Program-made: the position numbers and the translations under genes
The notes under the pieces: generated by a model
Databases searched by the model: none
What the model was told of the DNA's origin: nothing
The model's input: the letters and a program-made list of their open reading frames with translations, nothing else
Assembly (NCBI RefSeq): GCF_000455225.1
Contig: NZ_HF954534.1
Coordinates: 1 to 51,109 of the forward strand
DNA length: 51,109 bases
Origin: Megasphaera massiliensis
GTDB taxonomy: Bacteria > Bacillota > Negativicutes > Veillonellales > Megasphaeraceae
Direction of reading: 5' to 3'
Part shown: positions 1 through 51,109 of the stretch, in pieces
Layout of the letters: the number at the start of each line of letters is the position of its first letter
Numbering within the stretch: position 1 is the stretch's first letter

Positions 1-32
1 ACCCTACAGAGGCACTTTGTTTTTAGGAAGAT

Positions 33-470
33 TTAGTTTTGGCCTTTTTCCAAGGCAGCCTTTAAGGTATGCCATGCCAAGACGGCGCATTTGACGCGGG
101 CCGGCATGTTGGAAATGTTCTTCAAGGCGATGGCGTCTTCCAATTCTTCCAGCTCATCATCGTCGGTGATTTCCCGCTTGATCATGTCCAGGAAGAGATC
201 GACCAGACGAAGGGCTTCTTCGACGCTCTTACCTTTGATGAGGTCGATCATGATATCCGCCGAAGCCTGGCTGATGGCACAGCCGTGGCCCGTATAGGCA
301 GCATCTTTGACGACGCCGTCCTGAATGTCGGCCTGAAGGGTAATATCGTCGCCGCAGCTCGGATTGTGGCCGTGTTCACTGATGTTGGCAACGTCCAAGA
401 GGCGTTTATTGGCTTGCGATTGATTGTGTTCCAGAATGATGTCGGAATACAATTCGTTCATATTTTCCAT
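33..470 (-). CDS. sufU: SufU-type iron-sulfur scaffold / sulfur relay protein
   Basis: A 145-aa NifU/SufU-like protein that closes the suf operon. In Firmicutes SufU is a zinc protein that accepts persulfide sulfur from SufS and passes it to the SufBCD scaffold. The three expected cysteines are visible at C39 (in NPSCGDD, with D41), C64 (GHGCAIS) and C128 (RVKCAVL). Length and motif order match the family. The start ATG follows AAGGAG with a slightly long 13-nt gap; a second in-frame ATG three codons on is possible. It lies 17 bp after sufS and is almost certainly cotranscribed with it. Confidence 0.93.
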   Translation of the reverse strand: MENMNELYSDIILEHNQSQANKRLLDVANISEHGHNPSCGDDITLQADIQDGVVKDAAYTGHGCAISQASADIMIDLIKGKSVEEALRLVDLFLDMIKREITDDDELEELEDAIALKNISNMPARVKCAVLAWHTLKAALEKGQN

Positions 471-487
471 AACTCGTTGAACACTCC

Positions 488-1708
488 TTAGTCTTTAAAA
501 CCCATCTGCTTGCGGACGAGAGGCAGTTTTTCCAGGAAGTAGTCGACTTCTTCTTCCGTATTGTAAATATAGAAGCTGGCCCGGTTCGACGCTTCTACGC
601 CTAAATGAGCGCCGAGAGGCTGGGCGCAGTGGTGACCCGAACGGATGGCGATGCCGAAGCTGTCGAGGATGGTCGCTGCGTCATGAGGATGGACGCCGTC
701 GATGGTGAAGGTGATGACACCGGTCTTTTCCGTCGGATCGGTGCTGCCGATGATGTGGATGTGAGGAATCTTTTCCATCCCTTCCAGGCAGCGTTTGGTC
801 AAGGCTTCTTCGTGGGCTTCGACCTTATCCATGCCGAGGTTTTCCAAGTAGTCGATGGCAGCGTGGAGGGCCACAGCGCCTTCGACGTTCTGCGAGCCGG
901 CTTCGAATTTGAAGGGCAGTTCGTTGAAGGTCGTCGACTGTTCCTTGACGTATTCGATCATGTCGCCGCCGAGGAGGAAGGGTTCCATCCCTTCGAGGAT
1001 GGCCTTTTTCCCGAAGAGGACGCCCGTGCTGGCCGAGCCGCACATCTTGTGACCGGAGAATACGAAGAAGTCGCAGTCGAGATCCTGAACGTCAGTCTTC
1101 ATGTGCGGTACGGACTGAGCGCCGTCGACAATGGCAACGGCACCGACGGAATGAGCCTTGGCGACAATGTCCTTGACGGGACGTTTCATGCCGAAGACGT
1201 TGCTGACGGCCGCGAAGGAAACGATCTTGGTCTTGTCGTCGATCTTGGCCAAATCTTCATCCGTGAAGTGACCTTCTTTATCGAGGTACATGAATTCCAG
1301 GACGGCGCCGGTCTTTTCGCAGACCCGCTGCCAGGTGACCAGGTTGGAATGGTGTTCGGAAATGGGAATGACGATCTTGTCGCCCTTTTTCAGCTTCGGT
1401 TCAGCGTAGCTGCGGGCAATGAGGTTCAAGGCTTCCGTCGTATTGCGGACGAAGACGATTTCTTCCGTCGACGGAGCGTTGATGAAGCGGCGGACCGATT
1501 CACGAGCTTCGTCGTACAGTTCGCCGGCTTCGATGCTGAGGATGTGAGCGCCGCGGTGGGGATTGCCATTGTGATGTTCGAGGAGATCTACGATGGCGTC
1601 GATGACCTGACGCGGTTTCTGCGTCGTAGCGGCGTTATCAAAATAAACGATGGGATGTCCGTTATGGACCTTAGTCAAGATTGGGAAATCTTTGCGTACA
1701 TTTAGCAT
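488..1708 (-). CDS. sufS: Cysteine desulfurase SufS
   Basis: Group II PLP-dependent cysteine desulfurase, 406 aa, releasing sulfane sulfur from cysteine for Fe-S cluster assembly. The PLP lysine is K221 (SGHKMCG) and the persulfide cysteine is C361 in RSGHHCAQP, the group II signature; HH at 119-120 sits in the cofactor pocket. I use the ATG giving MLNVRKDF because AAAGGTG lies about 7 nt upstream; a further upstream ATG would extend the frame 13 codons without a ribosome site. The gene overlaps the end of sufD by 38 bp, implying translational coupling. Partner is SufU, 17 bp downstream. Confidence 0.96.
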   Translation of the reverse strand: MLNVRKDFPILTKVHNGHPIVYFDNAATTQKPRQVIDAIVDLLEHHNGNPHRGAHILSIEAGELYDEARESVRRFINAPSTEEIVFVRNTTEALNLIARSYAEPKLKKGDKIVIPISEHHSNLVTWQRVCEKTGAVLEFMYLDKEGHFTDEDLAKIDDKTKIVSFAAVSNVFGMKRPVKDIVAKAHSVGAVAIVDGAQSVPHMKTDVQDLDCDFFVFSGHKMCGSASTGVLFGKKAILEGMEPFLLGGDMIEYVKEQSTTFNELPFKFEAGSQNVEGAVALHAAIDYLENLGMDKVEAHEEALTKRCLEGMEKIPHIHIIGSTDPTEKTGVITFTIDGVHPHDAATILDSFGIAIRSGHHCAQPLGAHLGVEASNRASFYIYNTEEEVDYFLEKLPLVRKQMGFKD

Positions 1709-2807
1709 GGCAATCACCTTTCTTGCGGCAGAACTGCATTTTTTCACGTACAGCTTGGAGCGCTTTATTTTCTAAATCCTTGTCACCGAGGGCGTCGATG
1801 ACCGGGCGGATATTGGATTCGACGATAATCAGCTGGGCGCCGATTTCATTGAATCCGCGGCTCATGAGGTAGAACAGCTTGTCCTGGTCGATCTGGCCGG
1901 CGCTGGCGGCATGGTTGCCGACGACGTCGTCTTCCTTGCAGAGCAGGAGCGGTACGGAGATGGAATGGACCTGGGGGCTGAGGAGGATGCAGATATCCGA
2001 TTCAGACCCGACGGCCTTCTTGCTGCCCCGCAGGAAGTCGATGGTCCCGCGGAAGTATTTCTTCGACGTATCGAGGAGAGCCCCTGTCGTCAAGATGTCC
2101 GTATTGGTCTTGACCCCTTTGGTCGGGACCCAATAGGAGAAGTCGACGATCTGGTCGTCATCGCCGAGGTACATGGCCTGGCTGTTGAAGTTGCTTTCGT
2201 CGGTCATGAGGTCGGTCTTATAGTAGACAATGGCCGTCTTGCCGCCTAATTCGGCGCTGACGTAGTCGATGGTGCTTTCCTTGCCGGCATCGCCGTAGCG
2301 GTGTTCGACATGGCGCACGCTGCGTCCGTTGAGCTGGACCTTGCTGATCTTGACGCGGGCATGTTCGTCGGTCTTGACGTAGGTCAGGAAGTTGACCATG
2401 CCGTCGTCGGCGTCGCCGTCAAATTCGAGGAAGACCGTCACATCGCTGTACGGTGCCGCTTCGATTTTGAGCTGTGCCGAAAGCTGGGGCAAGTCCGAGC
2501 TGACGCTGTATTTCAAGTGAACCGTGCCCTTCTGGTGTTCGCCGATGGTAACGGCAACGCCGGAATTGGCCTTGTGCAGTGCACTTTCAAGGGCTTCCTC
2601 ATTGGAACCCTCGAAATCACCGAGGTCGGGAATGCCGTTGCCGTCATAGAAGTTCACCGAAACGTCGCCGTCGTGGCGTTCTTCCGGGCGATAGGCCGAA
2701 CCTTCCTGTTCAGGCAGGCGGTCCAATTCGAGGTAATTAACTTTCATCCAGCGAAAAGTCGGGCGCGGGAGTTGGTTATACTGGATTTTATCTGTATTAG
2801 CTGCCAT
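1671..2807 (-). CDS. sufD: SufD, SufBCD complex subunit
   Basis: A 378-aa SufB/SufD-family beta-helix protein, the SufB partner in the SufBC2D scaffold. The C-terminal core containing GNHAASAGQIDQDKLFYLMS is the family signature, paralogous to the end of SufB in this operon (GHEASIGRISDEAIFYLMS). The start has an excellent GGAGG six to seven nt upstream. It sits 14 bp after sufB and overlaps sufS. The N-terminal third is poorly conserved, as usual for SufD. Confidence 0.92.
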   Translation of the reverse strand: MAANTDKIQYNQLPRPTFRWMKVNYLELDRLPEQEGSAYRPEERHDGDVSVNFYDGNGIPDLGDFEGSNEEALESALHKANSGVAVTIGEHQKGTVHLKYSVSSDLPQLSAQLKIEAAPYSDVTVFLEFDGDADDGMVNFLTYVKTDEHARVKISKVQLNGRSVRHVEHRYGDAGKESTIDYVSAELGGKTAIVYYKTDLMTDESNFNSQAMYLGDDDQIVDFSYWVPTKGVKTNTDILTTGALLDTSKKYFRGTIDFLRGSKKAVGSESDICILLSPQVHSISVPLLLCKEDDVVGNHAASAGQIDQDKLFYLMSRGFNEIGAQLIIVESNIRPVIDALGDKDLENKALQAVREKMQFCRKKGDCHAKCTQRFPNLD

Positions 2808-2821
2808 AATATTCCTCCTCC

Positions 2822-4276
2822 CTATTTCAACGAACCTTTGAGTTCGAGGTTGATCAGGTTATTCATTTCTACGGCGTATTCAAGGGGCAAGGCCTTGGAT
2901 ACGGGTTCGACGAAGCCGCGGACGAGCATGGCCCGGGCGTCATCTTCACTGAGGCCGCGGCTCATGAGATAGAAGATGGCTTCATCGGAAATACGGCCGA
3001 TGGAAGCTTCATGACCGAGGTCGATGTTGTCGTTCTTGACGATGATAGCCGGGATCGTATCGGACTGGGACTCTTCGTCGAGCATCAGCGATTCGCAGCT
3101 GACGTTGGCCTTGGCTCCGTCGGCCGGCGGGTTGATGACGACGCTGCCGCGGTAAATGCTGACACCGCCGCTCTTGCTGAGGGACTTGGAGTTGATGTTG
3201 CTCGTCGTATTGGGCGCGTTGTGGACGACCTTGGAGCCCGTATCGAGGAACTGGCCGGCCCCGGCAAAGGTGACGCCTGTAAATTCGCAGTGCGCGCCTT
3301 CGCCATTGAGGATACTCATGGGATAGAGGCACGACGTATGGGAACCGAAGGAGCCCGTGACCCAGTTGATGCGGCCGTTTTTGCCGACGATGGCCCGCTT
3401 CGTATTGAGGTTGTACATATTCTTGGACCAGTTTTCAATGGTCGAATAGGTCAGCTCTGCATCGTCGCCGATGAACAGTTCGACGCAGCCGGCGTGGAGG
3501 TTGGCTACGTTGTATTTCGGAGCCGAACAGCCTTCGATGAAGTGGACCTTGGCCCCCTTTTCGACGATGATCATGGTGTGTTCGAACTGGCCTGCCCCCG
3601 GTGCATTGAGGCGGAAATAACTCTGCAAAGGAATCGATACGTCGACGCCGGCCGGCACGTAGACGAAGGAGCCACCGGACCAAACGGCGCCGTGAAGGGC
3701 GGCAAACTTATGGTCCGTCGGCGGGACGAGCTTCATGAAGTGAGCCTTGACGATGTCTTCGTACTGATCGAGGGCCGTGTCGAAGTCGGTGTAGACGACG
3801 CCCTGCTGGACGAGTTCGTCCTGGATGCTGTGATAGACGACTTCCGAGTCGTACTGAGCGCCGACACCGGCCAGAGACGTCTTTTCCGCTTCGGGGATGC
3901 CCAGGCGGTCAAAGGTATCCTTGATATCGTCCGGTACTTCGTCCCAATTGCCTTTCATCTGGGAATTGGGGCGGACGTAGGTGACGATGTTGTCCATGTC
4001 GAGTTCGCTGATGTCAGGACCCCAGTTCGGATATTCCATGCGGTTGAACAGGTCCAGGGACTTGAGGCGGAAATCGAGCATCCACTGCGGTTCGTGCTTC
4101 TTTTCCGAGATTTCCCGAACGATGTCTTCCGTCAGACCGGCATCGGTCTTATAGGAATAGGTAAAATCTTTTTTAAAATTATACATATTGCCAAAGTCAG
4201 CAAAGGTGTCGATGGTCTTGCGTTCGTCAGCCATCTTCGCCTGCTGTGAGGCAAATTTTTCGTTGTTATCAGCCAT
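2822..4276 (-). CDS. sufB: SufB, Fe-S cluster assembly scaffold subunit
   Basis: A 484-aa SufB subunit on which nascent clusters form. Family landmarks include VPPTDHKFAALHGAVWSGGS, the CSAPKY segment that carries the cysteine thought to receive sulfur, and the C-terminal GHEASIGRISDEAIFYLMSR. The ATG giving MADNNEKF is preferred over one five codons upstream, because GGGAGG lies about 8 nt before it and overlaps the upstream ATG. The gene follows sufC by 14 bp. Confidence 0.96.
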   Translation of the reverse strand: MADNNEKFASQQAKMADERKTIDTFADFGNMYNFKKDFTYSYKTDAGLTEDIVREISEKKHEPQWMLDFRLKSLDLFNRMEYPNWGPDISELDMDNIVTYVRPNSQMKGNWDEVPDDIKDTFDRLGIPEAEKTSLAGVGAQYDSEVVYHSIQDELVQQGVVYTDFDTALDQYEDIVKAHFMKLVPPTDHKFAALHGAVWSGGSFVYVPAGVDVSIPLQSYFRLNAPGAGQFEHTMIIVEKGAKVHFIEGCSAPKYNVANLHAGCVELFIGDDAELTYSTIENWSKNMYNLNTKRAIVGKNGRINWVTGSFGSHTSCLYPMSILNGEGAHCEFTGVTFAGAGQFLDTGSKVVHNAPNTTSNINSKSLSKSGGVSIYRGSVVINPPADGAKANVSCESLMLDEESQSDTIPAIIVKNDNIDLGHEASIGRISDEAIFYLMSRGLSEDDARAMLVRGFVEPVSKALPLEYAVEMNNLINLELKGSLK

Positions 4277-4290
4277 AGCTGTACCTCCCA

Positions 4291-5025
4291 CTAGCCTTTG
4301 TATGCGTCGTAACCGTTGGCTTCAATCGCCTGAATGAGGGATGCGTCGCCGGTCTTGACGATCTTGCCGTCGATCAGGATGTGAACGAAATCCGGTTTGA
4401 GCTGCTGCAGGATTTCGCTGTGGTGAGTAATGACCATAATCGAATTGTTTTCATTGTGGTACTGAGCGACCGTTTCCGATACGATACGGACAGCATCGAC
4501 GTCGAGGCCCGAGTCGATTTCATCGAGCATGGTCAGCTTCGGTTCGAGCATGCACATCTGAAGGATTTCCGTCTTTTTCCGTTCCCCGCCGGAGAAGCCG
4601 TCGTTGACATAGCGTTCGGCGTAAGACTTATCCATCTTCAGCTGGTCCATTTGGGCGTGAAGCTTCTTGCGGAAAGGCATGATGCGCTGCTGGCCGGAAA
4701 TGGTGCTCTTGGCGTTGCGGACGAAGTTTTCAACGGAAATGCCCTGGACGGCGATGGGCTGCTGAAAAGCCATGAAGATGCCGGCTTTGGCGCGTTCGTT
4801 GACCGGAGCTTCCGTAATGTCCTGACCTTCGAAGAAGATCTTCCCGGCCGTGACGACGTACTTCGGATTGCCCATGATGGCATTGAACAGCGTCGATTTC
4901 CCGGCGCCGTTGGAACCCATGATGACATGCGTTTCGCCCGTATTGATCGTCAAATCGAGGCCCTTGAGGATTTCTTTGCCTTCGACGGCGATATGCAAGC
5001 CTTCTACTCTTAATAATTCACTCAT
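4291..5025 (-). CDS. sufC: SufC, Fe-S assembly ATPase
   Basis: ABC-type ATPase, about 244 aa, that energises the SufBCD complex. Visible motifs are Walker A GSNGAGKST, signature FSGGERKKTEI, Walker B LTMLDEIDSGLD and the switch histidine in VITHH. First gene of sufCBDSU. Three in-frame starts are clustered (GTG, ATG, ATG); the second ATG, giving MSELLRVEG, has the best distance (8 nt) from AGGAG. Confidence 0.96.
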   Translation of the reverse strand: MSELLRVEGLHIAVEGKEILKGLDLTINTGETHVIMGSNGAGKSTLFNAIMGNPKYVVTAGKIFFEGQDITEAPVNERAKAGIFMAFQQPIAVQGISVENFVRNAKSTISGQQRIMPFRKKLHAQMDQLKMDKSYAERYVNDGFSGGERKKTEILQMCMLEPKLTMLDEIDSGLDVDAVRIVSETVAQYHNENNSIMVITHHSEILQQLKPDFVHILIDGKIVKTGDASLIQAIEANGYDAYKG

Positions 5026-5108
5026 CATTATCACTCCTACGTTAAGTTCTACGTTTTACGTCAATCTTGCACGGCGATGCAAAAACGTAATGATTTCCTA
5101 TATTGATA

Positions 5109-5174
5109 AAGTATACCATTTAGATACACTTACTGTACTGTTCTTAATGTACTCCATAAACGCCACAAAGTCAA
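5109..5174 (-). promoter_or_regulatory. Probable suf promoter region with an inverted repeat
   Basis: On the minus strand TTGACT (5169-5174) and TACATT (5146-5151) are 17 bp apart. A second candidate is an extended -10, TGGTATACT, near 5111-5118. Around it lies an inverted repeat at 5109-5131, AAGTGTA-N9-TATACTT, with 6 of 7 arm positions matching. An Fe-S or iron regulator could bind here, but the repeat does not match the IscR, SufR or Fur consensus, so operator function is a guess. Confidence 0.45.
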
Positions 5175-5195
5175 CCTATTTAGTCGCTTTTTTGA

Positions 5196-5402
5196 CTATT
5201 TTTTATGGCCTTTGTCCTTCATCCAGCGGGCCCGCAAATCGCTGCGCAGCCAGAGCTGCATGCCGCAGACGACGACGGCTGCCGCCAGCAGGCCCAAAAG
5301 ACCTGTTGACGGACCGTCGACGATGAGGGCATAAATCAAAAAGGCGTAGACGACGAGCCACAGAAACAGCTTGAGTTTCATCATCTTCGTCAGCTTAGCC
5401 AC
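5196..5402 (-). CDS. Small two-helix membrane protein, function unknown
   Basis: A 68-aa basic protein with two hydrophobic segments (about residues 10-27 and 33-52) and a charged tail rich in R and K. I do not recognise a family. It overlaps the end of the SCIFF maturase gene by 8 bp, so it appears to be the last gene of that operon. The predicted start is a GTG inside the maturase stop region; an ATG six codons on is possible, and neither has a strong ribosome site. A role in exporting or holding the modified peptide is conceivable from position only. Confidence 0.6.
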   Translation of the reverse strand: MAKLTKMMKLKLFLWLVVYAFLIYALIVDGPSTGLLGLLAAAVVVCGMQLWLRSDLRARWMKDKGHKK

Positions 5403-6834
5403 AGGCGTTGCACCCGTTGCAGTCTTCCCCTTCTTCAGGGTCGCCGAAGAGACGAGCCTTCTGGCCGCGCAGGGCCAGCGTCGCCTGGATATACATAGCG
5501 CATTCGATGCGTTTCTTCTGGATCCGGCAGCTCAGGTCATACGGCGTCTTGATGTCGCCGCCGTACTTGATGTTGTTGGCATGGCAGCCGCCGCTGCAGA
5601 AGAATTTGGCCCAGCAGTCACAGCAGATGGGCTTGTTGAGGACGTGCATATCACGGAACAAGGGCGGCAGGGTCGTATTGGTCACGCCGTCATAGACGTT
5701 GCCGATGACATATTCGTCCTGGCCGACGAACTGGTGGCAGGGATAGATGTCGCCGTTGGGGACGACGCACATGTATTCGTGGCCGGCACCGCAGCCGCGG
5801 AGGCGTTTGGCGATACAGGGGCCGCGGTAGAGGTCCATGATGAAGTGATAGTAGATGAAGGGACGGCCTTCGTCGAGGCGCTTCAAGTAGAATTCGGCTA
5901 AGTTGTCGTATTCGTCGAAGATGCGGGGCAGGTCCTTTTCGGTAATGGCGTAGGACAGGTCGTCGCCGACGACGGGTTCCATGGACAGGCCTTCAAAACC
6001 GAGGTCGGCCATGTGTTCGACGTCTTTCGTAAAGTCCAGGTTGTACGTCGTGTACGTGCCGCGGACGTAGTACTCTTCCCCGTTGCGGTGCTTGGCCGCA
6101 TAGACCTGGTTGTCGGCACAGGTCTTATAGGAGCTGCGGCCGCCGGCGTCGGGACGCATCCGGTCGTGGACTTCGGGACGGCCGTCGAGGCTCAGGATGA
6201 GGCTGATGTGGTTGTCCGTCAGGTACTTGACCTTAGCCGGGTCGAGGAGCATGCCGTTGGTCGTAAGAGACAGTTTAAAGACCCTATCGTGGATCTTTTC
6301 CTGCTCCCGGATGTATTCGATGGTCTGTTTGACGACGCCGAAGTTCATCAGCGGTTCGCCGCCGAAGAAGTCGATTTCGCAGTGCTGGCGCTTGCCTTCA
6401 GTGCTGCGAATCAAGAGGTCGACGGCATTCTTGGCTACGTCGAAGCTCATCAGTTCCCGCTTGTGCGTGTCGTAGTCGCCTTGGGAGGCAAAGCAGTACT
6501 GACAGCGCAGGTTGCAGTCGTGGGCGATGTTGAGGCACAGAGATTTAATGACCGGTTCTTCTTCGGCGACGACTTTGAAGTTTTCCGTCATGGGCGCGAA
6601 GAGGAGTTCCTTCTTGATCAGTTCATCGAGCTCGCCGAGGATGTCGTCGAGGTCCTGTTTATCGTACGTACCGGCAAAGGCTTCGTAGACGGCGTCTTTA
6701 TTCGTGCCGTCGTAGACGTCGAGGACATCGTAGGTCATCTTGTCGATGACGTTGATGATGCCGCTGTTGACGTCGAGGAGCATGTAGGTACCGTTTTGAC
6801 AGTATTTATGAATCATTGGTTTAATTTCAGCCAT
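5395..6834 (-). CDS. SCIFF peptide maturase, radical SAM with SPASM domain
   Basis: A 479-aa radical-SAM enzyme of the family that installs thioether bonds in the six-cysteine SCIFF peptide (CteB type). The SAM-cluster motif is C107-x3-C111-x2-C114 (CNLRCQYC), followed by FFGGEPLMNF typical of the fold. The C-terminal half has the many cysteines of a SPASM region (CGAGHEYMC, YPCHQ, CCDCWAKFFCSGGC, YDLSC). The N-terminal 90 residues form the peptide-recognition part (MIHKYCQNGTYMLLDVNSG). The ATG at MAEIKP is chosen because GGAGG lies 11 nt upstream; an earlier ATG overlaps that GGAGG. The substrate gene lies just upstream. Confidence 0.94.
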   Translation of the reverse strand: MAEIKPMIHKYCQNGTYMLLDVNSGIINVIDKMTYDVLDVYDGTNKDAVYEAFAGTYDKQDLDDILGELDELIKKELLFAPMTENFKVVAEEEPVIKSLCLNIAHDCNLRCQYCFASQGDYDTHKRELMSFDVAKNAVDLLIRSTEGKRQHCEIDFFGGEPLMNFGVVKQTIEYIREQEKIHDRVFKLSLTTNGMLLDPAKVKYLTDNHISLILSLDGRPEVHDRMRPDAGGRSSYKTCADNQVYAAKHRNGEEYYVRGTYTTYNLDFTKDVEHMADLGFEGLSMEPVVGDDLSYAITEKDLPRIFDEYDNLAEFYLKRLDEGRPFIYYHFIMDLYRGPCIAKRLRGCGAGHEYMCVVPNGDIYPCHQFVGQDEYVIGNVYDGVTNTTLPPLFRDMHVLNKPICCDCWAKFFCSGGCHANNIKYGGDIKTPYDLSCRIQKKRIECAMYIQATLALRGQKARLFGDPEEGEDCNGCNACG

Positions 6835-6854
6835 GAATAATCTTTCCTCCATAT

Positions 6855-6888
6855 AAAAAAGAACGGGGTGCCGCGTGAGCGACGCCCC
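6855..6888 (-). terminator. Hairpin with U-run between SCIFF gene and maturase gene
   Basis: On the minus strand GGGG(C)GTCGC-TCAC-GCGGC(A)CCCC is followed by GTTCTTTTTTA. It lies 15 bp after the SCIFF stop and upstream of the maturase. It probably acts as a leaky terminator that makes peptide mRNA more abundant than enzyme mRNA. Confidence 0.7.
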
Positions 6889-6903
6889 TTTTCCTTGAAT
6901 AAC

Positions 6904-7044
6904 TTATTTTGTGCAGATCTGATTGCCAACGGTGCAAGAAGTCTTGCAGGCGGACTGGCAGGACGTCTGACATTCGCTGCAGCCAGCGTGCTGTGCCGTC
7001 TTCTGGATCGATTCCGTATTAATCGTAATGATGTGTTTTGCCAT
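6904..7044 (-). CDS. SCIFF ribosomally made peptide precursor (six cysteines)
   Basis: A 46-aa peptide beginning MAKHIITINTESIQ, with cysteines at 22, 25, 29, 33, 37 and 44. This is the layout of the SCIFF family (six Cys in about forty-five residues), in which a radical-SAM maturase joins a Cys sulfur to a nearby Thr. Family features include the leader-like N-terminus and the core pattern GCSECQTSCQSACKTSC. AGGTGA sits about 7 nt before the ATG. The maturase gene is the next gene downstream, past the leaky hairpin. The role of the mature peptide is not known for this family. Confidence 0.95.
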   Translation of the reverse strand: MAKHIITINTESIQKTAQHAGCSECQTSCQSACKTSCTVGNQICTK

Positions 7045-7076
7045 GATCTTCACCTCGCTATCAAAGATTATGCTTT

Positions 7077-7115
7077 ATTTTACCACATTACAGACGATTC
7101 TACAACAGAAGTCAA
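7077..7115 (-). promoter_or_regulatory. SCIFF operon promoters (two overlapping candidates)
   Basis: Candidate 1: TTGACT (7110-7115), 17-bp spacer, TGTAAT (7087-7092). Candidate 2: TTGTAG (7100-7105), 17-bp spacer, TAAAAT (7077-7082) with an extended TGG before the -10. Either gives a short leader to the SCIFF gene. Confidence 0.6.
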
Positions 7116-7117
7116 AA

Positions 7118-7513
7118 CTATAAGAGTTTAAAACCTTCAAAGAAGAAGTTCTTGCCGATGCTGATGACCAGCGATCTTTCTTCAAATACCGCGTTGGTGT
7201 CAAAGAAAACGTCAAAGCCTTCTTGATAGGTGGCATAAATCGAGGTAATGCGCTGCAGACAGCCGATGATATCATCAGCAGACACTTCCGGCTCACCCTC
7301 GGAACGCCATTTTTTATTCTTGAAACCGGCGATGAGCGGTGCGTGGGAAACGACCTGAGATTGGTGTTCCAAGACCCAGTTCCAGATTTCCTCAGCATAC
7401 TGTTGTGCCTGTTCTTCCCGGCCTTCAGGAAGTCCGTCGAGGGTAAACAAAACGGGGCGGCCGTCAACCATGATTTCATCCATGTAGCTGCCTTTGACAT
7501 ATTTTAAATTCAC
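7118..7513 (-). CDS. Unrecognised 131-aa cytoplasmic protein
   Basis: I do not recognise this protein. From the GTG start it begins VNLKYVKGSYMDEIMVDGRP and looks like a small soluble alpha/beta protein, with no signal peptide, membrane segment or cysteine-rich motif; the C-terminus is hydrophobic (GKNFFFEGFKLL). The start is well defined: GGAGGTG lies 7 nt before the GTG. A longer frame from an ATG at 7585 is excluded because that codon falls between the -35 and -10 of a consensus promoter. It lies between rubredoxin and SCIFF as its own transcription unit. Confidence 0.75.
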   Translation of the reverse strand: MNLKYVKGSYMDEIMVDGRPVLFTLDGLPEGREEQAQQYAEEIWNWVLEHQSQVVSHAPLIAGFKNKKWRSEGEPEVSADDIIGCLQRITSIYATYQEGFDVFFDTNAVFEERSLVISIGKNFFFEGFKLL

Positions 7514-7571
7514 AGAAGCACCTCCTGCAAAATCATGTGGAGCATGAAGAATGGTTATGTCTAACGTATTA

Positions 7572-7600
7572 ATTTTATCGTGCATTCAGGAGATTGTCAA
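7572..7600 (-). promoter_or_regulatory. Promoter of the 131-aa protein gene
   Basis: Minus-strand TTGACA (7595-7600), 17-bp spacer, TAAAAT (7572-7577). Near-consensus. It abuts the rubredoxin terminator. Confidence 0.75.
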
Positions 7601-7632
7601 TAAAAAAAAAGCTGCCGCCGAAGCGACAGCTT
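7601..7632 (-). terminator. Rubredoxin terminator
   Basis: On the minus strand AAGCTGTCGC-TTCG-GCGGCAGCTT is followed by a run of Ts: a 10-bp stem with one G-T pair and a UUCG tetraloop. Confidence 0.93.
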
Positions 7633-7643
7633 TCATGGCTGCA

Positions 7644-7805
7644 TTAGTCCATCTTCGTGAAGGAACCTTTGTCAGCACCGCAGGTCGGACATACCCAATC
7701 TTCCGGAAGATCAGCAAACTTCGTGCCAGCAGCGATACCGTTGTCAGCGTCGCCTTCAGCTTCATCATAAATGTAGCCGCAGATTGTGCATTCGTACTTA
7801 TCCAT
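7644..7805 (-). CDS. Rubredoxin
   Basis: A 53-aa one-iron electron carrier. The Fe(Cys)4 site is C6-x2-C9 (CTICGY) and C39-x2-C42 (CPTCGA), with the usual DLPEDWVCP. As I recall it, the sequence is close to the classic Megasphaera elsdenii rubredoxin, the strongest taxonomic cue here. CAGGAGGG precedes the ATG. Monocistronic, with its own promoter region and terminator. Likely roles are oxygen or superoxide detoxification or general redox shuttling; no partner reductase is next to it. Confidence 0.97.
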
Positions 7806-7829
7806 AATCTTTCCCTCCTGATTGACGTA

Positions 7830-7869
7830 TTAATAAATAATACTTATTAATTATTTTTACACAATTATA
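7830..7869 (-). promoter_or_regulatory. Rubredoxin promoter region with perfect inverted repeat
   Basis: TTAATAA-N7-TTATTAA (7830-7850) is a perfect 7-bp inverted repeat in an AT-rich leader. TATAAT (minus strand, 7864-7869) is a plausible -10, but no good -35 lies at 16-18 bp. The repeat would sit just downstream of the start site, where a repressor could act. It matches neither a clear Fur nor PerR consensus. Confidence 0.4.
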
Positions 7870-7897
7870 ATATCATATTGTCTTAAAAATTGCAAGG

Positions 7898-8548
7898 CTA
7901 TTTTGCCTGTTTTCCCATATTAATATCGATGATGCCCGACGAGTATGGGGCTACTTCATATTGGCCGAAAATGAAGTGGATATTGCCTTTCTTATCGAGG
8001 TAAAAATTCTTGGGATCTTCCGTCAGGCCGTTGAAATACGTCGACAAGACGTGGTCGCTCAAGGTCAGCTTGTTGGTGATCTTTTGCAGGGTGAAAGCCT
8101 TTTCATCACCCGGTTTGACCAGTTCGCGCCAGTCCGTAATGCGCCGTCCCGTTTCCAGGTCGAAGACGACACCCGTCTTCCAGCTCGTCGGATGAGCGGC
8201 TCGGTCGAAATAGAGGTAGCCTTCATCGAGGAACGACAGGTATTTCCCATTGTTCAATGTAACGGTGTAATGCTTTTCTTCGGTCAGCTTGACGCCCTTC
8301 GTCCCCTGCTGGGCAAAAAATTCCTGAGCCTGAGCCTGTTCATCGGCAAAATAATTGGCGATGACAGCGGCCGCCGCGGCATTGCCTTCGACGGTGACCG
8401 ACGGATACTGGATGGTCAGGACACTGCCATCGTCATGGGTATAGACAGCCTTCGGTGCGTCTTCAATGACGGCCGGCGAGGCTGCCATGGCAACAGCCCC
8501 CATGAGCCAGGCTCCGCACAAAAGGGTGAGCAATTTCTTGTTTATCAT
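7898..8548 (-). CDS. Secreted DUF3298/RsiV-like protein
   Basis: A 216-aa protein with a signal peptide (MINKKLLTLLCGAWLMGAVAMAA, cleavage near residue 23) and a DUF3298-type C-terminal domain like the extracellular part of RsiV, seen in FDLETGRRITDWRELVKPG and the final segment with YEVAPYSSGIIDI. There is no anti-sigma or membrane domain, so it is probably a free periplasmic protein. Ligand unknown; RsiV binds lysozyme, but that cannot be assumed here. GAGGAGGG lies about 6 nt before the ATG. Confidence 0.82.
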   Translation of the reverse strand: MINKKLLTLLCGAWLMGAVAMAASPAVIEDAPKAVYTHDDGSVLTIQYPSVTVEGNAAAAAVIANYFADEQAQAQEFFAQQGTKGVKLTEEKHYTVTLNNGKYLSFLDEGYLYFDRAAHPTSWKTGVVFDLETGRRITDWRELVKPGDEKAFTLQKITNKLTLSDHVLSTYFNGLTEDPKNFYLDKKGNIHFIFGQYEVAPYSSGIIDINMGKQAK

Positions 8549-8584
8549 AAGGAATCCCTCCTCTTTATTTTTTTCTGTTTCTTT

Positions 8585-8590
8585 ATTATA
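8585..8590 (-). promoter_or_regulatory. Extended -10 for the DUF3298 gene
   Basis: Minus-strand TATGGTATAAT just after the uvrC stop contains TGG plus TATAAT. The -35 is poor. It probably gives the downstream gene its own promoter. Confidence 0.45.
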
Positions 8591-8596
8591 CCATAT

Positions 8597-10423
8597 TTAT
8601 TGGACAATTTTCCGCTTTTCATCGCTCCCTAAGCGGAAAAAGTCATAGATATTTTCAGCGGCACGACGGTTCATGCCCGGCACGGCAGCCAGTTCTTCGA
8701 TGGACGCTGCCTTCATGTCGGCCAGGGTCTTGAAGGCCGTCCACAAGGCCTTGCGGCGCTTGGGCCCGATGCCTTCGACGTGGTCCAATACCGATACCAG
8801 GCTGCGCTTGCCGCGCAGATTCCGGTGATAGGTAATGGCAAAGCGGTGGGCTTCGTCGCGGATGGACTGGAGGAGCTGCAGTTCCGGCGTGTGATGGCTG
8901 AGGATGATGGACTCGCTGCTGCCTTCGACGAAGACTTCTTCGATGCGCTTGGCCAAGCTGATGACCGGCGCTTCACAGCCGGCATCGCGGATGATGGGAA
9001 GGGCCGCGTGGAGCTGGCCCTTGCCGCCGTCGATAATGATGAGGTCCGGCACGGGCCAGTCTTTTTCGCCGTAGCGGCGGCCCATGATTTCGGCCATGGA
9101 CTTGAAGTCGTCCGGTTTGCCCTGAACGGTCTTCAATTTAAAGCGGCGGTATTCCTTCTTGGCCGGCTGGCCGTGTTCGAAGACGACCATGGAGGCTACG
9201 GTCTCGATCCCCTGGGTATGGGAAATATCGAAGCATTCCATCCGTTCGGGAAGATAGGGCAGATTGAGGATCCGCGCCAAGCCTTCGACGGCTCCCGTCG
9301 TCTTGTCCACGTCGTGCTGCCACTGGAGGCGCTTCTGTTCCAAGAGGGCGGCGGCGTTTTCACAGGCCATAGCCAAGAGCTGTTTCTTCGTTCCCCGCTG
9401 GGGGACGATGACGCTGACCTTCTTGCCCTTCTGTTCGCTCAGGCGGCGTTCACAGCTTTCCCCGTCTTCCATAGCCGGGACGACGACTTCCGTCGGAACG
9501 AAGGTACCGTCGCTGTAATACTGGTCGAGGACGGCATTCATCAGGGCCCCTTCTTCTTCGTCACTGCTGTTGTCCAACGAGAAGGTTTCCCTTCCCATGA
9601 GTTTCCCCATGCGGACGGTGTAAATCTGGACGCAGGTCTGACCGGCCTGACGGGCCAGGCCGATGACGTCCATGTCGCCGCCGTCGGTGTTGACGATATT
9701 CTGCTGTTCCTGAATGACGGCGACGGCCTTCAATTGGTCGCGGTACATGGCCGCTTTTTCAAACTCCATGGCTTCCGCCGCTTCAGCCATCTTATCCTGC
9801 AAGGTCCGGACGATGCCCTTGTCCCTACCTTCGAGGACGGCCACGGCCTGGTCGACCCTCTCATTGTAGTCGGCCTTGGTAATGTAGTGGACGCAGGGTG
9901 CATCGCAGTGGTGCAAGTGGTACTGCAGGCAGGGCCGATCATTGGGCATGACGCGGCACGAGCGGATGCGGTAGGCCCGCTGCATCAGTTTCAAGACCCG
10001 GTGGACCGCCGTCGAGTCGGCAAAGGGGCCGAAATAGCGGGCGCCGTCCCGACTGACGCGGCGGGTCATGAAGATCCGCGGATAGTCTTCCTGGACGGTG
10101 ACCTTGATATAGGGATAGGTCTTGTCGTCGCGGAGCATGATGTTGTAGCGGGGATGATGCTTCTTGATGAGGTTGTTTTCTAAGATCAGGGCTTCCATCT
10201 CGGTGGCGACGACGATGGTCTCCAGGTCGGCGGCATGGCTGATCATGGCAGCCACTTTAGGCGAGCGGTTGACGTCGTGACGGATGTAGCTGGTCACGCG
10301 GTTGCGGAGGTTGACGGCCTTGCCGACGTAGATGATCTTCCCGTTCTCGTCCTTCCACAGGTAGACCCCGGGCTGGCCGGGCAGGTTCTGTACTTTCTTG
10401 CGTACGGCTTCACTGACAGCCAT
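8597..10423 (-). CDS. uvrC: UvrABC excinuclease subunit C
   Basis: A 608-aa dual-incision nuclease of nucleotide excision repair. The N-terminal GIY-YIG domain shows GVYLWKDENGKIIYVGKAVNLRNR (3' incision). A UVR UvrB-binding motif lies near residues 205-240. The RNase H-like domain (ECFDISHTQG, IIDGGKGQL) performs 5' incision, and tandem HhH motifs (VEGIGPKRRKAL, VPGMNRRAAE) end the protein. The start lies 3 bp after uvrA, whose last codons supply the GGGAGG ribosome site. Last gene of the repair operon. Confidence 0.98.
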   Translation of the reverse strand: MAVSEAVRKKVQNLPGQPGVYLWKDENGKIIYVGKAVNLRNRVTSYIRHDVNRSPKVAAMISHAADLETIVVATEMEALILENNLIKKHHPRYNIMLRDDKTYPYIKVTVQEDYPRIFMTRRVSRDGARYFGPFADSTAVHRVLKLMQRAYRIRSCRVMPNDRPCLQYHLHHCDAPCVHYITKADYNERVDQAVAVLEGRDKGIVRTLQDKMAEAAEAMEFEKAAMYRDQLKAVAVIQEQQNIVNTDGGDMDVIGLARQAGQTCVQIYTVRMGKLMGRETFSLDNSSDEEEGALMNAVLDQYYSDGTFVPTEVVVPAMEDGESCERRLSEQKGKKVSVIVPQRGTKKQLLAMACENAAALLEQKRLQWQHDVDKTTGAVEGLARILNLPYLPERMECFDISHTQGIETVASMVVFEHGQPAKKEYRRFKLKTVQGKPDDFKSMAEIMGRRYGEKDWPVPDLIIIDGGKGQLHAALPIIRDAGCEAPVISLAKRIEEVFVEGSSESIILSHHTPELQLLQSIRDEAHRFAITYHRNLRGKRSLVSVLDHVEGIGPKRRKALWTAFKTLADMKAASIEELAAVPGMNRRAAENIYDFFRLGSDEKRKIVQ

Positions 10424-10426
10424 GGC

Positions 10427-13282
10427 TTACCTCCCTTCTCCCTGTTCCATAAAGGCCCTCGTCCGTTCCAATACGGGCTTCAAGAATTGACCCGTATAGG
10501 AGGCCGGGACCTTGCAGATGTCTTCCGGCGTCCCCGTAGCCACGACGGTACCGCCGCCGTCGCCGCCTTCCGGGCCGAGGTCGACGAGGTAGTCCGCCGT
10601 CTTGATGACGTCTAAGTTGTGTTCGATGACGACGACCGTATCGCCGCCGTCGACGAGCATCTGCAGGACGTCCATCAATTTATGGATGTCAGCGGCGTGG
10701 AGGCCCGTCGTCGGTTCATCGAGGATATACAAGGTCCGGCCGGTGCTGCGCTTAGACAGTTCCGTCGCCAGCTTGACCCGCTGGGCTTCGCCGCCGGACA
10801 AGGTCGTCGCCGGCTGACCCAAACGGATATAGCCCAAGCCGACCTGTTGGAGGGTCTTCATCTTATTGACGATGCGCGGCTGGTTTTCAAAGAACTTGCA
10901 GGCATCGTCGACGGTCATGTTGAGGACGTCGGAAATGGTCTTGCCCTTGTATTTTACTTCCAGCGTCTCCCGATTATAGCGGGCGCCGTGGCAGACTTCA
11001 CAGGGCACGTAGACGTCGGGCAGGAAGTTCATTTCGATGCGGATGATGCCGTCGCCCTTGCAGGCTTCACAGCGGCCGCCCTTGATGTTGAAGCTGAAGC
11101 GGCCGGCTTTATAGCCTCGGACCTTGGCTTCCGACGTCTGGCTGTAGAGCTGGCGGATAGCATCGAAGACGCCGGTGTACGTCGCCGGGTTGGACCGCGG
11201 CGTCCGGCCGATAGGCGACTGGTCGATGTTGATGATCTTATCGATGTGTTCGACCCCTTCGAGGGCCTTGAATTTCCCCGGCCGGTGGGGCGTGCCGTAG
11301 ACGGCTTCGGCCATGGCCTTATAGAGGATTTCATTGACCAAGGTCGACTTGCCCGATCCGGAAACGCCGGTGACGACGGTCAGGGTCCCGATGGGAATGG
11401 AAACGTCGACGTTCTTTAAATTGTGTTCGGCAGCACCGATGATTTTGATGAAGGAACCGTTTCCCTTTCGCCGTTCTTCCGGGATGGGAATATATTTCGT
11501 CCCCTTCAAATATTGGCCGGTCAGGGACTTCGGGCAGGCCATGATGTCGGCTGCCGTCCCCTGGGCGACGATAGTGCCGCCGTGTTCCCCCGCTTCAGGG
11601 CCGATATCGATGATGTAGTCGGCAGCCCGCATGGTATCGTCATCGTGTTCGACGACGATGAGGGTATTGCCCAAATCGCGGAGGTTGCGCAAGGCGTCGA
11701 GGAGGCGGTCATTGTCCCTTTGATGAAGGCCGATGGACGGTTCATCGAGGATGTAGAGGACGCCGACCAGGCCCGATCCGATCTGAGTGGCCAGGCGGAT
11801 ACGCTGGGCTTCGCCGCCGGACAAGGTGCCTGCCGTCCGCGACAGGGTCAGGTAATCGAGGCCGACGGTCTGGAGGAATGCCAGGCGAGCCTTGATTTCC
11901 TTAAAGACCTGCTGGCCGATAAGCTGCTGCTTTTCCGTCAGTTTCAGATTGTCAAAGAAAGGAATCATGTCGCGGATGGGCAAATCGGTCAGCTCGGCAA
12001 TGTTGAGGCCGCCGATTTTAATGGCCAGAGCTTCGTGGCGAAGGCGCGTGCCGTGACAGGTCGAGCAGGGCTTGACCGTCATGAACTGGGCAAACTGGTC
12101 GCGCATCATATCGGAAGAGGCTTCACGGTAACGGCGGCGGACCATGGGCAGGACGCCTTCAAAAGGCAGGGAAAAGGTCTTCACTTCGCCCCGCAGGTTT
12201 TCATATTCAAAGACGCAGTTTTCGTCCGAGCCGTTCATCAATTGATCCTGAAGGTCTTTTGGCAAGTCGTCGTAACAACTGTCCAAGGTAAAGCCGTAGG
12301 GCTTCAAGAGGCCGCCGAGCTGACGCATGAACCACGAATCGGGATTGCTGCTGAGGGCGGCAATGGCCCCGTCGGCAAAGGACTTCTTCTTGTCCGGCAA
12401 GACCAGGTGCGCATCGACTTCCATCGTACTGCCGATACCCGAGCAGTCCGGGCAGGCGCCGAAGGGACTGTTGAAAGAAAAGAGATGGGGCTCGATTTCC
12501 GGCAGGCTGATATGGCAGTCCGGGCAGGCAAAGTGCTGGCTGAAGGTCAGTACCTCCTTCGTAGCCATACGGAAGATGTGGACGATGCCGTCGGCCAGTT
12601 TGGCTGCCGTTTCCAAGGAGTCCGTAAGACGCATGACGATGCTGTCCTTGATGACCAAGCGGTCGACGATGACGTCGATGGTATGCTTCTTATTCTTATC
12701 TAAGGGAATGTCGTCGGACAAGAGGTAGACCTCGCCGTCGACGCGGACCCGGGTATAACCGTCTTTAATCAGTCGGGCCAGGAGCTTTTGATGAGTCCCC
12801 TTGCGGCCGTCGACGACAGGGCCCATGACCATGACCTTCTCCCCTTCACCGAGGGCCATGACGGCGTCGGCCATCTGCTCGATGGTCTGCTGGCGAATGG
12901 GCTTGCCGCAGTGCGGGCAGAAAGCGTCGCCGACACGGGCATAGAGCAGGCGCAGGTAGTCGTAGATTTCGGTAACCGTGCCGACCGTCGACCGAGGATT
13001 ACGGCTGGTCGTCTTCTGGTCGATGGAAATGGCCGGCGACAGGCCTTCGATATAGTCGACGTCGGGCTTGTCCATTTGGCCCAAAAACTGGCGGGCATAG
13101 GCCGACAGAGATTCGACGTAGCGCCGCTGGCCTTCGGCATAGATGGTATCGAAGGCCAGGGACGACTTGCCCGATCCCGACAGGCCCGTAAAGACGACCA
13201 GCTTGTCCCGGGGAATCTTGACGTCGATATTTTTTAAATTGTGCTGGCGGGCACCTTTGATGACAATATATTTATCTTGCAA
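10427..13282 (-). CDS. uvrA: UvrABC excinuclease subunit A
   Basis: A 951-aa damage-recognition ATPase with two ABC modules. Walker A motifs are GLSGSGKSS near residue 31 and GVSGSGKST in the second half; both LSGGEAQR signatures are present, and zinc-finger cysteines appear as [15 protein letters not shown] and [16 protein letters not shown]. The initiator is TTG with AAGGAG 6 nt upstream. It lies 36 bp after uvrB and ends against uvrC. Confidence 0.98.
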
Positions 13283-13318
13283 GGTAAACTCCTTCCTCTA
13301 TCTTCCTACCGCAGCGGC

Positions 13319-15445
13319 CTAGCGCTTCTTCTTGGCATCGGGCCGCTTGATCTTTCGCCGGTAGCGGCGGCTGGGCATGTCTTCCCCGCCCATTTCTTTC
13401 GGCAGGGTGTCGTCGTGGCTCATATCGGCCAACTGTTGGCGCAGCTGCCCTAAGCGGTCGCGCAGTTCGGCAGCCTTTTCAAATTCCAGCCGCTTCGACG
13501 CTTCCTTCATTTGCAGGGTCATGGTCTTAATGACCTTGTTCAGGGCTTCGCGGGTCATGGCCTTGCCCTTGTCGCCTCGTTTGCTGCCGTAGTTGGCATC
13601 CTCTTCGGAAACTTTCGTCAATTCGATGAGGTTGACCACGTCTTTTTTGACCGATTTCGGCGTAATGTGGTGCTGTTTATTGTAAGTATCCTGAATTTCC
13701 CGGCGGCGCTGGGTTTCATCCATAGCCCGTGCCATGGAATCGGTAATCTTATCGGCATACATGATGACCGTCCCTTCGACGTTTCGCGCCGCCCGGCCCA
13801 TGGTCTGGATGAGGGATGTATCGGAACGGAGGAAGCCTTCTTTATCGGCATCGAGGATGGCCACCAGAGAGACTTCCGGCATGTCCAGGCCTTCGCGCAG
13901 GAGGTTGATGCCGACCAGGACGTCGAATTCGCCGACCCGCAGGTCGCGGATGATCTCAGCCCGCTCGATGGTAGCGATATCCGAATGGAGGTAGCGGACG
14001 CGGACGCCCATTTCCTTCAGATAGTCCGTCAAATCTTCGGCCATCTTCTTGGTCAAAGTCGTGACCAGGACTCGTTCGTCCTTGTCGGTCCGCTTGCGGA
14101 TTTCCCCTAAGAGGTCATCCATCTGGCCCTCGATGGGACGGACTTCGACCTTGGGATCGAGGAGGCCCGTCGGGCGGATGATCTGCTGGGCCATATTCGT
14201 TTCGACATCCATTTCATAGGGACCGGGCGTAGCGCTGACGTAGACGATCTGATTGATGCGTTCGACAAATTCGTCGAATTTCAAGGGCCGGTTGTCGAGG
14301 GCCGACGGCAGGCGGAAGCCGTATTCGATGAGGCTTTCCTTCCGCGACCGGTCACCGGCGTACATGGCCCGCAATTGAGGCAGGGTGACGTGGGATTCGT
14401 CGACGAGGATCATGAAGTCGTCAGGGAAATAATCGAGGAGGGTGTACGGCGCCTGTCCGGCTTTACGGCCGGCTAGGTGGCGGGAATAGTTTTCGATGCC
14501 CGAGCAGTAGCCCATTTCTTCCATCATTTCCATGTCGTACCGCGTCCGCTGTTCCAGGCGCTGGGCTTCCAACAGGTGTTCCCCGTCTTTGAGTACTTTC
14601 AATCGTTCGTCCAATTCCTTGCTAATGGTGCCCAAGGCCCGTTCCATCTTGTTCTTGGTCGTGACGTAATGGCTGGCCGGGTAGATGGCGACGTGCTTGC
14701 GCTCGGCAATGACTTCCCCGGTCAGGACGTCGACTTCGGTCAGGCGATCGATTTCATCGCCGAACATTTCGATGCGGATAATGGACTTGTCGAAGGCCGC
14801 CGGAAAGACTTCGATCGTATCGCCGTGGACGCGGAAGGTCCCGCGGTCGAGGTTCATGTCGTTGCGGTTGTACTGGATGTCGACGAGCTTCCTCAAGATT
14901 TCTTCCTGCGTCTTTTCCTGTCCCAGGCGCAAAGAGACGACGAGTTCGCTGTAGTCTTCGGGGTCACCGAGGCCGTAGATGCAGGACACGGAAGCGACGA
15001 TGATGACGTCCCGCCGTTCAAAGAGGCTCATCGTCGCCGAGTGGCGCAGTTTATCGATTTCATCGTTGATGGACGCATCCTTTTCGATATACGTATCGGT
15101 CGAAGCGATGTAGGCTTCAGGCTGATAAAAATCGTAATAACTGACGAAATAGCCGACTTCGTTATCCGGGAAAAAGGCCTTGAATTCGCTGCACAGCTGG
15201 GCTGCCAGGGTCTTGTTGTGGGCGATGACAAGCGTCGGCTTCTGGACCTTTTCGATGAGCTTGGCCATGGTAAAGGTCTTGCCGGTCCCCGTGGCGCCGA
15301 GAAGGACCTGGGCCCATTGGCCGGACTCGATGCCTTCGGCCAGGGATTCAATAGCCTCGGGCTGGTCCCCCATCGGTTCATAAGGGGCGACGACGCGGAA
15401 GGGATGGGACGTATCGTAATCTTTATTGTAATGAGACATATCCAT
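13319..15445 (-). CDS. uvrB: UvrABC excinuclease subunit B
   Basis: A 708-aa helicase-fold subunit that verifies damage and loads UvrC. Visible are Walker A (GATGTGKTF), the beta-hairpin region ([11 protein letters not shown]), DESH, the SATPGPYE segment, and a C-terminal UVR motif ([20 protein letters not shown]). I use the ATG giving MDMSHYNKD, as GAGGTGG lies 6-7 nt upstream; an ATG 12 codons earlier has none. It follows the NdpA-like gene by 41 bp. Confidence 0.97.
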
Positions 15446-15486
15446 AAGGGCCACCTCGCTGCAGCTGTCGGCTGCGGACAAAATAA

Positions 15487-16488
15487 CTATTTATTGACGA
15501 TCTTTCCGATATTCTTCAACTCGATGGACAAGGTGCCGTCGGGATTGTTGATGAAGCGGATAAAATCGGTGTTTTCGATATATTCGGACGGGAAGGTGAT
15601 TTCAATGCCCGTATCGGTCTTGATCTTATGGCTGCGGCCGGCCTTCTGGGCGTATTCCTTTTCAATGGCCACGACGTCAGGCAGTTTAGCTTCGGCCACT
15701 TGCTGCTGAAATTCCTGAGCCATGGCCGGCGAGCTACCGAAGACCTCCGTCCCCATGTCCTGGGGCGAGAAGGAATCGGCATTTTCGGCGTTTTCCACTA
15801 AATAGGTCTTGGCCTTGGACAAGGCTTCGACCGTGCTGGCACCGTGGTCTTCGGCGACTTTTTCAGCGATCTTGCTGACGACCTTGACGGCTTCCTTACT
15901 GGAAATGACCGACGTGCACTGGAGCAGGCGGTCCGGCAGGAGGTAGACGTCTTCGCCATCCATCTTGCGCTTCTTGTCGACGAAGTGGATGGAAAAGTCA
16001 CTGAGGCGGATGAGAGCATAGGCTTCGGCCTTCTGAGCCATACCGGGCAGAATGGCGTAGTGCTTGATGAGCTTGTTATAGACCGTCCCCTCGTCGTCGA
16101 GGATCTGATGGGTATAGGCCGTCTTATTGTCCAGCATGAGGACGGCGATATTGCGGACGTCGTCGTCATCCTGAAAGTCGATGACCAAGAGGTCTGTCGA
16201 CTCCGGTTCATCGCAGTGAGCCACCAATTGGTAGAGTTCGCGGGCCGTATCCGCCGCCAGTTCGTCAAAGGTCAGGCTGCCGTCGATGACAGCTTGGAGC
16301 TTGGGCTGAAAGGCACTGGTCGCATAGAAGACGCCCGTCTGCTGGGACGCATCGCCGAGGATCCGGCTCAGCCTCTTATTGACGTATTCATAGACGACGT
16401 CGCTGCTGAAGTCGAGGGCCTTCTGGGACACGATGCAGACGTTGGTATTGAAATCAAAAATATGGAGCACTGCTGCGTTGATCATCAT
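15487..16488 (-). CDS. NdpA/YejK-like 37-kDa nucleoid-associated protein
   Basis: A 333-aa protein of the 37-kDa nucleoid-associated family: [13 protein letters not shown] at the start, [22 protein letters not shown] in the centre, and the terminal EIKFPSEY-like segment ([17 protein letters not shown]). The family binds DNA and localises to the nucleoid; mechanism is poorly understood. Its place between metallophosphoesterase and uvrB in a repair operon suggests a role in genome maintenance here, which is inference. Either of the first two Met codons could start it. Confidence 0.8.
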
Positions 16489-16503
16489 AATCTATATCAT
16501 CCT

Positions 16504-17730
16504 CTACGCTTGTTTTCGTAATTCAAAGACACTGGCTTCGCGGGAACAAAGGACGCGGAAAGGCAGCCAGTGGCCGGTACCGCGGTTGACGTAGCCCCGG
16601 CTTTCGCCCTTGCGGAACATGCCGCGCAGGTATTTAAAGCCCACAGCTGTAACCAAGGGGCCGATGGGGGCAAACTGAGCGCCGTGGGTATGACCGCAGA
16701 GGGTCAGGGGAATATTGCGTTCAAAAGCTTCGTCGATGAAGGCCGAATGGTGGGCCAGCATGATGACGAAGGCATCTTCCGGCACGCCGTCCAAGGTCTG
16801 GCGGACATAGTCCTGCCGCTGTTCGGCAAAGGCTTCTTCCCCTTGGGCAAAACTGTAGTCCGTACCGGCAATGTAGAAGGGTCGGCTGTCGCTGCCCCTC
16901 CTCCCCTTTAGGCCCCTTCCGTAGCCGGGGCTGGCCTCAAAGGAAGCATTGCGCAGGATGCGGACCGGCGTATCTTCGAGCATGGCCGTAATGGCCGAAA
17001 AATTGCGGTAATATTCATGATTGCCGTAGCAAAAATCGATGCCGTCAGGAAAACGGCCGGCATTGGCATTGATAATATCCCGGGCCTTGGGCAGAAGGAC
17101 GATCTCATCGATGAGATCGCCCGTAATTTCCAGCCGGTTGACGCCCTGTGCGGCGACGGCATCGATCGATTCCTGAAGGCGCTCGGGGCTGAAAAAGAGT
17201 CCCATATGCAGGTCCGAGAGTTGACCGATTTTATAGCCGTCGAGGTAGTCCGGCAAATTCTTATACCTTAAGACGTGGTGCGTCGTATCTAAATCGCTTT
17301 CGCCGAGGACATTGCCGGCACCGCTGGTGGCAAAGGCCGCCGCCGGAATGAGGGCGGCCAGGCCCTTGACGAAGGTCCGACGGGTCATCCCCTGAGGGGC
17401 CGGTTTCTCCTTGCGGTGCCAAAAACGATGGACCGCCGCAGCCAGGGCGACGACGATGAGGCAGGGCAAGGCCAGAAAAAAGGCCAAGAGCCAAACCAGG
17501 GCCGCCATGCTTCGGCCGTCATAGAGTCCGTCCCAACCGGACAGAATCAAGCCCGGGAAGGCCTCTTCATAGTGGCTGAATCCGGCAACGGACAACAATG
17601 TCAGCCCCAGCGTCCCCAAGATCAGGGCCTTGCGGTGGCCTGAGCGGAAGGTGTAGTCCCATAAGAAAGACGCCAGGACGCAGACGCAGGACGTAAAAAT
17701 CATGAACGTAATGAAAAAAGTTCCCTTCAT
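16504..17730 (-). CDS. Membrane-anchored metallophosphoesterase
   Basis: A 408-aa protein with about three N-terminal membrane helices (to residue about 102) followed by a calcineurin-like phosphoesterase domain. Metal ligands are visible as DLH (about 173-175), GDLIDE, GNHEYY, LAHHS and GHTHGAQ. A twin-arginine motif, TRRTFVKGLA, followed by a hydrophobic stretch and ATSGAG lies at residues 116-135, so the catalytic domain is probably outside the membrane. Related proteins cleave phosphodiesters or UDP-diacylglucosamine; substrate unknown here. Its ATG lies 3 bp after the mutY stop, with no clear ribosome site, so translation is probably coupled. Confidence 0.85.
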   Translation of the reverse strand: MKGTFFITFMIFTSCVCVLASFLWDYTFRSGHRKALILGTLGLTLLSVAGFSHYEEAFPGLILSGWDGLYDGRSMAALVWLLAFFLALPCLIVVALAAAVHRFWHRKEKPAPQGMTRRTFVKGLAALIPAAAFATSGAGNVLGESDLDTTHHVLRYKNLPDYLDGYKIGQLSDLHMGLFFSPERLQESIDAVAAQGVNRLEITGDLIDEIVLLPKARDIINANAGRFPDGIDFCYGNHEYYRNFSAITAMLEDTPVRILRNASFEASPGYGRGLKGRRGSDSRPFYIAGTDYSFAQGEEAFAEQRQDYVRQTLDGVPEDAFVIMLAHHSAFIDEAFERNIPLTLCGHTHGAQFAPIGPLVTAVGFKYLRGMFRKGESRGYVNRGTGHWLPFRVLCSREASVFELRKQA

Positions 17731-17733
17731 GGC

Positions 17734-18792
17734 TTATACCATGGCTGTGATCTTACCGTGGGGACCGGCCCAAGGCAGGGCATCGTAGTCGCTGCGGTCA
17801 ATCCACTGCCAGTTCTCCTCTTCTTTGATATTTCCGTCGGTCAGCTCGCCTTCATAAACGGTCAGCTGCCAGACTTTATGCGAAAAAATACTCTTCAAGG
17901 TCCCGGCCGGACTGGCGTCGACGGAAACTTGCAGGCCCTTTTCGGCCAGCATCCGACGGACGGCGTCGATTCCGTCCTGTCCCGTTCCCGGCGCATTGGG
18001 AAACTCCCACATGGACGCCAGAAGGCCCTTCGGCGGCCGGCGATGGACGAGCCACTTCGTCCCGTGACAAGGGACGACGACCGTAATCTTTTCGACAGGC
18101 GCCTTCTTCTTGACCTGACGAATGGGCAGGTCGCCCTCCTTCCCTGCAGCACGGGCCAGGCAGATGTCCCCTAAGGGGCAGTCTTCACAGCGGGGATGCT
18201 TGGGAATGCAGATCGTGGCGCCCAAATCCATGAGGGCTTCATTGAAGGCCCCGGGGCGATCTTCGGGCATCTGTTCTTCGACCAGGGCGGCCACCTGTTT
18301 CTTGACGGCCGTCGTCAAAACGTTTTCTTCAATATCGTAGAGACGGGCAAAAATCCGCAGGACGTTGCCGTCGACGGCAGCTTCCTTCTTCCCGTAGGCT
18401 AAGCTTAAAATAGCGCCGGCAGTATAGTCACCAACGCCTTTCAAAGCCCGTACTTCCTTCTTCGTATCCGGTACGCGGCCGCCATATTTTGCCTGTACTT
18501 CCTGAACGGCGTCATGAAGATTGCGGGCCCGAGAGTAGTAACCGAGGCCCTGCCACTGGCGCAGCACATCGTCCTGTGACGCCGCCGCCAGGCTCTTTAT
18601 ATTGGGAAACCGTTCCATCCAGCTGTCGTAATAGGGGCGGACCGTTTCGACCTTCGTCTGCTGCAGCATGATTTCCGACACCCAGACCTTGTAGGGATCC
18701 CGCGGCGATTCATCGCGCCAGGGCAGGTCCCTCCCATGGGCATCGAACCAGTCGAGCAGTAAAGAACTCCAATTGTCTTCTTTTATATTCAT
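17734..18792 (-). CDS. mutY: Adenine DNA glycosylase MutY
   Basis: A 352-aa glycosylase removing A mispaired with 8-oxoguanine. The catalytic Glu lies in VSEIMLQQTKVETV, the HhH is LKGVGDYTAGAIL with the following AVDGNV Asp, and the 4Fe-4S ligands are C-x6-C-x2-C-x5-C (CIPKHPRCEDCPLGDIC). Residues about 230-350 form the NUDIX-like 8-oxoG recognition domain. First gene of the mutY-MPE-NdpA-uvrBAC operon. AAAGAGG lies 10 nt before the ATG. Confidence 0.96.
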   Translation of the reverse strand: MNIKEDNWSSLLLDWFDAHGRDLPWRDESPRDPYKVWVSEIMLQQTKVETVRPYYDSWMERFPNIKSLAAASQDDVLRQWQGLGYYSRARNLHDAVQEVQAKYGGRVPDTKKEVRALKGVGDYTAGAILSLAYGKKEAAVDGNVLRIFARLYDIEENVLTTAVKKQVAALVEEQMPEDRPGAFNEALMDLGATICIPKHPRCEDCPLGDICLARAAGKEGDLPIRQVKKKAPVEKITVVVPCHGTKWLVHRRPPKGLLASMWEFPNAPGTGQDGIDAVRRMLAEKGLQVSVDASPAGTLKSIFSHKVWQLTVYEGELTDGNIKEEENWQWIDRSDYDALPWAGPHGKITAMV

Positions 18793-18801
18793 ATGAAATA
18801 A

Positions 18802-18859
18802 GCCTCTTTCTTTCTACACTGTTATTTACTAGTATAGAAATCAAGAGGCCTTTTGTCAA
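18802..18859 (-). promoter_or_regulatory. mutY operon promoter overlapping an inverted repeat
   Basis: Minus-strand TTGACA (18854-18859), 17-bp spacer, TATACT (18831-18836): near consensus. A 15-bp imperfect inverted repeat (13 of 15 matching) has arms at 18802-18816 and 18835-18849 and brackets the -10 and start site. It could be an operator for a damage-responsive repressor or a weak terminator for read-through from nadC. It is not a DinR/LexA box (GAAC-N4-GTTC). Confidence 0.7.
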
Positions 18860-18917
18860 ACACGTGTTCTATTATTTTTTCTCATCCCGTCAGTCCTAAA
18901 AAGAAAGGATTTACGAC

Positions 18918-19769
18918 TTACAAAGGATGCAGATTTTTCAAGGATAAATCGAGGATGGGCGCCGAATGGGTCAGGGCTCCGCTGGAAATATAATCGACGC
19001 CGATATCGATCAGGGCGGCAATATTTTCCTTAGTGACGTTGCCCGAGCATTCCGTTTCGGCCCGGCCGTCGATGATAGCTACGGCTTCCTTCATCATGTC
19101 GTGGCTCATGTTGTCCAGCATGATGATGTCAGCCCCGGCTTCGACGGCTTCGCGGACCATGTCCAGGTTTTCCGTTTCGACTTCGATTTTGCGGACGAAG
19201 GGCGCATAGGCCTTGGCCATGGCAATGGCTCTCTTGACGCCGCCGGCAGCGCCGATGTGATTGTCCTTCAAGAGGACGCCGTCGGACAGGTTATAGCGGT
19301 GGTTTCCCCCGCCGCCGACGGTGACGGCATACTTTTCAAAGACCCGCATATTGGGCGTCGTCTTGCGCGTGTCGACCAGTTTAATGCGGCTGCCTTCCAA
19401 CAGTTTCGCAATCTGCCGAGTATACGTAGCGATGCCGCTCATGCGCTGCAAATAGTTGAGGCCGACCCGTTCGGCCGACAAGATGGACCGCATGCTGCCG
19501 GTCACGTCAGCCAGTTTCTGCCCCTTGCGGACGGTATCGCCGTCTTTTACGGTAAACCGGACTTCTACGCCTTCATCCAAGAGGGTAAAGGCCCGGGCGA
19601 AAACGGCAAGGCCGGCAATGACGCCGTCGGCTTTGGCCAAGAGTTCCGCCTGTCCCCGGCTGTCTTCGGGCAAAATGGCGTTGGTCGTCACGTCCTCACC
19701 GGTAATATCTTCCTGCAGGGCCTGTAAAATCAAAGGATCAGCCTGCAATTTCATGGTTACGTTGTTCAT
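18918..19769 (-). CDS. nadC: Quinolinate phosphoribosyltransferase
   Basis: A 283-aa enzyme joining quinolinate and PRPP to nicotinate mononucleotide. Family motifs are RKTTPNMR, EKYAVTVGGGGNHRYNLSDGVLLKDNHI and the EVE/EAGADIIMLDNM strand. It overlaps nadB by 32 bp and ends the nadABC operon. GGGAG lies about 10 nt before the ATG. Confidence 0.97.
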   Translation of the reverse strand: MNNVTMKLQADPLILQALQEDITGEDVTTNAILPEDSRGQAELLAKADGVIAGLAVFARAFTLLDEGVEVRFTVKDGDTVRKGQKLADVTGSMRSILSAERVGLNYLQRMSGIATYTRQIAKLLEGSRIKLVDTRKTTPNMRVFEKYAVTVGGGGNHRYNLSDGVLLKDNHIGAAGGVKRAIAMAKAYAPFVRKIEVETENLDMVREAVEAGADIIMLDNMSHDMMKEAVAIIDGRAETECSGNVTKENIAALIDIGVDYISSGALTHSAPILDLSLKNLHPL

Positions 19770-21063
19770 GACTCTTTTTCTCCCTTTCCATTTCCCCTAA
19801 GATGCTCTTGCGATACACTTCGGCCAGGCCCCCTTCATGACGGCTGACGTAGTCCGAAGCCTGAGCGCAGGCCAGGCTGAAATCGCCGTGACTGTCGCCC
19901 TTTTCAGCCAGATCCAAGGCCGCCCGTTTGCCGAAAACCAGGCTTTCCAAGAGGGAATTGCTGGCCAGGCGGTTGCGGCCGTGAACGCCGTTGCAACTCG
20001 TTTCACCGACGGCGTAGAGGTGGTCCATCGTCGTCCGACTGTGGCCGTCGACGTGGATGCCGCCCATGAAGTAGTGCTGGGCCGGCGTGACCGGGACCCA
20101 GTCGACGGTGGCATCGATGCCGTCTTCCAGGCAGCGTTCATAAATATTGGGGAAATGGCCCTTTATGACGTCCGTTCCCAGTCCGGTCATATCCAACCAG
20201 ACGAAGGGCCGTTGGTCCTTTTCCATCTGTTTGCGGATAGCAGCGGTCATCAAATCGCGGGGCAGGACTTCATTGGCAAAGCGCTTTCCGTCTTTCCCGC
20301 GCAATTTAGCCCCTTCGCCGCGGACCGATTCGGAAATGAGGAAACTCCGGCCCGGACGGGACGAATAGAGGGACGTCGGATGGATCTGGACGTAATCGAT
20401 GTTTTCCAAAGCAATGCCGTGGCGCATGGCAATGGCCAAGGCGTCGCCCGTAAGATGCGGGAAATTCGTCGAGTGGTCGTAAAGGCCGCCGATGCCGCCG
20501 CTGGCCAAGATCGTGTTGCCGGCTTCAATGGCCCGGTAGGCTCCGTCCTTTTCACGGGCCAGGATACCGAGACAGGTGTTTCCGTCGGTAAGGATGTCGA
20601 CCATGGTCGTGTAGTCGCAGATAGTCACATTGGGCAACTCCCGAACGGCGGCCAAGAGGCGGCTGGTGATTTCCTTCCCTGTAATATCCTTATGAAAGAG
20701 GATCCGCGGCCGGGAGTGACAGCCTTCGCGGGTATAGTCGAAAGAGCCGTCGGCCTTTCGGGCAAAGTCGACGCCGTAGCCGACGAGTTCATCGATGATG
20801 CGCCGCGACGAGCGAATCATGATATCCACCGATTCGCGGCGGTTTTCGTAATGGCCGGCTTTCAACGTATCTTCCATGAAGCTGTCGTAATCGTTTTCAT
20901 CGTGAAGGACGCAGATCCCCCCCTGAGCCAGGAAAGAATCGCTGTTTTCCACGTCATCCTTCGTAATCATGAGCACTTTCTTATCGCGCGGTACGTGGAG
21001 GGCGGCAAAGAGACCGCTGGCACCGGTGCCGACGATGACAACATCTGTTTTTTCTGTTTCCAT
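19738..21063 (-). CDS. nadB: L-aspartate oxidase
   Basis: A 441-aa FAD enzyme oxidising aspartate to iminoaspartate for quinolinate synthesis. FAD-binding GTGASGL is near residue 12; other motifs are FLAQGGICVL, HPTSLYS, FMGGIHVD and EVSCNGVHGRNRLASNSLLE-type residues (here GETSCNGVHGRNRLASNS). It is shorter than the about 540-residue E. coli protein because the C-terminal helical domain is trimmed. In an anaerobe the electron acceptor is probably fumarate rather than oxygen (inference). Overlaps nadC. Confidence 0.95.
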   Translation of the reverse strand: METEKTDVVIVGTGASGLFAALHVPRDKKVLMITKDDVENSDSFLAQGGICVLHDENDYDSFMEDTLKAGHYENRRESVDIMIRSSRRIIDELVGYGVDFARKADGSFDYTREGCHSRPRILFHKDITGKEITSRLLAAVRELPNVTICDYTTMVDILTDGNTCLGILAREKDGAYRAIEAGNTILASGGIGGLYDHSTNFPHLTGDALAIAMRHGIALENIDYVQIHPTSLYSSRPGRSFLISESVRGEGAKLRGKDGKRFANEVLPRDLMTAAIRKQMEKDQRPFVWLDMTGLGTDVIKGHFPNIYERCLEDGIDATVDWVPVTPAQHYFMGGIHVDGHSRTTMDHLYAVGETSCNGVHGRNRLASNSLLESLVFGKRAALDLAEKGDSHGDFSLACAQASDYVSRHEGGLAEVYRKSILGEMEREKKSHEQRNHEIAG

Positions 21064-21078
21064 GACATCTACCTTCTT

Positions 21079-21984
21079 CTATTTGGCTAACTCCAGCATC
21101 CGTTCCAAAGCCTGAACGGCCTTCCCTGCCATCTTGGCATCGACAAAGACTTCGTTCGTTTCGTCGCGCAGGCAGTCACGGACCTTTTCCAAGGTGACCT
21201 TCTTCATATTGATGCAGTACGCATCTTCCATGGCCGGATAAAAGACCTTATCGGGATTCCGCGTTTCCAGCTCATAAAAGACGCCGCCTTCGGTTCCGAT
21301 GATGAATTCCTTGGCATCCGACGAACCGGCATAGTCGATGATGCCTGACGTGCTGCCGACGTAATCGGCCAGGGCCAGGACTTCCTTGCGGCATTCGGGA
21401 TGGGCCAGGAACAGGGCCTGAGGATGAGCGGCCTGTACCTTCTTTACGTAGTCCGGATCGACCGTATCGTGACGGGGACAAAAGCCCTGATTGAGGATAA
21501 AATGCTTATCCGGCACCTGGGTCGAAACGTAGTGTCCCAGGTTTTTATCCGGCGTAAAGAAAATATTCTTCTGGGGCAGCTTCTTGACGATCTTGACGGC
21601 ATTGGACGACGTGACGCAGACGTCGGACGCAGCTTTTACGGCTGCCGTCGAATTGACGTAACAGACGACGGCCAAGTCGTCATACTCGGCGCGGGCCTTT
21701 TCGATCGTCGCCGTATCGGCCATGTGGGCCATGGGACAGGACGCCGTCCGATCGGGCATGAGGACTTTCTTTTTGGGATTGAGCATCTTGGCGCTCTCAC
21801 CCATAAAATCGACGCCGGCAAAGACGATGATTTTAGCATCCGTTTCAACGGCCTTTTTGGCCAGACCAAAGGAGTCGCCGACGTAGTCAGCATAGGCCTG
21901 AACCTCATCGGGCACGTAATAGTGGGCGAGGATAATGGCCTCTTTTTCTTTTTTCAGGGCAGCGATCTCATCTTCAATATACAC
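21079..21984 (-). CDS. nadA: Quinolinate synthase NadA
   Basis: A 301-aa 4Fe-4S enzyme condensing iminoaspartate with DHAP. Cluster-type cysteines are seen in CYVNS, HPEC and CINM; LAHYYVPDEVQ and GVDFMGESAKML are family hallmarks. The start is a GTG (giving YIEDEIAALK) with AAAGGATGG about 6 nt upstream. A longer frame from 22065 would add 27 residues of non-homologous sequence and is unlikely. First gene of nadABC. SUF, encoded 16 kb away, would supply its cluster. Confidence 0.94.
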   Translation of the reverse strand: MYIEDEIAALKKEKEAIILAHYYVPDEVQAYADYVGDSFGLAKKAVETDAKIIVFAGVDFMGESAKMLNPKKKVLMPDRTASCPMAHMADTATIEKARAEYDDLAVVCYVNSTAAVKAASDVCVTSSNAVKIVKKLPQKNIFFTPDKNLGHYVSTQVPDKHFILNQGFCPRHDTVDPDYVKKVQAAHPQALFLAHPECRKEVLALADYVGSTSGIIDYAGSSDAKEFIIGTEGGVFYELETRNPDKVFYPAMEDAYCINMKKVTLEKVRDCLRDETNEVFVDAKMAGKAVQALERMLELAK

Positions 21985-22080
21985 AGGTTTCCATCCTTTC
22001 AGGGAAACGGGACCGCCCTTTGGACAAGTCCCGTTCAAACCGCCAGTCCCTAAGGCTGACGACAATTTTTATTTACATCA

Positions 22081-22128
22081 ATTATACCCTATTGACCGAT
22101 TTTTGACAATACTACTGTCATGACAATA
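22081..22128 (-). promoter_or_regulatory. nadABC promoter with TGACA-type repeats
   Basis: Minus-strand TTGTCA (22104-22109), 17-bp spacer, TATAAT (22081-22086). At and upstream of the -35 on the plus strand lie TGACA (22104-22108), TGTCA (22116-22120) and TGACA (22121-22125), forming an inverted repeat and a 10-bp palindrome, TGTCATGACA. This is a candidate operator for a NAD repressor, although not an exact NiaR motif I know. Confidence 0.7.
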
Positions 22129-22164
22129 GAAATCAGGCCGGTATGCAATGTCGTTCTGCCAAAG

Positions 22165-22209
22165 ACAAACAAAAGCCGTCCTTCAAGACAAAGGTCTCAA
22201 AAGACGGCT
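22165..22209 (-). terminator. Terminator of the aldehyde dehydrogenase-malic enzyme operon
   Basis: On the minus strand AGCCGTC pairs with GACGGCT around an inner GAGAC/GTCTT stem, then TTTTGTTTG. It lies just after the malic enzyme stop. Confidence 0.85.
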
Positions 22210-22225
22210 CATGATCATCATAACG

Positions 22226-23482
22226 TTAGTGCCCATTGACCGATTCCGACACGGCGCGGAACTTGGCAATCGTTTCGGCCGCTTCCCGGCGGATGTCTTC
22301 GGGATCGCGGGTGATGCGGGCGACGCCGCTGTCCATGGCCGCTTTGGCAACGGCTGCAGCGACGGCCGGAGCTACCCGTTCGTCAAAGGCATTGGGAATG
22401 ACGTGGTCTTCAGCCAGTTCGTCGTCCGAAACTAAGGAGGCGATGGCATAGGCTGCGGCCAGTTTCATATCCTCGTTGATGCTGCGGGCCCGGACGGCCA
22501 TAGCTCCGCGGAAGATGCCCGGAAATACCATGACGTTGTTAATCTGGTTAGGCGCATCGGACCGCCCCGTACCGACGACTTTGGCACCGGCTTCTTTGGC
22601 CGAGGCGTAGTCCGTTTCGGGAATAGGGTTAGCCATGGCAAAGACGACGGCGTCGGAAGCCATGGATTCGATGAGCTCTTTCGTGAAAATATGCGGTGCC
22701 GAAACACCGAGGAGGAGGTCGGCGCCCTTGACGGCATCGGCCAGGGTCCCCTGTTTCTTCGCCTTGTTGGTCACGTCTGCCAACGCAGCCTGGACGGGAT
22801 TGAGGCCTTCCATGCCGGCATAGAGGATGCCCGGACGGTCGACCATGGTGACGTCTTCGGCACCGGCCCGGACCAAGAGGCGGCCGATGGAAGCTCCGGC
22901 AGCACCGGCACCGTTGATGACGATGCGGGCCGTCTTGAGGTCCTTTTTGACGAAGCGCAGGGCTCCGATGACGCCGGCTAAGGCGGCGATGGCCGTACCG
23001 TGCTGGTCGTCATGGAAGACGGGGATGTCCATTTCGCGCTTCAGCGTTTCTTCGATGTCATAGCATTTCGGCGAAGAAATGTCTTCCAAATTGATGCCGG
23101 CAAAAGACGGCTGCAGGCGCTTGACCGTTTCGATGAACTCCTTCGGATCCTTCGTGTCCAGGCAGATGGGAACGGCATTGACGCCGCCGAATACCTTGAA
23201 CAGGATAGATTTCCCTTCCATGACCGGCATGGCCGCTTCCGGGCCGATGTCGCCCAAACCGAGGACGCGGGTCCCGTCCGATACGACGGCAATCATATTG
23301 CCCCGGCAGGTCAGGTCAAAGGACAGATCCGGATCTTTGGTGATCTCCCGGCACGGCTGGGCAACGCCCGGCGTGTAGAGTACACTCAAATCGTCGTTGG
23401 TCTGTAAGACGGCCCGAGGGAAGGTTTCGAGAATCCCCTGTTTACCTCGGCGGATCTTCATGGCTTGTTCATCAAAATTCAT
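22226..23482 (-). CDS. NAD(P)-dependent malic enzyme
   Basis: A 418-aa short bacterial malic enzyme converting malate to pyruvate and CO2. Motifs include VLYTPGVAQPC, SDGTRVLGLGDIG, the metal-site FHDDQHGTA and the nucleotide-binding INGAGAAGASIGRLL. It lacks the phosphotransacetylase-like extension of long forms. GAGGAG lies 8 nt before the ATG. It follows the aldehyde dehydrogenase gene by 24 bp and ends at a terminator. Cofactor preference cannot be read with certainty. Confidence 0.94.
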   Translation of the reverse strand: MNFDEQAMKIRRGKQGILETFPRAVLQTNDDLSVLYTPGVAQPCREITKDPDLSFDLTCRGNMIAVVSDGTRVLGLGDIGPEAAMPVMEGKSILFKVFGGVNAVPICLDTKDPKEFIETVKRLQPSFAGINLEDISSPKCYDIEETLKREMDIPVFHDDQHGTAIAALAGVIGALRFVKKDLKTARIVINGAGAAGASIGRLLVRAGAEDVTMVDRPGILYAGMEGLNPVQAALADVTNKAKKQGTLADAVKGADLLLGVSAPHIFTKELIESMASDAVVFAMANPIPETDYASAKEAGAKVVGTGRSDAPNQINNVMVFPGIFRGAMAVRARSINEDMKLAAAYAIASLVSDDELAEDHVIPNAFDERVAPAVAAAVAKAAMDSGVARITRDPEDIRREAAETIAKFRAVSESVNGH

Positions 23483-23506
23483 GTCAAAAAACTCCTCTAC
23501 AATAGT

Positions 23507-24919
23507 TTATGCGTTAAAAATAGCTTGCGGTTCTGTAAATTCGAGCATCCCGTCTTTGCCGCCTTCACGGCCGAGACCGCTGTCCTTAAAGCCGCCAAAA
23601 GGCGCTGTGACGTCGCGCGGGCTGCCGTTGACGTAGACGTTGCCCGACAAGATGCCTTCGGCAACCTTCGTCGCTTCTTCCTTATCGGGACCCCAGACGG
23701 CACCGTTGAGGCCGTACTTGGTATCGTTGGCAATGGCCAGGGCCTGGTCGACACTGTCATAAGTGAGGACGCAGAGGACGGGCCCGAAGATTTCTTCTTG
23801 GGCAATGGTCATGTCGTTGGTCACATCGGTAAAGACCGTCGGATTGATGAAGTACCCCTTTTCAGGCGCTTCCGGACGGCCGCCGGCCAGGACCGTCGCC
23901 CCTTCTTCGATGCCTTTGGCAATGTACGAATCGACGATCTTCCACTGTTCTGCCGAAGCGACAGCGCCGACTTTCGTCGTTTCCAAGGTCGGGTCGCCGA
24001 CCTTATATTCCGGCAGGACCTTGAGGATGATGTCTTCGATTTCTTTTTTCGCTTCCTTCGGGATGATCAGCCGCGACAGAGCCGTGCAGGTCTGGCCGCT
24101 GTTGAGCAGGAGCGAATTGAAGCACATGCGGACGGCCTTTTCATAGTCGGCCCCGGGCAGGATGATAAAGGGTGATTTGCCGCCCAATTCCATGCTGATG
24201 CGCTTCATAGAAGCCAAGGCCCGCTGGGAGACCTTGATACCGGCTTTGGTCGAACCCGTAAAGGATATCATGGCGATATTGGGGTCGTCGCAGATAGCGT
24301 TGCCGATTTCACCGCTGCGGCCGGGGATGAAGTTGAAGACGCCCTTCGGGAAGCCGGCCCGATCAAAGGCTTCGGCCAAATAATAAGCCGTTACCGGCGT
24401 AGACTGGCTGGGCTTCAAGACGACGGTGGCACCGACTAAAATAGCCGGGATGACTTTCTGGATAACCTGGCCCAAAGGATAGTTCCACGGCGTGATGCAG
24501 CCGATGACCCCTAAGGGACGGCGGTAGACGACGGACTGGGGCAGTTTTTCGACTAAGGGCAGGTCCGGGGCCAAGTCGATATAAGACTGGGTCCGTACGA
24601 ACTGGTAGGCGATGTGGTTGGTCTTAACGAAGGAAACGGGGATGCCCAATTCCTTGACGGTGGCATCGACCATCTGCGGTTCAAACTGAATGAGCTCTTT
24701 AAGCAATTTTCTCATAAAATCAATTCGTTCTTCCATCGGCCTTGCCGCCCACGCAGGAAAGGCCTTGGCTGCAGCAGCTGAGGCAGCGGCGACATCCTGT
24801 TCACCGGCAGCGGCAACGGTCGTGAAAACTTCCTTCGTCGCCGGATTTTCAACGTCGATGTATTGGCCGGATAAGGGAGCTACCCACTGGCCATCGATAT
24901 ACAATTTTTTAAAGTCCAT
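23507..24919 (-). CDS. NAD(P)-dependent aldehyde dehydrogenase
   Basis: A 470-aa aldehyde dehydrogenase. The catalytic Cys is in LNSGQTCTALSRL and the general-base Glu in MELGGKSPFI; TPWNYPLGQ and SFTGSTKAG are NAD-binding hallmarks, and EEIFGPVL is near the C-terminus. Substrate cannot be assigned. First gene of a two-gene unit with malic enzyme. AAAGGAGG lies 8 nt before the ATG, behind a consensus promoter. Confidence 0.93.
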   Translation of the reverse strand: MDFKKLYIDGQWVAPLSGQYIDVENPATKEVFTTVAAAGEQDVAAASAAAAKAFPAWAARPMEERIDFMRKLLKELIQFEPQMVDATVKELGIPVSFVKTNHIAYQFVRTQSYIDLAPDLPLVEKLPQSVVYRRPLGVIGCITPWNYPLGQVIQKVIPAILVGATVVLKPSQSTPVTAYYLAEAFDRAGFPKGVFNFIPGRSGEIGNAICDDPNIAMISFTGSTKAGIKVSQRALASMKRISMELGGKSPFIILPGADYEKAVRMCFNSLLLNSGQTCTALSRLIIPKEAKKEIEDIILKVLPEYKVGDPTLETTKVGAVASAEQWKIVDSYIAKGIEEGATVLAGGRPEAPEKGYFINPTVFTDVTNDMTIAQEEIFGPVLCVLTYDSVDQALAIANDTKYGLNGAVWGPDKEEATKVAEGILSGNVYVNGSPRDVTAPFGGFKDSGLGREGGKDGMLEFTEPQAIFNA

Positions 24920-24953
24920 GAAAAAAACCTCCTTTGCGCTGATTTATGCTACC

Positions 24954-24982
24954 ATTATAGATAGAAATTCTCCATTGTGCAA
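24954..24982 (-). promoter_or_regulatory. Aldehyde dehydrogenase promoter
   Basis: Minus-strand TTGCAC (24977-24982), 17-bp spacer, TATAAT (24954-24959). The -35 touches the brnQ terminator. Confidence 0.78.
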
Positions 24983-25025
24983 CAAAAAAGGCATCGTACT
25001 CTGAAAAATTTAAGTACAATGCCTT
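24981..25025 (-). terminator. brnQ terminator
   Basis: On the minus strand AAGGCATTGTACT pairs with AGTACGATGCCTT (one mismatch), followed by TTTTTG. Confidence 0.92.
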
Positions 25026-25030
25026 TACCA

Positions 25031-26347
25031 TTATTTTGCCTCGACTTCCAAGGCCTCCGATTCCGACGCGAAATGCCCCAGAACAGACCCGCCGACAAGA
25101 CCGACGACAAAGGGAACGATCCAGCCGAAGCCGTACACCGACAAGGGAACGGCAGCGACGATGGCTTTGGCAACGGCCAGGCTGCTAAGGCCCGGCAGGG
25201 ATTCCAAGCAGGCGAAGACCGTGACCAAGTAGACCGAACCCTTATAGGCCCACTGATTGGGAAGCAAGGGACCGACGATGCCCAACACCAGCAAGGCCAG
25301 GCACGGCGGATAAGCGACGCCGAAGATCCAGCCGATGTAGGTGACGATGCCGTCGACGCCGAGGAAGGCCGTCAGGGCCGAGAGGATCGAGCAGGCGACA
25401 GCCGCCTGTTTATAAGTGATGCGGCCACCAACGGTCGTACTGGTGAATTCCGCAACGGCAGCGATCTGACCGATGGCTGTCGTCAGGCAGGCCAAGACGA
25501 CGGCGATGCCCATGGGAATCATGACCCAGGTGCCGATGCGGTGGATGATGGCTACCAAGAGTTCAGCCCGGCCGATGGACTGGGGATAGTAGGAACTGAC
25601 GCTGGCCCCCATGTAGAGCAGGCTGCCGTAGATGATGAGCAGCAGGACGAAGGAGACGACGCCGCAGTAGATGAGGACCTTATTGCGCTGGCCGACGCCC
25701 GTATAGCCCTTGCCGCGAATGGAGCTGAGGAAGACGGCAGCCATGATGAAGCTGACCAGGACGTCGCCCGTATTGTAGCCGCCGAGGAAGGCATTGACGA
25801 AGGGATTGTCTGCGGCAGGTTCCGCCGGCGTCCCCAAGGGGAAGAAAATCCCGGCAATGGCGATGGCCACCAAAATGAAGGCCAAGGCCGGCGTCAAATA
25901 CTTGCCCATGCGGTCCATGACGTTATGCGGGTCGGCGACGAAGAAATAGCAGAGCAGGAAATAAAGGACGACTAAAGGAATCATGGGCGCTGCCGGAAAA
26001 TTCCCCTGTACGCCGAGCTGGATGGCCGTCGCCGCCGTCCGCGGAATGGACACGAAGGTACAGACCAGCATCAAAGCCGCCAAGAGAATGCGGTACGTAT
26101 ATTTTCCGACCTTGTCCGTAATCGTATGGACGTCGCCGTTGAGGCCGATGACGATGAGCGTAAAAATAGGCAGGAAAATCCCCGACAAGGTCAAGCCGGC
26201 CAGGCCCGACAAGAAATCACTGCCGCTGTTGAGCCCCAAGTGCGGCGGAAAAATAAGATTGCCGGCCCCGAAATAGGTGGCAAAAAAAGCAAAGCCCAGG
26301 ATGATGACATCCCGTTTCCGAATCGTCTGTCTGCTGGAATCATTCAT
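25031..26347 (-). CDS. brnQ: BrnQ-family amino-acid carrier under SAM-riboswitch control
   Basis: A 438-aa polytopic membrane protein with about 12 hydrophobic segments. The N-terminal FATYFGAGNLIFPPHLG is the branched-chain amino-acid carrier II signature. Family members carry Leu, Ile or Val with Na+ or H+. The SAM-I riboswitch directly upstream argues that this paralogue serves methionine supply, either as a methionine carrier or as a broad hydrophobic amino-acid carrier; that is inference. The ATG giving MNDSSRQT is chosen, with GGGGGG about 9 nt upstream; an earlier in-frame ATG falls by the riboswitch terminator. Confidence 0.92.
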   Translation of the reverse strand: MNDSSRQTIRKRDVIILGFAFFATYFGAGNLIFPPHLGLNSGSDFLSGLAGLTLSGIFLPIFTLIVIGLNGDVHTITDKVGKYTYRILLAALMLVCTFVSIPRTAATAIQLGVQGNFPAAPMIPLVVLYFLLCYFFVADPHNVMDRMGKYLTPALAFILVAIAIAGIFFPLGTPAEPAADNPFVNAFLGGYNTGDVLVSFIMAAVFLSSIRGKGYTGVGQRNKVLIYCGVVSFVLLLIIYGSLLYMGASVSSYYPQSIGRAELLVAIIHRIGTWVMIPMGIAVVLACLTTAIGQIAAVAEFTSTTVGGRITYKQAAVACSILSALTAFLGVDGIVTYIGWIFGVAYPPCLALLVLGIVGPLLPNQWAYKGSVYLVTVFACLESLPGLSSLAVAKAIVAAVPLSVYGFGWIVPFVVGLVGGSVLGHFASESEALEVEAK

Positions 26348-26392
26348 AAGAAAAGTCCCCCCAACCCCATAATAAAGAATAAGTGCATCATA

Positions 26393-26528
26393 CAAAAAAG
26401 AGGCGCTGCCCTCAAGCTGCGCCTCAATTCACATCATATCTTTCAGGAATAGCCTGTAGGAATTGGCACCTTACCATTGGCAGGTTGCCGCAGCGTCATC
26501 GGGCCCATCCCTCAGCTGCTCTGGATAT
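26393..26528 (-). promoter_or_regulatory. SAM-I (S-box) riboswitch with terminator
   Basis: On the minus strand the aptamer runs 26528 to 26436. P1 is ATATC/GATAT; conserved S-box blocks follow as CAGAG, GAGGGATGGGCCC, GATGA, GGCAACC and GGTGCCAATTCC. A terminator hairpin, GAGGCGCAGC...GCGCCTC plus TTTTTT (26393-26425), follows. By S-box rules, SAM binding favours termination and shuts off the carrier gene when SAM is plentiful. Confidence 0.95.
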
Positions 26529-26559
26529 TGCGGTATGAAATTTTGTATGTATTGCTAGT

Positions 26560-26588
26560 ATTTTATAAAACTTTTCGCTGTTTGTCAA
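26560..26588 (-). promoter_or_regulatory. Promoter of the S-box-brnQ unit
   Basis: Minus-strand TTGACA (26583-26588), 17-bp spacer, TAAAAT (26560-26565), about 30 bp before the aptamer. Confidence 0.82.
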
Positions 26589-26604
26589 TAACTTTTTAAC
26601 AAAA

Positions 26605-27252
26605 TTACTTCTTCGACGGCTTATTTTGACTTCCCGGGCATAAATCAGAGAGGAAGCATTCGTCGCATAAAGGCTTTCGGGCCTTGCAGACCCGTCGTCC
26701 GTGCCAGATGAGCCAATGATGAGCCCGGCTCCACCATTCCTTGGGAATGGCCTTCTGCAGTCCCTTTTCGACTTCAAGGGGCGTCTTGCCCTTGGCCAGC
26801 TGAAGCCGATTGGATACGCGGAAGACGTGGGTATCGACGGCGATGGCCGGGATGTCGAACAAGACACTGACCAGGACATTGGCCGTCTTGCGGCCGACAC
26901 CGGGCAGTTTCACCAATTCGTCAAAGGTCTGCGGTACTTCACCACCATAGTCTTCACAGAGGATGGCGCAGTTGGCCAGGATATTCTTGGCCTTGCTGTG
27001 ATAAAGGCCGCAGGTGCGAATCTTTTCTTCGAGGCCGTCGAGGCCGAGGGACAGCATCTTTTCTGCCGTATTATATTCCGGGAAGAGGCCGGCCGTCACG
27101 ATATTGACCCGTTCGTCCGTGCACTGAGCCGACAAGATGACGGCAATCATCAGTTCAAAGGGCGAATTGTAGTGCAGGGCCGGCTTCATGATGCCGTATT
27201 GATCCTGGAAACGCTGGAGCATTTCATCTTTTACTTTCTTGGTAACAGCCAT
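26605..27252 (-). CDS. nth: Endonuclease III
   Basis: A 215-aa DNA glycosylase/AP lyase for oxidised pyrimidines. The HhH LPGVGRKTANVL contains the catalytic Lys; the catalytic Asp is in AVDTHV, and the 4Fe-4S ligands form C-x6-C-x2-C-x5-C at the C-terminus. The ATG is separated by one base from the larE TGA (TGATATG), with GAGGAAG inside larE as ribosome site. Last gene of pncB-larE-nth. Confidence 0.97.
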   Translation of the reverse strand: MAVTKKVKDEMLQRFQDQYGIMKPALHYNSPFELMIAVILSAQCTDERVNIVTAGLFPEYNTAEKMLSLGLDGLEEKIRTCGLYHSKAKNILANCAILCEDYGGEVPQTFDELVKLPGVGRKTANVLVSVLFDIPAIAVDTHVFRVSNRLQLAKGKTPLEVEKGLQKAIPKEWWSRAHHWLIWHGRRVCKARKPLCDECFLSDLCPGSQNKPSKK

Positions 27253-27253
27253 A

Positions 27254-28087
27254 TCACTTTACTTCCTCATCGGTATCGATGACATCATTGAGACTTCCCA
27301 TTTCATAGCCGCCAAGGTCGAGGGTAACGTAGGAGAACCCCGTATCCTTAATGGCCCGGACGATTTCCTGGCGATGGGCCAACACCGACGGGATCTCGTC
27401 TAAGCCGACTTCGATACGGGCTACGTCGCCGTGATAGCGGACCCGCAGCGACCCTTGAACGTAAGGAGCCACAGCGGCTTCGGCAGCATCGATCTGAGCC
27501 AGGAGATGCGGCGTCAGGCGGACGCCGTAAGGAACGCGGCTGGCCAAACAAGCGGCACTCTGCTTATTCCAGGTCTGGAGACCGAATTCCTTCGACAGGG
27601 CCCGGATATCGGCCTTGTCTAAGCCGGCTTCGATCATGGGACTGCGGACCGAATCAGACAGCTCTTTAAGGGCCTTCATGCCCGGCCGGTAATCGCCGAG
27701 ATCGTCGACATTGCCGCCGTCGATGACCCACTGATAGCCTTCGGACCTAGCTAGGTTCACCAAGGCCGTGAAGCGAATCTTCTTACAGTAATAGCAGCGT
27801 TCCGGCGGATTTTCCACAAACGTCGGATCGTCGAACTCCGTCGAATTGACCAACCGGTGTTCGACGCCGATGAATTCCGCCATGGCCTTGGCATCAGCCG
27901 CTTCACTCCCCGGCAGGGTGGCCGATACGGCCGTAATGGCCAGGACCTTATCACCCAGCGCTTCATGGGCGGCATAGGTCAAAAAAGTACTGTCCACGCC
28001 GCCGGAAAAGCCGACGACGACACTGCCCAGCGACTTTAATATATCTTGCAGTTTTTCATATTTCTTGCGCGTATCTGTTGAAACCAT
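27254..28087 (-). CDS. larE: LarE-type ATP-dependent sulfur transferase
   Basis: A 277-aa PP-loop enzyme that places sulfur on the nickel-pincer nucleotide precursor made from nicotinic acid adenine dinucleotide. The P-loop is GFSGGVDST; NPPERCYYCKK and SAACLASRVPYG carry the family cysteines, the latter the one sacrificed in Lactobacillus LarE. No larA, larB or larC is in the window, so another nickel-pincer enzyme or a lactate racemase elsewhere is implied. Placement after pncB fits a nicotinate-derived cofactor. AAGGGGG precedes the ATG. Confidence 0.9.
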   Translation of the reverse strand: MVSTDTRKKYEKLQDILKSLGSVVVGFSGGVDSTFLTYAAHEALGDKVLAITAVSATLPGSEAADAKAMAEFIGVEHRLVNSTEFDDPTFVENPPERCYYCKKIRFTALVNLARSEGYQWVIDGGNVDDLGDYRPGMKALKELSDSVRSPMIEAGLDKADIRALSKEFGLQTWNKQSAACLASRVPYGVRLTPHLLAQIDAAEAAVAPYVQGSLRVRYHGDVARIEVGLDEIPSVLAHRQEIVRAIKDTGFSYVTLDLGGYEMGSLNDVIDTDEEVK

Positions 28088-28220
28088 AAGGATTCCCCCT
28101 TATACAATAGTGCAGAAAAGGCGCCTTCTCCCCTCTTCCCGAGAGGGCCCCCAAGAGCCGCCGCGGAAAGGAAAGCAGAAAGAGCCTCCCTGTTCGGCCA
28201 TCGTCCCCTCAATGGCCGGC

Positions 28221-29672
28221 TTAGAAGAAATGAGCCGATTCTTCCTTCAACACGGCATCCCGCAGGGCCGACAGCTTGCTGCTGCGCTGGACCCACATTT
28301 CTTCCGGATTGACCAAGCGCAGGTATTCAGGCCACAAGGTCTGAATCTGTTCATCGGCATAGGTCATGATGTCCTTGAGATTCGGTTTTTTATATACTAA
28401 TTCACCCTTTTTAAAGATAGGGATGAGCATTTCCTGAACGCGGTAGGTCCCGGCCGGAATCGTCCGGAAACGCCAGGGAGCCTTGTCGCTCTTTAAGAGC
28501 AGATCCTTCGACTCATCGATGCTTTCCCCTTCGAGGATGATGATGTCAGCCTTCATCTTGCCCGTCTTCTTGTCATAGACGCGAAGGACGTTCTTGAGGC
28601 CCGGATTGGAAATCTTTTCGGCATTGTCGCTCATCTTGATCTTCGGTACGAACTTGCCGTCGTCGTACTGTCCGACGAGCTTGAAGACGCCGCCCAAGGA
28701 CGGGCTGTCCTTGGCCGTGATGAGGTTGGTGCCGACGCCCCAGGAATTGATGGCGCAGCCCTGGGCTTTTAATTCGGAAATGAGGTTTTCATCGAGGTCG
28801 TTCGAGGCCGCAATGATGGCATCGGGGAAACCGGCAGCGGTAAACATCTTATGGGCTTCCTTCGAAAGATAAGCCAAGTCGCCGCTGTCGAGGCGGATAC
28901 CGTAGACCTTGGGCAGGGTTCCGGCCGCCTTCATTTCCTTGAAGATCGTAATGGCATCGGGAACGCCCTGCTTCAACGTATTATACGTATCGGCCAACAA
29001 AATGAGGTTGTTGGGATACTGTTCGGCATAGTGACGGAAGGCTTCCAGTTCCGACGAGAAGCTCATGACCCAGCTGTGGGCCATCGTCCCTAAGACGGGC
29101 ATGCCGAATCTGGCCCCGGCCAGGACGTTACTGGTCCCATTGAAACCGCCGATCATAGCCGAACGGGCGCCGTAGACACCGGCCGATTTGCCCTGAGCGC
29201 GGCGCAGGCCGAATTCCATAAGATTGTCATTGCCGGCAACAGTCCGAACGCGGCGAGCTTTCGTGGCAATGAGACTTTCATGGTTCATGATCATGGACAT
29301 GCACGTTTCCAAGAGCAAGGCTTCGTCCTTCTTGGTCTGGACGCGAAGGAGGACTTCCTGCGGAAAGGCGACGGTGCCTTCGGGCATGGCATAAATATCG
29401 CCGGTAAAGCGCAGTTCCTTCAAATAATCGAGGAATTCCTGACGGAAAAAGCCGGTACTCTTCAAGTACGCCAAATCATCGTCGCTGAAGTGGATGTTTT
29501 CCACATAGTCGATGAGGTGTTCCAAGCCGGCGACGACCGTATAGCCTCCCTTAAAAGGATTACTGCGGTAATAGCGGTCAAACACGCACTGCTGCTCGTG
29601 CTTGCCTTCAAAAAATAAGCCCTGCATCATCGTCAACTGATACAGGTCTGTCAACAACGCTTTCGTGTACAA
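28221..29672 (-). CDS. pncB: Nicotinate phosphoribosyltransferase
   Basis: A 483-aa NAD-salvage enzyme making nicotinate mononucleotide. Motifs include LLTDLYQLTM, GTMAHSWVMSF, RLDSGDLAYLSKE and the STWGVGTNL-type loop (NSWGVGTNLITA). The initiator is TTG with GGAGG about 9 nt upstream. The 133-bp gap to larE has two small GC-rich hairpins (for example GGCCAT...ATGGCC at 28197-28218) but no convincing terminator, so pncB-larE-nth is probably one operon. Confidence 0.95.
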   Translation of the reverse strand: MYTKALLTDLYQLTMMQGLFFEGKHEQQCVFDRYYRSNPFKGGYTVVAGLEHLIDYVENIHFSDDDLAYLKSTGFFRQEFLDYLKELRFTGDIYAMPEGTVAFPQEVLLRVQTKKDEALLLETCMSMIMNHESLIATKARRVRTVAGNDNLMEFGLRRAQGKSAGVYGARSAMIGGFNGTSNVLAGARFGMPVLGTMAHSWVMSFSSELEAFRHYAEQYPNNLILLADTYNTLKQGVPDAITIFKEMKAAGTLPKVYGIRLDSGDLAYLSKEAHKMFTAAGFPDAIIAASNDLDENLISELKAQGCAINSWGVGTNLITAKDSPSLGGVFKLVGQYDDGKFVPKIKMSDNAEKISNPGLKNVLRVYDKKTGKMKADIIILEGESIDESKDLLLKSDKAPWRFRTIPAGTYRVQEMLIPIFKKGELVYKKPNLKDIMTYADEQIQTLWPEYLRLVNPEEMWVQRSSKLSALRDAVLKEESAHFF

Positions 29673-29694
29673 AATAACTCGCCTCCAAAAAGAT

Positions 29695-29724
29695 GTTATA
29701 CCTATTATACATCAGTTAGTCCAA
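29695..29724 (-). promoter_or_regulatory. pncB promoter
   Basis: Minus-strand TTGGAC (29719-29724), 18-bp spacer, TATAAC (29695-29700). A TATAAT at 29704-29709 is an alternative -10 with a poor -35. Confidence 0.5.
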
Positions 29725-29813
29725 AAGAGATAATCAATTACCGATTTTGCATGCTTTTCAAAATGTTATACAAACTTAGCATGACAGCCCTTTATGTATG
29801 CCGGATATGAAAC

Positions 29814-29849
29814 AAGCTGCTCTTCCGATTCATACAGGATGAGCAGCTT
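29814..29849 (-). terminator. Transketolase terminator
   Basis: A perfect 9-bp stem, AAGCTGCTC/GAGCAGCTT, just after the transketolase stop. The T-run is weak (GTTTC). Confidence 0.65.
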
Positions 29850-29854
29850 GGTCA

Positions 29855-30790
29855 TTATTTTCTTTTCATAACCTTACGGGCAGCGGCGATGACGTCTTCG
29901 GCCGATAAATGATAGGCCTTCAATAAATCATCGGGCTTCCCCGATTCGCCGAAGCGGTCCTGAATGCCGACCAGTTCGACGGGAATAGGATGATGCTGGG
30001 CCAAGGCTTCGCAGATGGCACCGCCCAGGCCTCCCATGATCTGATGTTCCTCGCAGACGACGGCCGCCCCCGTTTCAGCCGCACAGGTACAGATCGTATC
30101 GACGTCGAGGGGTTTTACGATGCGGACGTTTACGACGCGGGCCGAAATCCCTTCCTTTTCAAGGGCTTCTGCCGCCACCAAGGCTTCATGGACCATGAGG
30201 CCGTTGGCAAAGAGGGTCACATCGGTTCCGTCGCGGAAAACAGCCGCCTTATAGAGGTCAAAAGGCGTGTCTTCCGACGTAATGACCGGTGCCGGATTGC
30301 GGCCGAAGCGGACGTACGACGGCCCCTGAATGTCATAGACGGCCAGGGTCGCCTTGTACGTTTCCCACCAGTCGCAGGGCGTGATGACCGTCATGTTGGG
30401 AATGGTCCGCATGAGAGCGATATCCTCGAGAGCCTGATGGGTCGCTCCGTCGGGACCGACGGAAATGCCGGCGTGAGCGCCGCCGAGCTTGACGTTTAAT
30501 TTATTATAGCAGACCGTGTTGCGGATCTGTCCCCAGCCGCGGCCCGTCAAAAAGACGCCGTACGTCGACACAAAGGGGACGAAGCCCGTCAAAGACAGGC
30601 CGGCTGCCGTGCCGACGAGATCTTGTTCCGAAATGCCGACATTGATGTATTTATCCGGGAATTCCTTGCGAATCCATTCGGTCCGCGTCGACTTGGCCAC
30701 GTCGGCGTCGAGGACCATGACGTCATCGTGAAGGCGGCATAATTCTAAGAGGGCCTTGCCATAGCCGTCACGCATCGGTACTCGGTTCAT
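29855..30790 (-). CDS. Transketolase, C-terminal subunit
   Basis: A 311-aa half transketolase with the pyrimidine-binding and C-terminal domains: VLDADVAKSTRT, NVGISEQDLVGTAAGLSLTG and EEHQIMGGLGGAICEAL. It pairs with the N-terminal half encoded just upstream to form a heterotetramer, as in many anaerobes and archaea. The genes overlap by 4 bp (ATGA), and GGAGGTG 5 nt before the ATG lies inside the partner gene. Role: non-oxidative pentose phosphate carbon exchange. Confidence 0.94.
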   Translation of the reverse strand: MNRVPMRDGYGKALLELCRLHDDVMVLDADVAKSTRTEWIRKEFPDKYINVGISEQDLVGTAAGLSLTGFVPFVSTYGVFLTGRGWGQIRNTVCYNKLNVKLGGAHAGISVGPDGATHQALEDIALMRTIPNMTVITPCDWWETYKATLAVYDIQGPSYVRFGRNPAPVITSEDTPFDLYKAAVFRDGTDVTLFANGLMVHEALVAAEALEKEGISARVVNVRIVKPLDVDTICTCAAETGAAVVCEEHQIMGGLGGAICEALAQHHPIPVELVGIQDRFGESGKPDDLLKAYHLSAEDVIAAARKVMKRK

Positions 30791-31605
30791 GACCGCACCT
30801 CCAATTCTTTCATAGCCTGCTCGTACTGGGCTTCATCGGGCGCAGCCCCGTGCCATTCGGCCTGGTTTTCCATATAAGAAACACCCTTGCCCTTGACCGT
30901 CTTGGCCAGGATGACCGTCGGTTTATCCGTGCGGGCCTTGGCCTCCCCGTAGGCATCATAGAGGGCGTCCGTATCGTGGCCGTCGACGCGCAGGACATGC
31001 CAGCCGAAGCTGTCCCACTTGGCATCCATGGGCTCCATATCCTTGATGCCGGCCATGGAATCGACGAGCTGCAAGCCGTTGCAGTCGACGATGAGACAGA
31101 CGTTGTCCAAATGGTGCTGACCGGCAAAGGCCGCCGCTTCCCAGACCTGTCCCTCCTGCTGCTCACCGTCGCCGATGAGACAGAATACCTGCTGCATCTG
31201 CCCCTTTCGCTTCAAGCCCAAAGCCATGCCGTTGGCAATGGACAGGCCCTGCCCCAAAGAACCGACGGCACAGTCGAGACAGGGCAGCTTCTGCAGGTTA
31301 GGATGGCCCTGAAGGGGACTTCCTACGGTCCGCAGCGTATCGAGCCATTCCAAGGGGAAATAGCCCTTATGGGCCAGGGTGCTGTAAAAAGCCGGCGCCG
31401 CATGGCCCTTCGACAAGACGAAACGATCCCGTTCCGGCGCATGAGGCCTGTCGGGAAAACACGTAAATATATCGGTAAAATAGAGCGTGGCCATAATTTC
31501 GACAGCCGATAAAGAGCTGCCCGGGTGGCCCGACCCGGCACGGTAAATAGACCGCACGGTATCCCGCCGTATCTGCATACAGACGTCGCGTAGATCATGC
31601 CTCAT
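30787..31605 (-). CDS. Transketolase, N-terminal subunit
   Basis: A 272-aa thiamine-diphosphate-binding half. The cofactor motif GDGEQQEGQVWEAAAFAG...DCN is complete, and SGHPGSSLSAVEI and FVLSKGHAAPA match transketolase. AGGAGG lies 10 nt before the ATG. First gene of the pair, behind a long leader. Confidence 0.94.
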   Translation of the reverse strand: MRHDLRDVCMQIRRDTVRSIYRAGSGHPGSSLSAVEIMATLYFTDIFTCFPDRPHAPERDRFVLSKGHAAPAFYSTLAHKGYFPLEWLDTLRTVGSPLQGHPNLQKLPCLDCAVGSLGQGLSIANGMALGLKRKGQMQQVFCLIGDGEQQEGQVWEAAAFAGQHHLDNVCLIVDCNGLQLVDSMAGIKDMEPMDAKWDSFGWHVLRVDGHDTDALYDAYGEAKARTDKPTVILAKTVKGKGVSYMENQAEWHGAAPDEAQYEQAMKELEVRS

Positions 31606-31640
31606 GAACGCATAGCCTCCTAATAATATACAGGTCGATT

Positions 31641-31700
31641 AAGAAAAAAACGCCGCAGTACTCCCCTTTCATCGGGCAGGCGGTACGCGTGCGTTCGGAC
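31641..31700 (-). terminator. Possible attenuator in the transketolase leader
   Basis: The about 125-nt leader can fold CGCA-GTAC-CCC against GGG-GTAC-TGCG, with bulges, and is followed by GCGTTTTTTT. It could be a conditional terminator. No known riboswitch is recognised and the stem is imperfect. Confidence 0.35.
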
Positions 31701-31737
31701 AAACGACCTCAGTTATTCGCTTCCGTTTCTTCAATTA

Positions 31738-31766
31738 ATTGTACAATGATTACATACGCAAGTCAA
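31738..31766 (-). promoter_or_regulatory. Transketolase operon promoter
   Basis: Minus-strand TTGACT (31761-31766), 17-bp spacer, TACAAT (31738-31743). Confidence 0.75.
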
Positions 31767-31834
31767 TCGCAATCAACGGCCCAAAGCCGCTTTATGCAAG
31801 TATCGCAAGGGCCTCTCCCCCATCTCCAAAACGC

Positions 31835-31866
31835 AAAAAAAGCCCTGTCAGAAAAGACAAGGCTTT
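31835..31866 (-). terminator. panB terminator
   Basis: On the minus strand AAAGCC(T)TGTC-TTTTCT-GACAGGGCTTT followed by TTTT. Confidence 0.92.
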
Positions 31867-31886
31867 CTCAGCAATTGTAAAATCGA

Positions 31887-32726
31887 CTACTCCTTCATGG
31901 CTTTGACGACTTCCGGATCGACAGCAAAACTATATTCCTCATTGGGGAAACTCCGATCCTGTACGTCTTTGATGTACTGACCGACGGCATCGACGATGGT
32001 CTGATGGAGGTCGGCATAGGTCTTGACGAACTTCGGACGGAAACCGCCGCTCATGCCGAGGAGGTCCGTGCAAACCAAGACCTGACCGTCGCAGACATTG
32101 CCGGCACCGATCCCGATAGTGGCCGCCTGTTTCAAGGCCTTCGTAATTTCCGCTGCAATATCCGTCGGTACGCATTCCAAGACGATGGCAAAGGCACCGG
32201 CTTCTTCTAGGGCCAAGGCTTCCTGAATTAAGCGTTTCGCCGTTTCGGCATTTTTCCCCTGCACGCGGTAGCCGCCGAGCTGATGGACCGACTGCGGCGT
32301 AAGGCCGATATGGCCGACGACGGGAATGCCTGCCGTCGTCATGGCTTTGACAGCTTCACAGACACTGGCGCCGCCTTCTAATTTTACGGCATCACAGCCC
32401 GTTTCCTTCATCAACCGTCCGGCATTGTGAAGGGCCTGGCAGACACTTTCCTGATAGCTCATGAAAGGCATGTCGGCGACGACCAAAGCCCGCTTCGTCC
32501 CGCGGACGACAGCTGCCGTATGATGGACCATATCATCCATGGTGACCGGCAGGGTCGACGTATGACCCATGACGACGTTGCCCAAAGAATCACCGACGAG
32601 GATCATGTCGATCCCGGCTTCGTCGACGTTCTGCGCCATGACATAGTCATAAGCCGTAATCATGGAAATGGGCGTCCCTTCCCCTTTCATTTTCTTGATG
32701 GTCAGATTCGTTACTTTCTTATTCAT
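31887..32726 (-). CDS. panB: Ketopantoate hydroxymethyltransferase
   Basis: A 279-aa enzyme adding a hydroxymethyl group from methylene-THF to ketoisovalerate in pantothenate synthesis. Motifs: MITAYDYVMA, DMILVGDSLGNVVMGH (Mg and substrate site), ADMPFMSYQ, KLEGG and GHIGLTPQSVHQLGGY. The ATG giving MNKKVTNL is favoured by AAGGAG 7 nt upstream. It overlaps the DUF2520 gene by 8 bp. panC and panD are not in the window. Confidence 0.96.
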   Translation of the reverse strand: MNKKVTNLTIKKMKGEGTPISMITAYDYVMAQNVDEAGIDMILVGDSLGNVVMGHTSTLPVTMDDMVHHTAAVVRGTKRALVVADMPFMSYQESVCQALHNAGRLMKETGCDAVKLEGGASVCEAVKAMTTAGIPVVGHIGLTPQSVHQLGGYRVQGKNAETAKRLIQEALALEEAGAFAIVLECVPTDIAAEITKALKQAATIGIGAGNVCDGQVLVCTDLLGMSGGFRPKFVKTYADLHQTIVDAVGQYIKDVQDRSFPNEEYSFAVDPEVVKAMKE

Positions 32727-33591
32727 TGTGAACTCCTTCCGCCATCGCAAGGATTTCTTTCAGTACTTCATACTGGTTTTCCGTAATCGTTCCGTTTTCT
32801 AAAGAGAGTTCTCCCGCGGCCCGGCTAAAGGCACAATAAGGCCCCACCAAATCGGCCGGCATGACTTCCAGGTGTTTGGCCACCGTCCCCGTATCGCCGC
32901 GAGAAACAGGCCCGGTCAAGGCCTTCTGCCAGCGATCGGTGCCTTCGAGGTTTCCTACCGTCCCCTTAAGGAGAGGCATCAGCGACTGTGCAGCCTCCTT
33001 GTCCGTCTCCGTCCAGCGCCGCATGAGCCGCTGCCCGAGCGCGACAGCCGTCACGACGTAATTGGAGCAAAAACAAGCAGCGGCGTGGTAGAGGACCCGT
33101 TCTTCCGGCGGCACAAAAAGAGGCTTGCTGTCAAGAGACGTCACCAGCGAAAGGGCCGCTTCCTTAGCCCGGTCATCGCCGTCGACAGCCATATAAATAT
33201 GGCGTAGCAAATCTCCCGACGGTGCGGCAAAGCTCTGCAGCGGATGAAGGCTGCCTACAGAAAATCCCAAGGCCGACAACGGCTCAAGAGAAGACAAATC
33301 CATGGCCCCGCTGCAGTGAAGGATAACCGTATCACAAGCCCCGTCATCCCCGGAAAGAGCCTCTGCCAGCGCCCCGGCAACGCTCCCGATCACATCGTCA
33401 CGTACCGTCAGCAGCAGGACATCACAGTGCCGAAGAAGATCGGCCCCGTCGGAATAGGCCTTGACCTGAAGGGACTGCGCCCGCTGCGTCGTATGTTCTT
33501 TTGTGGAACAAAGAATACCTTCAACGGCCGAAGGCATGGCTAAAACAAAAGAAGTGCCGACTCTGCCGGCACCGATAATCCCTAAACGCAT
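32719..33591 (-). CDS. Rossmann-fold DUF2520 protein, ketopantoate-reductase-like
   Basis: A 290-aa protein with an N-terminal NAD(P)-binding motif (LGIIGAGRVGTSF), a Rossmann half and a helical DUF2520 C-terminal half (CFCSNYVVTAVALGQRL). Its fold resembles ketopantoate reductase. The 8-bp overlap with panB suggests it acts in pantothenate synthesis, possibly in place of PanE; activity is inference. The start follows GGGAG by 7 nt. A longer frame from 33687 would cross a terminator and is rejected. Confidence 0.85.
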   Translation of the reverse strand: MRLGIIGAGRVGTSFVLAMPSAVEGILCSTKEHTTQRAQSLQVKAYSDGADLLRHCDVLLLTVRDDVIGSVAGALAEALSGDDGACDTVILHCSGAMDLSSLEPLSALGFSVGSLHPLQSFAAPSGDLLRHIYMAVDGDDRAKEAALSLVTSLDSKPLFVPPEERVLYHAAACFCSNYVVTAVALGQRLMRRWTETDKEAAQSLMPLLKGTVGNLEGTDRWQKALTGPVSRGDTGTVAKHLEVMPADLVGPYCAFSRAAGELSLENGTITENQYEVLKEILAMAEGVHNE

Positions 33592-33604
33592 GATGTACTC
33601 CCTC

Positions 33605-33634
33605 AAAAAAAGCGCATTCCACCCGGGAATGCGC
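33605..33634 (-). terminator. Terminator or attenuator abutting the DUF2520-panB unit
   Basis: A perfect 9-bp stem, GCGCATTCC/GGAATGCGC, then TTTTTTT, ending only 14 bp before the DUF2520 start. It either ends the upstream HTH transcript or controls the pan genes. Confidence 0.85.
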
Positions 33635-33866
33635 ACAAAAAGCCTACGTCTACAAATTTCGTCCCAGTCTTTCGATCCAAGCGACATGCTATGAAATTAA
33701 AAATATGTGCAGCCGAGACCTTAGCGGTACGGATCCCACGGATTCCGTCCAATCCCGGTTACAACTACAGAATACACTATTTGTGAAAATTTTACCAATA
33801 TCATTTAGGAATAGACATTCATCTTCGCCCGGCGCAATCGAGATAATAGAACTATCTGAACATCCT
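33635..33866. other. 232-bp gap without a recognisable gene
   Basis: No convincing coding frame. Weak minus-strand promoter candidates include TTGAAG-N16-TATTAT and TTGGTA-N18-TATTCT. A short inverted repeat, ACGGA...TCCGT, lies near 33738-33757. If transcription starts here, the leader ends in the 33605-33634 hairpin. I recognise no riboswitch class. Confidence 0.4.
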
Positions 33867-34160
33867 TCAAATAGAGATTTTCTTATTGGCAATTAAAGCC
33901 AGCAATCGACGCGACGGACCGGACGGCTTATTCCTGCCCGACTCCCAAGCTTCCACCGTCTTTAAAGATACGCCAAAGAACTCGGCAAATAACGCCTGCG
34001 TATACCCCATGCCTTGCCGAATCGCCTTAATGTCCTGAGAAGAATACGATGCCAACGGTTCAATCACAATCCTTCGAGTACGCCGCGGCAACGCTTTAGT
34101 TCGAGTATCAGCTATAGCTTCTTCTAATGCCCCGGACAAGATATCAAAAGCTTCACTCAT
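33867..34160 (-). CDS. HTH antitoxin-like regulator (HigA/NadS type), no adjacent toxin
   Basis: A 97-aa protein with a C-terminal Xre/MqsA-type helix-turn-helix (DIKAIRQGMGYTQALFAEFFGVSLKTVEAWESGRNKPSG), as in antitoxins of RelE-family pairs. The N-terminus (FDILSGALEEAIAD) is antitoxin-like. No RelE/HigB toxin lies on either side, so it is an orphan antitoxin or a plain regulator. GAGGTG lies 6 nt before the ATG. The promoter carries a perfect inverted repeat suited to autorepression. Confidence 0.85.
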   Translation of the reverse strand: MSEAFDILSGALEEAIADTRTKALPRRTRRIVIEPLASYSSQDIKAIRQGMGYTQALFAEFFGVSLKTVEAWESGRNKPSGPSRRLLALIANKKISI

Positions 34161-34179
34161 ATCAATCACCTCTATCCCC

Positions 34180-34209
34180 ATCATACCCTATTCAATCGGG
34201 TATAATCAA
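34180..34209 (-). promoter_or_regulatory. HTH gene promoter with operator in the spacer
   Basis: Minus-strand TTGATT (34204-34209), 18-bp spacer, TATGAT (34180-34185). ATACCC-N9-GGGTAT (34183-34203) is a perfect 6-bp inverted repeat lying between and overlapping the promoter elements, a typical autoregulation site. Confidence 0.7.
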
Positions 34210-34286
34210 GAAAAGAACCGGCTGTATCTTAAACAAATAGCTAGCGCCCTACGCCGCACGTCGTTACAGATACGCCGTAATTAGGG

Positions 34287-34338
34287 CAAAAAAATAAACA
34301 TATCCGAATCGGCATTCCTGCCACATTCGGATATGTTT
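34287..34338 (-). terminator. tRNA-Val terminator
   Basis: A perfect 14-bp stem, AAACATATCCGAAT/ATTCGGATATGTTT, with an inner GGC/GCC, followed by ATTTTTTT. Confidence 0.95.
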
Positions 34339-34342
34339 GCTG

Positions 34343-34419
34343 TGGTGGGCGGTAATGGATTCGAACCATCGACCCCCTCGATGTCAACGAGATACTCTAA
34401 CCAACTGAGCTAACCGCCC
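34343..34419 (-). tRNA. tRNA-Val(GAC)
   Basis: 77 nt including encoded CCA. Acceptor GGGCGGT/ACCGCCC; D arm GCTC/GAGT; anticodon stem TCTCG/CGAGG with loop TTGACAT, giving anticodon GAC (Val); 5-nt variable loop; T arm GATGG-TTCGAAT-CCATT. All stems pair. It has its own promoter and terminator. Confidence 0.97.
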
Positions 34420-34448
34420 TCAATATGAATTTGTCATGCGACTTTATT

Positions 34449-34477
34449 ATTATAACGCATCCTCGATGTCTTGGCAA
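34449..34477 (-). promoter_or_regulatory. tRNA-Val promoter
   Basis: Minus-strand TTGCCA (34472-34477), 17-bp spacer, TATAAT (34449-34454). Confidence 0.8.
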
Positions 34478-34519
34478 GTCCTTTTGATTATTTTTATTTT
34501 GAAGGTCAGTCACATAGTA

Positions 34520-34570
34520 AATAAAGATTCAGACATTGCAAAGAAACTGGCCTGCAATGTCTGAATCTTT
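34520..34570 (-). terminator. Bidirectional terminator at the accessory-block edge
   Basis: A perfect 16-bp stem with arms at 34525-34540 and 34553-34568, flanked by T-runs on both strands (CTTTATTT on minus, CTTTTAA on plus). It would end the hsd-int-GIY-YIG transcript. The rest of 34571-34687 holds nothing I can identify. Confidence 0.85.
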
Positions 34571-34687
34571 TAAGCATATCTTTTATTTCAACTTACCTAC
34601 AGGATAGGTTCAACCTAAATCTTTTGACGACCTTATCCATCCTTAACTGCTCTTTGTACTAAAAGACTATCGCGTATAGTACCTACC

Positions 34688-35527
34688 TCAAGATTCATGA
34701 GATTCCTTGTCCTTAATGCTCTGGCCATCTGGATACAACCACATAATTCGACCATTTGCACTTCCGCCAATAATACAGGCAGCAGCCGTAGAAGGGCTGT
34801 CGAAAGCTACATTCTCGACGAAGCATCCGTTTTTAATTTTGTTCTCAGCGATCAACATTCTTCGACGGTTATGGATAGAATTAGGGCACGACGGGCGTTC
34901 TACTGCACTGAAACTGGAGCCCTTGCACACGACAAAGCGATTCCCCGCAATATAAGCCGTTGCCGCGACCTGTCTACTTGCAAGATGAAGAATTTCTATA
35001 TCTGATTTACTGTGCGTATAGCCAAAAATCCCATTGGGAAATATATCCAGGTAAAATTCGATATCTTGAATATAATTTTCACAAGTATGTATCTGCCCTC
35101 CGTTAAGATGATAATGTCGTTTTCTAAACGACCGCGTACAATTCATCTTTTTAGGACTAGTAGTCAGACATTTTCTAAAGTGATTATGTGCATATTCACA
35201 CATGGCATTTTCAATGAATTGCAGCTCATTACTACTGATATTCGGATCGGCAAACTTGCACCCTAAAACAGTATGCCACGATGAATCGATGTCGCCTGAA
35301 TGCGTATTCAAAATTCTTCTTTGAATCGTATCCAATCCCGTCTGTCCAACATATACCGCCTCGGATGCAACAAGGAGCAAATAAATACCCGGCCCATTTA
35401 ATTCATTTTCATAGTCCTTTATATTTTCTTTTTTGACTTTAATTACGGATATTTTCGATGAATCGCTGCTCATCGTAACGGTGCCCTCATAAGTACCATC
35501 CGCTAAATATATTTTTAGGCCGCGCAT
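34688..35527 (-). CDS. GIY-YIG nuclease-domain protein with DUF4357
   Basis: A 279-aa protein. Residues about 45-110 form a GIY-YIG domain: GPGIYLLLV (GIY 47-49), VYVGQTG (YVG 59-61), RR at 70-71 and a Glu in NELQFIENAM. Residues about 190-270 match DUF4357 (FVVCKGSSFSAVE, the RRMLIAENKI helix, SPSTAAACIIGGSANGRIMW). Such fusions are found beside restriction-modification loci; activity is unproven. AAGGAG lies 10 nt before the ATG. It follows the recombinase by 107 bp. Confidence 0.85.
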   Translation of the reverse strand: MRGLKIYLADGTYEGTVTMSSDSSKISVIKVKKENIKDYENELNGPGIYLLLVASEAVYVGQTGLDTIQRRILNTHSGDIDSSWHTVLGCKFADPNISSNELQFIENAMCEYAHNHFRKCLTTSPKKMNCTRSFRKRHYHLNGGQIHTCENYIQDIEFYLDIFPNGIFGYTHSKSDIEILHLASRQVAATAYIAGNRFVVCKGSSFSAVERPSCPNSIHNRRRMLIAENKIKNGCFVENVAFDSPSTAAACIIGGSANGRIMWLYPDGQSIKDKESHES

Positions 35528-35634
35528 TGAACAATCACTCCTTAAATTATATTTTTAGATCGACTTGCTTCTAACTGAGGCCGCATGTCGATTTTTGTGT
35601 AAAAATCCTCCATCGGCGCAGTCTCATTTACTAG

Positions 35635-36564
35635 TTACATAAGATTAGACAATGATCGCATAATAAGATCTATATCCTGATTTTCAAGTTCCTGTATAAT
35701 ATGCAGATATGTTTTCTGTGTAGTCGTCATACTGGCATGCCCGAGCCGCCGTGCCACACTTGCAATGGAAACCCCGGCAAAAAGCAGAATAGATGCATGG
35801 GTATGACGAAGTCCATGAACAGAAATTACAGGAATTTCAAGTTTCTTACAGCAACGTTCCAGGATATCATTTACAGTAGAATTATATACCTTTTTCTTGG
35901 TGATAAAAATCGGTTTATCCGGCGGCATATCTTTAACAAGAAAAGCAAATTGCATAATTACTTGCCAATCAATTTGAATTTTTCGGACAGAAGACTTATT
36001 CTTTGTCGGCGAAAAACCTCCCCCATTTTTATAATCCCATGTTTTGCTGACAGAAAGTGTCTGATGGGCAAAGTCAAAGTCAGCCGGAGTGATTGCAAGG
36101 GCTTCTGAAAAACGCATTCCCGTCTTGGCAACCAAAAGGATAAACCAGTCCCAATTAACCTCATTCCCGAGATTCAGGCTTTTCAATAACGTATGAAGTT
36201 CAAACTGATTCAAATATTTGATTTTCTTTTGGGACTGGGCTTTTCCTTTGATAATAACTTTTCTGGTCGGATCGCGAGGGATAAGACCTTCATCAACAGC
36301 ATCAAGGATTGACCCTTTTAACTGATGATGAAAATCCATGGTTGTCTGACGTTCATGTTCCTTGGCATATTCGTTAATGATTTGCTGATAGGCCACCCGC
36401 GTCACATCGCAAAGTCTAAGATTCGGAGCCAGACGCTCCAGCCAAGAAAGGCTCATACGGTACTTAGAAAGGGTCACACTGCGAATAGCGCCTTCCTTAT
36501 ACACAGCAATCCAGTTTCGGTAATAATCCTTCAAATAATCCGTTGATCTGTTTTCAATTGCCAT
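35635..36564 (-). CDS. Tyrosine recombinase next to type I R-M genes
   Basis: A 309-aa tyrosine recombinase. An N-terminal SAM-like core-binding domain (about 1-120) precedes the catalytic domain, with Arg in TGMRFSEAL, His and Arg in HGLRHTHAS, His in RRLGHASM and the nucleophile Tyr in QKTYLHI, so it appears active. GGAGGAGG lies 5 nt before the ATG. It begins 48 bp after hsdR in the same direction, unlike a typical integrative-element integrase at an end. Recombinases in this position commonly shuffle hsdS (known for other genera). No excisionase or relaxase gene is nearby. Confidence 0.9.
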   Translation of the reverse strand: MAIENRSTDYLKDYYRNWIAVYKEGAIRSVTLSKYRMSLSWLERLAPNLRLCDVTRVAYQQIINEYAKEHERQTTMDFHHQLKGSILDAVDEGLIPRDPTRKVIIKGKAQSQKKIKYLNQFELHTLLKSLNLGNEVNWDWFILLVAKTGMRFSEALAITPADFDFAHQTLSVSKTWDYKNGGGFSPTKNKSSVRKIQIDWQVIMQFAFLVKDMPPDKPIFITKKKVYNSTVNDILERCCKKLEIPVISVHGLRHTHASILLFAGVSIASVARRLGHASMTTTQKTYLHIIQELENQDIDLIMRSLSNLM

Positions 36565-36611
36565 AAGTGCCTCCTCCCTACGCCGATGAAGGATTGGAGG
36601 CCATTAATTAT

Positions 36612-39600
36612 TTACGATTTTTCTTCTTCATCCGGATCCGGAATGTCAATCCCGCCTTCGAGGATAAACTTAGTGAGCAGTTCATCCACGCGGTTATTCA
36701 CGCGGAATGGAGGTAAGCTTTTCCCATCGACTTTCGTGAAATACTTTTGGGCCTTTTCTCTTACTACCGTCGCTTTCAATTCATCAAACCGCCCGTATTC
36801 ATTCAAATTATCTTTTGTTACATGAGCATCCATCATTTTTTGCAGGAGCTCCTCAGAACAGCCAAGGGAGTCAGAAAGTCTCCGTTCTTGCCGTCTCTTT
36901 GCATTGCTAGCGTACTCTACAATATAATCTCTGAAAGTCTTGCCTTCCGTAAAGCAAACATCCCCGGTCTGTACATCGTGAAGAAAGAGGTTAGCATACT
37001 TTTGTTCTTCCTGTGAGAGGAAGGCAAACGATTTGTGGAGTTCCGTCAGCGTCGCTTCTACAGCAGCCGGATCCGCATTGGGATCGCTCAGTTGTTTTCT
37101 CCACTTTTCAAAACGAGAGTTCATATAGTCGTTGTCAATAACCCCCGTGTTCTGTTCGGTGAGATAAGGATCGATGGGGAAGGTAATGTCATCATCATCC
37201 CCTCTATTTCCATCATCAGGTTTGCGCAATTCTTTGTACCGCTGAAGGAGGATATTATACTGTTCTTCCGTCGGCAGCAGATGAATGATTTCTTCCTTGC
37301 TCGTATCTTCTGCATCAATGATAGAAGAATATTCAGTCTTATCCCAAGTAAAGCCCTGAATTCTTGCCGCCTGCAAATAGGTAGAAAATTCACGGAAAAG
37401 TTTGGCAAATTTTGCTTTTGAAGGAAGATCTTCCGGTAATCTATCCATAGCCGGGACATCGGCATTTTTAAAAATATCTACCATATCGGCAAAAGTTACA
37501 TTCATATGGCGAACATTATCAGGCAGATGGTCCGCAAAAAGACCTTGGGGACGATCGCCGGAATAGAGCTGCACAGCGTCTTCAATATTCCGCTTCATCG
37601 TATGAGGCATTCGGTAATAACGAATGGAACCAAACGGTTTTTCATTGATGTTAAAAAGCCGGTTAGTACGCGAAAATGCCTGGATTAAATTCTGATAAAC
37701 CAAAACCTTATCCAAATAAAGGACGTTAATCCACTTAGAATCGAAGCCGGTCAGCATTTGATTGACGACAATCAGCAAGTCCAACTGCATTTCAGGTTCG
37801 ACTCGTTCATAGGGCTTCTTGTGGGCCAATCTTGCCGATACATCTTTTTTAAACTTAGCGTATCCGCCGATATCGAAGCACTGGCCGAAGGTTTTATTAT
37901 AATCTTCGAGCATCGCTTTTAGTCCGTCTTCTTTATCAAGCGAACGTTTTCCACCTTGATTATCAATCGTCGGATCAAAAAGCCCGGTTACTTTCAGTTT
38001 GGGATATTTTTCCCTGAATTTACGATAGTAACGGACAGCTTCCGGAATGCTGCTGGTAGCAAATAAAGCATGAAATTTATGATTTCTTGACAGGGTCAAC
38101 CAGTTTTCGGCGATATTATCGACTATCGCCCATTCATATTCATCGGTCTGCCAGGCTTCATCTCCTACATAGTCTTCTATCCCCTTCAGGTATTTTCCGT
38201 CCTCCTGGCGTTGTCCTGCCATGGGCACTTCAGATGGCGACATGAAATGATAGTACTTCTTGCTCATACTTGGATTCGTTACAGCCTCTTCCTCAGAACT
38301 TGCCCCGGATTCCTGCAAGGCAACTTTCTTTCGCAACTCGTTGTCTTTATAGACCATTACCATCGTGGGGTCGAAGCCGAGAACATTTTTATCACGAATA
38401 CCATCTGCAATACTATAGCGATGCAATTCATCACCAAAAATATCAGCCGTCGTCGTCATAACTTTTTCATTTTCACGGAATACAGGCGTTCCCGTAAATC
38501 CGAAAAAGAGCGCATGGGGGAATGTCGCCTTAATAGTGGAAAGCATTTCGCCAAAGGTAGAACGATGACATTCATCAATAATAAATACGAGACGTTTAGA
38601 TTTCATGGCCTCAAGGTCTTTTGCCTTCATGCTAACTTCTGCATCGTCTTTGATATTGCTCATCTTCTGAATGGAAGAAACAATCAAGGTATTTTTAGGA
38701 TCATTGCTTTTCATCTTGCTTATCAGAGTGACCGTATCTTCTGTTTCCTGCACGTCATCGGCATTATCGGCAAAAGCCCGATATTCCTTGAGCGACTGTG
38801 TACCAAGTTCAATCCGATCCATCAAGAATACGACTTTATCCGCATCTTTCGAAGCTGCGATAAGCTGAGCTGATTTAAAGGAAGTCATCGTCTTGCCAGA
38901 TCCCGTTGTATGCCAAATATAACCCCCAAGCTGATTTCCTTCTTCCCAGTCATGTTTAGCCACACGGTCAGAAATCCTATTGGCAGCATAATATTGGTAG
39001 CTCCGCATGACTTTCAAAACCCCGTCAGCATCATCTGCAACGGTATAGAACCCGACTAACTGATGAGCCATGGGAATTGACAAAAGCAGCTCGGCAACAC
39101 GCTTCCAATCGTTGATAGGATCATTATTCAAATCTGCGCAGTGGAAATAAAAATCTGGATTGAACCGTCCATCGGGGCCCGGATTCGAAAAATACAAAGT
39201 CTCGGTCGGATTCATTGCCACAAAAATCTGGATAAGAGAGAAAAAGCCAGTAAAAAGCCCTTCATGAGCGTATTTTTCAATTTGATTGGCCGCTTCAATT
39301 ACGGGAACACCGGACTTCTTCAGTTCGATATGAAAAACAGGCATGCCGTTAATCAGTAACATCAAGTCACCGCGTCGGTCTTGCAATACTTTTTCGTGAC
39401 GGGCAAATCGAGGTTGTTGAACGATCTGGTAGCGACTTTGTCCGGCGGCAATTTCCATGCGGTCATAGATTTTCAAGCTTACTTCTTTGCCATAGTGCAA
39501 GGTATCTTTAGGGTTTTTTCGAGTTATGGATACAGTTTTCCCATTGATGAAGCCGTTTAAAGCCAAAGGAGTCCGAAGACGATTGATTTGTTCCAGAAGA

Positions 39601-39797
39601 TCATCGATTTCTTCTTGAACAAGAGGAAAATCACCCAAGCGGTCGATACTCCGATTGTTTTCAAAAAGAATATTCGCCCAGTTTTGAATCAATTCTTTTT
39701 CTGTCGGATACTTAATGACATCCTGTCCCCAACCGTAACGCTGCAATGCAGTAATCAAGGCCGCTTCAAAATCTACTTCTTTATCAAAATCATCCAT
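36612..39797 (-). CDS. hsdR: Type I restriction enzyme R subunit
   Basis: A 1061-aa translocating nuclease. The N-terminal nuclease core has GDLML (D144) and HIELKK (E158-x-K160). The SF2 motor has Walker A HTTGSGKT (299-303), IDECH (408-411), GFTGTP, and the AFSRTNR motif VI. The C-terminal helical domain binds the methylase. The gene has its own ribosome site, AGGAG, 7 nt before the ATG giving MDDFDKEV, so it should be translated separately, although the upstream hsdS frame reads straight into it through a one-base deletion. Intact. Confidence 0.93.
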   Translation of the reverse strand: MDDFDKEVDFEAALITALQRYGWGQDVIKYPTEKELIQNWANILFENNRSIDRLGDFPLVQEEIDDLLEQINRLRTPLALNGFINGKTVSITRKNPKDTLHYGKEVSLKIYDRMEIAAGQSRYQIVQQPRFARHEKVLQDRRGDLMLLINGMPVFHIELKKSGVPVIEAANQIEKYAHEGLFTGFFSLIQIFVAMNPTETLYFSNPGPDGRFNPDFYFHCADLNNDPINDWKRVAELLLSIPMAHQLVGFYTVADDADGVLKVMRSYQYYAANRISDRVAKHDWEEGNQLGGYIWHTTGSGKTMTSFKSAQLIAASKDADKVVFLMDRIELGTQSLKEYRAFADNADDVQETEDTVTLISKMKSNDPKNTLIVSSIQKMSNIKDDAEVSMKAKDLEAMKSKRLVFIIDECHRSTFGEMLSTIKATFPHALFFGFTGTPVFRENEKVMTTTADIFGDELHRYSIADGIRDKNVLGFDPTMVMVYKDNELRKKVALQESGASSEEEAVTNPSMSKKYYHFMSPSEVPMAGQRQEDGKYLKGIEDYVGDEAWQTDEYEWAIVDNIAENWLTLSRNHKFHALFATSSIPEAVRYYRKFREKYPKLKVTGLFDPTIDNQGGKRSLDKEDGLKAMLEDYNKTFGQCFDIGGYAKFKKDVSARLAHKKPYERVEPEMQLDLLIVVNQMLTGFDSKWINVLYLDKVLVYQNLIQAFSRTNRLFNINEKPFGSIRYYRMPHTMKRNIEDAVQLYSGDRPQGLFADHLPDNVRHMNVTFADMVDIFKNADVPAMDRLPEDLPSKAKFAKLFREFSTYLQAARIQGFTWDKTEYSSIIDAEDTSKEEIIHLLPTEEQYNILLQRYKELRKPDDGNRGDDDDITFPIDPYLTEQNTGVIDNDYMNSRFEKWRKQLSDPNADPAAVEATLTELHKSFAFLSQEEQKYANLFLHDVQTGDVCFTEGKTFRDYIVEYASNAKRRQERRLSDSLGCSEELLQKMMDAHVTKDNLNEYGRFDELKATVVREKAQKYFTKVDGKSLPPFRVNNRVDELLTKFILEGGIDIPDPDEEEKS

Positions 39798-40344
39798 AAC
39801 TTTACTCCTATTCTTACAAAATTTCCATAAATTCAGCTTTCGTTGATGAAGGGTAATGAGATCGTCAAGATTTTTTAGATAAGCTCCGATTTTCTTCTGT
39901 TCAGCTATATCCCTAGGTATCATTAAAGTTGTTTCAAAAAAATCATCCGGAGCAATATTCAGCAATCCATGATTTCTTGCTCCTTCTGCTGCAATCATCC
40001 GAATACTTTTATACCATAAAGCAGTATTATAATAAGAAGCAAGATAATCTGAATCCACCTGGTTTTCATCAAGAATTCTAAAAATAATATATAGTGTCGA
40101 TAAAACCCCATTCTCATATCGATCAAGGCGTTTAATTGCTCCCCAAGGCGCATCAGTAGATGTGCTTTTATTGTAAGCAAATTCACCTTTATGAATAAGA
40201 TAATAATTACTGACATCTTTACTCGCAATACGTTTGTCAAAAAATTCATTCTGATCGATTAATCCATATTGAGCCGATATTGTCAGTGGTAGATTAGATA
40301 CAAGGTCTTTATTTTTTCTTGTAACTCGTCCAACTATGTGACCC

Positions 40345-40364
40345 AACTTACGCTGTTCCCAATC
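40345..40364. repeat. hsdS internal direct repeat, copy 2
   Basis: aacttacgctgttcccaatc, identical to 40930-40949, 585 bp apart. Encodes the shared DWEQRKLG helix start before TRD2. A second, shorter repeat, gatgaagggtaatg, occurs at 39845-39858 and 40472-40485. Confidence 0.95.
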
Positions 40365-40929
40365 GCCCGTAAAACCAGAAAATCGAATTTTCGGCACTTT
40401 TTGTCCATTTTTCGGAAAACAATTTTCAATCATCGATTTTTTAATAATTTTCAACTTTTCACACTTACGCTGATGAAGGGTAATGGTTTTATCTAAATAC
40501 GTGAAAAACACACCTATTTTATCTTGTTCCGTGGCATCGACTGGAATCATTACATGTTTTTGCTCCATCCCTGACTTTGTAATATGAATCATTGTTGAGC
40601 CATTATGCCCTGCCAATAACGCCTCTTTATCCCTATCAAGTAATTGAACCATAAAATGTTTCTTACCCGTATTAGCTAACTCAATTTTCCAAATATGGTA
40701 ATGATAAATGACTTTTTCCCCGTGCCAAATATGAGGGCCAAAAGTAGCAGACCATGTATATAATAAATCTCCGTCATTTGCATAATATCTTTCTGGAAGT
40801 TCAATATTAGAATAGTACCACGAGTCATTTGTATAGAAATTCCCTACACGCAAAACTCTATATTTTCCTTCATCTAATAATTCAGTTTGAGAATACGCTC
40901 TCCCGTTTATAAATGTGGCAATGTCTCCT

Positions 40930-40949
40930 AACTTACGCTGTTCCCAATC
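40930..40949. repeat. hsdS internal direct repeat, copy 1
   Basis: aacttacgctgttcccaatc, identical to 40345-40364. Together the copies bracket target-recognition domain 1 and could support recombination that removes or swaps it. Confidence 0.95.
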
Positions 40950-40989
40950 ATCAGTGAAGCCTTTAAAGCGAATGCGTGGTTTTTTCGTC

Positions 40990-43570
40990 TTATTCATCAG
41001 TTTCACCACCTATCAATTTTTGTAATTCTCGGATTCCCGCCATATCGGCATCAGACCCGGTCAGATCCGATAGCATAGAAGATAGTAATTTCTCCGTACG
41101 TCTAATATCGTCTTCAATATCCTTCATAGTGACAGAATATTTTTGTGCCAGTAATTCCACTCGTTTCGTAAAATCGTCAATCATGGCATCAGCAAGAGCG
41201 GCGATGTTATTTACAATCGGGGTAACCCATTTTTTATGAAGAAGCTGCCGTACATCTTCATCAGAAAAGTTTTCAATCGTCTCTTTTGTCAAAAGATGCA
41301 ACGAAGTTTCTTCTTCTTTGATTTGTTTTTTTAGACTTTTTTCCTTGTCATTCAAACTTTGAGCACTCTTAAGAATTTGAATCAATACCTTGTTGTCCGC
41401 TTCATCTTCCTTGAGTACTTTTATGACACCTTTTATATTCTTGAATACAAACTCATCATTTGATTCATTCAAAGCATCGCTAATAGTGTTTTTATCGTCT
41501 TCACTCAAAGTCTCAATCAGTTCTTCATAAGCATGGGGAATTTCAGCGAGCTCATCGCGTTTTTTCGACAATGCATTCAATTGCTCAGAAAGGTAAAATT
41601 CTTGGACCAACTCGAATTCAAATGCATGCCCTTTCCACCCCTCTTGAACCTCAACTTCTTTCCCTTTTTGTTTCTTTACAACCATGTTGGGATCAACTTT
41701 TTTAAAAGTATCTATTCCTTCTGACTGAACGAGCTCTAAGTCTCCAGAGATGATGCTATACTTTTCTTCAAAACTTTCATACGCCTGGTAAGGGTCTAAA
41801 ATCGGAATACCCGAAAAATGATCAAAAAGATCTGAAGCAATTTGTTCCTCCATTTTAGGGATAGAGAGCGACAAAGACTGATCAATCAGATTTTTATCCA
41901 AATATTCCCCGAAATCAGCAAATCGACTGTGAAAACGTCCCAGAAAATTCTGAACATCAAGATTATTCCGAATCGTTGTTTTAATGTCCTCATTCTTCAC
42001 AGAAACATATTCATCATCGCCGGTAAAGAGATTTCTTTAAGAGATGGAAAAACCTCCCAATAAGAATCTAGGACAGCAAGTTCACTCACAGGAATCCCGC
42101 CAAACATGGAAGCGTAAATATCATAACTTCCCGTCTCTTCCGAAGAATCCACGTAACGCGGAATATTCAAATTATAGTCATTGGCCCTAATTTCATCACG
42201 GCTGACCAAGCGGGATATTTTTCTATACTCAGCCGTCCTTTCACTGTATCCACGACACGGCGAATATCAGAAGGCCTCAATCTATTATTTTTTCCCTCCT
42301 TTGTAAATCCCTTAGAGGCGTCGATTACAAGGACATCTGTATTTTCTCTTTTTTGCCGCAATATCATAATAATGGTTGGAATCCCTGTACCGAAAAAGAT
42401 ATTCGCCGGAAGTCCGATAATCGCATCAATATTATTCTGTTCAATAAGGTTCTTACGAATTTGTCCTTCTTCACCGCCACGGAACAGAACCCCATGAGGC
42501 AAGACGATTGCCATAATACCATCAGGCCGCAAGTGATAGAGATCATGCAGTAAAAATGCATAATCAGCTTTAGACTTAGGCGCAAGGCCGTACCTGGAAT
42601 AGCGTAAATCATTTTCTCTTCCAGACGAATCCCAGCGTTGAGAATAGGGCGGATTAGAAACGACAGCATCCACATAGAGTGGATCATACGTCCCGACCGG
42701 ATCGGAGTCTTCAAAATACGGCCAGTCATCTTCCAGGGTATCTCCATTGCGAGTCACGATATTATCCGGCAAGATACCGCGCATAACAAGATTCATCCGG
42801 GTCAGATTGTAAGTATTGGACTTTAGTTCCTGTGCATAATAGCGAATACGATTTTTATCTTCCATATATTTTGCCGTCGTCTGGCCTATGTTGATAAGAA
42901 GACTGCCGGAGCCACTCGTCGGATCATAAATCTTGATGTTTTCTCTGCCTCTCAGTTGATTGGCCACAATTTCAGACATGAGGAGAGAAACTTCATGGGG
43001 TGTATAAAATTCCCCTGCCTTCTTTCCGGCATTGGCGGCAAAGTTTGAGATCAAATATTCATAAATGAAGCCCAATACATCATAATCCTGTTTTTTCTGC
43101 ATAGGGATTTCATCAATGAGATGCGCCAGATCACGAACAGATTTGGTTTGGGACTTAGTGTTTTCACCCAGCTTGGAAAGTCCCGTCTCGAGGGTATTAA
43201 AAATCCCTTCAAATACTTTTTTATGAGAAGGAGAAATGAGACGAGTAAAGGAAGATAATGCGGTACGCACATTGTCTACAGAAAAATCAGAACCTAAGTG
43301 AATCCAAGTTGAAAAGAGATCTTTATAGGAGATAAAGTACCCGAGATTTTTCTGAACAGTACGAACCGTTTCGAAATCCTCTTCATTTACATAATTTATA
43401 ATATCTTCCTTCGTATATTCTTGGGACAGAAGCCACTGCTCTTCCTTATCAGACAAATATTTATAAAAGATAAAGCCAAGGATATAGTCTTTATATTCAT
43501 TAGGTTCGATTTTCGACCGCATACGGTTTGCAGATTCCCATATTTTCGCAGCCAGCTGTTGTTTATTCAT
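40990..43570 (-). pseudogene. hsdM: Type I DNA methyltransferase subunit, two frameshifts
   Basis: An N6-adenine methylase spread over three frames: 43570 to about 42214, about 42214 to 42010, and about 42010 to 40990. The first part has the SAM motif DPTSGSGSLLINIG and catalytic NPPY. The middle reads SRDEIRANDYNLNIPRYVD, typical of HsdM, and the last holds the helical C-terminus. The breaks look like single-T losses: TAT-CCC for TATTCCC near 42214, and a T-run near 42018. The 2581-nt span plus two bases is exactly 861 codons. AAGGAG lies 9 nt before the ATG giving MNKQQLAAK. As written, no full-length methylase is made. Confidence 0.9.
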
Positions 43571-43688
43571 TGAAGTATACTCCTTACTATATATTCGTTC
43601 AATAGTCAAACGTTTGATTCTAATCTCAATAAAGTGCCGTTATCATCGTAATATTCCTTATTATTAACGATTATCCTGCATAATAAAT

Positions 43689-43694
43689 AGTATA
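43689..43694 (-). promoter_or_regulatory. Candidate extended -10 for the hsd operon
   Basis: Minus-strand TGATATACT; the -35 is weak. It would give a leader of about 110 nt before hsdM. Confidence 0.4.
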
Positions 43695-43771
43695 TCATCA
43701 TTCCATCCTTTAGAAAAGAAACACCGACAGGAGTCCGTATCATCACTCATCCGTCAGTAACAATAGGATGA

Positions 43772-43812
43772 AAACAGGATATCCTATGACAAAGTCACAG
43801 AACATCCTGTTT
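43772..43812. terminator. Hairpin between CRISPR and hsdM
   Basis: AAACAGGAT/ATCCTGTTT outer stem with an inner ATGAC/GTCAC stem. Minus-strand sequence after it is GTTTTC, so it could end transcription towards hsdM. No gene is seen in 43695-43985 apart from this hairpin. Confidence 0.5.
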
Positions 43813-43985
43813 ATTCAGAGTCAAACGATGATCTTATTTGCCTTTAAAGGTCGTTTTACGTTTTTATACGAAAGCAGCTATGTCTTTTCCATGAGGATCA
43901 ATATCTTTGGAGACAAAGTTAGAGTTTTTAGAAGACAAGTAAGTTATCATTCCAAAAGTATTCTTACAAACAGAATAAAACAACC

Positions 43986-44040
43986 TAACAAAAGCCGATA
44001 CAAGACATCCCTAAAAGATGCCCTATATCGGCTTTTCTCA
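43986..44040. terminator. Bidirectional terminator at the distal end of the CRISPR array
   Basis: AAAAGCCGATA (43990-44000) pairs perfectly with TATCGGCTTTT (44026-44036), with a nested GCATC/GATGT stem. It is placed to end a minus-strand pre-crRNA. Confidence 0.8.
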
Positions 44041-44051
44041 TGCAAGATTCA

Positions 44052-44128
44052 GTTTTCAGTCCCCCTATAGCATTACCTCCTTTTTCTAAAAGGAGTCCAA
44101 TTAAATCTGGAGATTTTAGTAATGCGAC
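44052..44128 (-). repeat. Long-form CRISPR repeat L1 (degenerate, leader-distal)
   Basis: Same ends as the short repeat, but with a 40-nt insert inside the hairpin after CCCCCTATAG. The insert contains CTCCTTTT-TCT-AAAAGGAG. Also has an extra T near its 5' end and changes GGGGATTTTGG to GGAGATTTTAG. Confidence 0.9.
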
Positions 44129-44162
44129 GGTTGAGCTGGTCAAACTTGTTCGGCGAAAGCTT

Positions 44163-44238
44163 GTTTCAGTCCCCCTATGGCACAAACTCCTTTTTCTAAA
44201 AGGAGTCAATTTAGACCTGGGGATTTTGGTAATGCGAC
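44163..44238 (-). repeat. Long-form CRISPR repeat L2
   Basis: 76 nt: the 36-nt repeat split after CCCCCTATGG by exactly 40 nt, CACAA + ACTCCTTTT-TCT-AAAAGGAGT + CAATTTAGACCTGG. 3' end is TAATGCGAC. Confidence 0.92.
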
Positions 44239-44499
44239 TGCCAACAACACAGATCGCATGTCTTGGTCAACTGAACGTTTCAGTCCCCTTACGGGGATTT
44301 TGGTACTCTGGCTTATCCGATAAAGCCGTCGAAGAAGTTGCGTGGTTTGTAAAGTTTCAGTCCCCTTACGGGGATTTTAGTACTCTGACGATGACGATTT
44401 CTGCCACTTATGCGCCGTTGCCGGAGTTTCAGTCCCCTTACGGGGATTTGGTACTCTTACTGATAAACCCGGAAAGCCGCGGAATATCAAGACAATCCT

Positions 44500-44575
44500 G
44501 TTTCGGTCCCCCTATGGCACAAACTCCTTTTCCTAAAAGGAGTCTAGTTAAATCCGGGGATTTTGGTACGCCGAC
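44500..44575 (-). repeat. Long-form CRISPR repeat L3 (between short repeats)
   Basis: 76 nt, same insertion point. The insert differs from L2 only outside the stem: loop CCT for TCT, and the tail CTAGTTAAATCCGG. Its 3' end, ACGCCGAC, is that of the leader-proximal short repeats. Confidence 0.92.
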
Positions 44576-44799
44576 ACGAATATAGGTATGTAATCGATGT
44601 TGGATTTGACTTGTTTCAGTCCCCTTACGGGGATTTTGGTACGCCGACGCCAATTGCTTCAAGCCGCATGGTGGCAGTATCTACCGTTTCAGTCCCCTTA
44701 CGGGGATTTTGGTACGCCGACGAAAAGCCACGGAAAATATCTGGTTGTTTCCGGATCGTACGCGTTTCAGTCCCCTTACGGGGATTTTGGTACGCCGAC

Positions 44800-45052
44800 T
44801 CTGTCTCTCAGTACCCGCTCCCAGACTGGGCTCACAGGCGATTTTTTCAAACCTCCGGCTTTTTTCGTCTTTTTCGGGGACCCAGGTGAAAAACAAAAAT
44901 CAGGCAATGGCGATTATCGGCTTGGTTACGCCATTTGTAGCCATTTTGGAAATTTTCAAACCTACGGGGTTTTTGGCCCTGAAATAGGTTTTCCAAAGGT
45001 CAGTCGTACTTTGACTTTTCTTTAGTATACGTTTTTCGACTTTTATTGTCAA
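44800..45052 (-). promoter_or_regulatory. CRISPR leader and promoter
   Basis: Minus-strand TTGACA (45047-45052), 17-bp spacer, TATACT (45024-45029) is near consensus and drives towards the array. The leader, about 225 nt, contains a duplicated segment (44844-44865 and 44953-44974) with AGGTTTGAAAA in common. No protein gene is seen in it. Confidence 0.7.
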
Positions 45053-45073
45053 ACGAGTAGTCGCGTTAACTCC

Positions 45074-45117
45074 ATAAAAAAAGCCATGCCCGAACGGCAT
45101 TCGTCCGGAACATGGCT
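45074..45117 (-). terminator. TonB receptor terminator
   Basis: On the minus strand AGCCATG...CATGGCT with an inner CCG-rich stem, then TTTTTTT. Confidence 0.9.
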
Positions 45118-45169
45118 ATAGGGAAAAAGGGATTGGCTGACCGGTACTTACGAGGAAGAAGCCGGTGTA

Positions 45170-47123
45170 TTAGAAGGTAATTTCAATGCCCGTGCGCCAA
45201 ATGCGTCCGTCGAGGTAGATGGCGTCGATCTTTTTATTGAAGACGTTGTCGATGCCGGCGAAAAGGCGGGTCTTTTCATTGAATTTACGGTTGACGACGA
45301 AGTTGAAGGTTTGATAGTTGTAGGCTTTATGGGTATCGCTTTCGTAGTAATTATGGACCCACTGTTCCCAAATCGTGGCATTCCAGCCCGTTTTCTTATG
45401 GTCGTCATAGGTAAGCTGCCAGGTCGTGATGTTGTCGGCAATGCCGTCGACGCCGTGAGCTGATGCTTCTGCCGATGCCGATTTATTGCTGGCCGACGTC
45501 CAGTTGCTGGTCACCTTCGTATCCCAGCGGTCGGACAGTTTGCGGCCTAAGGTCAATTCGACGCCGTGGGTCTTGGTCGTGCCGTCGATGTTGTAATACT
45601 GGCTCCAACCGCTGCGGCCGCTGCCGACGGTATGCGTCGATATCATGTTTTCAATATCGTTGTGGAAGTAGGTCAGTTTGCCGAAGGTCTTGCCCCATTC
45701 CCCTTCATAGCTGATGTCTCAATTCTTCGATTCTTCGGGCTTCAGGTCGGGATTGCCCAAGGTCAGGACCCCCATGTGGGTATAGTCCATGTAGAGTTCG
45801 CTGACGCTCGGCGCCTTGTAGCCTTCGCCCCAATTGACCTTGAAGCGGTTGTTGTCGTTGAGGAAGTACGTCGCCCCGATGTGGGGCGTCGTCTTGCTGC
45901 CAAACTGGCTGTGATGGTCGTAGCGGACGGCCGGGATGATGACCCATTTGTCGCCGATGAGCCATTCGTCCTGGATGTAGGCGGCGTAAGTGCTGACGTC
46001 CTTGCCGTCGCTTCCGTCGCTTCCGAAGTTGACGCCGTCGACGCTGTAGCGATTGTATTCCGTGCCGTACGTCAGGGTATGGTCGCCGTTGATCTTATGG
46101 CTGTTCTTGCCTTCAATGCCCCAGATGCTGTAGTTATTCGTTTCTCCGTATTCTTTGGCCAAGGCCGTATAGGGCAGGAAGCGGAATTTATTCAGCTTGC
46201 TGTAGAAGGTGCGGATCATATAGTCGTCGTTCTCGGTCTTACCGGTCAGGCTCAGGCTGGCGTCGCGCCGTTCCGTTTCCAGCTTGGCGTCGGCCAGGCG
46301 AACGATGCCGCCCCAGGCGCCGAGGTTATATTCTTTATGGCTCCAGTCGCCGGTCAGCTTATCTTTATAGTAACCGAGGTCGAGGTTGAGGTTCTTATTT
46401 TCGCCGAGTTCATAGGTACCGCTGAAATTGTAGCTCTGCTTCGGCCCTTCGAGGTTCTTGACCGGAAGGCCCGATACCTCATGTTCCGTCCACTGGCGGT
46501 CCTTGGAAAAATTCATATCGAAGGTGCCGCTGAACTTGCCCTGCTTCCCTAAATCGATGTGGTAGTAATTGGATATGTTGGTCGTCCCCGTGGCAACGCC
46601 CATGGTAACCGACGGTTCGCCGGACGACTTCTTGGTAATGATGTTGATGACGCCGGACAGGGCATCGGAACCGTACTGGGCCGAGGCGGCACCGCGGACG
46701 ATTTCGATACGCTCGATGGTATGGACGTTCAGTCGGTCGAGGGCCAACAGGTTCTGTGTCGTCGACGTATCTTCAATGGCCGTCCGCTGGCCGTTGATCA
46801 GGATAAGGGCACTGTTGCTGGCCATGCCGCGCATGGAAATGCGGTGACCGAAGCCGGTGCTGGTATTCATGATCTGTATATTATCGGCCAACCGCAGGGC
46901 CGAATAGACGTCGGTGGCGCCTAATTTTTCAATGTCCTCGGCGGTAATGACTTCGACGGTCTGCGGCACGGTCTTGACCTCCGCTTCCGTCCTGGTCGCC
47001 GTAACGACGACATCCTTCGTCGTCAATCCTTGTTCCGTATCCCTGTGCATCTGCCGCATAGGCCGGCAGGGACAGGGCCATCAGTATGCCCCAAGTTACA
47101 TAAGCAGCGCTTTTATGCCTCAT
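45170..47123 (-). pseudogene. TonB-dependent outer-membrane receptor, frameshift plus in-frame TGA
   Basis: About 650 codons. The signal peptide begins MRHKSAAYVTWGILMALSLPAYAADAQ; then one extra G in a GGG run near 47053 shifts the frame (removing it gives AQDTEQGLTTKDVVVTATR). The plug is typical (KDVVVTATRTEAEVK, IRMRG-like ISMRGMASNSAL, RIEIVRGAASAQYGSDALSGVINI). The barrel is interrupted at 45719-45721 by TGA after EESKN, where TGG (Trp) is expected, then continues in the same frame to a final aromatic EITF. The span is 651 codons plus one base. Context points to haem or siderophore uptake. Confidence 0.88.
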
Positions 47124-47205
47124 CGTTTGATAAGTCCCCTCTTTCATTAGTGATTTTGAAAACATTTCTCGTTTAAAAGGGTACCATATCTCGTAGTCAC
47201 ATTCT

Positions 47206-47233
47206 ACTCCATTCAGCCAAAAAGCACTCCATT
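47206..47233 (-). promoter_or_regulatory. Tandem AraC-type half-sites before the TonB receptor
   Basis: Minus-strand AATGGAGT occurs at 47226-47233 and 47206-47213, a 20-bp period (two helical turns), upstream of the receptor start. This is the usual geometry for AraC-family activators, and the PchR-like gene is adjacent. A rough promoter follows, with no consensus -10. Confidence 0.5.
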
Positions 47234-47299
47234 ACGACATTTTTTTCACAAATCAAGGTCTTCCTCCGCCTGATCGAGCGCTTTCACCAGCCGGTGAAC

Positions 47300-48262
47300 T
47301 CAGGCCTCCAATCGGTCCGAAAAGGCCTGCTGCTTGCGGTATTCCCGAGGCAGGCAGCCGGCCGTTTTTTTGAAGGCCACGGCAAATTTACTGCTGTTTT
47401 CATAGCCCACGCAGTTGGCGACTTCGAGGACGCTCTTTTCAGTCTTCACCAAGAGTTCCATGGCTTTAGCCATGCGCAGTTCTTTCTGGTACTGATACAT
47501 CGTCGTCCCGTAGACATCCTTGAAGCAGCGCTTCAGCGACGTCGGCGCCATGTTGTAGCGTTCGGCCATGGCTTCTATCGTGCAGTGGCAGCTCAGATCA
47601 GCCACCAATTCCTGGTGGACCGCCTTCACGGTTTCGACTTGGCGCCGCGTCAGGTACGGGCGGTCCAGTCGCATCTTGCCTTCAAAGGTGCTGAGGAAGA
47701 GAAAAATTTCTAAAATCTTCAGGCGGAAATATCGATGGCGGATGGCCGGCGGCACGTGGTAGAGTTCATAAAACAGATGCTTCATGGCCTCGTTTTCCTG
47801 AACGATAATGCCGAAATCGGAATCGCTGCAAAAGCGGTCGCACAGGGACATCAAAGAGAAGCTCTCCTGTTCCAGCAGGCGGTCCACGACGGATTGAGCC
47901 CGTTTTTCATCGACCAGGACCGACAAGCCGTGATAGTGGGATGACGGGAAATAAGCCATGTGGCAGTAATCGCTGCAGCTGCGGCGGCCGACGGACATGT
48001 CGCCCTTGCCCATGTACAGGTATTCTCCGTTTTTAAATCGGCATTCGATGCGGCCTTCTTCGCAGTGATTGATGGCAAAGACGTCGGGCCGCAGAGGCGC
48101 ATAGCAGGAAAATTCTTCCATATGGGCTTCGAGATAGCTGAGGGTAATGCCGGGGTAGACTTCCCAGTTGTTCATTTCGGCCGTCCCCGTTTCATTTTCT
48201 AAAGACAGGACCGTCAGCGGTCCGTCGTGGCGAACCATCTTGATCGTCGTCGTATAATCCAT
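47300..48262 (-). CDS. AraC-family regulator, PchR-like
   Basis: A 320-aa regulator. The N-terminal sensing region includes MEEFSCYAPLRPDVFAINHCEEGRIEC and a CSDYCHMAYFP stretch as in siderophore-responsive PchR-type proteins. The two C-terminal HTH motifs span about 215-310 (TIEAMAERYNMAPTSLKRCFKDVYG and VLEVANCVGYENSSKFAVAFKK). AAGGAGG lies 5 nt before the ATG giving MDYTTTIK. It is 10 bp after the split-barrel gene and diverts to the receptor gene downstream, its likely target. Confidence 0.9.
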   Translation of the reverse strand: MDYTTTIKMVRHDGPLTVLSLENETGTAEMNNWEVYPGITLSYLEAHMEEFSCYAPLRPDVFAINHCEEGRIECRFKNGEYLYMGKGDMSVGRRSCSDYCHMAYFPSSHYHGLSVLVDEKRAQSVVDRLLEQESFSLMSLCDRFCSDSDFGIIVQENEAMKHLFYELYHVPPAIRHRYFRLKILEIFLFLSTFEGKMRLDRPYLTRRQVETVKAVHQELVADLSCHCTIEAMAERYNMAPTSLKRCFKDVYGTTMYQYQKELRMAKAMELLVKTEKSVLEVANCVGYENSSKFAVAFKKTAGCLPREYRKQQAFSDRLEA

Positions 48263-48272
48263 GATAACCTCC

Positions 48273-49088
48273 TTAAAGTATGCACCAAGTCTGGCGTAAA
48301 GGCTGCTTCCGTTTGGCAAAGCCGGACCAGACAAAGGTCATCCGCTGCGGCGTCAATTCGATGCCGTGGAGAACGACGGCCATGGCTGCCAGCCGTTTTT
48401 CGGAAATCCCCTTGGCGGCCGCCGCAGCTTGATAGGCCGGGTCATCGGGTTCTAACAGTCGTACGGAGCCTTCGATTTGAAGGCCTCCCAAGTGGTCCGT
48501 ATCGGTAAAAGCATCGAAGACGGCAAAGGCCGCCCGGGGATTTCGGTAGAGATGAATGAATTTTTCTCCGCCTTCACTGAAGAAATAGAGCTTTTGCCCG
48601 ACGAAAACGTACTCGATGGGCGTAGCCCGCAAGGTGCCGTTGCTTCCAGTCGTCAGAACACCCGTATTATGCTGGGCCAGAAAATCTTCCATGGCCTGCA
48701 CAGCCTCTTCATCGGCAAAAGGCTCCGACCACAGGGCCTTGAGGCGCCGAGCCGTTTCCATCGTGTCTTCGAGAAAATTTTCACTAGAAACGAAAAAGGA
48801 CGCCGCTAAAGACCGTCCCAGTCCCTCTTCGACAGCCGCCGGGCCTTCTCTGATTTCAGTCTTGGCCGTAAGCAAAAGAACCAAGGCTTTCCCTGAAAGG
48901 GGCTCCCGCCATTCGGGAAGGGACGAGAGCATGTCTCCCCTTTCCCCCATGACCAAGACAACCCGGCCGTAACGCTGCCACGACGGAGGCGATTCATAAA
49001 ACGCGCAGGCCCCCATGCCGACCATTCGGCTGACCATAAGGGCTATTTTTCTGGTTGCCTCATCCTCATAGAGATAGAGCGTATTCAT
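48273..49088 (-). CDS. FMN-binding split-barrel (pyridoxamine oxidase-like) protein
   Basis: A 271-aa protein. Residues about 125-271 form a pyridoxamine-5'-phosphate-oxidase-like split barrel (HNTGVLTTGSNGTLRATPIEYVFVGQKLYFFSEGGEKFIHLYRNP). The first 120 residues resemble a degenerate flavodoxin-like domain (EDEATRKIALMVSRMVG). HugZ-type haem-degrading or haem-storage proteins share this barrel, and the Fur box and HutW neighbour support a haem link; function is inference. AAAGGAGG lies 5 nt before the ATG. Confidence 0.8.
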   Translation of the reverse strand: MNTLYLYEDEATRKIALMVSRMVGMGACAFYESPPSWQRYGRVVLVMGERGDMLSSLPEWREPLSGKALVLLLTAKTEIREGPAAVEEGLGRSLAASFFVSSENFLEDTMETARRLKALWSEPFADEEAVQAMEDFLAQHNTGVLTTGSNGTLRATPIEYVFVGQKLYFFSEGGEKFIHLYRNPRAAFAVFDAFTDTDHLGGLQIEGSVRLLEPDDPAYQAAAAAKGISEKRLAAMAVVLHGIELTPQRMTFVWSGFAKRKQPLRQTWCIL

Positions 49089-49107
49089 TAGAGCCTCCTT
49101 TATAAAT

Positions 49108-49126
49108 AATATTGACTCTCATTATA
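49108..49126 (-). promoter_or_regulatory. Fur-box candidate over the -10
   Basis: Minus-strand tATAATGAgAgTCAaTATt matches 14 of 19 positions of the classic Fur consensus (GATAATGATAATCATTATC) and overlaps TATAAT (49121-49126). A TTGACA lies at 49151-49156, 17 bp from an alternative -10, TTAAAA. Iron-Fur would repress the split-barrel-AraC unit. Confidence 0.65.
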
Positions 49127-49163
49127 ATTTTAATGGATAGCCGTAAACCTTGTCAAATACAAG

Positions 49164-49206
49164 TAAAAACTGCCGCCCGAAGCAAGGGAGTGGCTCCGGG
49201 CAGCAG
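49164..49206 (-). terminator. hutW terminator
   Basis: On the minus strand CTGCTGCCCGGAGC pairs with GCTTCGGGCGGCAG (one mismatch and a G-T pair), followed by TTTTTA. Confidence 0.9.
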
Positions 49207-49247
49207 TCGCTTCGGACCGGTGAAGGGCCGGCCCATCTATAGGGGAG

Positions 49248-50798
49248 TTACATAGAACCCATGCGCTTCATGACAGCGCTCAGTTCTTCCGGTGAAAGAT
49301 GCTGCATCGCTTCTGCCATCTTTTTCATGGCTTCCATGCCGGGCTGAACGCCCTTCTCTTTCATTTTTTTCATCGCCGCCGCCATGGCCTCGGACTTGGC
49401 TGAATCTTGAGCAGCGACGGCAGCTAAGTTCATGACCGATTCTCCTGTCAGGAGATACTGCATGCATTCCAGCGTCGTCTGGGTCAGGTTGACCTGCCAG
49501 AACTGCCCGGCTTCGGTGAGCATATAGAGGGTGCCGTTGTCGGTCACCAGTCCCCGCGCCTGCCAAAGGTCGTAAAGCCACTTCAAATCGCCTAAGCGAC
49601 TGTCCTTGGCGATGAGACCGTTCAAATCGAGATAGCCCTGTTCCATTTGGACCTGGACGAAGTCGATCAGCGGCCGCAGGGGCGACTGTTTCATGAGGGC
49701 CATGAAGGGCTTCTGCCCCTGGCGGACAAACATTTGATACGGCGAAATGGCCCGGTGAAGCATCGTTTCGTAGCCGTCGACGTGACCGCCGGCGCCGCTG
49801 CCGAAGGGAAACATGGCGGCCCCCGACCGGGCCAGCACGTTATACAGGCTGCGCTCCCGGTTGGTCCGGCTCCAGTGGCAGATATTAAGGCGCCGATAAG
49901 CCCGTTGTTCCAAATAGACTTTCGCCTCGTGGAACATCTGCGCTTGGACGGACGTTTCGGCCGCCCGTTCCAATCGACCTTCGGAAATAGCTTTATTCAA
50001 GTCGCTGCCGTCGAAGACGTTGAGCTGATATAAGTCGGCCCCGTCGGCGGCACATTCCGTCAAAAGGCGCAGGTCGCGGCGCCAGACATCCATGGTCTGA
50101 CCGGGCAGGCCGTACATCAAATCGATGACGATGACCGCCTGGTTATAAGCCCTTACGTCATCGAGTCGGCGGAGGACGGTCTCCTCGTCGTCGAGGCGGC
50201 CGACGGAGCGGCGGACAGCCGTATCAAAGGACTGGACGCCGAGAGACACGCGGTTGACGCCGTTTTCAAACCAAATATCCATCTTTTCCGGGACGACGTC
50301 GTGGATCCGCCCTTCCAAGGTCAGTTCGTAGTCATTGGCCAAGGGCAGGCAGCGGCGAATCGTTTTCAAAAGCAAGTCGGCATTAGCCGGCGACAGCGAT
50401 GTCGGCGTGCCGCCGCCGATGAAGACGGCATGGATCAAACCGTCCCGCAGGCGGGGGCTGTCGGCAGATTGTTCCAGTTCGTCGACGAGACAGCGAACGT
50501 ATTCGTCTTCGGCCTCCTGCTCGGTTCCGTTTTGAAAGAAACCGCAATACAAGCATTTTGTTTTGCAAAACGGAATGTGGATGTATGCCGTTTGGATTTC
50601 CCGCCCAGCAGGCCGACGGCTCATGACGTCCTGCCAGATCTGCTGCGACTCGGCCGGAGCGATGATCTTTCCGCTCAATCCGGCGTGGACGACGCGCTTT
50701 CTCGGGAAGGCGTGCCCTAAGGGATCGCCGCCGGAGAGGCCAAACTGCAGGGCCTGCTCTTCCGGCGACAGACTGTCGTAATAAGCCTGTAAGCTCAT
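49248..50798 (-). CDS. hutW: HutW/ChuW-type haem-utilisation radical SAM enzyme
   Basis: A 516-aa HemN-like radical-SAM protein. The cluster motif is C78-x3-C82-x2-C85 (FCKTKCLYCGF), followed by FIGGGTPTSL and ELTLEGRIHDV, as in the HutW/ChuW group rather than coproporphyrinogen dehydrogenase. ChuW opens haem anaerobically, releasing iron (known in E. coli O157). A C-terminal HTH-like region and a Met/Lys-rich tail (from about residue 465) extend it. The ATG overlaps the flavodoxin stop by 4 bp; the flavodoxin could supply its electrons. Confidence 0.9.
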   Translation of the reverse strand: MSLQAYYDSLSPEEQALQFGLSGGDPLGHAFPRKRVVHAGLSGKIIAPAESQQIWQDVMSRRPAGREIQTAYIHIPFCKTKCLYCGFFQNGTEQEAEDEYVRCLVDELEQSADSPRLRDGLIHAVFIGGGTPTSLSPANADLLLKTIRRCLPLANDYELTLEGRIHDVVPEKMDIWFENGVNRVSLGVQSFDTAVRRSVGRLDDEETVLRRLDDVRAYNQAVIVIDLMYGLPGQTMDVWRRDLRLLTECAADGADLYQLNVFDGSDLNKAISEGRLERAAETSVQAQMFHEAKVYLEQRAYRRLNICHWSRTNRERSLYNVLARSGAAMFPFGSGAGGHVDGYETMLHRAISPYQMFVRQGQKPFMALMKQSPLRPLIDFVQVQMEQGYLDLNGLIAKDSRLGDLKWLYDLWQARGLVTDNGTLYMLTEAGQFWQVNLTQTTLECMQYLLTGESVMNLAAVAAQDSAKSEAMAAAMKKMKEKGVQPGMEAMKKMAEAMQHLSPEELSAVMKRMGSM

Positions 50799-51109
50799 TG
50801 CCCGCCTCCTTCCAGCCAGTGCAGGATATCGGCAGCAAAATCAAAGGCTCGCTGCAAGTCGTCTTCATCGGGGTGCTTAGCCGCTTCGGCATGGCGAGCA
50901 TCCCGTTCCGGAGAGCGTCCGTGGGGATGGCCGGCAGGAAATTTTTTATACATCATTTCAATGATTTTCGGATCCACTGCGCCCTGGCAGATGAAGGTCC
51001 CGACGACGTCCGTCCCTTCGGGCAGGAGTCGTGCACCTTCGTCGAGGCTCTTTTGCGCGTGTTCCGACCGGGGATCTGCGCCGAGGGTTGCAAAGAGGGC
51101 GACCTTCGG
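50795..51109 (-). CDS. Flavodoxin-family protein, 5' end outside the window
   Basis: The last 104 residues of a flavodoxin-like protein: KVALFATLGADP, a GTFICQGAVDPK strand-loop as in small flavodoxins of haem or bilin reductase operons, and a helical end (DLQRAFDFAADILHWLEGG). Translation is open to the window edge. Coupled to hutW by ATGA overlap; probably the electron donor (inference). Confidence 0.8.
   Translation of the reverse strand, partial: PKVALFATLGADPRSEHAQKSLDEGARLLPEGTDVVGTFICQGAVDPKIIEMMYKKFPAGHPHGRSPERDARHAEAAKHPDEDDLQRAFDFAADILHWLEGGGQ

Follow-up and report, generated by a model that had tools for sequence, protein, structure and literature searches.

The repeats of a CRISPR array are generally taken to stay uniform, since each new repeat is copied from the leader-proximal one. 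Insertions into such repeats have been described: one survey reports, in the passages that concern us, 59 CRISPRs with transposon insertions in print, including a 180-bp MITE in a Microcystis repeat (PMC4852346). The insert that we describe here, in Megasphaera, resembles those cases in that foreign DNA splits a CRISPR repeat. The two insertions detailed in those passages, however, are a 1,221-bp IS and the 180-bp MITE, with short target duplications, whereas the Megasphaera insert is a 44-nt palindrome that shows no visible duplication, occurs in many repeats, arrays and species, and lies nowhere else in the genomes searched.

Two repeat lengths within one array are described for locus-121 of Sulfolobus tokodaii, where the atypical repeats are 18 bp longer; there, as far as the account of that locus goes, shorter spacers follow and the unit size is kept, whereas the Megasphaera unit grows by about 40 nt (PMC4390879). 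Similarly, the CRISPRDetect paper speaks of extra-large repeats, 44-50 nt in length, and of central insertions at which detection programs split arrays (PMC4869251); such repeats, too, are of unusual length or carry inserted bases; the long repeats of Megasphaera, however, measure 74-79 nt overall and are made by a defined, recurrent insert. Finally, the insert is a short palindrome, as are REP sequences, which in the relevant part of their description are high-copy (PMC1525189), and its insertion into a palindrome recalls the IS elements that target REP sequences (PMC3733652). As they are described, REPs carry a GTAG or CGTC tag (PMC3733652). We saw no such tag on reading the insert alignment, and copies were found only in CRISPR repeats, so that neither the tag nor the many dispersed copies of a RAYT-associated REP element are found.

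CRISPRs of Megasphaera are already in print, in passages that give no detail of such an insert (PMC3832451). Our literature search, mostly of non-subscription papers, brought up no published case of a recurrent element restricted to CRISPR repeats, and no work combining Megasphaera, a CRISPR array and type III. The original prediction, which was made from the DNA of this locus, knew of no precedent: within the parts of the literature that were accessible this holds for a recurrent element confined to CRISPR repeats, but not for single insertions (PMC4852346).

The window, by which we mean the whole stretch of 51,109 nucleotides analysed here, from Megasphaera massiliensis, contains nine CRISPR repeats and eight spacers of 34-42 nt at 44053-44799 (Table 1). 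The repeats are near-identical, the spacers are unique and of regular length, and a leader is present, all as in a CRISPR array. Three of the nine repeats are long (L, 76 nt each) and six are short (S, 35-36 nt), and their order, distal end first, is L L S S S L S S S. The repeat coordinates confirm the two lengths, the order and the spacer range of the original prediction, whose starts for the long repeats (44052, 44163 and 44500) are right to within 1 nt. The array appears to be transcribed from the right, on the minus strand, as supported by the leader that it shares with other arrays and by decay at the opposite end. One promoter-like site, TTGACA-17-TATACT (11 of 12 letters, 45052-45024), was found in the leader, versus 1.5 expected in shuffles. 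The spacers were compared with databases in two ways: those of the window array had no phage match, and none of four exact 20-mers from L-adjacent spacers matched IMG/VR.

Table 1. Features of the window array and its surroundings (positions in the window).
Feature	Position	Detail	Match
Trailer palindrome (GCCGATA...TATCGGC)	43989..44038	distal end of window array	homologues beside other arrays
Long repeat L1 (76 nt)	44053..44128		
44-nt insert of L1	44065..44108	hairpin CTCCTTTT-TCT-AAAAGGAG at 44077-44095	insert-model match 60.4 bits
Long repeat L2 (76 nt)	44163..44238		
44-nt insert of L2	44175..44218	hairpin 44187-44205	insert-model match 61.3 bits
Short repeat (36 nt), end type TACTCTG	44277..44312		
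Short repeat (36 nt)	44354..44389		
Short repeat (35 nt)	44426..44460		
Long repeat L3 (76 nt), end TACGCCGAC	44500..44575		
44-nt insert of L3	44512..44555	hairpin 44524-44542	insert-model match 63.1 bits
Short repeat (36 nt)	44613..44648		
Short repeat (36 nt)	44686..44721		
Leader-proximal short repeat (36 nt)	44764..44799		
Leader	44800..45060		resembles leaders of same-family arrays in own genome and two relatives

The short repeat consists of GTTTCAGTCCCC-TTAC-GGGGATTTTGGTA and a variable end. Relative to it, the long repeats of the window gain exactly 40 nt, which is the insert length given in the original prediction. The loop letters differ, however, being TTAC in S and CTAT in all three L, and the insert is therefore better described as a 44-nt segment that replaces the 4-nt loop between CCCC and GGGG. 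Mid-insert lies a perfect 8-pair stem, CTCCTTTT/AAAAGGAG, which is intact in all three long repeats, as had been claimed. Among the repeat ends, TACGCCGAC is indeed common to L3 and the last three S; TAATGCGAC occurs in L1 and L2, and variants of TACTCTGAC end the three S in the middle of the array.

Read by eye, the window also holds a type I restriction-modification-like cluster (36612-43609), in which we recognise an HsdM-like ORF (42167-43609) and a 1465-aa ORF (36612-41009) that is HsdS-like and then HsdR-like in one frame. Beside this cluster is an integrase-like ORF (35635-36564).

When an 84-nt query from L2 was searched against the genome of the same organism (28 contigs, 2.74 Mb), further copies were found, with a best E of 1e-19. 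Contig C3 carries further arrays of the window repeat at 67, 93, 142, 144 and 146 kb, and contig C6 has one at 524 kb. On C3 there are long copies at 67, 93 and 142 kb as well as decayed copies at 142.6 and 145.3 kb; a diverged L copy at C6:525.5 kb belongs to a second repeat family (GTTTCCG...). This second family (GTTTCCG...GGTTCTTAAC), which is heterogeneous, occupies L044 9391-11240 (C6:524390-526240), where two leader-like stretches are split by an ORF and inserts at both of the sites defined below, alpha and beta, are present. By eye, we noted three additional decayed candidates, at ~C6:523.99, 525.4 and 525.7 kb. A DNA search of 100 genomes, the present one included, found the unit in three, all of one genus: this genome, Megasphaera sp. 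UBA1696 and one further genome (G010). Given the matches elsewhere in the genome and the same units in two others, chance is excluded.

We also scanned with a covariance model of the insert, R1. At E<=0.01 it finds 26 distinct places in 3 of the 61 genomes of the order (10, 13 and 3 places), all Megasphaera; the 22 sequences from which R1 was built, like the 20 behind a second model, R2, match by construction, so that the informative part is the absence of matches elsewhere. The context of each place was read, and all 26 lie inside CRISPR repeats, some with decayed arms. The search of relatives' genomes proposed in the original prediction yields two more Megasphaera. When the threshold was relaxed to E<=1 in four genomes, there were 29 matches, of which the three additional ones fell on the opposite strand at known places. 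Neither scan (61 genomes at E<=0.01, four at E<=1) found a copy outside CRISPR repeats, with the qualification that weak copies may be missed, the E<=0.01 scan having stricter filters and first-look candidates having been scored in part per genome (104; 150 in the E<=1 scan). The bare stem pattern occurs at 9 places in the window's own genome: CRISPR repeats account for 7, and the other 2 lie in contexts unlike the element. In G010, arrays C38, C61 and C62 have one insert each, and none was found in the readable sequence of the arrays near its cas genes. The insert is real, recurrent and common to three species, and it is probably a miniature insertion element resident in CRISPR repeats.

A phage source for the insert was rejected, for the 7 IMG/VR contigs with the pattern share only the stem region, in one near-identical context that is unlike the element. 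Outside Megasphaera the genome scan gave one match (L061), which has little in common with the insert apart from the letters of the pattern. Six plasmid matches are cyanobacterial records with 60-80% identity over 8-9% of the query, and Rfam returned CRISPR repeat models below gathering scores together with weak matches to unrelated families. The suggestion that spacer-like DNA had been mis-integrated into a repeat is likewise unsupported, since the same 44-nt family occurs in many arrays and at two sites and shares just its stem region with the viral contigs. An assembly artefact or chimera might be suspected from the gaps (N) in other arrays of these assemblies; but the same unit stands in three separate assemblies, one of them UBA1696, at apparently orthologous places, and we regard this explanation as practically negligible.

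From repeat and leader, the arrays appear to belong with type III. The G010 contig with arrays of the main family (GTTTCAG) has matches above cut-offs for cas1, cas2, Csx19 (III-D) and Csx7; its Cas6 is over the cut-off for PF10040 and below that of the NCBIfam Cas6 model, and four other ORFs on this contig have no match. Another relative, G007, carries a III-A set next to GTTTCCG arrays, comprising Cas10, Csm2, Csm4, Csm6, Cas6, Cas1 and Cas2. In the window's own genome we found no RAMP, no PF10040 Cas6 and no type III cas genes, and the window arrays therefore seem orphaned. Its single Cas1 lies on a contig other than the window's and adjoins cas4- and cas2-like ORFs (by eye). No RAMP was found in UBA1696, whose assembly is only 82% complete. 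A separate CRISPR-like locus, L065 ~6700-7900 and 14370-16440 (C6:838.7k-848.4k), has cas1-, cas2- and cas4-like ORFs, and no effector genes were recognised there by eye in the stretch read.

On balance, we lean towards the view that the insert is a miniature palindromic element resident in the type III-like CRISPR repeats of Megasphaera, which would have entered repeats at least twice, been copied, and then been exchanged. The element, of ~44 nt, would comprise two arms of ~10-13 nt that flank a stem, mostly of 8-10 pairs. One entry would have been into the loop of the repeat's stem-loop (site alpha, nearly all copies) and another just outside the stem (site beta). An element in the leader-proximal repeat could then be duplicated with every spacer acquired, which would produce runs of long repeats; the copies would be exchanged by gene conversion, within and between arrays; and later growth with short repeats would leave the long ones mostly leader-distal, as they are now. 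The mixture in the window would arise by recombination between two arrays of the form 'L then S'.

Alternatively, a single insertion might suffice: the 76-nt repeat would be an inherited variant, copied at acquisition and later replaced by a short template via recombination, without independent movement. We consider this unlikely, although several observations are as it would have them. All alpha copies sit at one position in the repeat and align throughout, and independent alpha insertions are thus not proven. At two arrays, the L farthest from the leader appears to be orthologous between two species. One UBA1696 array consists of 6 L then 8 S then the leader, and a second of 6 L (the first decayed) then 6 S then the leader. 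Moreover, across all 17 L copies compared, with decayed copies and the GTTTCCG family left out, insert and arm distances correlate (Mantel r 0.45, P 0.0005), which indicates that inheritance of inserts with repeats occurs too.

A single insertion does not, however, account for the copies at site beta, since a different site within the repeat is not explainable by repeat copying. Two copies are clear (C6:526157 and G010 C62) and a decayed candidate lies at ~C6:525.7 kb; each follows a complete stem-loop and is placed between GGGG(ATT) and the end of the repeat. It is likely that they are inverted relative to alpha. With arm profiles taken from alpha copies, all three score higher inverted than direct (shuffle P 0.0001, 0.003 and 0.015 inverted; 0.027, 0.0135 and 0.70 direct), and the alpha-only covariance model R2 gives C6:526157 18.1 bits at full length inverted versus 11.2 direct. 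R2 prefers the direct orientation for the G010 C62 copy, however (12.3 versus 7.6 bits, core only), and the right arms of two beta copies match alpha directly too (P 0.0095 and 0.006 in the direct-orientation comparison). With alpha and beta, the insert occupies more than one target position, as a MITE or insertion element would. The terminal inverted repeats and target-site duplication of a MITE are absent: the inverted repeat is the central stem only, and on reading the sequences we saw no duplication at alpha or beta junctions.

As judged by comparing the sequences, inserts also vary independently of repeat arms within two arrays, both in UBA1696, where inserts resemble their neighbours no more than they do in permuted order (P 0.75 and 0.95). 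For example, L2, L3 and L4 of the C1 array have identical 32-nt arms; the insert of L3 has 9 and 10 differences from its neighbours, and those of L2 and L4 differ by 1. In the C9 array, L2 and L5 carry one and the same insert, and two different ones stand between them. These orders cannot come from leader-proximal repeat copying by itself, and such alternation along arrays with identical arms counts against a single insertion. The two sites and the shuffled inserts support mobility. Of the three options offered in the original prediction, an insert that moves between repeats is therefore the best supported, as the arms are not tracked within arrays and the second site is probably inverted.

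The return to the short form does not look like a simple loss. A one-block deletion in the 17 L sequences never yields any of 10 S sequences, and where the arms of L and S agree, the loop letters TTA or TTAC remain unexplained. Since S is not obtained from L by simple deletion, the return probably used a short repeat as donor.

Long repeats are leader-distal in the five arrays of the main (GTTTCAG) family with both ends seen, namely the window array, C3 67k, C3 93k, UBA1696 C9 and UBA1696 C1; 0 of 200000 permutations reach the observed bias. The C1 array entered this test with its decayed L counted, and a repeat run that adds its decayed distal short repeat gives the same result. For the three own-genome arrays alone the bias is modest (2164 of 200000 permutations; P ~0.011). 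The arrays left out were C3 142k/144k and G010 C38 and C61, on account of gaps, as well as C3 146k (no L; a decayed L ~0.65 kb beyond), C6 524k, the G010 C52 arrays (no insert in the readable part) and the GTTTCCG family. Spacers between two L are slightly shorter than those between two S (means 36.4 versus 37.9 nt; n=10 and 36; P 0.028). The leader-distal rule fails in the second repeat family, where UBA1696 C24 reads S-L-S, and the beta copy at C6:526.1 kb adjoins a leader. A decayed short repeat stands distal to the oldest L both in the C3 142k array and in the orthologous array of UBA1696; short forms thus come before long forms as well as after them. The lone L between two S in C24 and these decayed distal short repeats both tell against a single insertion.

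The runs might also have arisen without copying, if an active element had once filled nearly every existing repeat and later repeats had stayed free of it. The C1 array of UBA1696 offers some encouragement for such target-specific transposition, in that its L/S border is sharp and the arms are nearly unchanged across it: the last L (L5) has GTCTCAG and an almost identical end in common with the short repeats that come next, and the border is thus a loop change in an otherwise continuing repeat. The unordered inserts fit as well, as does a decayed, presumably untargetable short repeat left at the distal end. We nevertheless hold this scenario to be quite improbable, because the R1 scan found no source copy outside CRISPR repeats, no transposase is known, alpha is one shared position, and the alignment, by reading, shows the TTAC loop retained at the junction of none of the alpha copies.

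Arrays have exchanged material with one another. An ancient distal spacer is common to the 44k (window), 67k, 145k and C6 524k arrays, all 6 pairs lying beyond all 5000 shuffles; its neighbour on the leader side is L in the 44k and 145k arrays versus S in the 67k and C6 arrays. The 144k and 146k arrays on C3 have one 39-nt spacer in common, a sign of array duplication or recombination. With ancient and recent spacers shared between arrays, inter-array recombination evidently happens, and it can explain the mixture of L and S in the window; the original prediction's recombination between two leader-proximal templates was, to that extent, partly right. Most simply, then, the window order L L S S S L S S S would be two 'L then S' arrays joined. 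The fusion partner is not singled out by leader distances, which from the 44k array are 28 to 93k, 27 to 67k, 25 to UBA1696 C9 and 26 to C3 144k.

Two further observations concern the arrays as units. At C3:142942-144671 and C3:144684-146229, a run of N lies between two arrays. A palindrome, CGGTACC-AGACATC...GATG..GGTACCG, lies at distal array ends in three genomes: in the window (Table 1), at C3 ~67340-67390 and 93020-93065, and at L058 ~8185-8235, L084 (reverse complement) ~8790-8845 and L044 ~8900-8955. Its occurrence at several arrays in three genomes suggests that trailer, array and leader may travel together as one module.

The hairpin itself had been read as under selection. A stem with at least 7 contiguous pairs is present in 17 of the 19 copies counted, and both arms are longer in some. 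Covariation is modest (22 sequences): 90.4% of stem cells are paired, a value reached by 32 of 500 shuffles; two stem pairs have changes on both sides (124 of 500); and the number of doubly changed cells and the covariation score are each reached by 5 of 500. A palindrome can also keep such a stem without selection, by hairpin-templated correction. The pattern can reflect either process, and the claim of selection is not borne out: paired and coupled stem-length changes exist, but templated correction gives the same. In RNA folds, the short repeat reaches -9.8 kcal/mol (z -1.0) and four long repeats reach -20 to -25 kcal/mol (z -1.7 to -3.2). As anticipated, the CCCC/GGGG stem still forms, in the short form and, with the hairpin stacked on it, in three of the four long forms; the diverged C6 copy, however, folds with a shorter outer stem.

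A function for the hairpin repeat at the array end, where it might stop transcription, block deletion or tune processing, would also place long repeats distally. In the five arrays tested, nothing but one decayed S, in UBA1696 C1, lies distal to the outermost L; the trailer palindrome adjoins the distal L, and the pairing and paired changes just described fit as well. Yet L3 stands mid-array in the window, a beta copy lies beside a leader, several copies are decayed, and a terminator scan found no terminator-like site at the window L repeats; with templated correction able to preserve the stem, we think this role very improbable.

Returning to the resident element that we favour, a bolder form of the idea is that it is a mobile element specialised to CRISPR repeats, lodging in or beside the Cas6-type stem-loop, where the handle and stem would be left usable. 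The acquisition machinery would then copy it free of charge, making it a parasite of immune memory that would spread through acquisition and conversion, with rare re-insertion. This we put forward tentatively, as possible rather than probable.

The observations bear on CRISPR biology in several ways. The 44-nt unit evolves apart from its host repeat, makes repeats twice as long over entire runs, and seems to have got into repeats on more than one occasion. Programs that look for arrays would be likely to break up or misinterpret those that contain such inserts. If long repeats were copied, Cas1-Cas2 tolerated a repeat of ~76 nt, beyond the 44-50 nt of the extra-large repeats in the passages cited above (PMC4869251), which bears on how the integrase measures repeats. 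And if the element moves, CRISPR repeats would be a replication niche for selfish DNA.
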